A DNA stretch of 64,000 bases from Nitratiruptor sp. YY09-18 (GTDB taxonomy: Bacteria; Campylobacterota; Campylobacteria; Campylobacterales; Nitratiruptoraceae): the NCBI RefSeq assembly GCF_016593235.1, contig NZ_AP023065.1, forward strand, positions 992,001 to 1,056,000, in the 5' to 3' direction. The translations under genes were made by a program, and so were the position numbers. Position 1 is the first letter of the stretch; every line of letters begins with the position of its first letter. The notes under the pieces are model-generated. The model saw only the letters and a list, made by a program, of their open reading frames with translations. It was not told where the DNA came from and did not search any database. Positions 1 through 64,000 of the stretch are shown piece by piece.

Positions 1-1321
1 TGATGAAAATTGCAAAAATAACAGGTTTTGTCACTTGCGCTGCAGCCTCTGCTATGAGCTTCAGTTTCGATTCATTTGGATGCTCTTGAATAAGTCTAAA
101 AGAGTTTTCTACGACAACTATCGTTCCATCAACGATCATACCGATTGCAATGGCAAGTCCACTAAGACTCATAAGATTTGCGCTCATACCAAAATAGTCC
201 ATCATCAAAAAAGCGATAAGCAAGGAGATAGGAAGTGATAATACAACAATAAAAGCGCTTCTGACTTCAAACAAGAACAAAAACAAAATAACACTCACAA
301 GTACCGCACCCATAATTAAAGAAGAGGTCATTGTGTGGACTGCTTTTTTGGTAATTTCACTTCTATCATAAATTGTCTGGACTCTTACATTTTTGGGAAG
401 TGCGGCGTTGATCTCTTTGACTTTCTCTTTGAGTCTGTCCACCACTTTGGCTGCATTAGTACCGGTTCTTTGCAGTACCATCCCAAACATCGTCTCTTTT
501 CCATTGAGAGTCACCGCACCAAAACGCATTCTTTTGCCCTCTTTGACAACTGCCACATCTTCAATTTTGATAGCCTTGATACCCGAAGATTTGATGACAC
601 TCTTGCGTATTTGATCAAGATTTTCATAAAAGCCACTGCCTCGAATGATATACTGCTCTTTGTTGAATTCTAAATATTGTCCCCCTGCACTTTTGTTTGT
701 TCTTTGCAGTGCATCGATAACATCTTCATATGTCACTTTCAAAGCTTGCAGTTTTTTAGGATCAATCACAACTTCAATCTGCTTTTCAAATCCGCCCCAA
801 CCGATAACCTCTTCTACTCCATCAACGGTTTTGAACATTGGATGTACCAAAAAGTCTTGCAACTCTCTAAGCTTCGTTAATGAAACACCATCGCCTTTTA
901 GCTGGTACCAAAACACCTGACCCAGTCCAGTGGTATTTGGTCCCATAACAGGCTTTCCAAAACCTTTTGGTATATCGACGGTTGCAAGTCTTTCGCTCAC
1001 AAGCTGACGTAAAAAGTAGATATCGTATTTGTCTTCAAAAAAGATGCTTACGTAACTGAGACCAAAAATGGAATTGGACATAATCAGTTTTACTCCGGGA
1101 AGTCCAGCCATAGCCGATTCGATCGGATAGGTGATGAGTCTTTCGATGATTTCTGGGCTGTTACCCGGGCTTTCGGTATAGATGATCACCTGTTTGGGGG
1201 TAATATCCGGAAATGCATCTACCGGAATCTCTTTGTACGCCCTATATCCTAAAACACCTACAAGGGTAAAAAGGGCTAAAACTAAAAAGCGATATTTGAT
1301 AAAGGTTTCAAAAAATTTCAT
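1..1321 (-). CDS. CzcA/HME-type heavy-metal RND efflux pump, partial (3' end outside window)
   Basis: Proton-driven inner-membrane pump of a three-part metal exporter. Only the first 440 codons lie in the window; the reading frame is open through base 1. It starts at the ATG at 1321, preceded by a GGAGAG ribosome site, 9 nt after the adaptor gene's stop. A membrane segment at about residues 11-29 is followed by DAFPDITP at 35-42, a periplasmic porter region, and TM segments that include GMIVDGTIVVVEN near residue 395, with the Asp and Glu that HME-RND pumps keep in TM4. This motif differs from GAMVDASIVMIEN in the CusA-type pump at 10060, so I infer a different substrate, perhaps a divalent ion such as Zn, Co, Cd or Ni. 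The family is certain; the substrate is not. Confidence 0.93.
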   Translation of the reverse strand, partial: MKFFETFIKYRFLVLALFTLVGVLGYRAYKEIPVDAFPDITPKQVIIYTESPGNSPEIIERLITYPIESAMAGLPGVKLIMSNSIFGLSYVSIFFEDKYDIYFLRQLVSERLATVDIPKGFGKPVMGPNTTGLGQVFWYQLKGDGVSLTKLRELQDFLVHPMFKTVDGVEEVIGWGGFEKQIEVVIDPKKLQALKVTYEDVIDALQRTNKSAGGQYLEFNKEQYIIRGSGFYENLDQIRKSVIKSSGIKAIKIEDVAVVKEGKRMRFGAVTLNGKETMFGMVLQRTGTNAAKVVDRLKEKVKEINAALPKNVRVQTIYDRSEITKKAVHTMTSSLIMGAVLVSVILFLFLFEVRSAFIVVLSLPISLLIAFLMMDYFGMSANLMSLSGLAIAIGMIVDGTIVVVENSFRLIQEHPNESKLKLIAEAAAQVTKPVIFAIFI

Positions 1322-1330
1322 ACTCTCTCC

Positions 1331-2341
1331 TTAATCCTCATCGCCGATGCTTTCTTTCAAAAGCCGTGATTTATACAGATAGATATCATGATCGATGTAC
1401 TCCTGATTTGGCTTTAATCCCTCAATTACCGCATACTCTCCTACAAAATCGACAAGTTTCACGACATGCGGCTCAGGCTCTTTGGATGGAAGAAAAACGA
1501 CCCACTCACCATTTAGCATAGTCAAAGCGCTTCTTTTAACGGCAAGCACTTTTTTATAGGGAGCTGACTCAATCTGTATATCGCCAAATGCGCCGATGAG
1601 AAGCTCTTTATTGGTTTGTGGAAGTTCAAACAGAAGTTTTGCCTGAGCTGTTTCTTCATCAACCTTTGGCAAGATTTTGATAAAAGTGGCTTTAAAATTG
1701 TAGGGTCCGAGATGAAAAATCGCCCTAACGTCTTTTAGACGCAGTGCATCCTCAACGCTCAAGAATGCTACAAGATAGTAGCGGGATTGACTCAGAATCT
1801 CTACTAATGGCGTTGTGCTTTTGACATTGGTATGCACCGGAACCAAAATCTTTTGTACTGTACCATCAGCATGAGAAGTGATTGTGTAGTACTCTACCGG
1901 TTTTGTAACCTTTGTGATACCAAGAATTTTGAGTTGTAGCTTAAGAGAAGTAAGATCATTTTCTTTGTCTTTGAGGGTAGTTTTGAGTTTCGCTAGATCG
2001 TTATAGCTCATGATCCCTTTTTTATACAGAGCCTTTGCATTCTCGTATCGTTTTTTCAAAACTGCTACTTCATTTTCCAAAGTCAAATAGCGTGATGTCA
2101 TTTCGCTCAAGATGAAAGATTTGATACGTGCTATTTTTTGCCCTTTTTTGACACTGTCGCCCTCTTTGACAAAATATTCTTCGATATGCCCGGGAATTTG
2201 GGTGACGATATTTTGTGTAAGATTTTTAAGCGTCACAACCTGGGCACTAGTGTTATAGAGTTTGCCAAGCTTGATATACTGCACTTTTGCATTAGCAAAG
2301 AGTGAGATAGCTGTGATGAGAAATAGTATAAGCTTAATCAT
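1331..2341 (-). CDS. RND efflux periplasmic adaptor (CzcB/HlyD family)
   Basis: Membrane-fusion protein that should link the CzcA-like pump (start at 1321) to the TolC-like channel (2334-3482). The 336-residue product has a signal peptide (about 1-18, ending FANA). Barrel and lipoyl half-motifs follow ([20 protein letters not shown] near 50-70), then a coiled-coil hairpin at roughly 85-140 rich in Leu, Lys and Glu, a second lipoyl half near 155-180, and a beta-barrel/membrane-proximal part to the end. Its start overlaps the end of the outer-membrane gene by 8 nt and its stop is 9 nt before the pump start, so the three are one operon. I see no N-terminal His/Met-rich metal-binding tail. Confidence 0.9.
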   Translation of the reverse strand: MIKLILFLITAISLFANAKVQYIKLGKLYNTSAQVVTLKNLTQNIVTQIPGHIEEYFVKEGDSVKKGQKIARIKSFILSEMTSRYLTLENEVAVLKKRYENAKALYKKGIMSYNDLAKLKTTLKDKENDLTSLKLQLKILGITKVTKPVEYYTITSHADGTVQKILVPVHTNVKSTTPLVEILSQSRYYLVAFLSVEDALRLKDVRAIFHLGPYNFKATFIKILPKVDEETAQAKLLFELPQTNKELLIGAFGDIQIESAPYKKVLAVKRSALTMLNGEWVVFLPSKEPEPHVVKLVDFVGEYAVIEGLKPNQEYIDHDIYLYKSRLLKESIGDED

Positions 2342-3482
2342 TGTATTGTCCTTTGATGTAGTTTATTTGGATTTGATTGAGATTGAGCAAGAAGAGTTTT
2401 TTTACGATCTCTTTTTCGATAGAAATATACGCTTCTTGCGCATCCAAAATATCAAGAAGCGTGCTTTGATCGATCTTGTAGCTTGCAATATAAAGATCCA
2501 AAAGCTTTTTTTGCTTCTTTTTGGTTTTTTGAAGCAGATCTAAACTCTTTTGAATCATTTGGACCTGCTTCTGAAGCCCTCCCAGCTCTACAGCGTAGCG
2601 GTTTTTGAGTAGCTGCAACTCTAAGGCTGCATTTTGTGCTTTCATTTTTGCAATTGCAACCTCTTGTTTGGGTTTGTTGATTGGTAGAGGAATAGAAAGA
2701 CCAGCGCGAACAATTCCTGAGCTTGGTTCTTTTTCATAATTTATAGTAAAGTTTATATTTTTAATAGTGTGGCTTTGCTCTTTTGCCAAATACGCATATT
2801 GCTTCTGCTTTTTAGCATTCCAATTGAACTCTGGTGGATTAATTTTGCCTGAGAGAGTATATTTTGTATATAAAAATGATCCAGGCTCTATTTTTCTATC
2901 CAAACCAGCATACTTTTTGAGCTTTGTTAGAGCTTTAACCGCTTCATTCTCTCTATCTAAAACCTTTTTTTGAAGCATTAAAAGCTTCGCTTGAAGTTTT
3001 AATACGTCAATATATTTTCCATAACCTTTTGCATATTTATTTTTTGCTATAGCAAGGAGGCGTTTATAGATTGCTATTTCAGCATGTATAGGTGCGAGTA
3101 ACTTATTATGATATACATAGCGCGTATAAAGGAGCTCTAGGTTCTTTCTAAATCTTGCTTTCAAAACATATTCATACGCTTTTTGCACTTCTACTTCACT
3201 CACTGCCCTTTTTTTGAGATCTCTCATATAGTCTGGCAGCCTGTAGGGTATCTGCAATGTTGTTTCAAATCCACTGCCATCTTCATACCTGCTTCCTAAA
3301 ATTTCTAGTTGTGGATTGAGGGGACGCAAAAGTTTTGCTTGGTTCTCTTTTGCAATGGCAATTTTTCCTTTTTGTTGTAGAAGCTTTGGAAAATGTTCCA
3401 AAGCTTCTTGCTTGAAAGCCTGAAAATCGGCTCCAAAAACAAAGCAGACAGTGATACTTGTGAGCAAAATCGCTCTTCTCAT
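2334..3482 (-). CDS. TolC-family outer-membrane efflux protein (CzcC-like)
   Basis: Outer-membrane exit duct for the minus-strand metal pump. The 382-residue product has a signal peptide (about 1-17, VCFVFGA). Two long alpha-helical repeats follow that are typical of the OEP family, rich in Lys, Gln, Leu and Ala, with periodic heptads around 110-190 and 280-375. The second repeat ends in a Leu/Asp/Ala/Gln-rich stretch (about LLDILDAQEAYI) that is a usual OEP feature. Its ATG overlaps the stop of the 98-residue protein gene upstream by 4 nt, and its end overlaps the adaptor start by 8 nt. Similarity between OEP proteins is low, so substrate cannot be read from this subunit. Confidence 0.86.
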   Translation of the reverse strand: MRRAILLTSITVCFVFGADFQAFKQEALEHFPKLLQQKGKIAIAKENQAKLLRPLNPQLEILGSRYEDGSGFETTLQIPYRLPDYMRDLKKRAVSEVEVQKAYEYVLKARFRKNLELLYTRYVYHNKLLAPIHAEIAIYKRLLAIAKNKYAKGYGKYIDVLKLQAKLLMLQKKVLDRENEAVKALTKLKKYAGLDRKIEPGSFLYTKYTLSGKINPPEFNWNAKKQKQYAYLAKEQSHTIKNINFTINYEKEPSSGIVRAGLSIPLPINKPKQEVAIAKMKAQNAALELQLLKNRYAVELGGLQKQVQMIQKSLDLLQKTKKKQKKLLDLYIASYKIDQSTLLDILDAQEAYISIEKEIVKKLFLLNLNQIQINYIKGQYND

Positions 3483-3775
3483 CGTTTCTCCTTTTTAAGC
3501 ACTCTTCCACTTTGTGCATCGATCCAAAGGTAGTAATGCTTCGTCCATACTTCAAAATAGATGGTATTAATTTGATGCTTTAGACGTTTGTATTCTATTT
3601 TTTCACCAGTTACCTGTTTTGTTATTTTTTCTGGATCGATTTTTACATATTGTTTCAATAGCTTTTGTTGTTTTATCCGAATGGATGGCTTTTGATTATA
3701 TTTATGGATCTCGTAATGCTCCACTTTTCCAAAAGAAACCATCGCCAATAGAAAACTCATAAGTATTGTTTTCAT
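3479..3775 (-). CDS. Small exported PepSY-like protein
   Basis: A 98-residue protein with a signal peptide (about 1-16, ending MVSFG). The mature part is Lys/Gln-rich and ends YYLWIDAQSGRVLKKEKR, which resembles the closing strand and D-x-x-(S/T)-G-x-V turn of a PepSY domain. PepSY modules are small periplasmic domains often found beside peptidases and metal systems. It sits first in the tolC/adaptor/czcA run, overlapping the outer-membrane gene by 4 nt, so a periplasmic role with the metal pump is likely. There is no Cys and only three His, so it is not an obvious metal-storage protein. PepSY membership is my reading of a short motif and is not secure. Confidence 0.7.
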   Translation of the reverse strand: MKTILMSFLLAMVSFGKVEHYEIHKYNQKPSIRIKQQKLLKQYVKIDPEKITKQVTGEKIEYKRLKHQINTIYFEVWTKHYYLWIDAQSGRVLKKEKR

Positions 3776-3830
3776 AATAAACTCCTTATTGAATCTGTTT
3801 TTTAAATTAATGAAGATAAAAATGTTTAAA

Positions 3831-4139
3831 CTATAAGGAGCTTTTAGGAGGTTTGAGCAAAGAGAATGGGTGTTGTTGAAAATAGTAGGATAGAGGTAGA
3901 TCTATTTTTGCATTCTGTTTTGGAAAATCTATTATAATCTTTGTTGAAATAAATAGAGGCATATGAAAAACAAAATGATTATCGCAAATATCTCCTTCTT
4001 GAGTTGGATGATCCATCTCATAAACGTACTCTTGGACATAGTGATTATCCTGACAATCAAAAAAGAATGCATGAGCACTATTAAAAATCAAAGAAAAGAG
4101 TAAAAGGAAATGAATTGATCTTTTTAGCATCTTGCACAC
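3831..4139 (-). CDS. Small exported protein of metal operon, unknown function
   Basis: A 102-residue product (99 if the ATG at 4130 is used) with a clear signal peptide (hydrophobic core LLLFSLIFNSAHA). The mature part carries two Cys, several His and Asp (FFFDCQDNH, EGDICDNHFVFHM) and ends in a KPP tail. Small His/Cys proteins ending in a Pro-Pro motif are common beside copper and cobalt-zinc-cadmium RND operons, but I cannot name a family. The start overlaps the ArsR stop by 16 nt, so the two are translated from one message. The 55 nt before the next gene contain a GTTTAAAC palindrome and no clear terminator. A periplasmic metal-binding role is inference from context and composition. Confidence 0.65.
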   Translation of the reverse strand: MCKMLKRSIHFLLLFSLIFNSAHAFFFDCQDNHYVQEYVYEMDHPTQEGDICDNHFVFHMPLFISTKIIIDFPKQNAKIDLPLSYYFQQHPFSLLKPPKSSL

Positions 4140-4429
4140 TTTTTGATGTTTGGTAATTCAATATTTTTTAACTCTTTCAAAAATGGTTGAATAAGATGAT
4201 TATCGGCTATAGAAAAAATGCTCCATTTTCCTGACTTTCTACTTTTTACAATGCCTACATCTTTGAGTTGTTTAAGATATTTGGAAGTAAGCGGCTGTGA
4301 AAAGCCAAGAGTATCGCTTACTTCACAAACACACACCTCTTTATAGCGATCGATAAATGCAAGAACTTTAAGTCTATTTATATCGCTTAAAGCTTTTGCT
4401 ACAGCTGCTAACTTTTCTAAACGATCCAT
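4124..4429 (-). CDS. ArsR/SmtB-family metal-responsive repressor
   Basis: Winged-helix repressor of 101 residues that should release DNA when it binds a metal. The alpha-3 segment reads EVCVCEV, matching the ELCVCDL metal box of the family, whose two Cys bind soft metals. The recognition helix follows (FSQPLTSKYLKQLKDVGIV), then the wing (SRKSGKWSIFSI). A further CARC at the extreme C-terminus adds two Cys. The gene is first in the minus-strand operon and divergent from the cytochrome/permease pair; the 75 nt between them hold a palindrome inside its own promoter (see 4466-4495). It probably controls both directions. The inducing metal cannot be deduced with certainty. Confidence 0.93.
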   Translation of the reverse strand: MDRLEKLAAVAKALSDINRLKVLAFIDRYKEVCVCEVSDTLGFSQPLTSKYLKQLKDVGIVKSRKSGKWSIFSIADNHLIQPFLKELKNIELPNIKKCARC

Positions 4430-4465
4430 TTAACCTTCTTTAAAGCTTATTTATATCACACTTTC

Positions 4466-4495
4466 ATTATATAACGTTTTTGTTATACAAGTCAA
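4466..4495. promoter_or_regulatory. Divergent promoter with ArsR operator palindrome
   Basis: On the minus strand TTGACT (4490-4495) and TATAAT (4466-4471) are 18 nt apart and form the best sigma-70 promoter of the window, pointing into the ArsR gene. Inside the spacer and touching the -10 box lies a perfect 6+6 inverted repeat, TATAAC-N6-GTTATA, at 4470-4487. That size and AT-rich form suit ArsR-family operators. Bound repressor would block the arsR promoter and could also block a plus-strand start toward the cytochrome gene at 4505. Confidence 0.7.
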
Positions 4496-4504
4496 GGAGG
4501 AAGT

Positions 4505-4897
4505 ATGAAAAAGATTATAACTATATCGTTGGTTTTAGTTGGAATGCTTTATGCATCAAATGGCAAAGAGGTTTATCAACAATATTGTACCAGCTGTCAT
4601 AACTTTTCAATGGAATCAGCAGATATGACAACGATGAAAGCACCACCTTTTTTGGAAATTGCCAATAGAGTAAAAATGCACTATCCACAAAAAAAAGATT
4701 TTCTTCGATTTGTTATCGATTACATCCAAAATCCATCACGTGAGAAAGGTTTATGCATGCCAATGGCGTTTAAAAGATTTGGCACAATGCCGCCAATCGG
4801 AAAAAATATGAGCGATGAAGAGAAAAAAGCGGTCGCTGAATATCTCTACAATCTCAGTAAAAACAGAGGAATGTGCCCTGCAAATGGAGGCAAATAA
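4505..4897 (+). CDS. Periplasmic monoheme cytochrome c
   Basis: A 130-residue protein with an N-terminal signal peptide (about 1-18, MLYAS) and one heme-binding CTSCH at residues 28-32. A candidate distal Met ligand lies in GTMPPIGKNMS near residue 98, followed by the last helix DEEKKAVAEYLYNL, the usual class I cytochrome c ending. Cys near 80 (GLCM) and the end (GMCP) are extra and not part of the heme motif. It is preceded by an AAGGAGG ribosome site and overlaps the permease gene by one base (TAATG). Its role with a metal permease is unclear; a redox or electron-donor function in the periplasm is inference. Confidence 0.9.
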   Translation: MKKIITISLVLVGMLYASNGKEVYQQYCTSCHNFSMESADMTTMKAPPFLEIANRVKMHYPQKKDFLRFVIDYIQNPSREKGLCMPMAFKRFGTMPPIGKNMSDEEKKAVAEYLYNLSKNRGMCPANGGK

Positions 4898-5979
4898 TGG
4901 CATTTGTACAAGCACTCTGGGAACTTACCAACGCCATGGCTATCTATATACTTTTTGGTCTTTTGATAGCAGGTATATTACATGAACTGGTCCCTGAAGA
5001 GTTCATCAAAAAACATCTTGGTAAAGACAATATCGCTTCAGTTATAAAAGCAACACTTTTTGGTATTCCAATTCCCGTTTGCTCCTGTGGTGTCATACCT
5101 TTGGCTCAAGCTTTACAAAAAAGTGGTGCGAGTAAAGGGAGTGTGTTAAGTTTTTTAATCTCTACTCCAATTACCGGAATCGACTCAATCTTAGCAACTT
5201 TTGGTATGTTTGGATGGGTTTTTACCATCTACCGTATCGTTACATCATTTTTGATAGCCATAGCTGCTGGTATTTTTGTCAATCTTTTCGATACCCAAAA
5301 CATTACACAAAATGCTCCGAAGTTTAGGATGCAGACTCAAAACCGAACGAAACATACAACTTTTACAGTGCAGCAAGAAGAGAGTTGTGGATGCAGCGAT
5401 TGTGGATGCAGTGAAACAACAAAAAAGAGTTTTTCTCTTAAACGTGCTCTACACTATGGATTTGTAACCTTGCTTGGAGATATCGCTAAACCACTCTTTT
5501 GGGGTCTTATTATCGGAGCAGCTATCAGTGTGGCTATACCGGGAGATTTGGCAAACATCCTAGCACAACATGCTTGGCTTTCTTATCTTTTAGCGGTAGT
5601 TATTGCAGTGCCTATGTATGTGTGCGCCACTGCATCACTGCCTATTGCTGCAGCTCTGATGCTGGGTGGAGTGAGCGCAGGAGCTGCATTTGTTTTTTTG
5701 AGCGCAGGTCCAGCCACTAATACCGTTACAATAGGTGTAGTCAAAAAAATGCTGGGAATGAAGTCGGTCGTTATTTATCTGACAACCATTGCCGTAGGTT
5801 CCATTCTTTTTGGTATAGGACTCGATTTCATTTTTAGTGGGGTGGATGTAAGAACCATAGTCCATATCCAAAAAGAGGCTTCCATTTTTGCTGTGGCATC
5901 TTCTGTAATTTTATGGAGTTTTATTCTCTATTTTTTAGCAAAAGAGAAACTTGTCAAAAAAAGCTGCTGTAGTGCATAA
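4897..5979 (+). CDS. SO_0444-type Cu/Zn permease (UPF0718/DUF318 family)
   Basis: Polytopic inner-membrane permease of 360 residues. I chose the ATG at 4897, which overlaps the cytochrome stop as TAATG and follows a GGAGG site at 4886-4890; an upstream ATG at 4873 lies inside the cytochrome gene and is less likely. Signatures are CSCGVIPLAQAL near residue 60 and CATASLPIAAALM near 240, which are repeated halves of the permease fold. A cytosolic loop near 165 carries clustered Cys (CGCSDCGCS) and the protein ends KKSCCSA. Such Cys clusters are typical of the Cu/Zn exporters named after Shewanella SO_0444, while arsenic relatives (ArsP) lack the loop. Divergent from an ArsR gene. Substrate is inferred. 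Confidence 0.88.
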   Translation: MAFVQALWELTNAMAIYILFGLLIAGILHELVPEEFIKKHLGKDNIASVIKATLFGIPIPVCSCGVIPLAQALQKSGASKGSVLSFLISTPITGIDSILATFGMFGWVFTIYRIVTSFLIAIAAGIFVNLFDTQNITQNAPKFRMQTQNRTKHTTFTVQQEESCGCSDCGCSETTKKSFSLKRALHYGFVTLLGDIAKPLFWGLIIGAAISVAIPGDLANILAQHAWLSYLLAVVIAVPMYVCATASLPIAAALMLGGVSAGAAFVFLSAGPATNTVTIGVVKKMLGMKSVVIYLTTIAVGSILFGIGLDFIFSGVDVRTIVHIQKEASIFAVASSVILWSFILYFLAKEKLVKKSCCSA

Positions 5980-6001
5980 ACAAATTTAAGGAGTTTATTT
6001 A

Positions 6002-6032
6002 TTGGCTGTGGCTCATTTTCTACCACAGCCAA
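6002..6032 (+). terminator. Hairpin after the permease gene
   Basis: A perfect 10-bp inverted repeat, TTGGCTGTGG / CCACAGCCAA, with an 11-nt loop lies 22 nt after the permease stop. It lacks a long T run, so it may be a weak terminator or a 3'-end stabilising hairpin. Confidence 0.55.
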
Positions 6033-6060
6033 ATTATTCACAACACAAACAACATCCCTT

Positions 6061-6092
6061 CCACACTTTTTCCACATTTTCTTCACTATGAT
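6061..6092 (+). promoter_or_regulatory. Copper-operon promoter with probable response-regulator box
   Basis: The 15-mer CACACTTTTTCCACA (6062-6076) stands exactly 10 nt before a -10 box TATGAT (6087-6092). The same 15-mer, with the same 10-nt gap to TACAAT, occurs at 13155-13185. It contains CCACA repeated with an 11-nt period (6061-6065 and 6072-6076), the usual direct-repeat spacing of OmpR/PhoB-family sites, and it covers the -35 position. The downstream gene is the multicopper oxidase at 6119; the OmpR-type regulator at 13438 is the natural candidate binder. Confidence 0.62.
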
Positions 6093-6118
6093 TACAAAAA
6101 TCAATAAAAGGATAAACA

Positions 6119-7558
6119 ATGAAAAGAAGAGATTTTCTTAAATTAACTGGCTTTGTTCCTATAAGTTTTATGGGATGTGGTATGGGAGATGAATTTTCAG
6201 CAGATAAAAATAGACTAAATAAAACAGACAATTTTAATTTAAAATCCCAAAATACTCCTCTACCAATACCAAAACTTCTAGATCCAACAATTATTAATGG
6301 TATCAAAAAATTTCATTTGAACATCCAAGAAGCTCATCACACATTTTTTGAAAATATTAATACGAAAACTTATGGCATTGAGGGAACATATTTAGGACCG
6401 ACACTGCTCCTTAGAAGAGGAGAAACCGTAGAAATTGAGTATAAAAATAGCTTACGTGAAGCAACCACTATGCATGGTCATGGCATGCATGTACCAGCAA
6501 TTATGGATGGCGGTGTGCATCAAGTTATCAATCCAAATCAAAGATGGAGTGCCAAATATACTGTAAACCAACAAGCAAGTACCTGTTGGTATCATCCCCA
6601 TTTGATGGGAAAAACAGCTGAACAGGTCTACATGGGGCTAGCTGGAATGATAATTGTAGAAGATGAAGAGAGCAAAAATCTTAATATTCCACAAACCTAT
6701 GGAGTCGATGATATTCCAATTGTTTTACAGGATAAAAAATTTGATAGCAATGGCCAAATTGATTACTCTCCAAATCGTATGGAAATAAGAAGAGGCTACA
6801 AAGCAGATACCTTTTTAGTCAATGGAGCAATAGAACCATATTTTAATGCTAAAACAGGGTGGTTGAGACTAAGAGTCTTAAATGGTGCAAACGCAAGAGT
6901 TTTTAAAATTAGTTTTGGACCATTAAACAAATTTTATCAAATTGCTACAGATAACAGTTTTTTAGAGCAGCCATTAGAGCTAAGCTCTTTAGTTTTAAGC
7001 CCAGGAGAGCGTGCTGAAATTGTTGTATATGTTGATAGAGATCTTGTTTTACAAGATCGCAATACTTCAAAAGCGCTTTTATATATTTTAAAAGATGATG
7101 GTGTAGGTTTGGTCGATTCACTTCCAACGCAACTTACTACTTTAGAGAGATTAAAAATCGAAGATGCAAAGAGAGAAAGAAGATTTGTTTTGAATATGCA
7201 AAGAGGAAGAATGGCAATAAACTCAAAAATAATGGATAAAAATAGAATAGATGTAAGAGTGCCGGTTAATGAAGTCGAAGTTTGGGAGATAATTAATCCA
7301 ATGCATATGGTACACAATTTCCATATCCATGCGACTCATTTCGAAGTAATTGAGAGAAATGGAAGCGCAAGAAATGTATTGCCAAGTGAAAGAGGATTCA
7401 AAGATACTATCTATATGCCACCACGATCAACCGCAAAAGTGCTTGTAAAGATGAAAGACTATGTGGATGAAGTTCATCCATATATGTATCACTGTCATAT
7501 TTTAGAACATGAAGATGATGGAATGATGGGACAATTTACTGTCGTTTCAAACTCTTAA
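6119..7558 (+). CDS. Multicopper oxidase, Tat-exported (CueO/CopA-like)
   Basis: Periplasmic multicopper oxidase of 479 residues, expected to oxidise Cu(I) to the less toxic Cu(II) with reduction of oxygen. The N-terminus KRRDFLKLTGF is a twin-arginine signal, and FMGCG soon after is a weak lipobox. Copper ligands are all visible: HGHGMH near 119-124, WYHPH near 158-162, HMVHNFHIH near 395-405, and YHCHILEHEDDGMM near 456-470, the last supplying the type-1 Cys, His and axial Met. I see no Met-rich insert like that of E. coli CueO. First gene of the copper operon, 10 nt before the FixH-like gene and downstream of the box at 6061-6092. Confidence 0.95.
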   Translation: MKRRDFLKLTGFVPISFMGCGMGDEFSADKNRLNKTDNFNLKSQNTPLPIPKLLDPTIINGIKKFHLNIQEAHHTFFENINTKTYGIEGTYLGPTLLLRRGETVEIEYKNSLREATTMHGHGMHVPAIMDGGVHQVINPNQRWSAKYTVNQQASTCWYHPHLMGKTAEQVYMGLAGMIIVEDEESKNLNIPQTYGVDDIPIVLQDKKFDSNGQIDYSPNRMEIRRGYKADTFLVNGAIEPYFNAKTGWLRLRVLNGANARVFKISFGPLNKFYQIATDNSFLEQPLELSSLVLSPGERAEIVVYVDRDLVLQDRNTSKALLYILKDDGVGLVDSLPTQLTTLERLKIEDAKRERRFVLNMQRGRMAINSKIMDKNRIDVRVPVNEVEVWEIINPMHMVHNFHIHATHFEVIERNGSARNVLPSERGFKDTIYMPPRSTAKVLVKMKDYVDEVHPYMYHCHILEHEDDGMMGQFTVVSNS

Positions 7559-7568
7559 AGGATAAACC

Positions 7569-7928
7569 ATGAAAAAACTTGCAATATTAACACTCGGTGC
7601 GATACTTCTTTTTGCAGCCGGCTTTCAAAAGCATGTCAAATACAGAGGCTTCAAGATCGACATAATCTCTACCAAACCTTTAAGTGTTGGAGCAAACTCC
7701 TTTTTGCTACATATCAACAAAAAAAATATTAAAGATGTAAAAGTTAAATTTTTCATGCCAGCAATGCCCGGAATGCCGTATATGGAAAGCTGGGCTAAAA
7801 TTGAAAAAAATGATCAAGGTTACAAAGCCAACGTAAAGTTGCCTATGGCAGGAACATGGCAGGTACATATTTTTATCACGACCAACAGTGGTAAAAAATA
7901 CCGCATTAAAACTTCGGTAAACATCTAA
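7569..7928 (+). CDS. FixH/YtkA-like exported Met-rich protein
   Basis: A 119-residue protein with a signal peptide or N-terminal anchor (about 1-19). The body resembles the small immunoglobulin-like FixH/YtkA domain: GFKIDIISTKPLSVGANSF at the start, MPAMPGMPYM in the middle, and MAGTWQVHIFITT near the end. The Met-rich segment contains four Met in ten residues and is the likely Cu(I) or Ag(I) site. Proteins of this fold are often encoded next to Cus-type pumps and are thought to bind copper in the periplasm. It lies between the multicopper oxidase and cusC, one base before cusC. Function is inference; family fit is fairly good. Confidence 0.75.
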   Translation: MKKLAILTLGAILLFAAGFQKHVKYRGFKIDIISTKPLSVGANSFLLHINKKNIKDVKVKFFMPAMPGMPYMESWAKIEKNDQGYKANVKLPMAGTWQVHIFITTNSGKKYRIKTSVNI

Positions 7929-7929
7929 A

Positions 7930-9102
7930 ATGAAACGATATTTCATAACAGCAGCGATTTTTGGTTCGCTGCTGCAAGCTCAAAATATCGATACAATTGT
8001 TCAGAAGGCTTTACAAAAAAACAACTCTTTACACGCCATTCAAATACTTCTCAGAAAAATGGATATAGAATATAAAAAAGCAAAAAACTGGGAAAATCCA
8101 ACTTTACAATTTGCAGTAAACGATCTTCGCCTAGATAAACCTTTTTTGCGAGACCTTGAACCTATGCAGACCCATCAGATTGCCATCACGCAAAAAATTC
8201 CAACATTTGGGAAAAAAGAGTTCGATGCAGAACTGGTCAAACAAAAAAAGAGAGTTATTTTTAAAGATCTTGAGGTTGCAAAAAATAGGCTCGCATTTGA
8301 GATTTTTAAAAATGCACTTTTTTATCAAAAAGCAGTCCAAAAGCAAAAAATAGTAGATAATTATATCAATCTAGTTAAACAAAGCATTGATCTATACAGC
8401 AAAATGTTGGTTGTAGATAGTAGCTATCATTTGGCTTTGATGCAGAGCAAAATATTCTTATCTGATCTAAAAACCACGCAAGAAGAGCTTGTTTTTTCAC
8501 AAACAAAAGCTCTGCATACACTCTCATATCTTGCTTCACAAAAAATTACTCATATTGATCCAATTCATGATATCAAAATAGATAAAAAAACTTTTCCACA
8601 GATTGAAAAACTCCAAGAAAAAAAGCGCTATCAACAGCTTTTAGCAAAAAGATACCTTTTAGATGAAAAAAGTGATATAAACCTCAATGTAGGTTACTTT
8701 CAAAGAGCAAACTTTGATGATTATATCTCCATTGGCATCTCCATCTCTTTGCCGCTATTTGGAACGGAAAAACTGCGATCTCAAGAAGCAAAAATAGAGG
8801 CTATGTCAATTGAGTCGAAAAAACAAGATGTGCAAATCTATGTGCAAGAGGAAATTGCCTCACTATATGAACAACTAAAAACTCTCCAAACACAAATTGT
8901 ACTTTTGCAACAGAGGTCTTTAAAAGAGGTTGACCACTCTTTAGATCTCGTTCGATCTCGCATAAGCTCTGGAGATATGCTTTACAAATATCTTGATACG
9001 CTCAAAAGCAAATTTGCGATTGAACTAAAACTTATCGATTTTAAAATCCAAAAACTTCTCACAAAAGCAAAGATCAATTATTTAAATGGAGCTTATAAAT
9101 GA
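7930..9102 (+). CDS. cusC: TolC-family outer-membrane factor of Cus-type pump
   Basis: Outer-membrane channel protein (390 residues) for the plus-strand copper/silver pump. A signal peptide (about 1-17, GSLLQA) precedes two OEP repeats with long helices; the second half contains INLNVGYFQRANFDDYISI, a beta-strand segment usual in this family, and ends KINYLNGAYK. It starts one base after the FixH-like stop and ends in a 4-nt ATGA overlap with the adaptor gene. It is only distantly similar to the minus-strand channel at 2334-3482, so the two pumps have their own exits. The symbol rests on operon context more than on sequence. Confidence 0.83.
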   Translation: MKRYFITAAIFGSLLQAQNIDTIVQKALQKNNSLHAIQILLRKMDIEYKKAKNWENPTLQFAVNDLRLDKPFLRDLEPMQTHQIAITQKIPTFGKKEFDAELVKQKKRVIFKDLEVAKNRLAFEIFKNALFYQKAVQKQKIVDNYINLVKQSIDLYSKMLVVDSSYHLALMQSKIFLSDLKTTQEELVFSQTKALHTLSYLASQKITHIDPIHDIKIDKKTFPQIEKLQEKKRYQQLLAKRYLLDEKSDINLNVGYFQRANFDDYISIGISISLPLFGTEKLRSQEAKIEAMSIESKKQDVQIYVQEEIASLYEQLKTLQTQIVLLQQRSLKEVDHSLDLVRSRISSGDMLYKYLDTLKSKFAIELKLIDFKIQKLLTKAKINYLNGAYK

Positions 9103-10067
9103 GACTATTACTTATGTTTCTTGTGCCTTTTTTATTATGTGCAGAAAGGCTGAGCATAGAGCAGCTTTTCAATGTCAAAACGACAACAGTGGAAAAAAAA
9201 GATCTCTTTGTGCAAAAAACCTATCCTGCCATAGTGAAACTCGATAGAAGCAAAATCGTCGATATTGCTCCACGATTTTCTGGATATGTAGAAAAACTGT
9301 ATGCAAAAGAACCGTTGCAACATATCAAAAGAGGCGATGTTTTAGCACTCGTCTATAGCCCTGAAGTCTATAACGCAAAAGAGGAGTACAAAAACTCGTT
9401 AAAATTTGGTCTTGATAAGAGAATGACAACAGCTTCTTATCTAAAACTAAAACTTTTAGGGCTTCCAAAAGATGAACTCAAAAACCCTACAAAAACTTTA
9501 ACTATTACAAAAATAGTAGCGCCTATTGATGGATTTTTACTCAAAAAAGATGTTTATCCGGGAAGTTTCTTTCAAAAAGGAAAAACAATTTTTCGCCTCG
9601 CATCAGATACTCATTTTTGGATAGAAGCTCAAATTCCAAGTAAAGATATCGATTTTTATAAACAATCTGACTCGATAATAGCCCAAGTACGAAATGAAAA
9701 GTTACAAGTAAAAAAACATAAACTACTTCCTCTCATAAATTCAAACAGTGCTCTTGCAATAGTGCGTCTTTTTGTTGAGGCAAAAGGTATTCTTGCAGGA
9801 GAATATGCCAAAGTTACCATAAGAGAGCATAAAAAATCGATTCTTGTTATACCAAAAACGGCCGTTATTCGCAAAAATGGCAAATGGTACGCTTTTAGAG
9901 TTGGCGAATATGAAGGAGAATATGAGCCGGTTGTCGTTCAAATAAAGCCACTTGATAACAGATACTATCAACTCATCTCTGGGCTTAAAGAAGGTGAGAC
10001 GATTGCCGATAGCGCAATGTTCTTGCTTGATAGCGATGCTCAGATAAATGGACTCTACAATGATTGA
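9099..10067 (+). CDS. cusB: Cus-type RND periplasmic adaptor
   Basis: Membrane-fusion protein (322 residues) joining CusC and CusA. It has a signal peptide (about 1-15, FLLCA), a barrel/lipoyl segment with APRFSGYVEKLYAKEPLQ-like spacing near 63-80 and GDVLALVYSPEVYNAKEEY near 86-104, then a short helical hairpin and a second lipoyl part IVAPIDGFLLKKDVYPGSF near 145-163. The YSPEVYNAKEEY segment is characteristic of CusB rather than CzcB. I do not see the N-terminal three-Met copper site of E. coli CusB. Overlaps cusC by 4 nt and cusA by 8 nt. Confidence 0.9.
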   Translation: MRLLLMFLVPFLLCAERLSIEQLFNVKTTTVEKKDLFVQKTYPAIVKLDRSKIVDIAPRFSGYVEKLYAKEPLQHIKRGDVLALVYSPEVYNAKEEYKNSLKFGLDKRMTTASYLKLKLLGLPKDELKNPTKTLTITKIVAPIDGFLLKKDVYPGSFFQKGKTIFRLASDTHFWIEAQIPSKDIDFYKQSDSIIAQVRNEKLQVKKHKLLPLINSNSALAIVRLFVEAKGILAGEYAKVTIREHKKSILVIPKTAVIRKNGKWYAFRVGEYEGEYEPVVVQIKPLDNRYYQLISGLKEGETIADSAMFLLDSDAQINGLYND

Positions 10068-13000
10068 AAAAATTATAGAATTGAGCGCAAAAAATAGATT
10101 CTTGATTCTTTTATTTGCCCTCATTTTTGCAGGAGCATCCTATTGGGCCATAAAGAAAACGCCTCTTGATGCGATACCTGATCTCACCCCACCTCAAGTC
10201 ATCATACAGGTTAAATTTCCTGGACAAAGCCCAAAAATCATAGAAGATCAAGTCACCTATCCACTTACAAGCTCTTTTTTGGCAATATCTGATATCGATA
10301 CGGTTCGAGGCTTCTCAACTTACGAAAATGCGCTGATTTACATTATCTTTAAAGATGGAACCAATCTTTATGATGCAAGAACGAGAGTGTTAGAGGAACT
10401 GAGCAAAGTTGCATCTACCCTTCCCAAAAATGCAGAGGTAAGCCTTGGGCCAGATGCAAGCGGTGTTGGATGGGTCTATGAATATGCACTGGTTAGTAAT
10501 ACAAAAGATTTGGCCCAGCTTCGTACATACCAAGACTATACTCTCAAATATGCACTCTTAGGTATTGATGGTGTAAGTGAAGTTGCCAGCGTTGGCGGAT
10601 TTATTCCAAACTACCAAGTGACAGTCGATAATCACAAACTCATAGAACATGGTCTTTCAGTCAAAGATATAGTTAAAACGATAGAACTCAACAACAACGA
10701 TGTTGGCGGCGGTATAACGATACAAAACGGGTATGAATGGATGATTCAAGCAAGAGGCTACATTAAATCCTTGCAAGAAATTGAAGAGCTATCCATTAAA
10801 ACGAAACGAAAGATTCCGCTGAAAATCAAAGATATAGCAAGAGTCGAATGGACTGCCCTGCCAAGACGAGGTCTAGCAGATCTCAATGGTCAAGGAGAAG
10901 TGGTTGGAGGAATCGTTATTGCAAAATATGGTGCAGATGTCTATGCAACCATCAAAAAAGTAAAAGAAAAACTCTCACAACTTCAAACCAAAGATATCAA
11001 AATTATCCCTACATACGATCGAAGCAGACTCATAGAAGATGCTGTAAGTACACTCAAAGATACACTCATTGAAGAGAGTATCATCGTTCTTGTAGTGATC
11101 GGTTTTTTCCTTTTTCATTTTAGAAGCACATTGATCGTATTGATCGTTTTACCATTGACTATCGGTCTAACATTTTTGCTTATGAAAATTTTTGGCATAG
11201 GCTCCAATATCATGAGCCTTGGAGGTATCGCTATCGCTATTGGGGCTATGGTGGATGCAAGTATTGTCATGATAGAGAATGCCCACAAAAAACTGGACAG
11301 CATCAAAGATAAAAACTCCTTGACGCCAAGCAAGAGAGTTTCGCTCATCATTGAATCATCTCAACAGGTCGGTCGTCCAATCTTTTTTGCACTTGCTCTT
11401 GTCGTCGTCTCCTTTTTGCCAATTTTTGCTATGCAAGGGCAAGAGGGAAAGCTTTTTACGCCACTTGCCTTTACAAAAACCTTTGCTATGAGTGTGGGAG
11501 CCATTTTGGCTATTACGATAGTGCCGGCTCTTATGATCTGGTTTATTAAAGATGTCCCAGATGAAAAGAAAAATCCAATCAATAGATTTTTTATCTGGCT
11601 CTATCATCCATTTATCGTCCTTGGTATGAAACTTCGCTACATTCTTATCCCCCTTTCAGTAGTTTTGCTTCTTTTTTTCTATCCGCTTTACAAAAAGCTC
11701 AAATGGGAGTTTATGCCACCACTCAATGAGGGTGTTTTGATGTATATGCCGGTTACTCCCTATGGCATTAGCATCGATCAAGCAAAGATGCTGACTCAAA
11801 TGACAGACAAAGTGATAGCCAGTTTTGATGAAGTGGAGACTGTCTTTGGAAAAGCGGGACGTGCCGATACTGCAACCGATCCGGCTCCACTTTCCATGAT
11901 AGAGACAATCATAACGCTCAAGAATGAAAAAATTGATATGAAAAAGCTGTTGCAAGAACTCGATGAGGCGGTGCAAGTTCCGGGACTAGTCAACTCTTGG
12001 ACATACCCTATTCGGGGACGAATCGACATGCTTTTAAGTGGTATCAGAACACCCCTTGGCATCAAACTCTATGGCGATGATATAAAAAAGCTGCAAATGT
12101 TAGCCAAAAAAATTGAAACGAAACTTGCCGCTTTAGCCCAAACTGAATCGGTTTTTGCCGATAGAAGCGATACGGGATACTATATCGATATCGATACAGA
12201 TCCCAAAAAACTTGCTTTATACGGATTAAAACGATCGGATGTATTGGATTTTGTAAGCTTCGCAATAGGTGGGAAAAGAGTTACAACAAAATTAAAAAAT
12301 ATTGAACGATATCCTATTTCAATCCGGCTAGAAGAGGAGCAAAGAAACAGCCTTGAAGCGATCAAAGAGCTTCGTATTAAAACAAAATATGGCTATATCC
12401 CTCTAAAAGAGATAGCCAATGTCCATTACGAACAAAGCGCTTCGGTTCTCAAAAGTGAAAAAGCAAAACCGGTCACCTACATCTATATCACTCCAGCTCA
12501 AGGAGTGAGTGCATCAGAGTATAAAAAAGTTGCACAAAACGCCTTGCAAAGTCTGACCCTACCAAAAGGATACTTCTATGAGTGGGCCGGTAGCAGTGAG
12601 TATCTACAAAGTGCCATAAATACGTTTAAATGGATCGTTCCATCGGTGCTTCTCATTATTTTGATACTCATCTATTTTGCTCTTGGTGAAATTGTACCAA
12701 CACTCTTTGTTTTTTTGTCTTTACCTTTTGCTTTTTTGGGAGGACTGCTTTATATCGATTACTTGGGTTTTAATATGAGTGTTGCAGTGGTTGTCGGATT
12801 TTTGGCACTGCTTGGAATTGCAGCTGAGACTGCAATCGTTATGATTATCTATCTCAAAGAGAGCGTAGAAAAATATGAGAAACTGGATAAAAAACTACTC
12901 GTTGAAGCGATATATGAAGGCGCTGTTCAAAGAGTTCGTCCTAAACTGATGACCGTCTTTGCAATTTTAGCTGGTCTGCTTCCCATTATGTACACCAACA

Positions 13001-13134
13001 AAACAGGAAGTGAAGTGATGCAACGAATTGCTGCACCAATGATCGGTGGAGTTGCTACATCTGCCATTTTAAGTCTAATCATTATCCCGCTTTTATATAT
13101 GATCTACATCCAAATTTCAAAAAAAATTCGCTAA
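10060..13134 (+). CDS. cusA: Cu(I)/Ag(I) RND efflux pump
   Basis: Inner-membrane pump of 1024 residues, the usual size for CusA. I start it at the ATG at 10060 (MIEKIIELSAKNR), matching the family N-terminus; an ATG 12 nt earlier would add four residues. Visible signatures are DAIPDLTPPQVI near 34-45, GAMVDASIVMIENAHKKL near 402-419 (the CusA form of TM4), and FGKAGRADTATDPAPLSMIET near 605-625, the periplasmic cleft typical of monovalent metal pumps. It is the third gene of the cusCBA run and ends 72 nt before the SHOCT gene, with a hairpin at its end. Compared with the CzcA-type gene at 1-1321, the motifs point to copper/silver. Confidence 0.95.
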   Translation: MIEKIIELSAKNRFLILLFALIFAGASYWAIKKTPLDAIPDLTPPQVIIQVKFPGQSPKIIEDQVTYPLTSSFLAISDIDTVRGFSTYENALIYIIFKDGTNLYDARTRVLEELSKVASTLPKNAEVSLGPDASGVGWVYEYALVSNTKDLAQLRTYQDYTLKYALLGIDGVSEVASVGGFIPNYQVTVDNHKLIEHGLSVKDIVKTIELNNNDVGGGITIQNGYEWMIQARGYIKSLQEIEELSIKTKRKIPLKIKDIARVEWTALPRRGLADLNGQGEVVGGIVIAKYGADVYATIKKVKEKLSQLQTKDIKIIPTYDRSRLIEDAVSTLKDTLIEESIIVLVVIGFFLFHFRSTLIVLIVLPLTIGLTFLLMKIFGIGSNIMSLGGIAIAIGAMVDASIVMIENAHKKLDSIKDKNSLTPSKRVSLIIESSQQVGRPIFFALALVVVSFLPIFAMQGQEGKLFTPLAFTKTFAMSVGAILAITIVPALMIWFIKDVPDEKKNPINRFFIWLYHPFIVLGMKLRYILIPLSVVLLLFFYPLYKKLKWEFMPPLNEGVLMYMPVTPYGISIDQAKMLTQMTDKVIASFDEVETVFGKAGRADTATDPAPLSMIETIITLKNEKIDMKKLLQELDEAVQVPGLVNSWTYPIRGRIDMLLSGIRTPLGIKLYGDDIKKLQMLAKKIETKLAALAQTESVFADRSDTGYYIDIDTDPKKLALYGLKRSDVLDFVSFAIGGKRVTTKLKNIERYPISIRLEEEQRNSLEAIKELRIKTKYGYIPLKEIANVHYEQSASVLKSEKAKPVTYIYITPAQGVSASEYKKVAQNALQSLTLPKGYFYEWAGSSEYLQSAINTFKWIVPSVLLIILILIYFALGEIVPTLFVFLSLPFAFLGGLLYIDYLGFNMSVAVVVGFLALLGIAAETAIVMIIYLKESVEKYEKLDKKLLVEAIYEGAVQRVRPKLMTVFAILAGLLPIMYTNKTGSEVMQRIAAPMIGGVATSAILSLIIIPLLYMIYIQISKKIR

Positions 13135-13149
13135 GGGAATCTCCCCTTA
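13132..13149 (+). terminator. Hairpin at the end of cusA
   Basis: TAAGGG (13132-13137) pairs perfectly with CCCTTA (13144-13149) around a 6-nt loop, and CTTT plus a later T run follow. The stem starts in the cusA stop codon. It sits directly before the response-regulator box, so it probably separates the pump operon from the regulator genes. Confidence 0.5.
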
Positions 13150-13153
13150 CTTT

Positions 13154-13185
13154 ACACACTTTTTCCACACCCTTTTGCTTACAAT
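13154..13185 (+). promoter_or_regulatory. Promoter of SHOCT/two-component genes with shared box
   Basis: A second exact copy of CACACTTTTTCCACA (13155-13169) lies 10 nt before TACAAT (13180-13185). Position and spacing are identical to the multicopper oxidase promoter. Half-sites ACACA (13154-13158) and CCACA (13165-13169) are 11 nt apart. It suggests that the OmpR-type regulator at 13438 controls its own transcription unit as well. Confidence 0.6.
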
Positions 13186-13205
13186 AAGAAAAAAAAGGAG
13201 TCATT

Positions 13206-13397
13206 ATGCATTGGATGCAAGGTCATTTCATGGGATTTGGATGGATTTATATATTAATATTCTTTGCTATAGTTTTGTACTTTGTCACGAGAAACTCTGA
13301 CAAAGAAGCAAAGTCGATTCTTGATGAGCGGTTTGCAAAAGGAGAAATCAGCAAAGAGGAGTATGAAGAGGCACTGAAAACTTTAAAGGATCATTAG
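13206..13397 (+). CDS. Small membrane protein with SHOCT domain
   Basis: A 63-residue protein: His/Met-containing N-terminus (MHWMQGHFMGFGW), one membrane segment at about 14-30 and a C-terminal SHOCT motif (ILDERFAKGEISKEEYEEALKTL). SHOCT is a short oligomerisation motif often attached to membrane or DNA-associated proteins. The gene has an AAAAGGAG ribosome site and lies between cusA and the response regulator, under its own copy of the 15-mer box. Short SHOCT proteins beside copper pumps are common, but their role is not known to me. The His/Met-rich start could contact copper, which is speculation. Confidence 0.85.
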   Translation: MHWMQGHFMGFGWIYILIFFAIVLYFVTRNSDKEAKSILDERFAKGEISKEEYEEALKTLKDH

Positions 13398-13403
13398 TAT
13401 AAT
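13398..13403 (+). promoter_or_regulatory. Possible -10 element before the response regulator
   Basis: A perfect TATAAT follows the SHOCT stop, 34 nt before the response-regulator ATG. It could give the two-component genes a basal promoter independent of the 15-mer box. I see no -35 match, which is usual for this phylum. Confidence 0.4.
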
Positions 13404-13437
13404 AATTCATGAAAGAGTCTCATAAAGGGTAAAATTG

Positions 13438-14076
13438 ATGAAAATACTGCTTTTGGAAGATGATGCATTGCTTAGAAAATTAATGGTCGAACATTTAAAT
13501 GAAAAATATGAGACAGTCACTTTTGACAATGGTGAGGATGCTTTGGAGTATCTGTATGAAAACAGAGTAGACCTAGCTCTGCTTGACATCAATGTCCCTG
13601 GACTTAAAGGCGATGAACTGCTCAAAATTTTACGCAAAGAGCACAATACGACTCCGGTCATCTTCATCACCTCAAACGACAGCTCATCCGATGTCAAAAA
13701 AGGTTTTGATATAGGGTGTGATGATTACATCAAAAAGCCTTTTGAATTTGAAGAACTTGATGCTAGAATCGAACATGTAAAACGTATTTATGGATTGGAA
13801 GAAAAGATAAAGATCGGTGATTTTCTTTTTGATCCTACAAGGCATATACTTCTCAAAGAGAATGAAACGATTCATCTCACACCAAAAGCAAGTGAAATCC
13901 TACACTACCTCTATACCCATAAAGTAGTCACGAAAGAGGATCTCATCGCAAATATATGGAGTTATGATGAAGTTCCCAGTGAAGCAACTATTCGAAGCTA
14001 CATCAAAACGTTACGCAAAATTTTTCCAAATATAAAAACGATTCGAGGAAGCGGCTATGAGTTTGAGCCGCTCTGA
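13438..14076 (+). CDS. OmpR/PhoB-family response regulator of the metal island
   Basis: Two-domain regulator of 212 residues. The receiver has the acidic pair Asp8/Asp9, phospho-acceptor Asp50 in LALLDINVPG, the Thr/Ser position in FITSND, and the conserved Lys100 in IKKPF. A winged-helix Trans_reg_C domain follows from about 120, with EATIRSYIKTLRKIF as recognition helix and IRGSGYEFEPL at the end. I use the ATG at 13438; an in-frame TTG just before it is weaker. The ribosome site is AAAGGG. It overlaps the kinase gene by 20 nt. Being beside cusCBA and a multicopper oxidase, it is probably a CusR-like copper sensor output. Confidence 0.93.
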   Translation: MKILLLEDDALLRKLMVEHLNEKYETVTFDNGEDALEYLYENRVDLALLDINVPGLKGDELLKILRKEHNTTPVIFITSNDSSSDVKKGFDIGCDDYIKKPFEFEELDARIEHVKRIYGLEEKIKIGDFLFDPTRHILLKENETIHLTPKASEILHYLYTHKVVTKEDLIANIWSYDEVPSEATIRSYIKTLRKIFPNIKTIRGSGYEFEPL

Positions 14077-15205
14077 ACAAAAAGCACTTCTTCGATTTTT
14101 TCTTACCTATATCATTGCGGTAGGCATAGTGATCACCTCTTTTGCCTATCTGCAATACAACATAAAAAAAGAGTCTTTAAAAGATAAAATTGTCGCAAAA
14201 CTGCAAAAAGAAGCTTTTGACATAGCTTCTAGTGCTATCGATGCACAAATGGAAGGAAAGAGATTTGTAACTCCCAAAGGAGTAGATTTTTTACTGTTAG
14301 ATAAAAACAAAAAGTTCATAAAAGGAACATTTGAAGAAAAAATACTGCTTGATCACCCTTTGTATCATAGCAATGATTGTATCTATTATATCGATAAAAG
14401 TGCAAAAGGACATCTTGGCATAGAGTATATTGTCGTCAAAGAGTGTGGTATACATGCAAAATATCAAAAAATACTGAAAAATATTATATTATTAAGTCTT
14501 CTTTATTTTCTTTTCCTTCTTGGTATCGGATGGTATCTTGGCAGACTCTTTCTTCAGCCTATGCGAGAAAGCCTTGAGACCCTTGATAGATTCATCAAAG
14601 ACAGCACCCATGAACTCAATACTCCCGTTACAACACTTCTTTTAGCTACACAAAAACTCAAAAAAACAAATAATCCAAAATATCTTGATATTATCATCAT
14701 GAGTGCAAGACTCTTAAGCAGTATTCATCAAGATCTTACCTATGCAACACTTGCAAAAAAAAGAAAAAATTATTTACAACAGGTCGATATAGTACCCATA
14801 ATTGAAGATATTCTTCGATTTTTTGATGTTTTGATTGATCAAAAAGGTTTGACTGTCTCAAAAGAGCTACACTCTTGCACTATAGAAGCAGATCCTGATG
14901 AGATAAGACTACTCATAAAAAATCTTATAGATAATGCTATAAAGTATGCATTTAAGAACTCCAAAATCAAAATAACTCTTCAGGGTTGTCAATTAAGTAT
15001 CACCAACAGATCAAAACCGATACCAAATGAAAAACTCAAAACAATTTTTGAACGCTATCAAAGAGCAGAAAATGACCAGGGAGGCTATGGGATAGGTTTG
15101 CATATAGTACAACGTATCTGCAAAAAATACAATTTCTTGATTAGTGTCGAATCAAACGAAGAAAAGACGACGTTTACTGTCGCTTTCAATCAATCCAAAA
15201 AGTGA
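14057..15205 (+). CDS. Sensor histidine kinase (CusS-like by context)
   Basis: Inner-membrane kinase of 382 residues paired with the regulator upstream. TM1 is about 12-31 and TM2 about 142-163, enclosing a short periplasmic domain of about 110 residues. The H-box holds His185 (DSTHELNTPVTTLL), the N-box is IKNLIDNAIKYAF near 295-307 and the G-box YGIGLHIVQRIC near 340-352. The periplasmic part contains His100, His104, Cys108 and Cys130, possible metal ligands. No HAMP domain is obvious. Its 3' end overlaps the convergent phosphofructokinase gene by 16 nt. Copper or silver as signal is inferred from the neighbours. Confidence 0.92.
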   Translation: MSLSRSEQKALLRFFLTYIIAVGIVITSFAYLQYNIKKESLKDKIVAKLQKEAFDIASSAIDAQMEGKRFVTPKGVDFLLLDKNKKFIKGTFEEKILLDHPLYHSNDCIYYIDKSAKGHLGIEYIVVKECGIHAKYQKILKNIILLSLLYFLFLLGIGWYLGRLFLQPMRESLETLDRFIKDSTHELNTPVTTLLLATQKLKKTNNPKYLDIIIMSARLLSSIHQDLTYATLAKKRKNYLQQVDIVPIIEDILRFFDVLIDQKGLTVSKELHSCTIEADPDEIRLLIKNLIDNAIKYAFKNSKIKITLQGCQLSITNRSKPIPNEKLKTIFERYQRAENDQGGYGIGLHIVQRICKKYNFLISVESNEEKTTFTVAFNQSKK

Positions 15206-16143
15206 AGCATTGAAAGAATCTGCAGATCGATTGCATATGGCTTGAGAGCATCTTCTAAATTCTGAAGTTTAAATTCACCATTTTTATACACCACTATCTG
15301 CCCCTCTTTTCCCGCATTCAATGCTTCCAATGCTTTGAGTGCAAAACCAAAACCTAACATCCTATCTTTCACTGTAGGATTACCCCCACGCTGGATATGT
15401 CCCAGCACTGTTACTCTTGTCTCCATACCGATATCTTCTTCAAGCCACTTTGCAATCTCAGCGGTTCTTTTGGTACCTTCAGCAACTATGGCTAAAATAT
15501 ATCGTCTCCCCTCTTCTATCTCTTTTTTTAGAATTTTTGTTGCAAGAGGCTTGTTGAAATCTACTTCTGGAATTACGCACACCTCTGCTCCACTAGTAAT
15601 TGCACTCACTGCAGCCAAATATCCACACTCTCTTCCCATCGTCTCAATTACAAAAGCTCGTGCAAAAGTAGAAGCGGTATCGCGAATCTTATCTACAGCA
15701 TCACGTATGACATTGAGTGCAGTATCGACCCCTAAACACAAATCTGTTCCATAGATATCATTATCTATAGTAGTTGGAATTCCTATGAAATTGATAGAAA
15801 ACTCTTTTTTAAAAACATCTAAAGCTCTAAAACTTCCATCTCCTCCCATCACAATGATTGCATCGATATCTTGTGCTTTGAGATTTCCATATGCCTTTTT
15901 TCTATACTCTTTTTCATACCATCGCTTTGAACGCGATGAGCCAATAATTGCTCCGCCTCTGTGGATGATCCCAGCAACATCTTTATATATTGCTTTTGTA
16001 ATTTTCCCATCTATAAGCCCTTCAAGACCATCATAAACAAAATATGGCTCATGTCCCATTTCATATGCCGCTTCTACAAATCTTTTGATCGTAGGATTCA
16101 TTCCAGGAGCATCACCACCACTTCCCATTATTGCTATTTTCAT
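15190..16143 (-). CDS. pfkA: 6-phosphofructokinase, ATP-type
   Basis: Phosphorylates fructose 6-phosphate to the 1,6-bisphosphate, the committed glycolytic step. The 317-residue size equals the bacterial enzyme. Visible motifs are MGSGGDAPGMN near 6-16, HRGGAIIGSSR near 61-71, MGGDGSF near 99-105, PTTIDNDIYGTD near 122-133 with the catalytic Asp, ETMGRECGYLA near 168-178, and LGHIQRGGNPT near 248-258. The Gly in GGDGS marks an ATP rather than PPi enzyme; the residue before TIDND is Thr where E. coli has Gly. Other Campylobacterota such as C. jejuni and H. pylori lack this enzyme. Convergent with the kinase gene. Confidence 0.95.
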   Translation of the reverse strand: MKIAIMGSGGDAPGMNPTIKRFVEAAYEMGHEPYFVYDGLEGLIDGKITKAIYKDVAGIIHRGGAIIGSSRSKRWYEKEYRKKAYGNLKAQDIDAIIVMGGDGSFRALDVFKKEFSINFIGIPTTIDNDIYGTDLCLGVDTALNVIRDAVDKIRDTASTFARAFVIETMGRECGYLAAVSAITSGAEVCVIPEVDFNKPLATKILKKEIEEGRRYILAIVAEGTKRTAEIAKWLEEDIGMETRVTVLGHIQRGGNPTVKDRMLGFGFALKALEALNAGKEGQIVVYKNGEFKLQNLEDALKPYAIDLQILSMLHFLD

Positions 16144-16159
16144 TTAAAAGCCTTTTTAA

Positions 16160-16165
16160 TATAAT
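16160..16165 (+). promoter_or_regulatory. -10 element of the DUF389 gene
   Basis: TATAAT 17 nt before the ATG at 16183, in the 39-nt gap to the divergent pfkA gene. The message leader would be very short, about ten bases. Confidence 0.4.
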
Positions 16166-16182
16166 TAACAAAAAGTAGATCC

Positions 16183-17997
16183 ATGCATTGCTATTTATTG
16201 TACGATAAAAATATTGAACCGCAGATTATAAAGGACTATTCATCTCTTATATATAAGCATCTCCATAAACATCCAATTAAAAAAGAGTTTCACAAAAATA
16301 TAATCGATTTCCCTTCATCATCAACCATTTTTTTGCTTGTAGGTGATACAGAGATCAAATCATGGCTACATAATGCAAAAGCGAAAAATTTCACTCTCTA
16401 TATCATTCCTCATGCTTCAAACCCTTTGGCACAAAAGTACTTCCATCTCCCAACAACTTTTGAAGAGCTTTTCACACTCACTACAAAACAACACTATTTT
16501 ACATATTGTAACGAAAAACTTCTCTTTGCCTCAGCAATAGTTGGGGATAAAATATGGATAACAAATCAAAATCTCTTTCTCTCATTTTTAAAAAACTTCT
16601 ATAATATTCGACTTTTTAAAACCAATATAACACTCAAATTCCACAAGCTCATTTCTGTATCACTTTTAATAGAAGCTGGAGATGCAAGATATATCAAAGA
16701 AAAAAGAGATACCTTTTTTACCGATATTCAAACTGGATGCAAAAAAGTAGCTGCTATTATCTATGCGCCTACGAGTGTAATAGAAGCTTTTAAACTACGT
16801 TATTTCCTTGTAAAAAAAGACCAAAAATATCTGCCAAAAGGCATAGGAACATTAGTTACAGATACCATCACAATTACAACTGACAAAGATCTCACCCTCC
16901 TTTGCGATAATGAAGAGCCTATAATCTCTAAAGATGTGGTAATCAAAAGTGTGCCAACGAATCTTCAAATAGTATCAGGAGCACAAAAGTGCTCTAAAGA
17001 GGGAAAAGAGACTATAAGAGTTGATCGCCTACCTAAAGATGAGGAGTTTATCAATTTTTACACCAAAAGAACTTTACCATTTTTACCAATAGCTCCTGAA
17101 GAAGCTTTTGCAGATCTTTTCAAAAAAATCAAAGAGAATGCCAAAATAAGCATAGAATATACAGTTTTACTTCTAATAAGTGTTTTGATGGCAACTTTCG
17201 GCCTTTTCCAAAACTCCTCACCTACCATTATTGGAGCTATGATTTTAGCTCCGCTTATGGCGCCTGTAATATCGCTTGCCATGGGAATCATTCGATTTGA
17301 TGAAACCCTTGTCAAAAATAGTTTCAAAACGGTATTTATTTCCACACTTTTAGCTCTTTTGCTAGCCCTCGGGTTTACAAATCTATTCCCAATAGAGCAC
17401 ATGACACAGCAGATGGCTATACGCACCAATCCTACTCTCCTTGATCTTGGTGTAGCAATCCTCGCAGGACTTGCCGCTGCATATGGATATACAAACTCAA
17501 AAGTTGGAGAGAGTTTAGCTGGAGTTGCTATTGCGGTAGCACTCGTACCGCCTCTTTGTGTGGCAGGCATTGGCTTAGGATGGGGAAATCTTGATGTATT
17601 TTACAAGGCATTTTTGCTCTATCTTGCAAACATTGTAGGAATTGTTTTTGCAGCAGGGATAATGTTTTATCTTCTTGGCTATGCATCCAAAAGATATGCC
17701 TCTGCTGCACTTATTATAAAACTACTACTCCTTGCATCAATCTTTTTTCCACTCTATGTCGCCACGCAGACAGTCCTTAAAGAAGAGCGAATTTATGAGC
17801 AGATCAAATATTTAAAATTTAAAAATGTAACATTGCAACTTGATAATATCCAATATCATAAGAATGGAGCAACTCTTTTTATATCGGTTTTGAGTAAGAA
17901 GAATTTGAGTGCAAGGGAAAAAGAAGCAATTTTGCAGCAAATCAAGAAAAAATTTCCTGCGGAAAACCTTATCATATCTTTTAAACAGATGTTGTAA
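16183..17997 (+). CDS. DUF389/TIGR00341 membrane protein with kinase-like N-terminal half
   Basis: A 604-residue protein in two parts. Residues 320-540 are the DUF389 membrane domain: about six TM segments, with SSPTIIGAMILAPLMAPV at 346-363 and VGESLAGVAIAVALVPPLC near 448. Residues 1-300 are soluble and look like a worn diacylglycerol-kinase/NAD-kinase fold: LLVGDTEIKS (51-60) stands where GGDGT should be, IIPHASNPLAQKYFHLP (74-90) where the GTGND-A-x-x-LG-P motif should be, and LCDNEEP (240-246) resembles the C-terminal DGE turn. The catalytic motifs are lost, so kinase activity is unlikely. Substrate and role of DUF389 proteins are unknown to me. Transcribed alone. Confidence 0.88.
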   Translation: MHCYLLYDKNIEPQIIKDYSSLIYKHLHKHPIKKEFHKNIIDFPSSSTIFLLVGDTEIKSWLHNAKAKNFTLYIIPHASNPLAQKYFHLPTTFEELFTLTTKQHYFTYCNEKLLFASAIVGDKIWITNQNLFLSFLKNFYNIRLFKTNITLKFHKLISVSLLIEAGDARYIKEKRDTFFTDIQTGCKKVAAIIYAPTSVIEAFKLRYFLVKKDQKYLPKGIGTLVTDTITITTDKDLTLLCDNEEPIISKDVVIKSVPTNLQIVSGAQKCSKEGKETIRVDRLPKDEEFINFYTKRTLPFLPIAPEEAFADLFKKIKENAKISIEYTVLLLISVLMATFGLFQNSSPTIIGAMILAPLMAPVISLAMGIIRFDETLVKNSFKTVFISTLLALLLALGFTNLFPIEHMTQQMAIRTNPTLLDLGVAILAGLAAAYGYTNSKVGESLAGVAIAVALVPPLCVAGIGLGWGNLDVFYKAFLLYLANIVGIVFAAGIMFYLLGYASKRYASAALIIKLLLLASIFFPLYVATQTVLKEERIYEQIKYLKFKNVTLQLDNIQYHKNGATLFISVLSKKNLSAREKEAILQQIKKKFPAENLIISFKQML

Positions 17998-18028
17998 ATT
18001 CTAACCGGACAAAGCCGGCAAAGATTTT

Positions 18029-20236
18029 TTATAAATCCTTCTCTATTTCTCTTTTAAATGTATTGAAGTAGATACTTTTTAGTTTTTCCATCTCCATATC
18101 GATCTCACAAAGCTGGAATCTATTACCACCAATAGTGCCAAGTGGTATCGCATGGATACCGATCTCGTTTGCTAGCTCTTCAAGAGCGTGCATATTTTTT
18201 GGATCAATTTCTACGAGAGCCCTACTAAACGTTTCACTAAAAATTTCTCTGCTATCTTCAAAACAAAAATTTCCCAAAAATCCTTTATCTCCCATGGCAG
18301 CCATTTTTGCAAGAGCAATAGCGATTCCTCCTACTCCTACATCTTTAGCAGCTTTGAGCAACCCTCGTTTATTGCCTTCTATGACAAAGTTCCAAAGTTT
18401 GAGCTCTTTTTCATAGTCAATTTTTGGTAATTCTCCTTCAACTTTTCCAAAAAGCTCTTTGAGATAGAGACTTCCACCAAACTCTTTTTCGGTGTCTCCG
18501 ATAATATAGACCACATCATTTTCTATTTGAAAATATGAAGGCAAGACTTTGTTTGCATCCTCATTGAGCCCTACCATAGCAATAGTTGGGGTAGGATAGA
18601 CACTTACACCGTTTGTTTCGTTATACAGTGATACGTTTCCACTCACAACTGGAGTATTAAGGGCTTTACAAGCCTCTTTGATACCCTCAGTTCCCTGGGC
18701 AAACTGCCACATTACTTCTGGGTTTTCCGGATTTCCATAGTTGAGACAATCTGTTATAGCAAGAGGTCTTGCCCCACTCATCGCTACATTACGCCCTGCT
18801 GCCATCACTGCAGCCGCTGCGCCCCCTTTTGGATCGATGTAGCAGTATCTTGGATTACACTTACTGCTCATAGCGATAGCTTTGCCATTCTCCTTGACGC
18901 GAATTACACTAGCATCCAAAGTCCCAGGGTGTTTGACAGTATTGGTCTGCACCATAGAATCATACTGCTCATAGACCCATGCTTTGTTGACTACTTCCAA
19001 GGAGCTTAGAAGCTTCTCAAAGGCCTTTTGATTATCTATGTGTGGAACTGTATCGATAGAAGTCTCTTTGATATATTCTAGATACTCTGGTTTTTTGGTT
19101 GGACGATTAAGCTCTGGCGCTTCTTCACTTACAGGTGCCACAGGTATATCTGCCACCTTCTCTCCATGCCAGAAGAGTTCCATGCGGCCAGTATCAGTTA
19201 CCTCTCCTATAACGGCTGCATCAAGATCCCATTTTTTAAATATCTCCATAACTTTCTCTTCTGTACCTTTTTTTGCACAGATAAGCATACGCTCTTGGGA
19301 TTCAGAGAGCATCAACTCATATGGTGACATACCCTCTTCTCGCATTGGGACTCTGTCTAGATACATCTTCATACCACTTCCGGCACGTCCAGCCATTTCG
19401 AAGCTACTCGATGTAAGCCCAGCTGCACCCATATCCTGGATACCCACTACATAGTCTGTTTTAAAAAGTTCTAAACAAGCTTCTAGAAGCAGCTTTTCGG
19501 TAAATGGATCACCAACTTGTACAGTCGGTCTTAACTTTTTTGTCTCTTCAGTAAAACTATCACTACTCATAACAGCGCCGCCTAGGCCATCACGCCCTGT
19601 TTTGCTCCCTACATATATTACCGGATTACCTACACCTTCTGCTCTGCCATAGAAGATCTCATCTTTTTTGCAAATACCAAGACTAAATGCATTGACTAAA
19701 ATATTTCCATTGTAGCACTCATCAAAGCTCACTTCTCCACCAATGGTCGGCACACCAACACAGTTGCCATATCCTCCAATTCCAGCTACTACTCCTCGAA
19801 CTAAATAGCGCTGATGCGCTCCAACTTCATCATCTCTTTTGACATCACCAAAACGAAGTGCATTAAGATTTGCTACAGGACGTGCACCCATAGTAAAAAT
19901 ATCGCGTAAAATTCCACCAACTCCCGTTGCAGCCCCTTGATAAGGCTCAATAAAGCTTGGGTGGTTATGGCTCTCCATCTTAAAAACTGCCGCCATCCCC
20001 TCTCCGATGTCAATAACTCCTGCATTCTCACCAGGACCTTGAATGACCCATGGAGCTTTGGTTGGAAAGCCTTTGAGATATTTTTTGGAAGATTTATATG
20101 AGCAGTGCTCACTCCACATAGCGCTAAAAATTCCAATCTCTACAAGATTTGGTTCACGTCCTAGAATCTGCTTGATATGCTCATAGTCTTCAAGAGTGAG
20201 CTTGTGACTCTCTAATATCTCTTGGATATTTTGCAT
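18029..20236 (-). CDS. purL: Phosphoribosylformylglycinamidine synthase, large subunit
   Basis: Fourth step of purine synthesis: ATP-dependent conversion of FGAR to FGAM using ammonia from PurQ. The 735-residue length marks the small PurL form, which works with separate PurS and PurQ; both are encoded at 34818-35731. Motifs include [13 protein letters not shown] near 42-54, [24 protein letters not shown]-type ATP-binding sequence near 88-110 and [15 protein letters not shown] near 265-279, then a second AIR-synthase-like half with [14 protein letters not shown] near 640. It is transcribed apart from purCSQ, upstream of a small membrane-protein gene. A TGTAAAAT at about 20270 could be its -10. 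Confidence 0.97.
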
Positions 20237-20292
20237 TAGTAACCTTCGCTATTGTTTTTGGGAGATTTTACAATAATGTTCATTAAAATTTG

Positions 20293-20688
20293 CTATTTTC
20301 TATTCCACTTTTTTCTCAACTCCTCTTGATGTTTGAGGTAGTTTTCGATGAGACTCTTTTTATCAAATCCTAGCTTTTTGCGCATCTCTTCTAGATCAAA
20401 TTCGGCATATTTGATAGCTTTTTCCATGATTTCTTCACTCTCTAGAAGCATCTTTGGATCGATGTCATGTTTTTTGAAATAGGTAAAGAGCTTTTTGGCT
20501 TCAGATTTAGAGATCCCCCTATCAGCAATCGAAAAATAGAATAGCTCAAATTTTTCACGCATTTGTGTATATCGATAGTAGAAATAAAAAAGAACAAAGA
20601 TAATGATAAAGATGAAAAGAATAAAAAGGGAGAGAATAAGGTTTTGTGAATCTTGTGAAAATTTAAAATGGGCTAGAATCTCTTGCAT
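20293..20688 (-). CDS. Hypothetical single-pass membrane protein
   Basis: A 131-residue protein I do not recognise. One strong membrane segment lies at about 18-42 (Leu, Ile, Phe and Tyr), followed by a charged cytoplasmic tail with a helix pair (GISKSEAKKLFTYFKKHDID, EIMEKAIKYAEFDLEEMRKKLGF) and a basic C-terminus (HQEELRKKWNRK). There is no signal cleavage site, Cys or known catalytic motif. It begins 12 nt before the htpX stop on the same strand, so the two are probably cotranscribed (htpX first). A link to membrane quality control is only suggested by that neighbour. Confidence 0.72.
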   Translation of the reverse strand: MQEILAHFKFSQDSQNLILSLFILFIFIIIFVLFYFYYRYTQMREKFELFYFSIADRGISKSEAKKLFTYFKKHDIDPKMLLESEEIMEKAIKYAEFDLEEMRKKLGFDKKSLIENYLKHQEELRKKWNRK

Positions 20689-20700
20689 GATAAAGGGATA

Positions 20701-21579
20701 TCAGATTTGATATCCCATCTCCTTAGCAACTTGCTTGATATGTGCAAGGCGTTTTTCAATGGGCGGATGTGATGCAAAGAGATCCAAAAATCCCACTATC
20801 CCGAATGCCTTCATATCACTAGGGAGTGCCACTTGCTCTTTTGGAATTTGACCAAGTTTTGCTAAGGCATAGTAGATGCCTTGTGGACCATCGAGACGCA
20901 CTGCACCCTCGTCTGCCTTGTACTCGCGATATCTGCTAAACCACATAGCAAGCATTGTCGCAAAAATTGTGAGAGCAATCTCTAGCGCAAAACTTATAGC
21001 CATATAGGCCATTGGACTAGGATTACCCTCTTCATCTTTTGGTGCAATGATATTTGCAATGAGACGAGAGAAGAAAAAGACGAAGGTATTGAGCACGCCC
21101 TGCAAGAGTGTCATAGTGATCATATCGCCATGTTTGATATGGCTAACCTCATGAGCCAAAACACCCTCTACCTCTTCAGGACTCATAAGTTCTAGCAAGG
21201 ATGTAGAGACTGCCACCAAAGCATCATTGCGATTCCAGCCAGTGGCAAATGCATTAGGTGGTCCATTAAAGATCCCTACTTCTGGTCTTCCTATTCCAGC
21301 TTCATCCGCAAGCTTATATACAGTATTGACAAGCCACTCTTCAGTCGCATTGGTCGGTTGCTCTATCACTTGCACGCCCATGTGCATCTTCGCCATCCAT
21401 TTTGAGAGGAAAAGCGAAATGATTGCACCACTAAATCCTACAATAAGTGAGAGAATCAAAAGGCCACTAATTGTACCCTGATCCAACCGTACACCAAAGA
21501 AAGCTTCGATGATAAATATTGTCAAATATATTGAAGCCATGACGGCTAAGTTCATAAGGATAAAGAGAACAATCCCCAT
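20701..21579 (-). CDS. htpX: Membrane zinc protease HtpX
   Basis: Inner-membrane M48 metalloprotease of 292 residues that degrades misfolded membrane proteins. Two N-terminal TM segments (about 4-28 and 36-58) precede the catalytic domain; the zinc motif HEVSH is at 143-147, and the third ligand Glu is in the helix YREYKADEGAVRL near 217-229. Two further TM segments lie near 160-205. The ending ASHPPIEKRLAHIKQVA is the conserved C-terminus of the family. It is followed after 12 nt by the 131-residue membrane protein. Confidence 0.96.
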   Translation of the reverse strand: MGIVLFILMNLAVMASIYLTIFIIEAFFGVRLDQGTISGLLILSLIVGFSGAIISLFLSKWMAKMHMGVQVIEQPTNATEEWLVNTVYKLADEAGIGRPEVGIFNGPPNAFATGWNRNDALVAVSTSLLELMSPEEVEGVLAHEVSHIKHGDMITMTLLQGVLNTFVFFFSRLIANIIAPKDEEGNPSPMAYMAISFALEIALTIFATMLAMWFSRYREYKADEGAVRLDGPQGIYYALAKLGQIPKEQVALPSDMKAFGIVGFLDLFASHPPIEKRLAHIKQVAKEMGYQI

Positions 21580-21636
21580 GTAACCTCCTCATTTTTTTTG
21601 ACTTATTGTAGCGAAAAAAGTTAATAGATTTACCAA

Positions 21637-22452
21637 CTATACAATACTCTTTTTAGCAAGACAAAATGCAATGCCTTTCTCATAATATGCAGCTTCATTG
21701 ATAAAGACGGGATACGATGGGACTTCATCATAAAAGATCTCCTCTTCATCAAATCGCAAGAAGATCGGATCTCCAGGATGAAGCAGCTCATAGTCTCGTC
21801 CCAAAAGTTCTGGATGGATCATACCATCAAGATCCCCATTAGTTCTGGGAAAATCTTTGTAATCAAAAATATCATAGCACTCTACGCTCTTTTGTAGCTG
21901 CTCCTCTTTTCGCAAAACATCGAGTGTTCTTTGAAGTACTTTAAGAGTATCAAAGTAGAGAGTTGCATCAAGAACTCCCTGACACACTGGGCCTACTTCA
22001 ATTGTAATGGAGCTTTTAACACAGCTATTGATAAAGTTGCCTTCCTCAGTGCCAAACCAGCGAAGGATCTTGACATTTTCATACTCTCTTGCCAATATTT
22101 TGGCTACATTTGCGCTTAGAGGATCATCTTTGCTAAGTACTATTGTGATACCCATATTTGCAGTGGTAGTATGCAAATCTATGAGAAAATCTGTATCTTC
22201 TAATCTCTTTTTGAGCACTTTAGCTCGTTCATATTCATAAATATGAGAGTCTTCGCTGAGTGCTTCTTGAGAAAAAGAGCGATTGAGATCGTAGTCTATA
22301 TAGCGTCTGCACTCTTTTATAGCTTTTGGATTTGCTAGTAAGTAATCTATTGCAATATCTTTAAGCCAAAAATTTTCTCGCATCAGTTTTTTTACAATAT
22401 AAACGCCTATAAGTTCATTTCCATGCACGCCACCTGCAATTGTAACTTTCAT
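21637..22452 (-). CDS. Aspartoacylase/AstE-family zinc hydrolase
   Basis: A 271-residue zinc carboxypeptidase-fold enzyme. The first zinc ligands are in GGVHGNELIG (residues 7-16), the arginine site in NPKAIKECRRYIDYDLNRSF near 46-65, and the third ligand in DLHTTTANMG near 96-105; ITIEVGPVCQG near 150 carries the catalytic Glu. The pattern and length fit aspartoacylase (N-acyl-aspartate deacylase) better than succinylglutamate desuccinylase. It starts 13 nt after the metE terminator hairpin with its own AAAGGA site. The true acyl-amino-acid substrate cannot be read from sequence. Confidence 0.85.
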   Translation of the reverse strand: MKVTIAGGVHGNELIGVYIVKKLMRENFWLKDIAIDYLLANPKAIKECRRYIDYDLNRSFSQEALSEDSHIYEYERAKVLKKRLEDTDFLIDLHTTTANMGITIVLSKDDPLSANVAKILAREYENVKILRWFGTEEGNFINSCVKSSITIEVGPVCQGVLDATLYFDTLKVLQRTLDVLRKEEQLQKSVECYDIFDYKDFPRTNGDLDGMIHPELLGRDYELLHPGDPIFLRFDEEEIFYDEVPSYPVFINEAAYYEKGIAFCLAKKSIV

Positions 22453-22464
22453 TTATCGTCCTTT

Positions 22465-22487
22465 CAAAAGGGCTTGAGGCCCTTTTG
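22465..22487 (-). terminator. metE terminator
   Basis: CAAAAGGGC (22465-22473) and GCCCTTTTG (22479-22487) form a perfect 9-bp stem with a 5-nt loop, directly after the metE stop at 22491. The stem itself carries the A/T run. It lies before the ribosome site of the hydrolase gene, so it should reduce readthrough into it. Confidence 0.72.
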
Positions 22488-22490
22488 CAA

Positions 22491-24749
22491 TTATAGCTTA
22501 ACGATACGTTTTCGCACCTCTTTCGTTGCTTCTACCATATTTGTCAAAGCCGGAATCACCTCTTCCCATTTTCTGGTTTTAAGCCCGCAGTCCGGATTGA
22601 TCCAAAGTTTTGAAGCTGGGAAAACCTGCATTCTTTGTTCAATCTCTTTAATAAGTTCTTCTTTGCTAGGAATTCTTGGAGAGTGAATATCGTAAACGCC
22701 AGCACCAACCTCTTTTTGGTAGTTGTAGTTTTTAAAAGCCTCCAAGAGTCTGTTTCCGTTTCGCGCCGTCTCGATGGAAATCACATCTGCATCCATCGCA
22801 TCAATTGTCGGCATGATATCGTTAAAGTCGCTGTAACACATATGGGTGTGGATTTGTGTTTCGGGTTTAGCCACGGCGGTTGCGATTTTAAAACTCTCAA
22901 CAGCGACTCTTTCATACTCATTTTTGTTTTCATTACGCAAAGGATAACCCTCTTTGAAAGCCGCTTCATCTACTTGGATAATCTTAATACCGGCTTCTTG
23001 CAAATCTTTCACTTCATCGGCAATCGCCAACGCCATCTGTTTATAGACTGTCTCTTTTTGTAAATCATCTCGCACAAAACTCCAGTTGAGCATAGTCACA
23101 GGACCGGTTAACATCCCTTTCATCGGTTTGTCCGTGAGACTTTGTGCATACGTAATCCACTCTACCGTCATCGGTTTTGGTCTGCTGACATCCCCGAAAA
23201 TGATAGGAGGTTTGACGCATCTGCTTCCATAGCTTTGTACCCATCCGTTTTGGCTGAATGTCACCCCTTCAAGAAACTCGCCGAAATACTCCACCATATC
23301 GTTTCTCTCAAACTCGCCATGCACCAAAACATCAAGACCGATATCTTCTTGCACTTTGACGCAATAGCGAATCTGCTCTTTGATCTTTTCTTTGTACTCC
23401 TCTTCACTCATCACACCATCTTTGTAAGCTTTTCTAATGGCTCTAACCTCTTTTGTTTGTGGAAAACTTCCGATTGTCGTAGTTGGCAAGATCGGATATT
23501 TCAAAATTTCATGCTGAAGCTCAAGTCTCCTTGTCGCAGGCAATGATCGTTCACATTCCTCTTTTGTCAAGTTTGCAAGTCTATCTTGGACACTTTTGTT
23601 GTGAATCTGAGTAGAGCTTTTTCTAGTTGTATTTGCTTTTTTATTGGCTTCCAAAAGCACTTCATCCTCTCCAAGCTCTTTGCTTCGATAAAGTTTATTA
23701 ATGATTCTAAGCTCATTGAGTTTCTCTTTTGCAAAAGCAAGCCATGTTTTTATATTGCTGTCCAGCTTTTCTTCATATTCCAAAGTATAGGGAACATGCA
23801 AAAGTGAGCAGCTTGTTGAGACGACGAGCCGGTCCTTGTCTATCGGGAGTGCATTTAAAAATTCCACTTTTTTCTCTATATCACTCACCCAGATGTTTCT
23901 GCCATCAACTACACCGGCAATAAGTTTTTTTCCACTTTTTGCGATTTTTTCAACAGATTCGATATTTTTTGGACCATGTACAAAATCGAGACCAATTCCA
24001 TCAATGGAGGTATCAACGAGTATTTGGACAGCTTCATTTGCATGCTCAAAATAGGTCACGACAAAAAGTTCGAGATCATCTGCCTTTAAGGTTTCATACG
24101 ATTTTTGTAATGCATTGAGAAGTTTTTCATCCGGATCTCTTACTAATGCCGGTTCATCAAGCTGAATAATCTTTACACCAATTTCTATAAGCTTATCCAG
24201 TGCCTTTTGATAAATAGGCAGGAGTCTATCCAAAAGATCAAGTGGATTGGAACCATCACTGGTTCTAGAAAGTGCCAAGAATGTCACCGGTCCTATGAGG
24301 TTAACCTTTGTCTCTATTCCCAAATTTTTAGCCTCTTGATATTCGCTTATGACTTTGTCCAGATTCAAAGAAAAATTTTGATCTTTATGGAGTATCGGTA
24401 CAAAATAGTGGTAGTTTGTATTGAACCATTTTGTCATTGCGAGTGCTTTATGCGTTTTATCACCTCGAGCCATCGCAAAATAGCGATCCAACCCACCTAA
24501 ATCTTTGTACTCTTCAGGTTCTGCACCAACCATAACAATCGTATCAATCATCTGATCATAAAAACTAAAGTCGTTTGAGCTGATAAATTCAATTCCCGCT
24601 TCTTTTTGGTAATTCCAGTGTCGTTTTCGAAGAGTTTTTGCAACGTTTTGCAGTTCCGCTAAAGTTATCTCATTATTCCAATATTTTTCCAAAGCAAACT
24701 TGAGCTCTCTTTTTTCACCAATTCTTGGAAATCCTGATACATATGGCAT
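22491..24749 (-). CDS. metE: Cobalamin-independent methionine synthase
   Basis: Transfers the methyl group of 5-methyltetrahydropteroyl-triglutamate to homocysteine, the last step of methionine synthesis. The 752 residues give the two duplicated barrels of MetE. Start MPYVSGFPRIGEKRELKFALE is the folate-binding entry; the C-terminal barrel holds the zinc ligands: His and Cys of HTHMCYSDF near 633-641, a Glu near ISIETARN, and Cys in NPDCGLKTRKWEE near 717. The second-barrel LPTTTIGSFPQTKE near 427 is diagnostic. The ribosome site AAGGAG (24755-24760) lies inside a strong leader hairpin (24755-24816). A terminator follows the gene. Confidence 0.97.
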   Translation of the reverse strand: MPYVSGFPRIGEKRELKFALEKYWNNEITLAELQNVAKTLRKRHWNYQKEAGIEFISSNDFSFYDQMIDTIVMVGAEPEEYKDLGGLDRYFAMARGDKTHKALAMTKWFNTNYHYFVPILHKDQNFSLNLDKVISEYQEAKNLGIETKVNLIGPVTFLALSRTSDGSNPLDLLDRLLPIYQKALDKLIEIGVKIIQLDEPALVRDPDEKLLNALQKSYETLKADDLELFVVTYFEHANEAVQILVDTSIDGIGLDFVHGPKNIESVEKIAKSGKKLIAGVVDGRNIWVSDIEKKVEFLNALPIDKDRLVVSTSCSLLHVPYTLEYEEKLDSNIKTWLAFAKEKLNELRIINKLYRSKELGEDEVLLEANKKANTTRKSSTQIHNKSVQDRLANLTKEECERSLPATRRLELQHEILKYPILPTTTIGSFPQTKEVRAIRKAYKDGVMSEEEYKEKIKEQIRYCVKVQEDIGLDVLVHGEFERNDMVEYFGEFLEGVTFSQNGWVQSYGSRCVKPPIIFGDVSRPKPMTVEWITYAQSLTDKPMKGMLTGPVTMLNWSFVRDDLQKETVYKQMALAIADEVKDLQEAGIKIIQVDEAAFKEGYPLRNENKNEYERVAVESFKIATAVAKPETQIHTHMCYSDFNDIMPTIDAMDADVISIETARNGNRLLEAFKNYNYQKEVGAGVYDIHSPRIPSKEELIKEIEQRMQVFPASKLWINPDCGLKTRKWEEVIPALTNMVEATKEVRKRIVKL

Positions 24750-24754
24750 TTCTT

Positions 24755-24816
24755 CTCCTTCTTCTTTTTATAGTTTGTAGTTATTTTGAGTTAGTAAAAC
24801 TAAAAAGAAGGAGGAG
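24755..24816 (-). promoter_or_regulatory. Leader hairpin hiding the metE ribosome-binding site
   Basis: On the minus strand the arm at 24816-24797 can pair with the arm at 24776-24755 as 5 bp, a two-base bulge, 9 bp, one mismatch and 5 bp, closing a 20-nt loop. The last bases of the 3' arm are the AAGGAG of metE. The 5' arm contains the last codons and TAG stop (24800-24802) of the reading frame upstream, so a ribosome finishing there would open the hairpin. This suggests translational coupling or control. I found no riboswitch consensus here. Confidence 0.55.
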
Positions 24817-25132
24817 CGATACCGGTTTTGGTGTAGCGACATTTGCAAAGCGGAGGTTTTTTTATACGAGAGAGACGCAAAACTTTATGAGCTAAACATG
24901 CAAAAAAAAGATTACAATAGCAAGGTTTCGAACCCTCTTCTGTAAATTCATTTTCTACAAGTTGTTCTTCTATTACTATCTCATCTGGGGGAGGATCACA
25001 TTTTTGATCAAATTGGCGCACGAGAAAAAAATATTTGCAACGAACAGCCTCTTTTTGCAGCGTTACGGCATTCACGGTTGCTGTAATGGCAGTAAGCCGA
25101 AAATAGTTTTTTCCAAAACCTTTAGCGACCAA
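24800..25132 (-). CDS. Possible Cys-rich small protein between ruvX and metE
   Basis: A 110-codon frame starting at TTG (25132), with GAGAGG seven bases upstream and an 11-nt overlap with ruvX. The product has no recognised domain. Its middle is acidic (about 50-75: PPPDEIVIEEQLVENEFTEE) and its end is Cys-rich and basic (KPCYC, FACLAH, PPLCKCRY), with seven Cys in all and an APPSF tail. There is no ATG or signal peptide. If it is not real, 24750-25121 is a 370-base stretch holding only the metE leader. The good ribosome site and the fit to the hairpin favour translation; absence of any homologous motif leaves this doubtful. Confidence 0.45.
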   Translation of the reverse strand: MVAKGFGKNYFRLTAITATVNAVTLQKEAVRCKYFFLVRQFDQKCDPPPDEIVIEEQLVENEFTEEGSKPCYCNLFFACLAHKVLRLSRIKKPPLCKCRYTKTGIAPPSF

Positions 25133-25514
25133 GCAGCCACCTCTCTAAAATCTTTTGTGCAGCAATGGAGTCAATTTTGCCATCTTTTTTGTGTTTTATG
25201 ACACCTTTTGTTGCCTCTTTGGCCTCATATGAAGTAAAACCTTCATCAATATATTCTACATTACCGTTAAAATCTAAAAGATTGACAAAATGCTCGATAC
25301 GCTTTTGCATCTCCTCTTTTGAACTACCATCAGGAATTCCTACTACTAGAGTATCTATTTGCCACTCTTTAAGAAACTCGCTCACATCACGGGCTGCCTG
25401 GTTTCTGTTTTTACGTAAAATTGGATTTTGGGGCAATACGATTTTGCCATCGAGACAGATAGCGGTACCTATTCGCTTCAAACCCACATCGATCGCTGCA
25501 ACTCTATTTGCCAA
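25122..25514 (-). CDS. ruvX: YqgF/RuvX family nuclease-fold protein
   Basis: RNase H-fold protein of 130 residues, thought to be a Holliday-junction resolvase or a pre-16S rRNA nuclease. It begins ANRVAAIDVGLKRIGTA, the first Asp-containing strand, then VVGIPDGSSKEEM near 68-80 and VEYIDEGFTSYEAKEA near 95-110, the usual motifs. I place the start at TTG 25514, preceded by GGGGAG seven bases upstream; upstream ATG 25550 would add 12 unneeded residues and overlap mnmE more. The TTG start overlaps mnmE by 11 nt, and its own end overlaps the next frame by 11 nt. Confidence 0.9.
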   Translation of the reverse strand: MANRVAAIDVGLKRIGTAICLDGKIVLPQNPILRKNRNQAARDVSEFLKEWQIDTLVVGIPDGSSKEEMQKRIEHFVNLLDFNGNVEYIDEGFTSYEAKEATKGVIKHKKDGKIDSIAAQKILERWLLGR

Positions 25515-26847
25515 GACAAAACTCCCCAAACATCTTATCGAGTAGCTCACTACTCTCCATCGGCCTTGTTATAGAACCAATAGCGGTAATTGCTTCATTG
25601 AGGTGAAAAGCAAAAATCTCCAATTCTCCTATCTGCAGAGGCATTTTTGCTGCATCAATTGCTTCAAGAGCCTTAGCTACTGCATCTATCTGACGCCGTG
25701 AGACAAGCAAAATCTCTTCAGTATTTGCATAACTATCGAGAATTGTTTGGAGCTTTTTAATAAGTGGTGAAATATCTTGCTTGACACTTAGCTCTATTGG
25801 TTCATTATCTTCGATAGTTATCTCCATACCAAGATCGATTTTATTCAATACTACTATAATGTCTTTTTCATTTTTGTACCGTTGTATAAGATCAATAATT
25901 TTTTGATCTTCACTATCAAGCGGCCTACTTGCATCAAACATAGCTATGACAATATCACTCTCTTTTATAGCTTTGATACTACGCTCTACGCCTATTCGCT
26001 CAATTGTATCTTGCGCTTCACGAATTCCAGCAGTGTCTACAAAACGAACAAGATGCGAGCCAATTCTGACACTCTCCTCAATCGTATCTCTTGTAGTTCC
26101 TGCGATATCGCTCACTATTGCTCTTTCATAGTTTAACAGAGCATTGAGTAAAGAGCTCTTGCCAGTATTTGGTTTGCCAATAATGGCAACTTTAAATCCT
26201 TCAATAAGCCCTTCTCGACGCTTGCTCGATTCAAGTGTTTTGGCTAAATTTTTGCTAATAGTTTCAAGCTGCCTTTGCATCTGCTCTTGCAGATCTACTG
26301 GTAGATCCTCTTCAGCATAATCGATATTGACTTCTACATAGGCAAGGATGCGAATAAGCTGCTCTCTTATCTCTTCCACAAATTCAGCAAGCTCACCTTT
26401 AAGTTGGCGCGCAAGGATCTTGGCAGCATCCTCACTCTTAGCTTCTATAATCTTTGCGATTGCTTCAGCTTCGCTTAAGTCTATTTTACCGTTTATAAAA
26501 GCTCTTTTGCTAAACTCTCCAGGCTCAGCAAGACGTGCACCATGAGAAAGAACAGCTTTGAGTACCATATCAGCAACAACTATTCCTCCATGGCATTGAA
26601 ACTCGACAATATCTTCACCAGTAAAGCTATGAGGGGATTGAAAATAGATAACAATAGCTTGATCTATCATTTCATCATATTTGTTATAAAGAGTACGTAG
26701 ATGTGCAAAACGAGGTTTTAACGTGCTTTTGGTGAGGTTTTGCGCTATTGTAAGAGCTTTGGGGCCACTTAATCGCACAATTGCGATAGAGCCTACCCCA
26801 TGAGGAGTGGCTACCGCTGCAATTGTATCAGTTTTTTTTGAACTCAT
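25504..26847 (-). CDS. mnmE: tRNA uridine-34 modification GTPase MnmE
   Basis: With MnmG it adds the carboxymethylaminomethyl group to the wobble uridine of several tRNAs. The 447 residues show the folate-binding N-terminal domain (TIAAVATPHGVGSIAIVRLSG near 7-27), a helical domain with an inserted G domain (GKPNTGKSSLLN near 223, DIAGTTRDTIEE near 244, DTAGIR near 268, NKIDL near 335), and the C-terminal CLGK tail whose Cys is conserved. The start overlaps the jag gene's end by 20 nt. It ends the classical rpmH-rnpA-yidD-yidC-jag-mnmE order. Confidence 0.97.
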   Translation of the reverse strand: MSSKKTDTIAAVATPHGVGSIAIVRLSGPKALTIAQNLTKSTLKPRFAHLRTLYNKYDEMIDQAIVIYFQSPHSFTGEDIVEFQCHGGIVVADMVLKAVLSHGARLAEPGEFSKRAFINGKIDLSEAEAIAKIIEAKSEDAAKILARQLKGELAEFVEEIREQLIRILAYVEVNIDYAEEDLPVDLQEQMQRQLETISKNLAKTLESSKRREGLIEGFKVAIIGKPNTGKSSLLNALLNYERAIVSDIAGTTRDTIEESVRIGSHLVRFVDTAGIREAQDTIERIGVERSIKAIKESDIVIAMFDASRPLDSEDQKIIDLIQRYKNEKDIIVVLNKIDLGMEITIEDNEPIELSVKQDISPLIKKLQTILDSYANTEEILLVSRRQIDAVAKALEAIDAAKMPLQIGELEIFAFHLNEAITAIGSITRPMESSELLDKMFGEFCLGK

Positions 26848-27556
26848 TGACTATGACATACTTTCCGCCATCTTTTTCTCTAATTGCTACATATTTATCT
26901 GGGAAGGCTTGACGCAACTGTTTGAGGGCTATTTGTACCAAAACTCCATCAAGTACTCTTGTCTGGCCTTTGCCCTCAATCTGAATCTTTTCAATCAAAG
27001 GCTTGAGATAATTTGCTATCATCTCCTCTTGAGAATTGAGAAAATTTGCAATTTCGAGGCGAATCTGCAGGCCATATTTTGGATTTATCCAGTTAAAGAG
27101 CATATAGGAGAGCGCTTTGTAACGATATCCCTCTTTGCCAATAAGAAGTGCAGCATCTTCACCATTAAACTCTATAAGCAATGTCCCATCATCATATGGT
27201 TCAACTTTGACAGGTTCTAATTTAAAACACATACCACGGAAAAGATCGTTGATATCTGTTTCTACCTCTTTTGCAATTGCATGGAGATCTTTTGACTCTT
27301 GATAAAAAGTATCAAAAATCTCTTTTTCTTCTTTTTCTACAGGAATTTCAGGGAGTTGAGTCTCAGGCTGCTTCTCCTCTTCGCTTTTACATCGAACTAG
27401 GATGATAGCATTTTTCTTCCCTATCCCCAAGAGGCCTTTTGATGGCTGTTGCAATATTTTGATATCAAGATCATTGATGGAGCATTGCAGTTTGGCAGAG
27501 GCTTGCTGGAAAGCCTCTTCAAGGGTAGATGCTTCGATTTTAATTTGATCTTTCAT
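26828..27556 (-). CDS. jag: Jag/KhpB-like RNA-binding protein
   Basis: A 242-residue RNA-binding protein of the SpoIIIJ-associated family. A Jag-N domain is at 1-50 (IEASTLEEAFQQASAKLQCS, PSKGLLGIGKKNAII), then a charged linker and a KH-type domain at about 115-190, with GEDAALLIGKEGYRYKALSYML holding the GxxG-like loop. The C-terminal R3H domain is not recognisable: I do not see the Arg-x-x-x-His signature, only VLVQIALKQLRQAFPD followed by a short strand. Overlaps yidC by 17 nt and mnmE by 20 nt. Jag/KhpB proteins bind small RNAs and affect cell division in other bacteria; the role here is inferred. Confidence 0.88.
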   Translation of the reverse strand: MKDQIKIEASTLEEAFQQASAKLQCSINDLDIKILQQPSKGLLGIGKKNAIILVRCKSEEEKQPETQLPEIPVEKEEKEIFDTFYQESKDLHAIAKEVETDINDLFRGMCFKLEPVKVEPYDDGTLLIEFNGEDAALLIGKEGYRYKALSYMLFNWINPKYGLQIRLEIANFLNSQEEMIANYLKPLIEKIQIEGKGQTRVLDGVLVQIALKQLRQAFPDKYVAIREKDGGKYVIVNEFKKN

Positions 27557-29144
27557 GTGATTCCTTCGCTGCTATTTTTCGGGATTGAAAAATTTTATTG
27601 ACGATAAGCTGCTGGATAATTGAGAGAATATTGTTTGTAAACCAGTAGAGTGTCAACCCAGCAGGGAATGTTAAGAAGAAGAATGTAAAGACAATTGGCA
27701 ACCATTCAAAGAGCTTCTTCTGCATTGGATCAGTGATAGTTGTTGGTGTGAGTTTTTGATGGATATACATTGTAGCACCCATGAGAATTGGGAGAACAAA
27801 GTATGGGTCTTTTTCACTCAAATCTGTTATCCACAAAATCCAAGGAGCCCCTTTAAGCTCAATTGCGTTGAGAAGTACACGATAGATTGCAAAAAATATA
27901 GGAATTTGCAAAAGCATCGGAAGACAACCGCCCATTGGATTGACTTTATATTTTTTATACAGTTGCATCATATGGGCGTTCATTTTTTGCGGATCGCCTT
28001 TATATTTTTGCTGGATCTCTTTGATTTTAGGTGCGAGGTCTTTAAGCTTTTGCATAGAGAGCATTCCCTTAAGAGTAAGCGGGAAGAGAATAATACGTAT
28101 GATAATTGTCAATATCACAATAGCCCAACCCCAATTACCAACAAAATGGTAAAGAGCTAGGAGAGCTTTGAACATAGGCTTCGCAATGAATGTAAAAAAT
28201 CCGTACTCTATAACATCAGTAAGTTCTGGATTGATTTTTTTGAGTCGCTCATACTCTTTTGGTCCTACGTATGCTCCGATATGAAAATTTGGTGATCCAT
28301 GAACAAAAAGTATAGGGTTATCTTCACTATCTTTTGTAACTATTACATCTAGACCGTTTTGAAGATCATAGAAAAATGTACTGTAGTAGCGATCAAATGC
28401 TGCTGCTATTTTTGCTTTTTTGAATGTTTCAGTGCCCTTCGCATCACCATCTTCGATGATTGTGATAGTATTATCCGCCTCTTTTATAAGAGCTCCATGG
28501 AGAGTATATCCATCAACTTTTATATTTGGTCGATATCCCGGAGAGATGAAGTATTCGCTTCCATTGGCAACTTTAACATCTACATTATAGTGTCCATCAG
28601 GATAGAGTGTGATTGTTTTTGTAACTTTCTCATGTGAAAGATTTTGCGTGAAAGTAAAGACTCTTTTGCCATCGAGTTTTACATCTTTTGGACCGCTGTA
28701 GGTATATGGTACCTTAAAAGCTTCGCTATTTAGCGCTGTATCACTGAAACGAATCTCGAGTGGTTTTGGGAGTTTAGCCTCATCAAAGAGCTTAATCTGT
28801 TCACCCTTTTCATCTTTATAGCGTTTGTCTTCGAGAATGACTTGTGAAATGCGTCCAAGTTTGTCAATATACATATTAAAATGTTTGCCACGAATAGTAA
28901 GAAGAATATCGTTAGTAAAGTTTTGTGAATGAGACAGATTTATCTGCGAAGAGGTAGGAGCATTATGGTGCTCTGAAGTTTTTGCTGCTTGTGGTGCGGC
29001 AATCTGCTGCGTTGCTTTTGAACTATTGAGTTCACTCTGAGGTGCAGACTTTGGCATAAAAAAGTAGTCATAGACCACAAAAATTACGAGGGAGAGGACA
29101 GTTGCCAGCAGCACTCTTTGATTCATGCTCATATTTTCGAACAT
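27540..29144 (-). CDS. yidC: Membrane protein insertase YidC
   Basis: Inserts and folds inner-membrane proteins, alone or with SecYEG. The 534 residues are the gram-negative form: TM1 at about 8-28, a large periplasmic beta-domain (about 60-320), then five C-terminal TM segments that include NWGWAIVILTIIIRIILFPLT near 337-357 with the hydrophilic-groove Arg, and GGCLPMLLQIPIFFAIYRVL near 405. The conserved ending FPAGLTLYWFTNNILSIIQQ lies near 490-510. The ATG overlaps the yidD stop by one base (TAATG). Confidence 0.97.
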   Translation of the reverse strand: MFENMSMNQRVLLATVLSLVIFVVYDYFFMPKSAPQSELNSSKATQQIAAPQAAKTSEHHNAPTSSQINLSHSQNFTNDILLTIRGKHFNMYIDKLGRISQVILEDKRYKDEKGEQIKLFDEAKLPKPLEIRFSDTALNSEAFKVPYTYSGPKDVKLDGKRVFTFTQNLSHEKVTKTITLYPDGHYNVDVKVANGSEYFISPGYRPNIKVDGYTLHGALIKEADNTITIIEDGDAKGTETFKKAKIAAAFDRYYSTFFYDLQNGLDVIVTKDSEDNPILFVHGSPNFHIGAYVGPKEYERLKKINPELTDVIEYGFFTFIAKPMFKALLALYHFVGNWGWAIVILTIIIRIILFPLTLKGMLSMQKLKDLAPKIKEIQQKYKGDPQKMNAHMMQLYKKYKVNPMGGCLPMLLQIPIFFAIYRVLLNAIELKGAPWILWITDLSEKDPYFVLPILMGATMYIHQKLTPTTITDPMQKKLFEWLPIVFTFFFLTFPAGLTLYWFTNNILSIIQQLIVNKIFQSRKIAAKESHERSN

Positions 29145-29464
29145 TATTGACCTTTAAATGTTTTAATAAGATAGTACTTTCCATGATCTTTTGGTACATA
29201 CCAATATTTTACCGCTATTTTTTTATAAGCGATATTTTTAAATCGTTTCTTTACTACAGGATACTCTATCCCACCTCTAAAGAGCTGATTGCAGCGTAGA
29301 ACACGTAATGTAGCAAACAAGAGAGCTTTCGGGATACTCTCTTGTTCCAATCTCCACAGCGTATACTCTGAGCAGGTGGGATAGTATCTACAGCTCCCAT
29401 AGGAAAATAGTGTGAAAACTCTTTGATAGATTCGTAATATAGTAAGTAAGAGTTTTCGCACCAT
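29144..29464 (-). CDS. yidD: Membrane protein insertion efficiency factor YidD
   Basis: Small amphipathic protein of 106 residues. The family signature CRYYPTCSEYTLW-A-like segment is present at about 25-37, with RVLRCNQLFRGGIEYPV near 63-79 matching the RCxPxxxGGxDPV motif in relaxed form. It is encoded between rnpA and yidC as in most bacteria, with TAATG overlaps at both ends. It is thought to help YidC insert proteins. A C-terminal extension of about 25 residues (FKNIAYKKIAVKYWYVPKDHG) is longer than usual. Confidence 0.93.
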   Translation of the reverse strand: MVRKLLLTILRIYQRVFTLFSYGSCRYYPTCSEYTLWRLEQESIPKALLFATLRVLRCNQLFRGGIEYPVVKKRFKNIAYKKIAVKYWYVPKDHGKYYLIKTFKGQ

Positions 29465-29772
29465 TACACTACTCTTTGCATAACATTTGCAAAGCTCCGC
29501 TGCAAAGTCGCAAAATTGACTTCCAATATTTTCGGTTTGGCTACAAATATGTAGCTACCACTTGGTAGTGGTTTATTGAAATTTGTTAAAAGTGCTCGCA
29601 AAAGCCTCTTGGCTCGATTGCGTTTAACAGCTTTTCCAACTTTTTTACTGGCTACAAAACCGACTTTTGTATCCGCATTTTTGAGATAAAAAAGCACAAA
29701 AAATGGCGTGTGCAAAGCTTTGCCATTTTTATAGACTCTTTGAAACTCTCGCTGAGTTTTGAGAGTCTCCAA
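29464..29772 (-). CDS. rnpA: Ribonuclease P protein component
   Basis: Basic protein subunit of RNase P that matures tRNA 5' ends. The 102 residues show the QREFQRVYKNGKALHTPFFVLFYL start, the RNR-like signature (KVGKAVKRNRAKRLLRALL) at 43-62 and the ending GSYIFVAKPKILE. The only canonical start in frame is the TTG at 29772, which lies almost directly on an AAAAGG sequence, so the spacing to the ribosome site is unusually short. It begins six bases after the rpmH stop and overlaps yidD at TAATG. Confidence 0.93.
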   Translation of the reverse strand: METLKTQREFQRVYKNGKALHTPFFVLFYLKNADTKVGFVASKKVGKAVKRNRAKRLLRALLTNFNKPLPSGSYIFVAKPKILEVNFATLQRSFANVMQRVV

Positions 29773-29777
29773 TCCTT

Positions 29778-29912
29778 TTATACTGCCAATCTTTTTCTAC
29801 CTTTAGCACGTCTTGCATTGATTACTTTTCTACCATTTTTAGTCTTCATGCGTGCTCTAAAACCGTGTGTACGCTTGCGTCTGGTATTGTGTGGCTGATA
29901 TGTTCTTTTCAT
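29778..29912 (-). CDS. rpmH: Ribosomal protein L34
   Basis: A 44-residue ribosomal protein of the large subunit. It reads [20 protein letters not shown] and continues [20 protein letters not shown] to end RLAV, an almost perfect L34 consensus. It is the first gene of the rpmH-rnpA-yidD-yidC-jag-mnmE operon; a GAAGGA ribosome site precedes it. No dnaA is adjacent, as is usual in this phylum, so this is not evidence for a replication origin nearby. Confidence 0.98.
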
Positions 29913-29983
29913 AGCAATTATCCTTCATGTAAAATTTTAGAGATTTAGTTTACTAAAATGAAGCTTAAAGAAGGGTTAGAAGA

Positions 29984-29998
29984 CGGGGCAAAGCCCCG
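29984..29998 (-). terminator. clpB terminator
   Basis: CGGGGC-N3-GCCCCG, a GC-rich 6-bp stem with a 3-nt loop, lies 5 nt after the clpB stop on the minus strand. The T-rich side (TTTTTAT) is on the plus-strand exit, so it is a perfect hairpin but only a fair intrinsic terminator for clpB. It separates clpB from the rpmH promoter region (29913-29983). Confidence 0.7.
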
Positions 29999-30003
29999 AG
30001 TTT

Positions 30004-32592
30004 TTATACTCTTTGACCATTTACATAGACAACTACTTGGTCACCTTCAGCATCAAATTTGACGCTATCGCCCTCTTTTACTTTATCTTCGAGGATAAGC
30101 TCAGCCAATCTATCCTCTACGATTTCATAGAGAGCACGTTTGAGTGGTCTTGCTCCATAGACTGGATCAAATCCAGCTTTTGCCACAAGTTTTTTTGCAC
30201 TCTCAGTAAGCTCGATCTTGATATCTCGCTCTTTGAGTTTTTCTTGGATCCTTGCAAACATGATATCGACTATTTTGACAATCTCTTGCTCGCCAAGAGG
30301 ATTGAATATCACGATATCATCAAGTCTATTCAAAAACTCTGGCTTGAAATAGCGCTTGAGCTCATCTTTGACCGCTTTTTCTCTATCTTCTGGATCTTTA
30401 AACTCCATGATCTTATCACTTGCAATGTTGCTTGTCATGATGATGATAGTATTTCTAAAGTCAACTGTTACACCTTTGTTGTCAGTAAGGCGTCCATCAT
30501 CAAGCACTTGTAAAAGAATGTTGAATACATCTGGATGCGCTTTTTCGATCTCGTCAAAGAGTACTACACTATACGGTTTTCGTCGAACTGCTTCAGTGAG
30601 CTGTCCACCCTCTTCATAACCAACATATCCCGGAGGTGCACCAACAAGGCGGCTCACTGCATGTTTTTCCATATATTCACTCATATCGATTCTAATGAGC
30701 GCTTTTTCAGTATCAAACAAGAATCTCGCCAAAGTTTTAGCTGTTTCAGTCTTACCAACACCAGTTGGTCCAAGGAACATAAAGCTACCAATTGGTCTAT
30801 TAGTATCAGATAGTCCTGCTTTGTTTCTCTTAATTGCTCTTGCCACCGCTTTTATAGCTGCATCTTGTCCAACAACATATTTTTTAAGTTCATCTTCAAC
30901 ATGCAATATCTTCTCTTTTTCACTCTGGAGCATTTTGGTTACAGGAATACCTGTCCACTTGCTCACAATTTTTGCAATCATCTCTTCATCAACTGCATTT
31001 TTGAGCAGTGTTCCTTGTTCTTGCATTCTCTTCCACTGCTCATTGAGCTCTTCAAGCTTTTTCTGCAGCTCTGGTATTTCACCATACTCGATTTTTGCAG
31101 CTTTCTCAAAGTCGCCTTCACGTTTTGCTTTTTCTGCTTCAGCTTTAAGACGCTCGATTTTCTCCTTAATTTCAGCAATCTCTTTGAAAATTTTCTTCTC
31201 AGTTTCAAATTGTGCTTCTAGTTGACGTTTCTTCTCTTCCAAATCAGCTAGCTCTTTTTCAATCTCTTTGAGACGTTCTTCGTTTTTCTTGCTCTCTTCC
31301 ATCATGAGAGCCTCTTTTTCAACCAAGAGCTGCTGGATTTGGCGTTTGACTTTGCTCAATTCAAATGGTTCAGACTCTATCTGCATCTTGAGCTCTGCTG
31401 CAGCCTCGTCAATAAGGTCAATAGCCTTATCTGGCAAGTATCTATCAGTAATATATCTACTTGAGAGCTTCACAGCTGCTACAAGTGCGCTATCAAGGAT
31501 CTGTACATTGTGGTGCGCTTCAAGGCGCTCCCGAATACCACGCAAAATCTGCAACGCTTCATTGATGCTAGGCTCTTCCACTTTTACTGGTTGGAAACGT
31601 CTTTGGAGTGCCGCATCTTTTTCAAAATATTTTCTATACTCTTTGAGTGTTGTTGCACCGATTGTATGCAATTCCCCTCTTGCAAGCGCTGGCTTTAAGA
31701 TGTTTGCTGCATCCATACTTCCTTCGCTCGCACCTGCTCCAACAATTGTATGGATCTCATCTATAAAAAGGATAATATTCCCTGCATTTTTTACTTCATC
31801 AATGACTGCTTTGAGTCTATCTTCAAATTCACCGCGATACTTCGCTCCTGCTACGAGTGAAGTCATATCAAGGGCAATAACACGTTTGTTTTGCAAACTC
31901 AATGGAACTTCATGGTTCACAATTCTTTGTGCCAAACCTTCCACAATCGCTGTCTTACCAACCCCTGGTTCACCAAGCAAAATCGGGTTATTTTTGGTTT
32001 TTCTTATCAAAATCTGCATGACTCTATGAATCTCTTCGTCACGGCCAATTACAGGATCAAGCTCACCTTCGGCAGCTTTTTTTGTTAGATCGATTCCGTA
32101 CTTTTCAAGTGCTTCAAGTGTCTCATCAGCTGTTTGTGATTCTATTTTTTTGCCGCCACGAATCGATTCGAGTGTTTTTTTGAGCTCAAAAAGATCTACA
32201 TATTTACCAAGAACATCTTTAAATACCGGATCATCTGTGTTTGCTTCGATCCACGTATCTACTGCAAGGTATTGGTCACCATTTTTGACCATCAAACCTT
32301 CAGCTTTTTGGAGACTCTCAGCAAGATGCCTTGATATTTTAATATTCTCTTTTGTGATAGATGAAACTTTTGGTAATCTATCAGCTACGCTCTTTACTTC
32401 CAGCTCTATTGGCGTTTTATCTACTCCCATTTTATTGAGAGCTTGATTGAGAATTGAGCCTGTATCAGTTAATAGTGCCCACAAAACATGCACCACATCA
32501 ACTTCTGGATTTTTGTTATGTAGCGCTAGACTGACTGCACTATCTAAAGTCTCAGTCATTTTGTGGGTGAGTTTTTCAAATATATTACTCAT
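30004..32592 (-). CDS. clpB: ATP-dependent disaggregase ClpB
   Basis: Hexameric AAA+ chaperone that pulls proteins out of aggregates together with DnaK. I start it at the ATG 32592 ([15 protein letters not shown]), which matches the family N-terminus and has GGAGAGGG before it; an upstream in-frame extension of 45 codons is not supported. The 862 residues hold the N-domain, AAA-1 (Walker A GEPGVGKT, Walker B ILFIDEIH), the coiled-coil middle domain (about 405-530) and AAA-2 ([23 protein letters not shown]). It is divergent from ctpA. I found no HspR (HAIR) or CIRCE operator in the 208-nt gap. Confidence 0.97.
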
Positions 32593-32762
32593 ACCCTCTC
32601 CTTTTTTTGATTTCATGTAATATAATCGCGTTGTCAAAAGATTGCATCGCAAACCTTTCAACTTCACTTGGTGTAATCTTAACAAACTCTTATAAAATTT
32701 TCTGATACAAAAGTAGCAAAAACTCAAACTTCCTATTTAGCTATCTTTTAGTAAGATTTCTA

Positions 32763-32768
32763 TATAAT
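32763..32768 (+). promoter_or_regulatory. -10 element of the ctpA-pur operon
   Basis: TATAAT 33 nt before the ctpA ATG, in an AT-rich run without a clear -35, which is normal for sigma-70 promoters of this phylum. It would drive ctpA-purC-purS-purQ and probably the two genes after them. Confidence 0.5.
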
Positions 32769-32800
32769 TGAGCTTAAAATTAAAAGCCTAGGAATATGAA

Positions 32801-34105
32801 ATGAAAATGAAGAAATCTTTCGCTATAGGTATAGCTACGGCTTTATTTCTCACAGCAACTACATCAATATATGCAAAATCAAACCCAGACAGTAACCTCA
32901 CTGCAAAACTTCAAGCAATTGCAAAGTTTACAAAAGTTGTCAATACAGTCGAACAGTACTATGTTGACCCACTGACAATCGAAGATATTATCGAAAAAGC
33001 AATTGCTGGGCTTATGAGCAATCTCGATGCCCACTCAGCATATCTTGATAAAAAGAGCTACAAAGAGCTCCAGATCCAAACAAGTGGTGAATTTGGAGGA
33101 CTTGGAATCACAGTAGGTATGCGCGATGGAGCTCTCACTGTCATTGCACCCCTTGAAGGAACACCCGCTGACAAAGCTGGCCTCAAACCAGGAGATATCA
33201 TCCTCAAAATCAATGATAAATCAACTCTTGATATGACTCTTGATGAGGCTGTCAATTTGATGCGAGGAAAGCCTGGAACAAAAATCACTCTCACTATATT
33301 TAGAAAAGGTGAAGAAAAACCGTTCAAAGTTACCCTTACACGCGCTATCATTAAAGTCAAATCAGTATATGCCAAACATATACTCAAACCTGACTACCTC
33401 TATATTCGTATCACGAATTTTGACAGGAAAGTTGTAAGTAGTGTCAAAAAAATACTCCATAACAATCCGCATGCAAAAGGGATAGTACTTGATCTACGTA
33501 ACAATCCAGGAGGGCTCCTTGATCAAGCAGTAGGCCTCTCTGATCTCTTTATAGACAAGGGAATAATCGTCTCACAAAAAGGTCGTATCAAAAGTGAAAA
33601 TAGAGTCTTTTATGCACATAAAAAGGGAACATACAAAAACATCCCAATAACAGTAATTGTCAATAGCGGAACAGCAAGTGCGAGTGAGATTGTCAGTGGT
33701 GCACTCCAAGATCACAAAAGAGCTGTAATCATTGGTGAGAAAACTTTTGGAAAAGGAAGCGTGCAGGTCATCTTGCCTCTATCAAAAGATGATGCGATCA
33801 AGCTCACAATTGCACGCTACTATCTTCCAAGTGGCAGAACTATCCAGGCAAAAGGCATCACTCCTGATGTTGAAGCTTATCCTGGAAAAGTGCAGAAAAA
33901 AGAGGATGAGTTTGCTATCAAAGAGGCTGAACTCAAAGCCCATCTCAAAAGTGAACTTGAAAAAGTCGATGGTAAAAAGAAAAAAACCAAAGAGAATACA
34001 AAAGATAAAAATCTCATAGATGAAGAGAAACTTTATAATGATGCTCAACTCAAAGAGGCTTTTGATATTCTCAAAGCATTAATCATTGCAAAGGAGTCTA
34101 AGTGA
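32801..34105 (+). CDS. ctpA: C-terminal processing protease (S41 family)
   Basis: Periplasmic serine protease that trims protein C-termini. The 434 residues begin with a signal peptide (about 1-25, SIYA). A PDZ domain follows at 95-170 ([23 protein letters not shown]), then the catalytic part with [17 protein letters not shown] near 288-304 holding the Ser, and the Lys in [12 protein letters not shown] near 313-324. A Lys/Glu-rich tail of about 65 residues ends the protein and is likely unstructured. It starts the operon; the purC GTG overlaps its stop by 4 nt. The same ctpA-purCSQ order occurs in Campylobacter jejuni as I recall it. Confidence 0.96.
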
Positions 34106-34821
34106 CAAAACGCGAACTACTCTATGAAGGCAAAGCCAAAAGGATATATAAAACTGAAGATGAAAATCTCTTCATCGCTGAGTTTAAAGATGATCTCACA
34201 GCATTTGATGCACAAAAACGGAGTCAAGCCAAAGGCAAGGGTGCACTCAACTGCCAAATTAGCGCACATCTTTTCAAACTTTTAGAAGAGTATGGCATCA
34301 AAACACATTTTGTGGAGTGTATCAGTGATCATGAAATGGTAATTAAGAGAGCCAAAATGATAATGATCGAGGTGGTTGTGCGCAATATTGCCACTGGTTC
34401 GCTCACCAAGCGTCTCGGTATTCCTGATGGAACAGTTTTACCTTTTGCACTTGTAGAGTTTTATTATAAAAATGATGAGTTGCACGATCCTCTCATCAAC
34501 GATGAGCATGCACTCATCCTCAATCTTGTAGAGCACGAGAGTGAGCTAGAAGAGCTCAAAAGACTTGGGCGCGAGATCAATGTAGTACTCAAAAGCTTCT
34601 TTGACAAAGCCAATCTCAATCTAGTAGATTTTAAAGTAGAGTTTGGCAAAGATAGTCAGGGCAATATCATCTTAGCTGATGAGATAAGTCCAGATAGCTG
34701 TCGATTTTGGGATAAAACTAGTGGAGAAAAGCTTGATAAAGACCTTTTCCGCCACGATCTTGGTGATGTGAAAGTTGCATATGAAGAGGTACTCAATAGA
34801 ATACAAAAGGTGATGCAATGA
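34102..34821 (+). CDS. purC: SAICAR synthetase
   Basis: Joins aspartate to CAIR in purine synthesis. The 239-residue protein begins with a GTG at 34102 that overlaps the ctpA stop (GTGA). Signatures are [10 protein letters not shown] near 7-16, the ATP-binding [13 protein letters not shown] near 127-139, and [14 protein letters not shown] near 191-204. It is followed by purS with an ATGA overlap. Together with purS, purQ here and purL at 18029, the window encodes steps 4 and 7 of the pathway. Confidence 0.97.
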
Positions 34822-35063
34822 AAGCAATAGTTAATATCTATCTCAAAGAGGGTGTCCTTGATCCTCAAGGAAAAGCTGTGAAGCACGCTCTTGGTTCGCT
34901 TGGATTTAAAGATGTTGAAGATGTGAGAGTTGGTAAGCAGATAGTTCTCACTCTCAAAGATAGCTTGAGTGAAGAAGAGGCAAAAAAAGAGGTGGAGGAG
35001 ATGTGCGAAAAGCTCCTTGCAAATACTGTGATAGAAGATTATGATATAGAGATTGTCAAATGA
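34818..35063 (+). CDS. purS: FGAM synthase small subunit PurS
   Basis: An 81-residue partner that bridges PurL and PurQ in the three-part FGAM synthase. It reads [20 protein letters not shown] at the start and ends with [20 protein letters not shown], both conserved. ATGA overlaps join it to purC and to purQ. Its presence explains why PurL at 18029 is the short form. Confidence 0.96.
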
Positions 35064-35731
35064 GAGTAGCAGTTATCAGATTTCCAGGCACCAACTGCGA
35101 ATTTGATACCCAGTATGCCTTTGAGCGCATTGGTGCAAGAACTGCAATAGTGTGGCACAAAGAGGATAAACTCCCTGCAAATATCGATCTTGTGGTACTC
35201 CCTGGAGGATTTAGTTACGGAGACTACCTTCGCAGTGGTGCAATCGCCCGATTTAGTCCTATTATGGAAGCAGTGAGGAATTTTGCACAAAAAGGTGGAT
35301 ATGTTCTTGGAATCTGTAATGGATTTCAGATTCTGTTAGAATCACATCTTCTTCCAGGAGCAATGAAACGCAACGAAAATCTCCATTTCATCTCAAAATT
35401 TCAATACATAAAAGTCCTCAACAACGATAATAAATTCCTCTCTAAGCTCAATAAGGGTGATATCCTCAACATTCCTATCGCCCATGCAGAAGGCAACTAC
35501 TATATAGAACCGGAAAAATTAGAGAAAATGTATGATAACCATCAGGTGATTTTACAATATTGCAATGCAAATGGCTACTATGATAACCCCAATGGAAGCG
35601 TCGATGCAATAGCAGGTATCTGCAATGAGAGCAAAAATGTTTTCGGACTCATGCCCCATCCTGAGAGAGCTTGTGAGAAGATCTTGGGAAGTGAGGATGG
35701 AGTAAAAATGCTAGAAGGATTTATCAATTAG
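35060..35731 (+). CDS. purQ: FGAM synthase glutaminase subunit PurQ
   Basis: Class I glutamine amidotransferase (223 residues) that feeds ammonia to PurL. The nucleophile Cys86 is in VLGICNGFQILLE; the catalytic His and Glu are in LMPHPERACE near 200. It starts [16 protein letters not shown], the usual N-terminus. It overlaps purS by 4 nt. Its last codons also carry the AGAAGGA ribosome site and the probable AUU start of the next gene. Confidence 0.97.
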   Translation: MRVAVIRFPGTNCEFDTQYAFERIGARTAIVWHKEDKLPANIDLVVLPGGFSYGDYLRSGAIARFSPIMEAVRNFAQKGGYVLGICNGFQILLESHLLPGAMKRNENLHFISKFQYIKVLNNDNKFLSKLNKGDILNIPIAHAEGNYYIEPEKLEKMYDNHQVILQYCNANGYYDNPNGSVDAIAGICNESKNVFGLMPHPERACEKILGSEDGVKMLEGFIN

Positions 35732-36746
35732 ACTCTTACATCTTTTTCTTCTTACACTCTTTTTAAGCATGCCAGTCTTCTCTTCTGTACTGGCAGAGTG
35801 GAGCAAAATCCCACAAATTGTCTATGTCAATCAGATTTTCCCCGTCACTATCCGATTTATCACCACAAACAAGGTACAGGATTTAGTACTATCATATGAG
35901 GGTGGAGAAAATGTAACACTCAAATATGATAAAGCCCCACTCTCAAAGGATGATCTGTACTATTACAAAACTCTCTACTTTAAAGTCACTGCTGTGAATG
36001 CAAAACTCCCAGATATTATCATCAATGATTATAGACTTGCTGGAGAGTCGCTCAATGTACAAAAGCTATCTCCTCCCTTAGATTTTTGCAATGTCTTGGC
36101 AAAAGACCTGCAGATTATTTCACATAAAAGTGTACAGTTTGATAAAAACAACAATCTTATAGTCCTCAAAATAAAAGGAAAGTATGCAAATTTAGAGGAT
36201 TTTTATATCCCATTTGCTCTCAAACAACACAAAAAGGAGCTCCAAGAAGATTTTCCAACTGCAACACTCCTCTACTACGCTTTTATTCCAGCAAATATCA
36301 CAAAATTTCGTATCAGCTACTTCAACACTGATTCTAGAGATTTTCACAAGCTCTTCTTTGATATTATAGTAAGGGATGAGATTGTTAGCACCCAGTCCGA
36401 TTTGAACCCCACAGAGGATAAAAATAAAAAAATCAAAATTATTGGAACTCTCTTCGTTTCTGTTCTATTTCTCATCATTGCAATTCTCAAGCGCTCCTAT
36501 CTTCTTGGCTTTTTGACACTTTTGGTTGCTGGAATTGCTATCTATATAGCTATTCCATTGCAAAAAATCTGCGTAAAACAGGGAGCCAAAATCTATATAC
36601 TCCCTACTAAAAAAAGTACTGTCTTTGAGATCAATCACCATCAACGAAGCTATATGAAGCTTAATGAAGTCAATGGTTATAGCAAAATAAAACTTGACGA
36701 GAAGAAAGTGGGATGGGTAAGAGATGAAGATCTTTGCAAAAATTAG
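35727..36746 (+). CDS. Exported/membrane protein with C-terminal SH3-like part, probable AUU start
   Basis: A protein I cannot name. The first canonical ATG (35769) falls in the middle of a signal peptide: the open frame upstream encodes RLLHLFLLTLFLSMPVFSS and VLAEW. The frame opens after a stop at 35712; ATT at 35727 lies 7 nt after AGAAGGA and overlaps the purQ stop, so I take AUU as the start (339 residues; 325 from the ATG). A periplasmic beta-rich region of about 200 residues, reminiscent of BatD, is followed by two membrane segments near 240-280 and a last domain resembling bacterial SH3 (QGAKIYILPTKKSTVFEI, VGWVRDEDL). The same position in C. jejuni also holds an exported protein. Overlaps plsC by 23 nt. 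Confidence 0.75.
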   Translation: MRLLHLFLLTLFLSMPVFSSVLAEWSKIPQIVYVNQIFPVTIRFITTNKVQDLVLSYEGGENVTLKYDKAPLSKDDLYYYKTLYFKVTAVNAKLPDIIINDYRLAGESLNVQKLSPPLDFCNVLAKDLQIISHKSVQFDKNNNLIVLKIKGKYANLEDFYIPFALKQHKKELQEDFPTATLLYYAFIPANITKFRISYFNTDSRDFHKLFFDIIVRDEIVSTQSDLNPTEDKNKKIKIIGTLFVSVLFLIIAILKRSYLLGFLTLLVAGIAIYIAIPLQKICVKQGAKIYILPTKKSTVFEINHHQRSYMKLNEVNGYSKIKLDEKKVGWVRDEDLCKN

Positions 36747-37419
36747 AGGAGCCTATGCAGCTCTAGTCATCATTATTTGTGTCACACTCAATATATTTGC
36801 ATTTTTACTCTTACCAAAAAGGCATTATAAGAAAATCAAAACATTTTTCACGCGCTCTATTTTGAAACTCCTGGGTATCAAAGTAATTACTGAAGGTCAT
36901 ATCGACCCGCAAGCCAAAATGCTTATCATGAACCACTCCAGCCTCATCGATATTCCTGTTATCGAGGCTACCTATCCTTACGATATGGTCTGGATAGCAA
37001 AAAAAGAGCTTTTTGATATGCCATTTTTTGGCCTGCTGCTTAAGCTCCCTGACAATATTCGCCTCGATCGTGAAGATAGAAAATCTCTTGTCCATCTTCT
37101 CAAAGAGTCTAAAGAAAAATCACAGCATAAAGTCATAGCCATCTTTCCTGAAGGGACACGTGCCAGAGGCAATAAACTCCTTCCCTTTAAACCGGGAGCC
37201 AAAATAATAGCTGAAAAGCTCCATCTCAAAGTTCAACCTGTTGTGATAGTATGTGCAAGAGAGCGATTTAATAGTAAAACACTTGAGCTAAATACTGGAA
37301 TAATCAAAGTAAAATATTTGCCAAGTTTTACGCCAGATCCACAAACTGAATGGTTGAAAGAGCTTCGAGAAAAAATGCAAGAAATACTAGATAAGGAGCG
37401 TCAAGAGCTTTGTGGCTGA
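36724..37419 (+). CDS. plsC: 1-acyl-glycerol-3-phosphate acyltransferase
   Basis: Makes phosphatidic acid from lysophosphatidic acid at the inner membrane. The 231-residue protein has an N-terminal membrane segment (about 8-29), the catalytic NHSSLIDIP (His-x4-Asp) near 63-71, the substrate motif FPEGTRARG near 141-149, and PVVIVCARERF near 170. It overlaps the preceding gene by 23 nt, and its 3' end overlaps the convergent ABC ATPase by 19 nt. This is the last gene of the ctpA-pur-plsC block. Confidence 0.94.
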   Translation: MKIFAKIRGAYAALVIIICVTLNIFAFLLLPKRHYKKIKTFFTRSILKLLGIKVITEGHIDPQAKMLIMNHSSLIDIPVIEATYPYDMVWIAKKELFDMPFFGLLLKLPDNIRLDREDRKSLVHLLKESKEKSQHKVIAIFPEGTRARGNKLLPFKPGAKIIAEKLHLKVQPVVIVCARERFNSKTLELNTGIIKVKYLPSFTPDPQTEWLKELREKMQEILDKERQELCG

Positions 37420-37979
37420 AGCTCGATGATCCTATCTGCACACCACTTTGCTAATGCAATATCATGCGTAATGAGCAAGATCCCTACCTCATCAAGATAC
37501 TCCAAAAGCAATTTCATCACTTTCAGACTAGTAATGTTATCAAGTGCGCTTGTAGGCTCATCAGCAAGCAAAAGTTGTGGCTGCATCATCATAGCACGTA
37601 AAATGGAGCAACGCTGGAGTTGACCACCGCTAAGTTCATGGGGAAGTTTTTTGAGAAGCTGTGGATCGATATCCATCCTCTTTGCCACCTCTTCGATCCC
37701 CTGAGTATCAGCTACATCTTCAATTTGATTGAGGATTGTGTATGAAGGGTGAAATGAGGTGTAAGGATCTTGAAAGATGAGGCTAAATCTCTTTTTTGTG
37801 ATGATGCCTTTTTGTGGTTGTAAAAATCCAGCAATAAGCTCAAAGAGTGTGCTCTTACCAACACCACTAGGTCCTACAAGAGCAACTATTTCACCTTGAT
37901 CTACATGCAAAGAAAAATCATCATATATGAGTTTCTTGCCATACGCAAAGCACAGCCCCTCGATCTCTAAGACTCTCAT
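37401..37979 (-). CDS. ABC transporter ATPase, peptide/nickel type, without permease
   Basis: A 192-residue nucleotide-binding subunit. Walker A is GPSGVGKST near 36-44, the Q-loop [16 protein letters not shown] near 68-83 is the form found in Opp/Dpp/Nik systems, the signature is [14 protein letters not shown] near 116-129 and Walker [13 protein letters not shown] near 136-147. It is shorter than the usual 250-320 residues because the C-terminal oligopeptide-family extension is missing. No permease or binding protein is in the window. The stop of phnA overlaps its start by 4 nt. Substrate unknown; it may be one half of a split pair encoded elsewhere. Confidence 0.88.
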
Positions 37980-38308
37980 GCTTTTTTGACAAACTCGCTT
38001 TTGAGCTTCATAGCACCAAATCCAGGAACTTTACAGTCGATGTTGTGATCTCCCTCACACAGACGGATATTTTTCACTTTTGTTCCAGCCTTGATAGATC
38101 CGCTAGCACCTTTTACTTTGAGATCTTTTGTAACAATCACATCATCTCCATCTTTGAGGATATTACCGTGTGCATCTTTGACTACAAGGCCCTCCTCTTG
38201 GGCTTGAAAATTTTTGCTAAATTCAAACCCGCACTCAGGACACACTAAAAGCACTCCATCTTCATAGACATATTCGCTTCCACATTTTGGACATTTTGGT
38301 AGACTCAT
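37976..38308 (-). CDS. PhnA/YjdM-like zinc-ribbon protein
   Basis: A 110-residue protein, the same length as E. coli YjdM (PhnA). I start it at ATG 38308 ([18 protein letters not shown]), which has AAGGAAATGT before it; a longer frame upstream is not supported. A zinc ribbon is formed by CPKCGSE near 6-12 and CPECGFEF near 23-30; the C-terminal domain reads [21 protein letters not shown]. The family was named after phosphonate use but its role is unsettled, and no phosphonate genes are nearby. Overlaps the ABC ATPase by 4 nt. Confidence 0.92.
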
Positions 38309-38330
38309 ACATTTCCTTTTTTTTCTTGTA

Positions 38331-38336
38331 ATTATA
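38331..38336 (-). promoter_or_regulatory. -10 element of the phnA-like gene
   Basis: TATAAT on the minus strand, 22 nt before the ATG at 38308, in the gap shared with the lipoprotein gene. Confidence 0.45.
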
Positions 38337-38364
38337 CTCCAATTTTTGCGTAATCTTTTTTCTC

Positions 38365-38370
38365 TATAAT
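38365..38370 (+). promoter_or_regulatory. -10 element of the SlyB-like gene
   Basis: TATAAT on the plus strand, 26 nt before the ATG at 38397, preceded by a T-rich run. It lies back to back with the minus-strand -10 at 38331-38336. Confidence 0.45.
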
Positions 38371-38396
38371 TATTAAAAATCACTCAAAGGAGCACC

Positions 38397-38828
38397 ATGA
38401 AAAAGTTATTTGCTACACTGTTACCAATTCTCTTCATCTTAGCAGGTTGTGCACAAACTGGCACACCAGAGTATAGCCCAGAAGCTACCCACCAATTGCT
38501 CCATTACAAAGAGGGCAAAATTGTCTCCATTCGCCCTGTGGCTATCAAGGATAATGGGACAGGCGCCTTTTTGGGTGCAATAACTGGAGCAGTTTTGGGA
38601 TCACTCGTAGGAGAAGGCAAAGGCAATACACTTGCTACACTTGCTGGTGGGTTATCAGGTATGTATGTAGGAAGCCAAGTAGCAAAAGCAAATGCGCAAG
38701 AGCTTTTCATTAGACTCAACAATGGCAGAAGAGTTGTGGTTGTTGTCAAAGGAAAACAGTTTTATCCAGGCCAAAGAGTTCGCATCATTATGAACAATGG
38801 ACGTATCGAGAGTGTAGAGCCTCTGTAA
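38397..38828 (+). CDS. SlyB-like outer-membrane lipoprotein
   Basis: A 143-residue lipoprotein. The signal ends at the lipobox ILAGC with Cys18. The centre is a glycine-zipper pair (AFLGAITGAVLGSLVGEG and LAGGLSGMYVGSQVA, about 60-97) that forms two short membrane helices, and the end is the SlyB-type beta part GRRVVVVVKGKQFYPGQRVRI. Proteins of this kind sit in the outer membrane and are tied to envelope integrity. Transcribed alone, with a hairpin after it, convergent with proA. Confidence 0.88.
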   Translation: MKKLFATLLPILFILAGCAQTGTPEYSPEATHQLLHYKEGKIVSIRPVAIKDNGTGAFLGAITGAVLGSLVGEGKGNTLATLAGGLSGMYVGSQVAKANAQELFIRLNNGRRVVVVVKGKQFYPGQRVRIIMNNGRIESVEPL

Positions 38829-38843
38829 GCTCTATACTCTTTT
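38815..38843 (+). terminator. SlyB-like gene terminator
   Basis: TAGAGC (38815-38820) pairs with GCTCTA (38829-38834), loop 8 nt, followed by TACTCTTTT. The stem starts in the last codons of the gene. Probably a short intrinsic terminator that faces the proA gene. Confidence 0.5.
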
Positions 38844-38850
38844 AAAAAAA

Positions 38851-40086
38851 TTATTCTCGAATCTGTCCCTCTCCATAGATTTTATATTTGTATGTTGTCA
38901 GATCATTGATCCCCATAGGACCTCGTGCATGGAGTTTATTGGTTGATATTCCAACTTCAGCTCCAAAGCCAAAAACTCCCCCATCAGTAAAACGTGTTGA
39001 AGCATTGACATAGACACATGCTGCATCTACTTCATTGAGAAACTTTTCAGCTGTAGTATAGTTTTCTGTCACTATCGCTTCACTGTGACCACTGCCATAT
39101 TTGCGTATATGTTCAATAGCTCCATCAACACCATCGACTACTTTGATTGAAAGAATGTTCTCTAAATACTCTGTATGAAAATCCTCTTCGCTTGCCTCTT
39201 TTACATCTATCACTTCGCGTGTGAGACTGCAGCCTTTGAGCAGTGTCTCATAGGGTTTAAAAGCCTCATAGAGTGGGAGAAGAATCTCATCTTTGATAGC
39301 ATAATCAACCAAAAGTGTCTCCATCGCATTGCATACACCAGGACGCTGCACTTTTGCATTGACTGCTATTTTGATAGCCTTGTCAAAATCGGCATCTTTA
39401 TCGATATATGTATGGCATAGACCTTTGTCGTGTTTGACAACAGGCACTGTAGCATTTTCACTCACATAGCGAATGAGGGCTTCCCCACCACGAGGAATGA
39501 TAAGATCGACATACTTATCCATCTTAATAAGCCTACTCACCCCTTCACGGCTATAATCAGGCAAGAGTGCTATGATCTCTTTTGGAAGATTGTTTTTTTC
39601 TAATACATCTTGGAGCACTTTTGCTATCGCTTCATTGGAGTGTTGGGCTTCTTTGCCACCTTTGAGGATAACCACATTGCTTGATTTGAAGCAAAGAGCA
39701 GCTGCATCACTTGTCACATTTGGCCGAGACTCATAGATGATTCCAATAACACCGATGGGAATAGATACCTTCTCGATTCGCAGCCCATTTTCAATCTCCC
39801 AACCATCAAGTACTCTACCTACTGGCTCTTTAAGCATTGCAATCTCTCTTACTGATTGTGCCATTGCAGCAACTCTTTTCTCATCAAGATAGAGTCTGTC
39901 TTTTAGTGCTGGTGAGAGATTTGTACGCTCAGCATTCTCCATATCGACGGTGTTTGCTTCTAAGATGGCCTTTGTGTTTGTATCTATAGCATCAGCCATT
40001 TGCAAAAGAATCTCCTTTTTTTCTCCGCTTTTGAGTTTAAGTAGGTCTGCGCTGCTTTTTTTTGCTTTTTGTAAAAACTTTTCCAT
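38851..40086 (-). CDS. proA: Gamma-glutamyl phosphate reductase
   Basis: NADPH-dependent second step of proline synthesis. The 411 residues match the aldehyde-dehydrogenase-fold family: VIYESRPNVTSDAAALCFKS near 120, LKGGKEAQHSN near 142, and the catalytic Cys in AKVQRPGVCNAMETLLVD near 246-263. The ending HARGPMGINDLTTYKYKIYG is diagnostic. No proB is adjacent. Its divergent neighbour is the flavin oxidoreductase at 40209, as in C. jejuni as I recall. Confidence 0.97.
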   Translation of the reverse strand: MEKFLQKAKKSSADLLKLKSGEKKEILLQMADAIDTNTKAILEANTVDMENAERTNLSPALKDRLYLDEKRVAAMAQSVREIAMLKEPVGRVLDGWEIENGLRIEKVSIPIGVIGIIYESRPNVTSDAAALCFKSSNVVILKGGKEAQHSNEAIAKVLQDVLEKNNLPKEIIALLPDYSREGVSRLIKMDKYVDLIIPRGGEALIRYVSENATVPVVKHDKGLCHTYIDKDADFDKAIKIAVNAKVQRPGVCNAMETLLVDYAIKDEILLPLYEAFKPYETLLKGCSLTREVIDVKEASEEDFHTEYLENILSIKVVDGVDGAIEHIRKYGSGHSEAIVTENYTTAEKFLNEVDAACVYVNASTRFTDGGVFGFGAEVGISTNKLHARGPMGINDLTTYKYKIYGEGQIRE

Positions 40087-40208
40087 AAAACCTCCTGTTC
40101 GTTTTTTTACTATTGTAGCAATTTTGCACTTTTTGAGCTATTAAAAGGGCCATTTAGCTACTCTTAAGAATTGAAGGTTCATAATAGAAAAAATTATAAG
40201 GATTTTTG

Positions 40209-41171
40209 ATGGATAAAATCTACGATATTGCAATCATCGGAGCCGGTCCCGCTGGTATAGGAACTGCAATTGAGAGTTATATTTTTGGAATCAAGGATAT
40301 TCTCCTCATAGAAAAAGCAGATAATCATAGTGCTACTATCCGTACTTTCTACAAAGATAATAAAAGAGTTGACAAAGACTGGATGGGTCAAAGTGTTGAA
40401 TGTGAAGGACGAATCGTCTTCATGGATGGAACGAAAGAGACTACACTCGATCTTTTTGACAATCTTTTAGATAAGCATAAGATTGAGACAATGTTTAATA
40501 CAGAAGTAGAAAAGGTAGAAAAAGATGGTGATATTTTTATCATTTATACAACCAACAATGATAAGTATTTAGCAAAAAATGTGGTGGTAGCAATTGGGAA
40601 AATGGGCAAACCCAATAAACCCTCCTACAAAATTCCACCATCAATCAAGCAGTTTGTTAATTTTAATCTCGATAAGTGCGGTAAAGGAGAGAAGATCTTG
40701 GTGGTAGGTGGAGGAAACTCAGCTGCAGAATATGCCTACTTCCTCGCTGACAGCAATAATGTAACACTCAACTACAGAAGAGACAAATTCACCCGTCTCA
40801 ATCCAGAAAATCAAAAAATCGTAGATGAATATGCAAAAAGTGGCAAATTAAAGCTTAAACTCGGAGTAGATATCACTTCTTTGGAGAGTGAGCATGGTAA
40901 GCCAAAAGTTAATTTCACAGATGGATCGAACGAAATTTATGATAGGATCATCTATGCAATTGGTGGCACAACGCCTACAGAGTTTTTGAAAAAGTGTGGG
41001 ATTGAGCTTGAAGGTGGCAAAAAAGTGGCTGTCGATGAAAATTATGAGACAAAAACACCTGGACTCTTTGCAGCAGGTGATATTGTCACTGAGACTGGAG
41101 GTAGTATAGCAATAGCGCTCAATCATGGATTTGCTATTGCAAAATGTATAAAAGAGAGGATAACAAATTAA
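40209..41171 (+). CDS. FAD-dependent NAD(P)-disulfide-type oxidoreductase (YpdA/TrxB-like)
   Basis: A 320-residue flavoprotein. The FAD-binding GAGPAGIGTAIE is at 12-23 and the NAD(P)-binding GGGNSAAEYAYFL near 168-180; FAAGDIVTETGGSIA near 281-295 is the second FAD motif. I see no CxxC redox pair, so it is not a normal thioredoxin reductase; this pattern resembles YpdA-like or ferredoxin-NADP reductase-like members. I use ATG 40209, six bases after AAGGA; a TTG three bases earlier is weaker. Convergent with the HDOD gene (4-nt overlap). Substrate unknown. Confidence 0.88.
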   Translation: MDKIYDIAIIGAGPAGIGTAIESYIFGIKDILLIEKADNHSATIRTFYKDNKRVDKDWMGQSVECEGRIVFMDGTKETTLDLFDNLLDKHKIETMFNTEVEKVEKDGDIFIIYTTNNDKYLAKNVVVAIGKMGKPNKPSYKIPPSIKQFVNFNLDKCGKGEKILVVGGGNSAAEYAYFLADSNNVTLNYRRDKFTRLNPENQKIVDEYAKSGKLKLKLGVDITSLESEHGKPKVNFTDGSNEIYDRIIYAIGGTTPTEFLKKCGIELEGGKKVAVDENYETKTPGLFAAGDIVTETGGSIAIALNHGFAIAKCIKERITN

Positions 41172-41887
41172 CTCTCTTTACTTGCCTCTTCCATTCGCTC
41201 TTTATCTATATCTCCATCGAGTTTTGTAAATTCTCTAGCGTTATACAAAGCTAGCTGCAAAGGATTTTCTCGCTTTTTGAATGTTTGCAATAATTCAATC
41301 ATATGAGGATCAAAATTCCACTTCTCAAAAATCAAAGCTGAAATCTCAATAGTATCAAACCCTAATGCCACTTTCTCTTGTATATCTACTTCATTGAAAA
41401 CCATTTGAGGATCTATATCGAGATTGATTTCATACTCTTTTACATAATTTGCAATGATAACTTTTGAAACATCAGCCAAAAATGCGGTATTTGATGCAAG
41501 GAGCTTCTCTCTTTTACTCTCTACATAGCTTGATGTAATCTCACTCTTTTGCTTTGCGCTTCTAATAAACTGTTGCTCATTGATTTTATAGGCAGATAGA
41601 TCAATTGCGCCTAGATTATCCACAAAAGAGGCCAGAGCGAACTCTATAATTTTTTCTAACCCAAAAAGTACAATCGCTTGCCTGATATCTACTATCTCTC
41701 TACTAAAATCATAAAGGGGAGAGTTAACAATGCGTAAAATATCAGCTACGAGATTGGGATCTTGCATGATGATATCTTCGATATCTGTTGCATTATATGC
41801 ATCAAGATAGTAGAGATCTTGAAGCTTTCGGACTACATTTGGCACAGGAGGAAGATGCTCGATCTGTTGCAAAATCTCTTCTATCAT
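41168..41887 (-). CDS. HDOD-domain protein
   Basis: A 239-residue protein made mostly of an HDOD domain, a relative of HD phosphohydrolases used in signalling. LPPVPNVVRKLQDLY near 12-26 is the usual start, followed by IIMQDPNLVADILRIVNSPLYDF near 40-62 and DIRQAIVLFGLEKIIEFALAS near 67-87. The metal-binding HD residues are not seen, as expected for HDOD. No output domain is attached. It starts one base after gpsA ends, so it is probably cotranscribed with gpsA. Role unknown. Confidence 0.88.
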   Translation of the reverse strand: MIEEILQQIEHLPPVPNVVRKLQDLYYLDAYNATDIEDIIMQDPNLVADILRIVNSPLYDFSREIVDIRQAIVLFGLEKIIEFALASFVDNLGAIDLSAYKINEQQFIRSAKQKSEITSSYVESKREKLLASNTAFLADVSKVIIANYVKEYEINLDIDPQMVFNEVDIQEKVALGFDTIEISALIFEKWNFDPHMIELLQTFKKRENPLQLALYNAREFTKLDGDIDKERMEEASKES

Positions 41888-42778
41888 CTATGTCCTTTCA
41901 AGCAGATCTATAATACTTTGCTGAGGATCTTTGCCATGTAAAATTGCATAGACCTCATTGGCTATAGGAGTATATATATTTTCCTCTTTGGCAATTGAAA
42001 AGATAGCTTCAGAAGTATACACCCCCTCTGCTACTTCTCCTAATTCATCAAGAATTGTTTGCAGTTCTTTTCCCTGAGCAAGCCCCAATCCCACACGGTA
42101 GTTGCGTGAGAGCTTGCTGCTTGCAGTAAGGAATAAATCCCCCGCTCCACTCAGACCCAAAAATGTATCCTTTTTGGCTCCAAAATGGTGTGCAAAGCGC
42201 TCCATCTCCACAAGACCTCTAGCTAAAAGTGCAGCTCGTGCGTTGTTGCCTAGATTCAATCCATCACAGATCCCACTCGCTATTGCAATCACATTTTTAT
42301 ACGCTCCTGCAATCTCAGCTCCCACTATGTCATCATCCACATAGGCTTTCATAAAATCTGGAAAAGCTTTCGCGTATGTTTGAGCCAGCTTCTCATTGCA
42401 AGAATTCACCACTACTGCTGTAGGAAGACCCTTTTTGACTTCTGCTGCAAAAGATGGTCCAGAGAGAAATGCTAGATTGTGCTGTGGGAGATACTCCTCT
42501 AAAATCTCGTTAAGAAATTTCTTGGTCTTGATGTCGATCCCTTTACTAGCCAAGAGGACTTTATGCTCTTTGCTAAGAGGATGGGTAGCTAACCACTCCC
42601 TTATGACTTGCGCTGGCAAAACCAATACAAGATACTCGATTTTATTTATCTCGTCAAAAGATACAAAATGTGGAAGCTGATGTTTATGCCTTGAGGTGAT
42701 ATAGACTTCATTCTTTTGTGAGAGTGCGAAATAGAGTGCACTCCCCCACTGCCCTGCACCAATAATTCCTATCTTCAT
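41888..42778 (-). CDS. gpsA: Glycerol-3-phosphate dehydrogenase [NAD(P)+]
   Basis: Reduces dihydroxyacetone phosphate to sn-glycerol 3-phosphate for phospholipid synthesis. The 296-residue protein starts with the Rossmann motif MKIGIIGAGQWGSALYFALS. SGPSFAAEVKKGLPTAV near 127-143 and the catalytic-region GAYKNVIAIASGICDGLNLGNNARAALLARG near 175-205 (written with its Lys) are family signatures. Overlaps the TrkA-domain gene by 4 nt. In this window plsC (36724) uses its product. Confidence 0.97.
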   Translation of the reverse strand: MKIGIIGAGQWGSALYFALSQKNEVYITSRHKHQLPHFVSFDEINKIEYLVLVLPAQVIREWLATHPLSKEHKVLLASKGIDIKTKKFLNEILEEYLPQHNLAFLSGPSFAAEVKKGLPTAVVVNSCNEKLAQTYAKAFPDFMKAYVDDDIVGAEIAGAYKNVIAIASGICDGLNLGNNARAALLARGLVEMERFAHHFGAKKDTFLGLSGAGDLFLTASSKLSRNYRVGLGLAQGKELQTILDELGEVAEGVYTSEAIFSIAKEENIYTPIANEVYAILHGKDPQQSIIDLLERT

Positions 42779-43479
42779 GCTTTTGCCCTCATGAGTTGTT
42801 CTAATTTTGCCACATCATCCCTTTTGCCAATGACAACGAGAATATCTCCAGCATCAATCTTATGATTGATCCCCCGTGTTACAAAGACAAATCTATTCCC
42901 AAGCTCTTTATCAACCATACCAATAACAATCACACCATATGTAGTTTGAAAATCGATATCTTTGAGATTTTTCCCATCAAAAATTGATCCTTGTGTAACT
43001 CTTATCTCTTTGAATATTATCGATCGATCTTTGAATAATATCTGATCCATAGCCTCTGCTACACCTGGTTTTTCTAAAACATAAAAGAGTCGATTGGCAG
43101 CTACAACCATTGTATCGATTACTTTATTGGCTCCAGCTAGTTTAAGTTTGCGCTCAGTCTCTTTCGATTCACATATAGCAATGACTTCGATTTGTCTAAA
43201 AATAGATTTGAGTGTAATTGTGAGGTAGATATTTTGCTCTTCATCATCAAAAGCACAAAAAACCTTCTCAATTCTATTGTCCATAATAATGTCAGTAAGT
43301 TGCGCATCATTATGTATATTTAAAACATAGAGATTTTCGAAACCATCATCTGATGCGTTTTTTAGAGCATTTTTATTCTCTTCGGCAACAATTATATTAT
43401 ACCCTTCTAAAGCGAGGTTTTTAGCAACCTGTTCTCCATATCTCCCGTAACCAAAGAGGAGTATATTACCGTTTTGCAT
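42775..43479 (-). CDS. Stand-alone RCK (TrkA N+C) regulatory protein
   Basis: A 234-residue cytosolic protein with a Rossmann TrkA-N domain (ILLFGYGRYGEQVAKNLALEG, GxGxxG at 10-15) and a TrkA-C domain near 155-230 (IDFQTTYGVIVIGMVDK, HKIDAGDILVVIGK). It has no membrane segment. It is encoded directly after the potassium channel and overlaps it by 14 nt, so it very likely forms a nucleotide- or ligand-gated ring with that channel's own RCK part. Alternatively it could serve a Trk/Ktr transporter elsewhere. Overlaps gpsA by 4 nt. Confidence 0.9.
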   Translation of the reverse strand: MQNGNILLFGYGRYGEQVAKNLALEGYNIIVAEENKNALKNASDDGFENLYVLNIHNDAQLTDIIMDNRIEKVFCAFDDEEQNIYLTITLKSIFRQIEVIAICESKETERKLKLAGANKVIDTMVVAANRLFYVLEKPGVAEAMDQILFKDRSIIFKEIRVTQGSIFDGKNLKDIDFQTTYGVIVIGMVDKELGNRFVFVTRGINHKIDAGDILVVIGKRDDVAKLEQLMRAKA

Positions 43480-45049
43480 TTTCCAAACTACTTTCTACCA
43501 CACGAGATTTAAAATAGCTAATACTAATACTGTATCCCAAAATAATGAGCATATCACCAGCCTGGATGAGAAAATCTTGAGGCGGATTAAAAAAGAATTG
43601 ATGCCTTTTATCGGAGACTTTTTCTTGCTCGTTGATTCTCACTACACCCAAAAGAATGAGTTTATACTTATCCAGTGCTAGATCTTCTACTTTGGCTCCA
43701 TCAAGCATTGATCCACGTAGTACTTCTATCTGCTCACATAAAGCATTTTTACGTGCTATTAAAATATCATTCATCGCTTCGATTGCGATTGGCTGATCGA
43801 TAATCTTACTTGCAAAAAGCCCAGCTGTCACATAGGGTGATACGAGATAGTTTGCACCAGCAAGGCTAAGTTTTTTTTGTGAGTTTTGGTCAATAGTTCT
43901 TGCTATTATAAAGACATTTTTACTAAATGAACGAATATTGAGGCATATGTAGATATTATGCATATCACTGTCTGTCAAAGCCATGACAGCTGCTACCTTA
44001 TCAAAATCGATCTTTTTGAATGTTTCATGTTTGGTAGCATCTTTTTGGATTGCTAAATATCCCTCATTTCTAGCCTCTTCAACAGCATCGCTGTCATAAT
44101 CGACTATAATAAAATCGATATTTTCTTGACTCAGCCTCCTTGCTACAAGTTTTGCCATATGGGTATATCCACACAGAATATAGAACTCTTCAAGTTTATG
44201 TATTTTGTGATAAACTCTATTCTCTTTGAGATCTTCTAGTCTTTCACTAAATGCCGAAACAATAATAGAGGTAGCAAATGAGATGAGTCCCACACCTATG
44301 AGAATGATTATGAGAGTTATTGTTCTCCCCTCATGGGTTACAGGAGATATATCCCCATATCCTACTGTTGAAATAGTTACTAATGCCCAATAAAACGAAT
44401 CAAAAAGGGTTTTGATATTTGGATTGACATGCTCTTCAAAGACATAGATACTGATACCTGATACAAGCACTGTGAAAGTAACAAGGAGTAAAAGAGTAAA
44501 AAGTTCTGTCTTTTTAGACGCAAGCACCTCAAAAAAATGTGTGATATTACTTGAGTAACGCAAGAGTTTAAAAACGCGAAAAAGAACAAATATACGAAGG
44601 ATTCTAATCTCTCTATAGCTAGGCAATATTGCCAAAAGATCGATTATTGCAAGTGGCGAGAAGATATACTCGAATTTTCTTTTTATGATCTCTTTGATGA
44701 CCCTTTTGGTATCAAAAGGTCTTTCTAAAAAGACCGATTCTTCATATTCATTGATTATTATCTTATGCACATCATCATATACCCATAATCGCAAAAAATA
44801 CTCAATGATAAAGACACCTGTAACAAAAAAGACATCATAGTAGTATAGAAGTGTATTAACGGGATGTTTTACCTCATCTATTATGATTATGACACTTGAA
44901 ATTACCAAAAAAATCATAAAAAAATCGAAATATTTTTTATAAGGATACTCATCATTTTCCAAGAGGTTTTTAAAAAACCTCTTGATTTTTTGGTAGCGAA
45001 TGGAGTTGTCTATTAAAAATGCAAGCTTAACAAGAAGGTCAGAAAACAT
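43466..45049 (-). CDS. Six-TM potassium channel with RCK domain
   Basis: A 527-residue channel. N-terminal TM segments include an S4-like helix with Arg every third residue (REIRILRIFVLFRVFKLLR, 146-164), a pore loop with selectivity filter TVGYGD at 228-233, and S6 near 243-266. The C-terminal RCK part begins near 289; its nucleotide loop reads CGYTHMAK, a degenerate GxGxxG, and a TrkA-C domain follows near 430-515. The architecture is that of voltage-sensor-type bacterial Kv-like channels with RCK. Overlaps the stand-alone RCK gene by 14 nt and shares a boundary base with gatB. Gating signal not known. Confidence 0.93.
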   Translation of the reverse strand: MFSDLLVKLAFLIDNSIRYQKIKRFFKNLLENDEYPYKKYFDFFMIFLVISSVIIIIDEVKHPVNTLLYYYDVFFVTGVFIIEYFLRLWVYDDVHKIIINEYEESVFLERPFDTKRVIKEIIKRKFEYIFSPLAIIDLLAILPSYREIRILRIFVLFRVFKLLRYSSNITHFFEVLASKKTELFTLLLLVTFTVLVSGISIYVFEEHVNPNIKTLFDSFYWALVTISTVGYGDISPVTHEGRTITLIIILIGVGLISFATSIIVSAFSERLEDLKENRVYHKIHKLEEFYILCGYTHMAKLVARRLSQENIDFIIVDYDSDAVEEARNEGYLAIQKDATKHETFKKIDFDKVAAVMALTDSDMHNIYICLNIRSFSKNVFIIARTIDQNSQKKLSLAGANYLVSPYVTAGLFASKIIDQPIAIEAMNDILIARKNALCEQIEVLRGSMLDGAKVEDLALDKYKLILLGVVRINEQEKVSDKRHQFFFNPPQDFLIQAGDMLIILGYSISISYFKSRVVESSLENAKR

Positions 45050-46479
45050 TATGAAAGTTTTTTCCTCAATAGTTCATTGACAAGTTTAGGGTCTGCTTTT
45101 CCTTTACTCGCTTTCATAACCTGACCTACAAAAAATCCAAAGAGCTTCTCTTTGCCAGATTTGTACTCTGCAACTTTATCTTCATTGTTGCTCAAAATCT
45201 CATCTATTATTATCTCTATTGCTCCAATATCAGTGATCTGCTTAAGACCTAGTTTATCAATTGCCTCATCCACATCTACACTGTTTTCCATGAGAAAATC
45301 GAGCACATCTTTTGCAGCTTTTCCACTAATCGTTTTATCTTCGATACGTTGAACAAGTTTTGCAAGTTTTTGGCTATCTACAGGAGATTCTGTGATCTCT
45401 AGCCCTTTTTCATTGAGTCGTGCTGCAAGTTCAACCGTAAGCCACGTGACGGCATTTTTTGGCTCTATCCCAGTTGCAAGCATCTGCTCGAAATACTCAG
45501 CGCGTTCTTTTGATTCAGCCAAAAGCGCAGCATCGTATGGCTTGATTCCATATTCACTGATGAAGCGCTCTTTTTTCTCATCTGGAAGTTCTGGGATACT
45601 TTCTGTCTCTTTGTAAAACTCATCTGGAATAACAAGTGGCGGAAGATCTGGGTCTGGGAAGTAGCGATAGTCTGCACTCTCCTCTTTGCCGCGCATGCTG
45701 CGGGTTACACCTTTGTTGGTATCAAATAGGCGCGTCTCTTGCACCACCTCTTGATCATACACTCCATCTTCCCACGCCTCAATATGGCGCTCTATTTCAT
45801 ACTCTATCGCTCTTTGGATAAAACGAAAAGAGTTGAGATTTTTGATCTCAACTCTTGTATAGAGCTTCTCATCACCTTTTGGTCTGATTGATACATTGGC
45901 ATCACAGCGAAATGAACCCTCTTGCATATTAGCATCACTAATATCGAGATAGCGCACAATTGCATGGAGTTTTTTAAGATATTGCACCGCCTCTTCACTA
46001 CTGCGTATATCTGGCTCGCTCACAATTTCAAGGAGTGGCGTTCCGGCACGGTTGAGGTCTACTTTACTAATATTTCCTTCATGGATATTCTTCCCAGCAT
46101 CCTCTTCAAGGTGCGCTCTTGTAATTCCGATCTTGCGTTTGCTTCCATCCTCTTTGTCAACATAGAGATACCCATTTTCGACTATTGGGATATCAAATTG
46201 ACTGATCTGATACCCCTTAGGAAGATCTGGATAGAAGTAATTTTTTCGGTTGAATACTGAAGTTTTGTTGATAGTGGCATTGACTGCACGACCAAACATC
46301 ATCGCCTTTTTGACAGCATCTTCATTTATCACAGGCAAAGCACCAGGTAACCCCAAACATGTTGGACATGTATTTTTGTTTTGTGTATCTGCAAAACTTG
46401 TTGGGCATGAGCAAAACATCTTTGTTTTCGTATTGAGCTGTACGTGTACTTCGAGTCCTATAACGACTTCAAACTCCAT
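45049..46479 (-). CDS. gatB: Asp-tRNA(Asn)/Glu-tRNA(Gln) amidotransferase subunit B
   Basis: Kinase and amidation subunit that, with GatA and GatC, makes Gln-tRNA and Asn-tRNA. The 476-residue protein has [20 protein letters not shown] at 4-23, the zinc-site Cys pair [13 protein letters not shown] near 38-50 (the first pair is near 23-25), [19 protein letters not shown] near 145-163 and the tail domain with [15 protein letters not shown] near 385. gatA and gatC are not in the window. It lies between the ThiE-like gene (upstream on this strand) and the potassium channel. Confidence 0.97.
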
Positions 46480-46544
46480 CAGAGTCCTTTAATTTTTTCT
46501 CTTATTTTATTGCAATATTGATAAAAAGGGGATTAATTAAAAGC

Positions 46545-47123
46545 TTACAGAGGTGAAACAAAGTAGCGAATGGAGGCAAAGCCGGCTGCTCTTGCAGCTT
46601 TGATTTTGTGAATGTGCCTTTTTGTCACTATTCCACCCAACGCAATTACTGGGATTTTGCTTTTGCATACAATTTTTCGCAAGCTCTTCACGCCCTTTGG
46701 TACACCTTTATTTGGCGTGGGAAATATAGGACTATAGGTGATCATATCTGCACCGGCTCTTTGGGCTCTTTTCATCTCCTCTTCATTGTGCGTACTAACA
46801 ATTACAAAAAGCTTTGCCCTCTTTGCCTCTTTTATGTAATCTATTTTACTTGCAGGAAGATGCACGCCAAAATAGTGAAGACGCTTTGCAAGAGTTATAT
46901 TGGAATTGAGAATTGTCTTTTGTATTTTGAGTTTTTTAGCTTGAGAGAGAAAAGCTTTTGCTTCTCTTTTGAGATTTTTGCTTTTCTTGTTGCGTAGACA
47001 GACTAAATCAGGGCGTTTTAATCGATGAGAAAGAGATAGAATTTTCTTGATTTGCCAGGGGGAAGTACCAAAGTAGCGAGGATCGCTAATGAGATAAGTA
47101 AGTAAACTAGCTCTTGAGGTTAT
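46545..47123 (-). CDS. ThiE/TenI-family protein, probable AUA start
   Basis: Thiamine-phosphate-synthase-fold protein. Motifs are HYFGVHLPAS near 84-93, FVIVSTHNEEEMKRAQRAGA near 106-125, ADMITYSPIFPTPNK near 125-139 and IPVIALGGIV near 155-164. The only canonical start in frame is a GTG at 46865 that would delete half the barrel. The frame runs open to 47123, where ATA stands 7 nt after GGAGGAG; it gives TSRASLLTYLISDPRYFG, the expected first strand, so I use AUA (192 residues). The phosphate-binding SP/GG parts are partly kept. It may act as TenI or ThiE; no thiamine genes are adjacent. Overlaps the membrane-protein gene by 17 nt. Confidence 0.7.
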   Translation of the reverse strand: MTSRASLLTYLISDPRYFGTSPWQIKKILSLSHRLKRPDLVCLRNKKSKNLKREAKAFLSQAKKLKIQKTILNSNITLAKRLHYFGVHLPASKIDYIKEAKRAKLFVIVSTHNEEEMKRAQRAGADMITYSPIFPTPNKGVPKGVKSLRKIVCKSKIPVIALGGIVTKRHIHKIKAARAAGFASIRYFVSPL

Positions 47124-47370
47124 GGTGTATCTCCTCCAGGAGTGCTGTTTGTCTACGCAGCTCTTTATATTCTTGTATCTGTAGATTTGCCATCTCTAGC
47201 AGCACTATGACAAAGAGCCAAAATGCAATATCTAAAACTGCTATACCTAGAGCATAGAGAATATGAACATGCAAAAGACTCGTAAAGAGTATAAAGGCAC
47301 TGATTGCCATCAGTGCCCATAAAAGTCCAAGAAGAAAATTTATAACATTTTCTAAAAGATAGAGGCGCAT
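47107..47370 (-). CDS. Small two-TM membrane protein
   Basis: An 87-residue protein not assigned to a family. Two membrane segments at about 6-30 and 35-58 precede an amphipathic C-terminal tail (EMANLQIQEYKELRRQTALLEEIHHNLKS) that looks like a coiled-coil helix. It lies 3 nt after atpB, so it is cotranscribed with it, and its last codons provide the GGAGGAG site for the ThiE-like gene. A role linked to the ATP synthase is only suggested by position. Confidence 0.72.
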   Translation of the reverse strand: MRLYLLENVINFLLGLLWALMAISAFILFTSLLHVHILYALGIAVLDIAFWLFVIVLLEMANLQIQEYKELRRQTALLEEIHHNLKS

Positions 47371-47373
47371 CTC

Positions 47374-48057
47374 CTATAAAGACTCCTCATGGAGAAGAAC
47401 TGCGCCAGCAAGATAGACATATGTCAAAATCATAAAAATGAAAGTCTGCAATAATGCGCTAAATGTCATAAGGGCAAAACCTGGAAGAGGAACAATCCAT
47501 GGCGCTAACATCAACAGTACCCATACAAAGAGATCATCACCTTTAATGTTACCAAAAAGTCGGAATGAGAGTGAAATGATGCGAGAGATATGAGATACTA
47601 TCTCGATAGGAAACATCAATGGTGCAAGCAACTTCACAGGACCAGCAAAATGTGCGATGTAGTGTACTAGACCATTTTTCCTGATACCTTCAAAGTTGTA
47701 GTAGATAAATACAATGATTGCAAGTGCAAGTGTGAAGTTGATATTCCCAGATGGTGGCTCAAAACCCGGGATTATCTCCATGATGTTTGAAAAAAAGATA
47801 AAAAGACCAAGTGTTGCTACAAGTGGAAGATACTTTTTCGCATAACTCTCACCTATAACATCTTTTCCCATGCCTATAACGCCTTGCAAATAGGCTTCCA
47901 TAACATTTTGGCATCCTGCAGGGACAACTCTGAGATTGCGCACTGCAAGCTTACCTACAATGAGAGCCAAGAGTGCTGCAAGTAGCATATGCACAACGAA
48001 TAAAAAGGTATGATTTTCGGATATGAGCCCGAAAAATGTGAAGATCCCTTCCATCAA
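47374..48057 (-). CDS. atpB: ATP synthase F0 subunit a
   Basis: Membrane stator subunit of ATP synthase, forming the two proton half-channels beside the c-ring. The 227-residue protein has about five TM segments, [14 protein letters not shown] near 53-66, and the essential Arg in [16 protein letters not shown] near 163-178. It is encoded away from the other atp genes, as is common in Campylobacterota. The small membrane protein downstream follows after 3 nt. Confidence 0.96.
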
Positions 48058-48098
48058 TTCTCCTCTTTTAATTTTTGCTAATTCTATCTAAACTTTGA

Positions 48099-48839
48099 TT
48101 ATATTAATTTTAATTGACCAAGTCTATAGAGTGCTATATCATATTTGACCGGATCATCTGCATCATATCTACGCAGGTTGTGTGTCACTTCAAGGGCTGC
48201 TTGCATATCATAACTTTTTCTCTTTAAAAGACCTAGTTTTTGTGTAGTACGAAAAGTGTGCGTATCGAGTGGCAAAATAAGATCGCTCTTTTTTACTCCC
48301 CTCCAAAGTCCCAGATCGATCCCATCATCTCGCACCATCCAGCGCAAAAACATGAGCCAACGCTTATAAGTGCCAAGTTTATGTGGATCTTTCCCTAGAG
48401 GTTTTCCTAGTAAAAAGTTATATCCATAAGAGCGATAGCTACTCAGAGCATAGAGCTCCTCTTGTATAGTACGCACTCCTTGTAAAATGTCGCCACTCTC
48501 TTTATAGCCACGCATGAAAGCCTCTTGCAAAGAATCTATGCGTGAGAGAGTGAAAAAGAGTTGATAGACATCCTCACTCTTTTGAAAGCGGTAGTAGAGA
48601 TTTTTCACTCTTTTTGGCTTTTGCAGTAATCCAAAATCGATAGATTCCAAAAATTTAAGTATTTGCTTTGCATTGCCATAGCCAAAGAGTGCACACACAA
48701 GGGCAATCTTTTCATCTTTATATCTGCGAGCTACGATGATAGGGTCTGGCATATTGGCTCCAAGCATGGAAGTCGCATTGAAGGTATGATAGGCCTCTTC
48801 AAGGAGCCTATGAAGATCAGAACTGAAAGTGCTCTCCAA
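48099..48839 (-). CDS. TIGR02757 (DUF2400) family protein
   Basis: A 246-residue protein of the TIGR02757/DUF2400 family, known from many Bacteria but without a settled function. Visible features are DPIIVARRYKDEKIALVCALFGYGNAKQILKFLESI (long conserved start, near 32-68, given here by position), RWLMFLRWMVRDDGIDLGLW near 165-185 and the ending LPLDTHTFRTTQKLGLL and DPVKYDIALYRLGQL, which resemble a helix-hairpin-helix DNA glycosylase-like fold. It overlaps lptB by 23 nt and ends the overlapped run that starts at ubiD. Any nucleic-acid role is inference. Confidence 0.86.
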   Translation of the reverse strand: MESTFSSDLHRLLEEAYHTFNATSMLGANMPDPIIVARRYKDEKIALVCALFGYGNAKQILKFLESIDFGLLQKPKRVKNLYYRFQKSEDVYQLFFTLSRIDSLQEAFMRGYKESGDILQGVRTIQEELYALSSYRSYGYNFLLGKPLGKDPHKLGTYKRWLMFLRWMVRDDGIDLGLWRGVKKSDLILPLDTHTFRTTQKLGLLKRKSYDMQAALEVTHNLRRYDADDPVKYDIALYRLGQLKLI

Positions 48840-49539
48840 GGTAGTGCTTCCTCACAAGCTCATTGTTTGCTACCTCTTCACTCGTTCCACTTGCTAGTAT
48901 CTCTCCATCTTTGAGTACGTATGCTCTATCACACACGCTGAGCGTTTCGCGAACATTGTGATCAGTTATGAGAATGCCAATATTTGCAGACTTGAGCTCT
49001 TTGATAATGTTTTGAATATCTGTTACTGCTATTGGATCAACACCAGCAAAAGGCTCATCAAGGAGCAAAAACTTAGGATGGATAATGAGCGAGCGTGCTA
49101 TCTCACATCGTCTTCTCTCCCCACCACTCAAGGCTCTACCGAGTCTATGACGTATCGGCTCGATATTAAAAAGCTCGAGGAGATTATCTACCTCTTGCAT
49201 CCGCTTTTCTGGATTTTTGATATTTGCTTCAGCTGCTATGAGGAGATTCTCTTCTACACTCAAATCCTTAAATACACTCGATTCTTGTGGTAGATAGCCG
49301 ATACCAAGCTTTGCCTTTTTGTGCAGAGGCTCAAAAGTAATATCTTGATCATCAAGAAGCACTTTCCCTTTGGTTGGTTCAATCAGTCCACATATCATAT
49401 AAAATGTTGTAGTCTTCCCTGCACCATTGGGTCCTAGAAGCCCTACTACTTCACCACTTTGCAGTTCGAGATTGACGCCTTTGACAATGGGTTTGTCCTT
49501 AATAGATTTGTACAGATCTTGTGCTATAAGTTTGTGCAT
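48817..49539 (-). CDS. lptB: LPS export ABC transporter ATPase
   Basis: Powers extraction of lipopolysaccharide from the inner membrane. The 240-residue ATPase has Walker A GPNGAGKTTTFY near 36-47, Q-loop LPQESSVFKDLSVEEN near 84-99, signature LSGGERRRCEIARSL near 138-152, Walker B FLLLDEPFAGVDP near 156-168 and the LptB-typical LITDHNVRETL near 190-200. lptC/A and lptFG are not in the window. It overlaps tsaE by 16 nt and the TIGR02757 gene by 23 nt. Confidence 0.96.
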   Translation of the reverse strand: MHKLIAQDLYKSIKDKPIVKGVNLELQSGEVVGLLGPNGAGKTTTFYMICGLIEPTKGKVLLDDQDITFEPLHKKAKLGIGYLPQESSVFKDLSVEENLLIAAEANIKNPEKRMQEVDNLLELFNIEPIRHRLGRALSGGERRRCEIARSLIIHPKFLLLDEPFAGVDPIAVTDIQNIIKELKSANIGILITDHNVRETLSVCDRAYVLKDGEILASGTSEEVANNELVRKHYLGEHFQF

Positions 49540-49916
49540 GTATACTCTCTTTTTCCATTGAGTGGTTTGATTTTTACACTCAAATAATCAAATCCTATAG
49601 CATTGAGAAAGTTTTTGAGTTCGTCACTTGGCCACTCTATGAAATGGTATCCCTCTTTTACTAGCTCTTCAAAGAGCCCCAGCTCCATAAATTTCTCAAA
49701 TCCGGCATTATAGAGATCATAGTGATAAATACTACCTGGATATACCTGCTGGATCGAAAAAGTAGGTGATGTGACCTCATCACTCTTTGCAAAGGCTCTT
49801 ACAAGTGTCGTTTTGCCACTCCCAAGATCTCCTTCAAGCAAAATTATATGCTTCCCACTTTTTTTGATACAATCAACTACACTCTCTAAATTCGCTAGAT
49901 CAGCAACTACCTTCAT
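49524..49916 (-). CDS. tsaE: tRNA t6A-synthesis ATPase TsaE
   Basis: Small ATPase (130 residues) of the TsaBDE complex that makes t6A37 on ANN-decoding tRNAs. Walker A LEGDLGSGKTTLVRAFAK is near 28-45, the switch region EVTSPTFSIQQVY near 48-60 and IYHYDLYNAGFEKFMELGL near 64-82 holds the D-L-Y motif; FIEWP near 95 is conserved. It overlaps trpD by 4 nt and lptB by 16 nt. Confidence 0.95.
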   Translation of the reverse strand: MKVVADLANLESVVDCIKKSGKHIILLEGDLGSGKTTLVRAFAKSDEVTSPTFSIQQVYPGSIYHYDLYNAGFEKFMELGLFEELVKEGYHFIEWPSDELKNFLNAIGFDYLSVKIKPLNGKREYTCTNL

Positions 49917-50875
49917 GCGAGCTCTTGACTTACTTTGATAATTTGATCAAGTTTATCGCCCGCTTTACCGCTATCTATTGCACTCGCAGCCATGGCAATA
50001 CCCTCTTTGATTGAAGCAGCTTTCCCATCAGCATAGAGTGCTGCCCCAGCATTGAGGAGCACCATATCACGCTTTGCTCCATGGAGTTTGCCCTCAATAA
50101 TGTCGCATGTTATCTTTGCATTGTGGGTGGCATCTGCACCTTTAATCTCTTCAAAAGATGCTCTTGTAAGTCCAAAATCCTCCGGAACTATCTCAAAGTA
50201 GCGAATATCTTTGTTGATAATTTCTGCTATATAGGTTTTACCGCTGATACTTATCTCATCCATACCCTCTTCGCTTGCCACCACCAAAGCTCGCTTCGCA
50301 CCAAGCTCCACAAGTGCTTGTGCCATTTTTGGAACATACTCTTTATCAAATACCCCCAAAAGATACTTCTTTGCCCCTGCAGGGTTGGTCAAAGGTCCTA
50401 AAATATTAAAAATGGTTCTGTGGGGAATGGATCTTCGAATTGGCATGATATGTTTCATTACTGGATGGTGATTTTTTGCAAATATAAAGCAAAAACCTGT
50501 GCGCTTAAGCATTTCCACCTGCTTATTGACATCAAGATCAAGATTGATTCCAAGCGCTTCAAGCATATCTGCACTGCCACTTTTACTGGTGATGCTTCTA
50601 TTGCCATGTTTGGCAACATAACTGCCAAGTGACGGCAACAGCAAAGCCACAGTGCTTGAAACATTGAAACTGCCACTCTTATCGCCACCTGTCCCAACTA
50701 CATCGATAAGCTTTTCTTGCAAAGTTTTAGGAATCGGAAGTTTGATCGAGTGCTCTCGCATAATTTTTGCAGCCTCTGCAATATCTTCGGCACTCTCACC
50801 TTTTTTATAGAGTTCAATTAAAAATGCTCTTGCTTCTTGCTCACTGAGTTCATTGTTAAACAGTTTTTCAAACAT
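49913..50875 (-). CDS. trpD: Anthranilate phosphoribosyltransferase
   Basis: Second step of tryptophan synthesis. The 320-residue protein shows VGTGGDKSGSFNVSSTVALL near 62-81, AKHGNRSITSKSGSADMLEALG near 88-109, HHPVMKHIMPIRRSIPHRTIFNILGPL (Arg-rich substrate site, by position near 130-157), and NPAGAKKYLLGVF near 158-170. No other trp gene is adjacent. It shares one base with the S4 gene (50875) and overlaps tsaE by 4 nt. Confidence 0.96.
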   Translation of the reverse strand: MFEKLFNNELSEQEARAFLIELYKKGESAEDIAEAAKIMREHSIKLPIPKTLQEKLIDVVGTGGDKSGSFNVSSTVALLLPSLGSYVAKHGNRSITSKSGSADMLEALGINLDLDVNKQVEMLKRTGFCFIFAKNHHPVMKHIMPIRRSIPHRTIFNILGPLTNPAGAKKYLLGVFDKEYVPKMAQALVELGAKRALVVASEEGMDEISISGKTYIAEIINKDIRYFEIVPEDFGLTRASFEEIKGADATHNAKITCDIIEGKLHGAKRDMVLLNAGAALYADGKAASIKEGIAMAASAIDSGKAGDKLDQIIKVSQELA

Positions 50876-51120
50876 TAAAGCTCCTCTACATATTCATGCA
50901 TTCTTGCTTTTGGAACATTTTTTGTGGTAGGAATCGCTAAAACTTTGTAGCTTTTATCTCCTTTAAGATACTTAATGGTAATGATATCTCCTATTTTGAC
51001 ATCTTTGCTCGCTTTTGCCACCAGGCCATTGAGCAAAACAACCTCATTTTTGATCATATCCTGTGCAACGCTTCTTCTTTTTACTATATTGACTGCATTC
51101 ATAAACTTATCGATTCGCAC
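50875..51120 (-). CDS. S4-domain RNA-binding protein (Hsp15-like)
   Basis: An 81-residue protein that is almost only an S4 domain: MRIDKFMNAVNIVKRRSVAQ, DMIKNEVVLLNGLVAKASKD and VKIGDIITIKYLKGDKSYK. Such proteins bind structured RNA, often stalled 50S subunits. It overlaps the ogt gene by 22 nt and abuts trpD. Function beyond RNA binding is not known from sequence. Confidence 0.92.
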   Translation of the reverse strand: MRIDKFMNAVNIVKRRSVAQDMIKNEVVLLNGLVAKASKDVKIGDIITIKYLKGDKSYKVLAIPTTKNVPKARMHEYVEEL

Positions 51121-51584
51121 CCTTCAAACTCCAATAATGCTTTTTTGATTTCAATGCCACCATTATAGCCACCCATACCTTGTTTTGAAATAACTCTATG
51201 ACAAGGCACGATAATGGCAAAAGGATTATGCTTCATAATCTGACCTACAGCCTGGGAAGCTTTTGCATTTCCACTTCGTCTTGCCACTTCTTGATATGTC
51301 AAACAAGAACCAAATGGAATATCTTGTACGACTTCTCTCACTCTTTGTGAAAAATCGCGTTTTGCTTCTGCCAGTGGCACAGGAAAGGGAACTATTTTTT
51401 TCGAAAAATAGTTCCTAAGCCACTCTTTCGATTCCAGAATAAATTCATTCATCTTTTCTTCACTTTGCTCCTGCACAAAATGAATCTGCATAAGATTTTG
51501 ATCATTCGCTACAATTTCAATGATACCTATTGGTGAAACATAATAACCTTTATACAATTCCATATTTTTTAATGAATGCTTCAT
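51099..51584 (-). CDS. ogt: Methylated-DNA-protein-cysteine methyltransferase
   Basis: Single-use repair protein that removes alkyl groups from O6-guanine. The acceptor Cys is in IVPCHRVISKQG near 126-137; QAVGQIMKHNPFAI before it is the DNA-binding helix region, and YNGGIEIKKALLEFEG ends the domain. The start is uncertain: ATG 51584 gives 161 residues, ATG 51563 gives 154 and a more typical MELYKGYYVSPIG. Both lie inside the end of ubiD (overlap 35 or 14 nt). Ogt rather than Ada, since no activator domain is present. Confidence 0.93.
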   Translation of the reverse strand: MKHSLKNMELYKGYYVSPIGIIEIVANDQNLMQIHFVQEQSEEKMNEFILESKEWLRNYFSKKIVPFPVPLAEAKRDFSQRVREVVQDIPFGSCLTYQEVARRSGNAKASQAVGQIMKHNPFAIIVPCHRVISKQGMGGYNGGIEIKKALLEFEGCESISL

Positions 51585-53349
51585 CTATATCCAAAATCCC
51601 TCTTTCTCTTAAACTCTTAATAACCTCTTTGTCACACACAACATCAGGAGGCCATTCTCTGTCAAACGTATCGATCTTAGGATCTTTATTTGTCCCATCA
51701 ACCATGATAAACGGTTCCAAAACCACATCTCTTTGTGCGTCGATATTATTCACAACTCGCCACACAAGCATATAAGGGTTATCAAGATCATCACAATCAT
51801 TTACAACAATCAATACTTTACAATGCTTTTGCAAAGCACCAAATTTTTCAAAAAGAGTTTGAAGACTTTTTTCTTTTTTATACGCCGCAACGACAAGAGG
51901 ATTTTTGGTATTTGTCATATACTGTTTTACATCCAAGAAGTTGCCATCAATGCTTTGCAATTTCTCAAGAAGTTCTTCATCGCTTAAAAGCTCTTCCACT
52001 CCCTCTTTTACCTCTTCACCAGTTGCATCAATCCCAAGTTTTCCACCCTCAAACTGTCTTGGGCTGGAGTGATCAAGATGATCCACTACCCCTTCACTGA
52101 TTAAAATATTTTTTGGTGAAAGACGATTGCAGATATGGTGGGTAACTGCTTCATAGTCTGTCAAATCTGGAGCATCTTTATCCATAAAAATTGCGTGTTT
52201 TACAAAACTCATCTGCCCCACTCCCCAAAAAGCGTGCATAAACTGCTTCGCATGGGCTGGATAACGTACATCCATTTTTGCTAAGATGAGATTGTGAAAT
52301 ACCCCATTTTCTGGCATATGATAATCTATTAAGTCGCTAGCAGTGGTTTTGAGAAGCGGTAGAAAAATCCGCTCTGTTCCCCATCCCATATATTTATCTT
52401 CCAAAGGCGGTTTTCCAACGACGGTTGCAGTAAAGACTGGATTTTTCTTGGCTGTAATTTTTGTTACTTCCATAACCGGAAATGGTTCAGGCAATGTATA
52501 GTAACCTGTATGGTCTCCAAAGGGGCCTTCAATCTCAAAATTATTTGGATCTACATATCCTTCAATTACGAAATCTACATCTTTTGGAATCCATATATCA
52601 TTTGTTAAAGATTTTATAAGCTCAGGATTTTGATTGCGAATGAAACCATAAAGTAATAGTTCAAAAACCTTTGGAGGCATCGGTGCTTGTCCACACCATA
52701 TATAGAGAGGATCTCCACCAATTGCTATAGTCACTGGCATCTTCTTACCAGCCTTTTTATACTCATGGAAAAAATGTGCACCATCTTTATGAATTTGCCA
52801 ATGCATTCCAAGGCGCATGTCATCATAGACTTGCAGTCGATACATCCCTACATTTTGCACATTTGAGTGCAAATCTTTGGTATAAACTTGGCCAGTAGTT
52901 ATAAATTTTCCACCATCTTCAGGCCATGTTTTTAAAATCGGTAGTTCATGGAGTGAATCGATTTCAATTTCTTGGCAATCCCCCTTTTGATCAAGCCTTT
53001 TTGGAAAAACATTTTTCATTCTAAAAAGAGTTGAGAGAAGATCCAGTTTTTCTTTCCATGTTGAGGGAGGTTTAAGGTGTAAAAGCTCTTCTATCTCTTT
53101 GGCAATTTTATCAGGGTGCTTTCCAAGAATTTTTGTAGTAAGCTCAAAATTAGCAAAAATATTCATCAATACCGGAAAATCATATTTTTTGTCCAGTTTT
53201 CGATCTACAGGATTTGTAAAAAGAATCGGTCTTGAATCTTCTTTTTTCACTTCTATATAGGCGATATGAGGAATTTCGAGATTGACATCGAGTTCATCTT
53301 CAATAATTTTGAGATTGCTATGCTGCTTGAGAAAATCGATTACATCCAT
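51550..53349 (-). CDS. ubiD: UbiD-family decarboxylase (menaquinone type)
   Basis: Prenylated-FMN-dependent decarboxylase; in this phylum it probably acts in futalosine-pathway menaquinone synthesis. I start at ATG 53349 (MDVIDFLKQHSNLKII), eight bases after AAAAGG; an ATG 33 nt upstream is less family-like. The 599-residue protein has the catalytic-region VIEGYVDPNNFEIEGPFGDHTGYYT near 270-295 (given by position), KPPLEDKYMGWGTERIFLPLLK near 325-346, and a C-terminal helix domain. It is first in a run of seven overlapping genes. Its partner flavin prenyltransferase is not in the window. Confidence 0.93.
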   Translation of the reverse strand: MDVIDFLKQHSNLKIIEDELDVNLEIPHIAYIEVKKEDSRPILFTNPVDRKLDKKYDFPVLMNIFANFELTTKILGKHPDKIAKEIEELLHLKPPSTWKEKLDLLSTLFRMKNVFPKRLDQKGDCQEIEIDSLHELPILKTWPEDGGKFITTGQVYTKDLHSNVQNVGMYRLQVYDDMRLGMHWQIHKDGAHFFHEYKKAGKKMPVTIAIGGDPLYIWCGQAPMPPKVFELLLYGFIRNQNPELIKSLTNDIWIPKDVDFVIEGYVDPNNFEIEGPFGDHTGYYTLPEPFPVMEVTKITAKKNPVFTATVVGKPPLEDKYMGWGTERIFLPLLKTTASDLIDYHMPENGVFHNLILAKMDVRYPAHAKQFMHAFWGVGQMSFVKHAIFMDKDAPDLTDYEAVTHHICNRLSPKNILISEGVVDHLDHSSPRQFEGGKLGIDATGEEVKEGVEELLSDEELLEKLQSIDGNFLDVKQYMTNTKNPLVVAAYKKEKSLQTLFEKFGALQKHCKVLIVVNDCDDLDNPYMLVWRVVNNIDAQRDVVLEPFIMVDGTNKDPKIDTFDREWPPDVVCDKEVIKSLRERGILDIDEAFIKKYGIV

Positions 53350-53383
53350 AAAAGCGGCCTTTTTTGCAAAAAATTTTAACATA

Positions 53384-53457
53384 ATTTAAATAGGATATAT
53401 TTTGTCTTATTTTAAATAGGCTAAATAAGACTTTTTTTATCTTATTTGTGATACATT
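53384..53457. promoter_or_regulatory. suf promoter region with palindrome and direct repeats
   Basis: GTCTTATTT (53404-53412) and AAATAAGAC (53423-53431) form a perfect 9+9 inverted repeat with a 10-nt centre. TTTAAATAGG occurs at 53385-53394 and again at 53411-53420, and CTTATTT at 53406-53412 and 53441-53447. An extended -10 TGATACATT (53449-53457) follows, 31 nt before sufB. Together they look like an operator for an iron-sulfur or stress regulator of the suf operon; no such regulator gene is in the window. Confidence 0.5.
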
Positions 53458-53488
53458 AGCAATAAGTAAAAGCCAAAAGGACGCAACC

Positions 53489-54922
53489 ATGGGAATGGAA
53501 AAAGTAGATAAAATTATCAACTCCGATTATGATATCGGATTTGAGGTGGATGTAGAAGAGGAGAAAGCTCCTCCGGGGCTCAATGAAGATACAATACGCT
53601 TCATCTCGGCAAAGAAGAATGAGCCTGAGTGGATGCTCGAACTTCGCCTCAAGGCATTCCATGCATGGCAAAAAATGGAAGAGCCTCGCTGGGCAAAAGT
53701 AACATATCCACCGATTGACTATCAGGCTATTAGCTACTGGGCTGCACCCAAAAAAGCCCTTGAGAGTCTGGATGAAGTAGATCCAGAGATTCTTAAAGCA
53801 TATGAAAAACTTGGTATTCCACTCGAAGAGCAAAAAGCCCTTGCAGGTGTTGCAGTTGATGCAGTTTTTGATTCAGTCTCGGTCAAAACTACATTCGTAG
53901 AGGAGCTCAATAAGCTTGGTATTATCTTTTGCTCAATATCAGAAGCGATTCGCGACTATCCAGATTTGGTCAAAAAATATATGTTTAGCGTTGTTCCTAT
54001 GACAGACAACTTCTTTGCAGCACTCAACTCTGCTGTATTTAGTGATGGAACTTTTGTCTATATCCCTAAAGGCGTCAAGTGTCCTATGGAGCTTAGCACA
54101 TATTTTCGTATCAACGCACAAAATACAGGGCAGTTTGAGAGAACACTCATCATTGCTGATGAGGGAAGTTATGTAAGTTACAATGAGGGGTGCTCTGCAC
54201 CAAGTCGTGATGAAAACCAGCTCCACGCTGCAGTAGTTGAACTAATAGCCCATAAAGATGCCCATATCAATTACTCCACTATCCAAAACTGGTATCCAGG
54301 GGACGCTGAAGGAAAAGGTGGCATCTACAATTTCGTTACTAAAAGAGGTCTATGTGAAGGCGAAAACTCCAAAATTACATGGACACAGGTAGAAACCGGC
54401 TCAGTCATAACGTGGAAATATCCCAGTTGTATCCTCAAAGGAGACAACTCAGTAGGAGAGTTTTATTCGGTTGCTATTACACGCCTTGCGCAGCAAGCAG
54501 ATACCGGAACAAAAATGATCCACCTTGGTAAAAATACAAAGAGTGTCATTATCTCAAAAGGTATCAGCGCACAAAAGGGACAAAATAGCTATAGAGGGCT
54601 TGTAAAAGTTGCTGAAAAGGCAAAAGGAGCCAAAAACTATAGTGAGTGTGACTCACTCCTCATCGGAGATAACTGTGGAGCACACACATTCCCATACCTT
54701 GAGAGCAAGTGCGAATCAGCTCAAATAGAGCATGAAGCAACAACAAGTAAAATTAGCGAAGAGCAACTTTTTTATCTTCGCCAAAGAGGGATTAGTGAAG
54801 AAGATGCTGTCAGTATGATAGTTCATGGATTTTGTAAAGATGTACTCAGCAAACTTCCTATGGAGTTTGCAGTAGAAGCAAAAGCATTATTAGATTTAAC
54901 ATTGGAAGGAAGTGTAGGATGA
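53489..54922 (+). CDS. sufB: Fe-S cluster scaffold protein SufB
   Basis: Core scaffold of the SUF iron-sulfur assembly machine. The 477-residue protein carries the family's beta-helix core with [23 protein letters not shown] near 193-215, a Cys in [20 protein letters not shown] near 232-251, [24 protein letters not shown] near 395-418 and [15 protein letters not shown] near 434-448. The invariant Cys and His of the C-terminal half needed for cluster building are present. AAAGGA precedes the ATG. Overlaps sufC by 4 nt. The operon lacks sufS and sufE. Confidence 0.96.
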
Positions 54923-55671
54923 GTAAAATGATGGAAATAAAAAATCTCCATGCAAAAATTGGTGAAAAAGAGATTCTCAAAGGTATTAATCTCGATCTTT
55001 TTAAAGGAAAAGTTCATGCAATTATGGGACCGAACGGTGCAGGTAAATCAACGCTCTCAAAGACTATAGTAGGTCACCCAGATGTTGAAGTTACAAAGGG
55101 TGAAATTATCTATAAAGGTAAAAATATAGTAGATATGGAGCCTGAAGAGAGAGCATTGGAAGGGATCTTCATGAGTTTTCAGCATCCTGTAGAGATTCCA
55201 GGTGTAAACAATGCATACTTTTTGCGTACAGCTCTCAATGCAAAGAGAAAGCACCTTGGGCTCAAACCTCTCAATGCGGCTGAGTTTTTAAAACTTTTAA
55301 AAGCAAAAATCAAAGAGCTCGGTATGCGAGAAGAGATGATCCACAGAAGTCTCAATGAGGGTTTTAGTGGCGGTGAGAAGAAGCTCAACGAGATATTGCA
55401 GATGGAGATTTTAGAGCCGGAGTTTGTTATCCTTGATGAGATCGACTCTGGTCTTGATATAGATGCACTTAAAAAAGTGAGTGAAGCGATCAATAAGATG
55501 CGCTCACCTGATCGTACATTTATGATCATTACGCATTATCGTAAAATTCTAGACTATATAGAGCCAGATTTTGTTCATGTTCTTAAAAATGGAAAAGTCC
55601 TTAAAACTGGTGGTATCGAAATCGTCGACGCTCTTGAAAAAGAGGGATACAAAATATTTGGGGAAGAGTGA
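54919..55671 (+). CDS. sufC: SUF ATPase SufC
   Basis: ABC-type ATPase of 250 residues that drives the SufBCD scaffold. Walker A is [13 protein letters not shown] near 36-48, signature [14 protein letters not shown] near 146-159 and Walker [16 protein letters not shown] near 166-180; the D-S-G-L-D form is typical of Suf[20 protein letters not shown] near 196-214 is also conserved. Overlaps sufB and sufD. Confidence 0.97.
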
Positions 55672-56810
55672 TGAAAGTATTAGATATCAATCTCGAACAG
55701 TTTAGCGAGAAAAAAGCACTCATTCAAAAACTTAAATCCATGGGGCTTCCTACACCAAAGACTGAGCACTACCGCTACTTCGGTATTCGCCCTCTATTAG
55801 AAAAAGATTACACACGCTACACACCAAAACCTTTACGTGCTGAAGAAGGTGATGTAGTGGAAATCGTCGATGGAGTTTTGACAAAAGCTCCTAAAGATAT
55901 CTATGTACATATACAAAAAAATATCAAAGTAGATGACAGTCACTACGATCAGGTCTACTACATCTCACACCTTTTGAGTGAACATGTAATTAACATTGAG
56001 ATCGAGAGTGACACAGATCTCAAAATCGTACAAAAATTTACTAAAGATGGCTGTTTTGTACCATATCGCGTCAAACTCACAATCGCACCAAATACACAAG
56101 TCAATATCGAAGAGGAGATCGTAGCAATTGCACAAGATGCCCTCTACTTCTACGGTTATGATATTGAGATAGCACAGGATGCAAGAGTCAAGTTAGTGCA
56201 AAAGCGTAATACTAACATTGAGAACTTTAGCACTATTGGCTCACACAGTATTATCTGCCAAAGAAATGCTGCGTTCGATCTTTTTACATTTGATTTTGGT
56301 AATGCGAAGACGCTCCATAACTACCATGTAGTTCTTGAAGAGCATGCATCAACTGATCAAAACCATGTGATATTTGCTCGCCAACAGGCAAAACTTGGCA
56401 ATACTTTCCACATAGAAAATCGTGGGAAAGAGAGCAAGACGACACAGCTATCACGCAACATTCTCAAAGACCATGCAAGAGGAATTTTTGATGGTCTTTT
56501 GATAGTTAAAAATCCGGCAAAGTATAGCTCTATCTATCAAGATTCAAAAACTATTTTGCTCAATGATGGCGCTTATATGGTGAGCAAACCGCAAATGGAG
56601 ATCTATACAGAATATATTCTCGAAGCAACTCATGGATCTACCACAGGGCATCTCGATGAAGAGGCTCTGTTTTACCTGCGACAACGTGGTATAGAAAAAT
56701 CTCTTGCCAAAGAGATGCTCGTGCTTAGTTTCCTCAATGAAGTATTTGAGAAATTGGGCAGCGAGGAGATAAAAGAGGAGTTTGTCAAACTCTATGAGGA
56801 GGCTCAATGA
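55671..56810 (+). CDS. sufD: SUF scaffold subunit SufD
   Basis: Partner of SufB in the SufBC2D complex, needed for iron entry. The 379-residue protein is begun at ATG 55671, in a TGATG overlap with sufC; an in-frame GTG three bases earlier is less likely. Features are the beta-helix core and DHARGIFDGLLIVKNPAKYSS near 272-292, [24 protein letters not shown] near 325-348. His in ATHGS matches the conserved His of SufD. Divergent from SufB at the N-terminus. Confidence 0.95.
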   Translation: MKVLDINLEQFSEKKALIQKLKSMGLPTPKTEHYRYFGIRPLLEKDYTRYTPKPLRAEEGDVVEIVDGVLTKAPKDIYVHIQKNIKVDDSHYDQVYYISHLLSEHVINIEIESDTDLKIVQKFTKDGCFVPYRVKLTIAPNTQVNIEEEIVAIAQDALYFYGYDIEIAQDARVKLVQKRNTNIENFSTIGSHSIICQRNAAFDLFTFDFGNAKTLHNYHVVLEEHASTDQNHVIFARQQAKLGNTFHIENRGKESKTTQLSRNILKDHARGIFDGLLIVKNPAKYSSIYQDSKTILLNDGAYMVSKPQMEIYTEYILEATHGSTTGHLDEEALFYLRQRGIEKSLAKEMLVLSFLNEVFEKLGSEEIKEEFVKLYEEAQ

Positions 56811-57229
56811 GCGATAAAAAAGAGCTCTACAACATTCCGCTTGAAGAACGAGATATCGAAGTAGACAATGATGGAATCAAAGATATCGAAGATCATAACA
56901 AAAAATATGGTACTCCTGAAGAGATTAAACAAGAGATCATCAAATATCTCAAAACGATCTACGACCCTGAGATACCTGTGAATATCTATGATCTTGGGCT
57001 CATTTATGATCTCAAGCTCATACGCCGTGAGGATGGGTATAAAGCCATTATCACAATGACCCTTACAAGCGTAGTCTGTCCTGTTGGAGAAAGCATTGTC
57101 GATATGGTCAAAAATATTGCCAACAAAATCGATGGTCTAGCAGAGGTTGAAGTGGATCTTGTTTTTGATCCACCATGGGATAAGAGCAAAATGAGCGATG
57201 AAGCAAAACTTGTTCTTGGCATGATGTAG
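56807..57229 (+). CDS. DUF59/MIP18-family Fe-S assembly factor (SufT-like)
   Basis: A 140-residue protein with a MIP18/DUF59 domain: KTIYDPEIPVNIYDLGLIYD near 49-68 and MTLTSVVCPVGESIVDMV near 84-101, including the reactive Cys of the family. An N-terminal acidic extension of about 45 residues (ERDIEVDNDGIKDIEDHNK) is present. Such proteins help mature Fe-S clusters and are often the last gene of suf operons. Overlaps sufD by 4 nt. I do not give the symbol sufT because orthology is only likely. Confidence 0.9.
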   Translation: MSDKKELYNIPLEERDIEVDNDGIKDIEDHNKKYGTPEEIKQEIIKYLKTIYDPEIPVNIYDLGLIYDLKLIRREDGYKAIITMTLTSVVCPVGESIVDMVKNIANKIDGLAEVEVDLVFDPPWDKSKMSDEAKLVLGMM

Positions 57230-57251
57230 CTTCATGCTACTCTTGCCAGAG

Positions 57252-57491
57252 TTATCTATTGCACTCCACTTCTATAGTATAGCCCTTATCTGTTTTTGTC
57301 TGGTGCTTGATTTTATATCCTCTAAAACCGCAGTGATATGAAGCCTTTTCGGTACACATATCAAAATTTTTCCCACAAGTAATCGTTTTGTATGTAGGCT
57401 TTGTAGGGAAAATATTTGGATTGAGGCGCCCCAAACAACCACTCAAGAGAAAAACCGCACCAATGAAGAGTATCCACTTTACCATATTCAA
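57252..57491 (-). CDS. Small Cys-containing lipoprotein
   Basis: A 79-residue lipoprotein: signal with lipobox LLSGC (Cys19), followed by a short mature part with four more Cys (ITCGKNFDMC, YHCGFRG, EVECNR). Those Cys could form two disulfides. The pattern is not one I can assign. It overlaps the hemC stop by 4 nt, so it belongs to the hemC operon end, next to a Dsb-like gene. Convergent with the suf operon across a 22-nt gap. Confidence 0.75.
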   Translation of the reverse strand: MNMVKWILFIGAVFLLSGCLGRLNPNIFPTKPTYKTITCGKNFDMCTEKASYHCGFRGYKIKHQTKTDKGYTIEVECNR

Positions 57492-58414
57492 TCCTTAAAT
57501 GCTATGCGCTCAGCTTCTGCTAGAAGCTCTCTTGCTCCATTTTCAATCATACTTTGGGCAAGTTCTTGGCCTAACTCCTGGTAGTTCTCCACACTGCCAA
57601 AGACTTTGTCTTTGAGGAGCTCTTTGCCGTTTGGAAGACCCACTACTGCACGAGCAACGATATCACCATTTTCCAAAACCTTCGCATTGACTCCTATTGG
57701 AACCTGACACCCACCCTCAAGTACCTCAATAAAATCTCTCTCCACAATGGTCTCTATCTGGCTCCTCTCATCATTGAGCTTCTTTACAATATCCAAAACT
57801 TCTGGCACACACTCTATTCCCAAAGCCGCCTGACCCATTGCCGGTATCATGAGATTATCATCAATCTTTTGAACATATTGGACACTCTTCAAAAGTCCTA
57901 AACGCTTAAGACCTGCATAGGCTAGAATAATAGCATCAAACTCACCATTTTTAAGTTTATTAATTCTTGTATCTACATTACCGCGTAAATCCTTGATCTG
58001 CAAATCTGGGCGGTAATGCAGTAGCTGCATCCGTCTTCTAAGACTTGTCGTACCAACGACTGCATTTGGAGGAAGATCTTCAATGCTTTCATATTTTTCA
58101 CTCAAAAAAGCATCATTGACAACTTCTCTTTTTGTAATCGCTCCAAGCACAAGACCTTCAGGTAGCTCTGTTGGCACATCTTTGAGACTGTGTACTGCAA
58201 TGTGTGCATCGCCTCGTAGCATGGCTTCTTCGAGCTCTTTTGTAAAAAGTCCCTTACCTCCAATGAGTGCTAGAGGCGTATCGAGGATCTTGTCCCCTTT
58301 TGTTTTAAAAATTTGTAGCTCAACCTCATGCCCCATCTGCTCTAAAAGACTTTTGATATGGTTCGACTGCCAAAGGGCAAGCTTACTTCCTCGTGTAGCA
58401 ATAATTAGTCGCAT
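57488..58414 (-). CDS. hemC: Porphobilinogen deaminase
   Basis: Builds hydroxymethylbilane from four porphobilinogens in heme synthesis. The 308-residue protein shows IIATRGSKLALWQSNHIK near 3-20, AIGSAHVHSLKDVP-type segment (AVHSLKDVPTE near 76-86), GTTSLRRRMQLLHYRPDL near 124-141, and the cofactor-binding Cys in LEGGCQVPIG near 238-247. It begins one base after the Dsb-like gene ends. It shares the strand with hemA (61376), an earlier step. Confidence 0.97.
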   Translation of the reverse strand: MRLIIATRGSKLALWQSNHIKSLLEQMGHEVELQIFKTKGDKILDTPLALIGGKGLFTKELEEAMLRGDAHIAVHSLKDVPTELPEGLVLGAITKREVVNDAFLSEKYESIEDLPPNAVVGTTSLRRRMQLLHYRPDLQIKDLRGNVDTRINKLKNGEFDAIILAYAGLKRLGLLKSVQYVQKIDDNLMIPAMGQAALGIECVPEVLDIVKKLNDERSQIETIVERDFIEVLEGGCQVPIGVNAKVLENGDIVARAVVGLPNGKELLKDKVFGSVENYQELGQELAQSMIENGARELLAEAERIAFKD

Positions 58415-59268
58415 TATTTACTCTTTTTTGGGATAAACTTTTTGTATTTTTCACGTCTTGGATCATACTTATTATCTATAAACACTGTAGGAGTGCCCTT
58501 AATCATAAGTTCCCTTGCGATATCGGCATCATGCTGTAGCTCTGTAATCACCTCTGGAGAGTTAATCTGCTGTGGAGTTAGTTTAATTCCAAGCTTTTTA
58601 TCCAACTCTTGGAGTGTCTTTTTCTCATCTTTTTGCGCGTAATCAAACTCAGTTTTATAGATCTTTTCAATCGCCTCTTTGTTTCCGTGTTCTTTGAGAT
58701 AAATAATAGCTTTTGCTAGCGCTACGCTTGCAGGATGAAGTGTTTGGATCGGAAGATGGTAGTAATACAATACAAAAGTGTCAGGATATTTTTTGGTCAG
58801 CTCTATTAATTCAGGTACAACTTCACGACAAAACGGACAGAGAGGATCACTAAAAACTACAATTTTATGTTTTGCATTTTTGTGCCCATAGAGAAGATGT
58901 TTATCATCGTAGAACCTATCTTTAAAATCGAGCACTACCCTTTGTTTGAGACTCGTATTTGTTTTGATATCTACAAGATCTGGAGCCACATATCTCTCAT
59001 TGACAAAGATTATATCCCTATCAGTAATATTTTGCTCTTTGTTGCCCCTTTTGATACCTATATCAAACTGCACAACATACGCAGTCCAGCCTTGTGGCTT
59101 TTCCATCTCCTTTTTATCCAAAACCTTCGCATTATAAACTTTGATTTGTGGATTTGATGAGAGGCCTCTTTTGACAAATTTTTCAACATCTTTATCAGTA
59201 GTTTTTGCAGCACTCAAAGCAAGAGCAGAAACTAAACTAACGCTCAATAATCTCAACATCAATGACAT
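58414..59268 (-). CDS. Periplasmic thiol-disulfide protein (DsbC/DsbG/HP0231-like)
   Basis: A 284-residue exported protein with a signal peptide (about 1-21, ALALSAAK). A short N-terminal dimerisation-like region is followed by a thioredoxin-fold domain with the active site CPFC in VFSDPLCPFCREVVPEL near 146-162, the DsbC-like LPIQTLHPASVALAKAI near 176-192, and the cis-Pro in GTPTVFIDNKYD near 262-273. I start it at ATG 59268 with GGAGGA five bases upstream; a GTG just before is an alternative. Overlaps fxsA by 32 nt. It probably isomerises or oxidises periplasmic Cys pairs. Confidence 0.88.
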   Translation of the reverse strand: MSLMLRLLSVSLVSALALSAAKTTDKDVEKFVKRGLSSNPQIKVYNAKVLDKKEMEKPQGWTAYVVQFDIGIKRGNKEQNITDRDIIFVNERYVAPDLVDIKTNTSLKQRVVLDFKDRFYDDKHLLYGHKNAKHKIVVFSDPLCPFCREVVPELIELTKKYPDTFVLYYYHLPIQTLHPASVALAKAIIYLKEHGNKEAIEKIYKTEFDYAQKDEKKTLQELDKKLGIKLTPQQINSPEVITELQHDADIARELMIKGTPTVFIDNKYDPRREKYKKFIPKKSK

Positions 59269-59626
59269 CACTATCCTCCATATCTCTTTTGGATTTCAAT
59301 TTAAATATTTTCCTTGCAATAAAACGCGAAAAGACACCAAATTGCAACAAGATTCCCAAAATATCAGTAAAAAAGCCAGGAATTATAAGCAAAATGGCTC
59401 CAAGGAGTATGTAGAGATTCATACTCTCAAACTCTTCAACACTTATCTCACCATTTGCAAGAGCCTGCATAGTAGCCATCATCTGGATATGCATATTTTT
59501 GATTATCCAAATTCCATAGATAGCTGTTGCTATGATCTCTACAAAAGTCCAAAAAGGACCTATAAGCGAAGCTATCTTGACTGAAACAAATGTCTCAATA
59601 AAAAGGTAGAGAATAAAATAGATCAA
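59237..59626 (-). CDS. fxsA: FxsA-family membrane protein
   Basis: A 129-residue membrane protein of the FxsA family. IETFVSVKIASLIGPFWTFV near 10-29 and ATAIYGIWIIKN near 33-44 are the first conserved segment, followed by the QALANGEI helix and a TM pair LLGAILLIIPGFFTDILGILL near 73-93 with the family's PGFxTD motif. The tail is charged (KSKRDMEDSDVIDVEII). It was named for suppressing F exclusion of phage T7 in E. coli; its own role is unknown. It overlaps the Dsb-like gene by 32 nt. Confidence 0.92.
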   Translation of the reverse strand: MIYFILYLFIETFVSVKIASLIGPFWTFVEIIATAIYGIWIIKNMHIQMMATMQALANGEISVEEFESMNLYILLGAILLIIPGFFTDILGILLQFGVFSRFIARKIFKLKSKRDMEDSDVIDVEIIER

Positions 59627-59667
59627 AGGCTTCCTTTTGGACTTTTTGTAAGTATAATAAATTTCTC

Positions 59668-61374
59668 TTAATAACCTAAAATCTCTAAGATTTTTTCAAA
59701 TACCTGCTCTTTTTCACTATCTGTTTTTTCGAGTGTTTTGCGATCGATTATTTGTACTTTTCCCTCTTTGAGCCCTTTTCCCACTATTATGCCATATGGG
59801 TATCCAATGAGTTCAAAATCTTTGATCTTAGGCCCGAAACGATCAGCTCTATCATCTAGCACTACTTCTACTCCCTTTTGTGCTAACTTCTCATAGAGCT
59901 CTTCGCCAAATGCCAACTGCTCTTCATCTTTGATATTTGATATGATAATACATACTTCATATGGAGCGATTTCTCTAGGCCAGATACATCCTCGCTCATC
60001 ATGATTTTGTTCAATTGCTGCTGCTACAAGCCTACTGACACCGATACCATATGTCCCCATGACAAACGGCTTTGCTTTGCCATCTTTATCGAGGAATGTT
60101 GCTTGCATTGCTGCACTGTAGCGCGTGCCAAGCTGAAAGATATGACCAACTTCTATACCCTTTTTGAGCTGTATCGCTGCACCACATTCTGGGCACAAAT
60201 CATCCTCTTTTACCTGGACAATATCGGCAAATAGTGCATCATCAAAATGGGAAAGATCAGCATTTATAAGATGGTAATCTTTGCGGTTACCTCCACATAT
60301 GAGCCCTTTTGCACCTTTGAGATCTTCATCTAAAACTATGCGACACTGCTGCTCATATGGAGCAATGAAGCCTGGCACTATTCCAGCGGCCTCGAGTTCT
60401 TCTTCGCTTACATCTGCTAACTCGTTTGCTCCTACTGCATTTTGCGCTTTGACCTCTTGGAGTTCATCGCTGCCACGCAAGAAGAAGAGTACAATCTCTT
60501 CATGCTCATCATAGATAGCTTTCTTTGCAACAGCTTTGACGAAATAGTAGGGATGTACTTTGAAAAACTCGCTGAGCTCATCAATAGTAGTAAGTCCTGG
60601 AGTATAAAATGGTTCAAAATTGCTAAACTCCGGTGCCTCTACTGGAGGTGCGGGCTTTTTGCGTTTGGCAGTTTCTACATTTGCTGCATATTCACAGGAT
60701 GTGCATATTGCAATTGTATCTTCCCCACTCTTAGCTATTACCATAAACTCTTTACTAGCACTCCCTCCAATTGCTCCCACATCAGCATCTACTGCACGAA
60801 ACTCCAATCCCATGCGAGAAAAGATCTTTCTGTAAGTCTGCTCCATAAGAGCATATTCTCTTTTCATATCCTCCTCATCTGCATGGAAAGAGTATCCATC
60901 TTTCATCACAAACTCGCGCCCTCGCAAGAGTCCAAAGCGTGGTCTTGCCTCATCGCGAAACTTGAGGTTTATCTGATAGAGATTGAGTGGAAGCTGCTTA
61001 TAGCTTGTAACGCGATTGCGCACAAGATCAACCATCATCTCTTCATGGGTAGGTCCAAGGATGAAGCAGTTATCTTTGCGATCACGAAAACGTAAAAGCT
61101 CTTTACCATATTTTTGAAATCTCCCACTCTCTTGCCATAGCTCGCATGGAGTTACAAAACCAAGCTGTACCTCCTGACATCCAGCTTTATCAAGCTCCTC
61201 CTTGATAATTGTGCGAATCTTGTCAAGGACTCTCTTGCCATATGGCAAAAAGTTATATATCCCGCTGGCAACTTGAGTGATAAACCCACCTCTTACAAGA
61301 TAGATATGGCTTGGCAAAACTGCATCTTTCGGTGCCTCTTTTACTGTTGGCAAAAAGGCTTTTTGTAGTCGCAC
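59668..61374 (-). CDS. proS: Prolyl-tRNA synthetase
   Basis: Class II synthetase of 568 residues, the bacterial form with an editing insertion. Motif 1 is around [16 protein letters not shown]-like [20 protein letters not shown] near 37-56, motif 2 [30 protein letters not shown] (near 133-162, by position), the editing insert lies at about 220-390, and motif 3 [17 protein letters not shown] near 437-453. The C-terminal anticodon domain follows. Follows hemA after 1 nt. Confidence 0.97.
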
Positions 61375-61375
61375 A

Positions 61376-62674
61376 TTAGCTCCTTAAATTCATAAAATAT
61401 TCGCATTTATAGCGGTTGAGACCCACATCATCTTCGATATCAAAGAAATATTTGATTGATTCGACAATAGTATCTGCACTTGGTTCATCTGCAATTGATT
61501 TGAGCTTTTTGGTTGGATCGTGCAAAAATTTATTAAAAGCATTATGCAAAAGCTTCTCTACGCTCTTTGCACTCTTTTGATCTATATAGCCCTTTTTAAT
61601 GGCTTTTTCCAATTCGCTCAAAGCTGCCTCTTTGGCACGAGCTCGAATCTCTTTGATAATTGGATCAATTTCTAGAGTCTGGAGCCATTTGAAAAACTCC
61701 TTCACATAATGGCCAACTATTTTATATGCCACTTTTGCCTGTTCTTCACGAAATGCTAAATTTTTATCTACAATCTCTTTGAGATCATCCACTGCATAGA
61801 TCCTAATAGAGCTACTCTCAATTGGCTCAATATCGCGAGGTATTGCCATATCAAACCAGATGCGTTCAAACTCTTTTGGCTCTACCATGTTTGCTGTTAT
61901 TATTGGCTCTTGTGAAGATGTGGCACTAAAGAGAAGACGATAGCTGTTGATGAGACGTGCAAGATTTGAGATATGCTCTACTTGAATGTTTGGATCTATC
62001 TCTTGGGCAATCTCTTTTGTTTTATCAAGATTACGACCAACCAAAATCACGTTGCAGCTTTGCGCTCTTAAATGTTTTGCTGCCAAACGACCCATCTCGC
62101 CTGCACCTACAACGACTGCACTATATCCTCCTAGATTGCCAAGCTTCTCTCTTGCCATGGCAACGGCTGCACTTGCAACCGAGACCGGACTTTTGGTCAC
62201 TTGCGTAGATGTACGCACCTCTTTGGCACATTTGAAAGCATAGTGCATCACACGGCCAAGTTTTTGTGCACTCCACCCCTTTTCAAAAGACTCTTTGTAA
62301 GCATCTTTGAGCTGACCCGTGATCTGCGTCTCACCAATGACGAGACTATCAAGACCACTTGCTACGCTAAAGATGTGGTGTACCGCGCCATTATCCTCAT
62401 ATACATCAGCTCTTCCTTCTAACTCTTCTTCATCCACTCCCGAGACTTGATGGAGCACTGTAAAAATTTCGTTAGAAGCTCTAAATGGATCACTAGTGCT
62501 CAAGATTATCTCTACACGATTGCAGGTAGATAGAAGAATGAGCTCATGTATAAATTCTGTGTCAAGGAGCTTTTTGGCAACCTCTTCTCTCTTTTCTTCT
62601 TGTGCAAGAGCCAATTGTTCACGAAGAGCCACATCGCAGTTTTTGTATGAAAAACTTACTACTACATAGTGCAT
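61376..62674 (-). CDS. hemA: Glutamyl-tRNA reductase
   Basis: First committed step of heme synthesis in the C5 pathway: NADPH reduction of Glu-tRNA to glutamate semialdehyde. The 432-residue protein has the nucleophile Cys in [13 protein letters not shown] near 47-59, [20 protein letters not shown] near 110-129, and the NADP-binding [15 protein letters not shown] near 187-201. The C-terminal dimer helix is near 310-420. It shares one base with the polyprenyl synthase gene upstream. The same order occurs in C. jejuni as I recall. Confidence 0.97.
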
Positions 62675-63564
62675 CAGTAAGTCCTCTCAATGAGCTCTTC
62701 CATGATTTGGCGCAGCTTCTCATCACTCTTATGTAACTGTTCTAAAGCCTCGTGCCCAAGTGCTCGTGCTTGCTCTTTTGCTCTTTGTATAGCACCCGTC
62801 TCTTCAAATTTATCAAAAAGCCACGCTTTTTGCTCTGGGTTAAGCTCTTTTTTGAATAAATATAGTAGCTTTTGGCGATCATCTTCGCCCAATGATTGGT
62901 AGAGATAGATATACGGCAAAGTTGTTTTACCCTCTGCGAAATCTGCAAGAGCCGGTTTGCCAAGAGTCTGCTCATTTTGCGTGATATCTAAAATATCATC
63001 GACTATTTGAAATGCAAGACCGAGGTTTTTTCCATAGAGTCCATATGCCTCACTATCGAGTCCAGCTAAAATGGCAGCACTCTTTGCACTTGCTTCAATC
63101 AATGAAGCAGTCTTTTTGTAGATCATGTCGAAGTAGCTCTCTTCATTACTATTGAAACTATTGGAAAGTTCCACATCTTTTAGTTCACCAAGACTTAGAA
63201 GTGCAACAGCATGTGAAATAGTTTGTGCGATTTGGGAAGAAAATTTTGTCAGTTCATAAAAGGCTTTGGAGTATAAAATATCTCCTAGCATGATGGCACT
63301 TTTGTTACCAAAAATTGCATTGATTGAGTCTACACCTCTGCGCTTAGTAGCTTCATCAATCACATCATCGTGCAAAAGACTTGCTGCATGGATCATCTCC
63401 ACTATTGCAGCAAGCCTGACAGCTTCTGGAGTTTTTGCAATTTGTAGAATGAGCTTGGTGCGCAGCATCTTACCGCTTGGCACCTTTGTAAAAAGCTCGT
63501 AGGATCTTTCATCTCCTAATTCTTGAACAAATTGCTCTATCTGTTTTGTTACTGCAGCTACCAA
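62674..63564 (-). CDS. Polyprenyl diphosphate synthase (long chain)
   Basis: Trans-prenyl transferase of 296 residues that makes the isoprenoid tail of menaquinone, or a shorter product. The first aspartate-rich motif is LLHDDVIDEATKRRG near 65-79 and the second FQIVDDILDITQNEQ near 195-209; GKMLRTKLIL near 31-40 is the substrate-binding start. The residues before the first motif are small, which favours a long chain, but length cannot be fixed. Starts 9 nt after DUF2018. Confidence 0.9.
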   Translation of the reverse strand: MVAAVTKQIEQFVQELGDERSYELFTKVPSGKMLRTKLILQIAKTPEAVRLAAIVEMIHAASLLHDDVIDEATKRRGVDSINAIFGNKSAIMLGDILYSKAFYELTKFSSQIAQTISHAVALLSLGELKDVELSNSFNSNEESYFDMIYKKTASLIEASAKSAAILAGLDSEAYGLYGKNLGLAFQIVDDILDITQNEQTLGKPALADFAEGKTTLPYIYLYQSLGEDDRQKLLYLFKKELNPEQKAWLFDKFEETGAIQRAKEQARALGHEALEQLHKSDEKLRQIMEELIERTY

Positions 63565-63573
63565 TCTCTCCCT

Positions 63574-63852
63574 TTATTCGCTTTGACTCAATATCTTACC
63601 CATGTATTCGATATAGAGTGAATTTTTCTTCTGTTCAAGGGCTGCTTTTTTAGATTCATCATAGATAATCTGTTTCACTTCCCTCTCCACATCAAGGCCG
63701 CATTTCTCCTCGATGATGAGCTCCATAGCAGCCATCCACTCTATAATGTTTTCAAGTTCACCTTCCACTACATTGCGATTGGCATGAAATACGATATCTA
63801 TAAATCTGCTCTTTGGTGTTCCACCCAATACATCATCATCTTCAAAATACAT
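63574..63852 (-). CDS. DUF2018 family protein (HP0242-like)
   Basis: A 92-residue helical protein. It reads MYFEDDDVLGGTPKSRFIDI and continues through ENIIEWMAAMELIIEEKCG; the acidic start and long helices match the DUF2018 family, restricted to Campylobacterota, of which H. pylori HP0242 has a known pseudo-knotted dimer structure. Function unknown. It overlaps the preceding RND gene by 11 nt and lies upstream of the prenyl synthase. Confidence 0.86.
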   Translation of the reverse strand: MYFEDDDVLGGTPKSRFIDIVFHANRNVVEGELENIIEWMAAMELIIEEKCGLDVEREVKQIIYDESKKAALEQKKNSLYIEYMGKILSQSE

Positions 63853-64000
63853 TTCCCCTCCTTTTAAAGAGATTTAGTATAGCAAATTTTGGCTTGGAGA
63901 AGGTAATTGTATAAAACATCAAAGGAACTATTAAGAGATTTATTACCGTTGCCCACGCAATACCATAACCAAGAGTTACTGCCATTGGTTGGAGAATGAG
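63842..64000 (-). CDS. C-terminus of an RND-type transporter, partial
   Basis: Only the last 52 codons are inside the window; the gene continues beyond base 64000. It encodes LILQPMAVTLGYGIAWATVI and NLLIVPLMFYTI, then a basic tail ending RRGNVF. This is the last TM helix of an RND or MMPL transporter, where the common pattern is a G-x-x-x-A-T-x-x-T/N-L-x-x-V-P stretch. The stop (63842-63844) falls in the start of DUF2018. It is a third RND-type gene in the window; I cannot tell whether it is a hydrophobe or metal pump. Confidence 0.72.
   Translation of the reverse strand, partial: LILQPMAVTLGYGIAWATVINLLIVPLMFYTITFSKPKFAILNLFKRRGNVF

Follow-up and report, generated by a model that had tools for sequence, protein, structure and literature searches.

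In the 64,000-nucleotide stretch of Nitratiruptor sp. YY09-18 DNA analysed here (hereafter the window), a ThiE/TenI-like gene on the minus strand most likely begins, on comparative sequence evidence, at a rare AUA codon, and its translation from this AUA at 47123 is held to be highly probable. The weight of this reading comes from the lack of any canonical start, from the same arrangement in another genome of the genus (G015) and from the same behaviour in other genes. In all, the number of genes in this genome with an apparent AUA, AUU or AUC (collectively AUH) start is at least five. The features of the region are as follows.

46545–47123, minus strand: ThiE/TenI-like (PF02581) coding sequence read from ATA, 192 codons plus stop
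47121–47123, minus strand: proposed start codon ATA; the matching place in G015 holds ATC
47131–47137, minus strand: Shine-Dalgarno-like GGAGGAG, 7 nt before the ATA
46863–46865, minus strand: GTG, first canonical in-frame start, at residue 87 in strand 4; rejected as start
47107–47370, minus strand: upstream ORF of 87 codons, counted from its ATG, with stop TAG at 47109–47107

Start region of the thiE-like gene and its orthologues

The thiE-like part of the frame contains no ATG, GTG or TTG before the GTG at 46865, and no AUG, GUG or UUG able to start the full-length product was found. The context of the proposed start reads AGGAGATACACC-ATA, and the product read from the AUA, with formyl-methionine first, would begin MTSRASLLTYLISDPR. 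The Shine-Dalgarno (SD)-like GGAGGAG stands at a working distance of 7 nt from the AUA and sits within the 3' end of the coding sequence of the upstream ORF; the end of that ORF and the thiE-like start share 17 nt. An earlier note on this DNA had described these elements (ATA 47123–47121, GGAGGAG 47137–47131, a 7-nt gap and GTG 46865 as first canonical start), and both their sequence and their coordinates proved correct. It had further described the frame as open to 47123; the frame is indeed open at this point, but it runs on to 47195. Likewise, the gene start stood, but LLTYLISDP, given as the beginning of the product, lies six residues inside it. The upstream ORF has no Pfam or NCBIfam match, and the order of this ORF and the thiE-like gene is the same in G015. 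Upstream of the pair lies what we take to be an atpB-like gene, and the gene downstream of the thiE-like gene is presumably gatB-like.

The motif alone carries limited weight. Among the long ORFs sampled, 414 of 8787 in-frame ATH codons at internal positions (4.7%) have an SD match of at least 5 nt at similar spacing, and the open 5' segment of the window gene holds three ATH codons. By our own arithmetic, SD plus ATH would therefore arise by chance at about 14%, a caveat on the AUA start in that such a combination is not rare by chance in a three-codon search.

Orthologues of the thiE-like gene were matched in all 16 genus genomes examined, that of the window included. In 14 of them an ATG precedes the conserved Y of YLI[ST]D by 3–10 codons (at −3 in six of the 16), and only the window (ATA, −9) and G015 (ATC, −11) have no canonical start near this residue. 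As a caveat, the AUH start of this particular gene is thus confined to two of 16 genus members. These two are sisters in the tree (99/97), so that ATG may have given way to AUH a single time, before their split. The start context in G015 is AGGAGATACAGC-ATC, and in both genomes AGGAG and a spacing of 7 nt precede the AUH codon; since this SD lies in upstream coding sequence, its conservation between the two could stem from the upstream protein. Under one rule applied to all compared starts (at least 5 nt of the SD consensus at a set spacing), an SD was present at both AUH starts and at none of the 14 ATG starts within the genus, one of which has 4 nt. The relation between SD strength and start codon fits compensation, with the counts coming from related sequences that are not independent.

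Relatives were also drawn from named loci, of which the best 80 of 426 were read. All 80 carry a canonical start (ATG, GTG or TTG) at this place, 77 of them found by script and three by eye. Nearly all are labelled Campylobacterota, the exceptions being one Desulfosporosinus and one 'bacterium', and at least three (L050, L087 and L092) are apparently the same genomes as genus members. As a further caveat, another Nitratiruptor-labelled genome (L026) has ATG at the thiE-like start. Among relatives, then, the AUH start is either kept or exchanged only with start codons, and the orthologue alignment, which the earlier note had named as a check, supports its proposal of AUA initiation for this gene.

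Product, constraint and competing explanations

The window protein is a member of the TMP-TENI superfamily (Pfam PF02581, 87 bits over residues 37–186 against a cut-off of 27). It scores below the equivalog models of both named enzymes, with 59.3 against a cut-off of 145.1 for ThiE (TIGR00693) and 65.2 against 251 for TenI (NF005819), and a second PF02581 protein in the genome is also under the ThiE cut-off (70.8). The best NCBIfam match of the window protein, itself below cut-off, is the Nudix-fused ThiE-like PRK08999, and a C-terminal FASIRYF is conserved in the protein and its relatives. Given this ending and this best match, the protein may belong to a ThiE/TenI-like family of unknown reaction.

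An AlphaFold2 model, based on the window protein aligned to 49 relatives, reached a mean pLDDT of 95.8, with low values at residues 1–4, and contains eight strands (residues 8–12, 40–43, 69–73, 86–89, 106–111, 127–130, 159–162 and 181–184). According to this model, the product of 192 residues forms the whole of a ThiE/TenI-type barrel. Strands 1–3 precede residue 87, in agreement with the earlier statement that the first half of the barrel is encoded upstream of GTG 46865; a product begun at that GTG would lack strands 1–3 and start inside strand 4, and this codon was rejected as the start. The best solved-structure matches of the model are thiamin phosphate synthases and TenI. With ThiE and TenI of Bacillus subtilis (PDB 1g4t, 2tps, 3qh2 and 1yad) it shares the same barrel fold at a query TM-score of 0.71–0.82 and about 22% identity, whereas the protein lies far under the NCBIfam cut-offs for both enzymes. 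Between the overlap and the GTG, 80 codon pairs compared for the window and G015 gave a pN of 0.372 and a pS of 0.636, and the lower pN points to protein constraint in this segment. The frame of the G015 orthologue is open, and its product is 55% identical to the window protein.

These properties bear directly on the possibility that the gene has decayed, its ATG having been lost and a pseudogene or a fragment starting at GTG 46865 having been left. In its favour, only two of 16 genus orthologues lack ATG. However, the window frame is fully open, constrained before the GTG and confidently predicted to fold as a full barrel, and the diverged G015 frame is open as well. Decay, which the earlier note had listed as a refuter, is therefore very unlikely and was not upheld. 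It is also highly improbable that ribosomes reaching the end of the upstream ORF shift to the frame of the thiE-like gene and yield a fusion protein, for which no start codon would be needed. The overlap of the two frames is compatible with slippage, but the upstream frame reaches its own stop in both the window and G015, 14 of the 16 genus orthologues have an ATG of their own near this place, and in 13 of 15 genomes the AUH start of the DUF234 gene, described below, follows a promoter-like leader. Use of a different non-canonical start, for example the TTA at −3 in the window or the ATT at −2 in G015, would agree with the ATG found at −3 in six genus orthologues; nevertheless, TTA is two bases off AUG and neither codon has, by eye, an AGGAG-like SD at the usual spacing, which leaves this reading scarcely credible. 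Finally, a sequencing error masking an ATG at 47123, anticipated in the earlier note as a corrected base, would take only one base but is extremely unlikely, since a canonical start is missing from G015 too, AUH starts that recur in other species are seen in four further genes of this assembly, and the assembly consists of two contigs and is rated 100% complete. Initiation at the AUA is accordingly retained as the preferred reading.

Further probable AUH-started genes in the genome and its relatives

A second gene with a rare start lies within the window itself.

35727–36746, plus strand: second rare-start gene of the window, with ATT at 35727–35729 and AAGGA at 35715–35719

Its ATT shares its T with the stop TAG (35729–35731) of the preceding gene, which we take to be purQ-like. 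Matches were found in 14 genus genomes, of which 12 were used, the other two being N-terminally cut. ATT is kept in 10 of the 12 readable starts with the same stop overlap, as read by eye; the orthologue in G004 has GTG after the stop, and the start in G003 is unclear. In addition, ATT occupies the start of the orthologue in G102, a genome of another genus in the same family. This conservation fits the AUU start that had been put forward as a companion to the AUA case. By eye, the N-terminus of the product is hydrophobic and resembles a signal peptide, and no Pfam family was matched above cut-off.

For the scan for further cases, the genome of the window (G000) was sampled in 20 stretches of 20 kb which, with the window, amount to 464 kb and 439 genes under the coding model. 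A match was an ATA, ATT or ATC codon preceded by an SD of 5 nt or longer and standing eight or more codons upstream of the first canonical start, with coding signal between. Four strict matches were obtained, comprising the two window genes, a DsbD_2-domain gene (in L138) and a match in L135, the last of which was excluded on account of its position among broken-looking Cas6 and Csm1 pieces. About three of the 439 sampled genes thus seem to have an AUH start. The L135 region (9200–12250), with Cas6-like and Csm1_B pieces in frames without start codons, resembles a decaying type III CRISPR locus. A scan of G015 (400 kb, 373 genes) returned four rows for three genes, namely the 35727 orthologue, whose stretch had been chosen for that reason, an ApaH/PrpE-like phosphatase gene and a DUF234-domain gene. 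The control G053, from another family (400 kb, 349 genes), gave one strict match, and this comparison is limited by its GC content of 0.492, against 0.384 and 0.370 in the other samples, which leaves fewer ATH codons in the control. The gene matched in the control is presumably panB, and the match was judged false, as a normal ATG comes after it. Laxer scan rules gave more matches in each of the three samples, the control included. In G000, the phosphatase and DUF234 genes lie outside the sample and raise the AUH-start count to five. The three genes found beyond the window are located as follows.

L138:2487–3221 (G000 C1 near 1551490–1552221), minus strand: DsbD_2-domain gene, starting at ATC
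L331 (G000 C1:245271–245987): ApaH/PrpE-like phosphatase gene, starting at ATA; genus set L326–L338
L350 (G000 C1:1142056–1142964): DUF234-domain gene, starting at ATT; genus set L346–L360

With these three genes, the suggestion of the earlier note that the organism tolerates rare start codons gains support.

The start column of the DsbD_2-domain gene within the genus consists of ATA in six, ATC in four, ATT in two and ATG in four of 16 genomes (AUH in 12 of 16). An SD of at least 5 nt (5 to 8 nt) precedes all 12 AUH starts and none of the four ATG starts, although the ATG-started gene of G006 has an AAGGAG too close to the codon for the rule. Just 5' of the start, TT[TC]TAAGGAG occurs in nine of the 16, its TAA running into the SD and apparently, by eye, forming the stop of the preceding gene. 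In 100 sequences from the order, read out of about 128 distinct match rows (14 unread, the rest mostly short of the N-terminus), the column holds ATG 58, GTG 8, TTG 8, ATA 15, ATT 5, ATC 5 and one other codon; with 99 of 100 being ATN, GTG or TTG, it behaves as a start-codon column. The 25 AUH starts fall into five families (f1, 15/19; f2, 1/1; f20, 7/8; f21, 1/1; f22, 1/1), with none in the other 12 families read. In Sulfurospirillum arcachonense DSM 9755 the column holds ATA and no canonical codon occurs until an ATG 23 codons further on; the other 19 sequences from named genomes, one labelled uncultured Nitratiruptor, have ATG or TTG. A rival start, TTG at +4 or +5, is available in six of the AUH sequences.

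The phosphatase gene was counted in 13 genus genomes, leaving out G014 and G005 (weak matches) and G004 (no match), and starts at AUA in 10 of them, two of which also have a rival GTG at +4. All 13 starts lie in a four-base stop-start overlap (ATGA in three, ATAG in six, ATAA in four). The frame upstream is open for 233–291 codons in ten genomes, for 19 in G011 and 24 in G013, and for eight in G007, where the contig ends. Owing to this overlap, whether the phosphatase starts at AUG or AUA would be set by the upstream stop, a change from UGA to UAA being at the same time a change from AUG to AUA.

The DUF234-domain gene, matched in 15 genus genomes, has AUH at the start column in every one (ATA 9, ATT 4, ATC 2). 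No canonical codon lies within eight codons in 13 of the 15, the rivals being GTG at −2 in G005 and ATG at −5 in G003; in the genome of the window, none occurs before codon 165. The open frame of G001 and G010 extends far upstream and includes canonical codons from −33 onward. Twelve of the 15 genes carry an SD of at least 5 nt and three have none by the rule; TATAAT begins 27–41 nt upstream in 13. Coupling to, or frameshifting from, an upstream gene is an unlikely cause of these AUH starts. By eye, each of the eight leaders inspected holds a start-like CAT on the other strand beyond the TATAAT box, which suggests a divergent neighbour.

Proposed initiation mechanism, implications and known systems

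The earlier note had pointed to IF3 and the initiator tRNA as a check, and neither shows a sign of altered decoding. IF3 is present, and its gene, infC, offers TTG, GTG and ATG close to its start; an AUH-started infC is therefore not needed and was rejected. One initiator tRNA gene, of the ordinary kind, was found by pattern match; its anticodon is CAT, its anticodon stem has five pairs and the GGG/CCC pairs are present. As this single match reads CAU, the idea of a special initiator tRNA carrying a different anticodon was set aside. The 4-bp anticodon stem that might read AUA ('superwobble') described in the available part of one report (PMC13092985) was likewise discarded, the initiator stem TCGGG/CCCGA having five pairs by eye.

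The best reading is that normal fMet-tRNA initiates on near-cognate codons with the help of the SD, as demonstrated for Staphylococcus. The strong GGAGGAG in the end of the upstream gene would hold the 30S subunit with the AUA in the P site, where the ordinary initiator tRNA (CAU), which we infer to be used at these AUH starts, would pair with two of the three bases and start with formyl-methionine. Initiation at AUA would be weaker than at AUG; within the lineage's set of AUA, AUU or AUC starts, to which the thiE-like gene would belong, the strong SD would offset the weak codon. By analogy, low output of the AUH-started genes and sensitivity to IF3 would be expected. A wider proposal, tentative and rather doubtful at present, is that the family and some Campylobacterota relatives maintain a standing class of AUA, AUU and AUC genes under selection, with matching strong SDs, as an IF3-responsive regulon tuned down together, in which coupled pairs use AUAA or AUAG in place of AUGA and an upstream change from UGA to UAA equals a downstream change from AUG to AUA.

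Such starts would have practical consequences. Gene finders limited to ATG, GTG and TTG would truncate or drop the genes concerned; from the thiE-like protein, residues 1–86 would be missing. Furthermore, a start column that drifts among AUA, AUU, AUC and AUG, with a strong SD at the weak codon, offers an expression-free comparative test of near-cognate initiation. Sulfurospirillum arcachonense DSM 9755, as a named strain, would allow a test of why bacteria keep weak start codons. In the parts of the open-licence literature available, no paper was found on AUH starts in Campylobacterota, nor any on AUAA or AUAG stop-start overlaps, both being weak evidence of absence.

As a kind, non-canonical AUH starts are already known. 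The infC and pcnB genes of Escherichia coli reportedly start at AUU, and there the AUH start limits output, whereas infC of the present genome needs no such codon. AUH starts are also known from Staphylococcus aureus and Listeria. For S. aureus, the accessible portions of one study list infC (AUA), ccpN (AUA), cvfC1 (AUU) and citZ (AUA), with an extended SD predicted for infC, cvfC1 and ccpN and with the cvfC1 and ccpN starts conserved among relatives; reporter output was about 10% of that from AUG in poor medium, with ccpN reaching up to 30% in rich medium (PMC13009471). As far as those portions go, the S. aureus starts likewise combine AUA or AUU with an extended SD, in another phylum and other genes, and they are backed by ribosome profiling and reporters, whereas the present ones are backed by comparative sequence only. 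In Listeria monocytogenes, according to the part of the report available, fixed non-canonical starts occur in six of 2265 conserved genes, with infC ATT and rnhC ATC confirmed (PMC13068326). There too, on the same partial source, a small set of genes per genome is concerned, but within one species, whereas here the same start position is kept across species and, for the DsbD_2-domain gene, across families.
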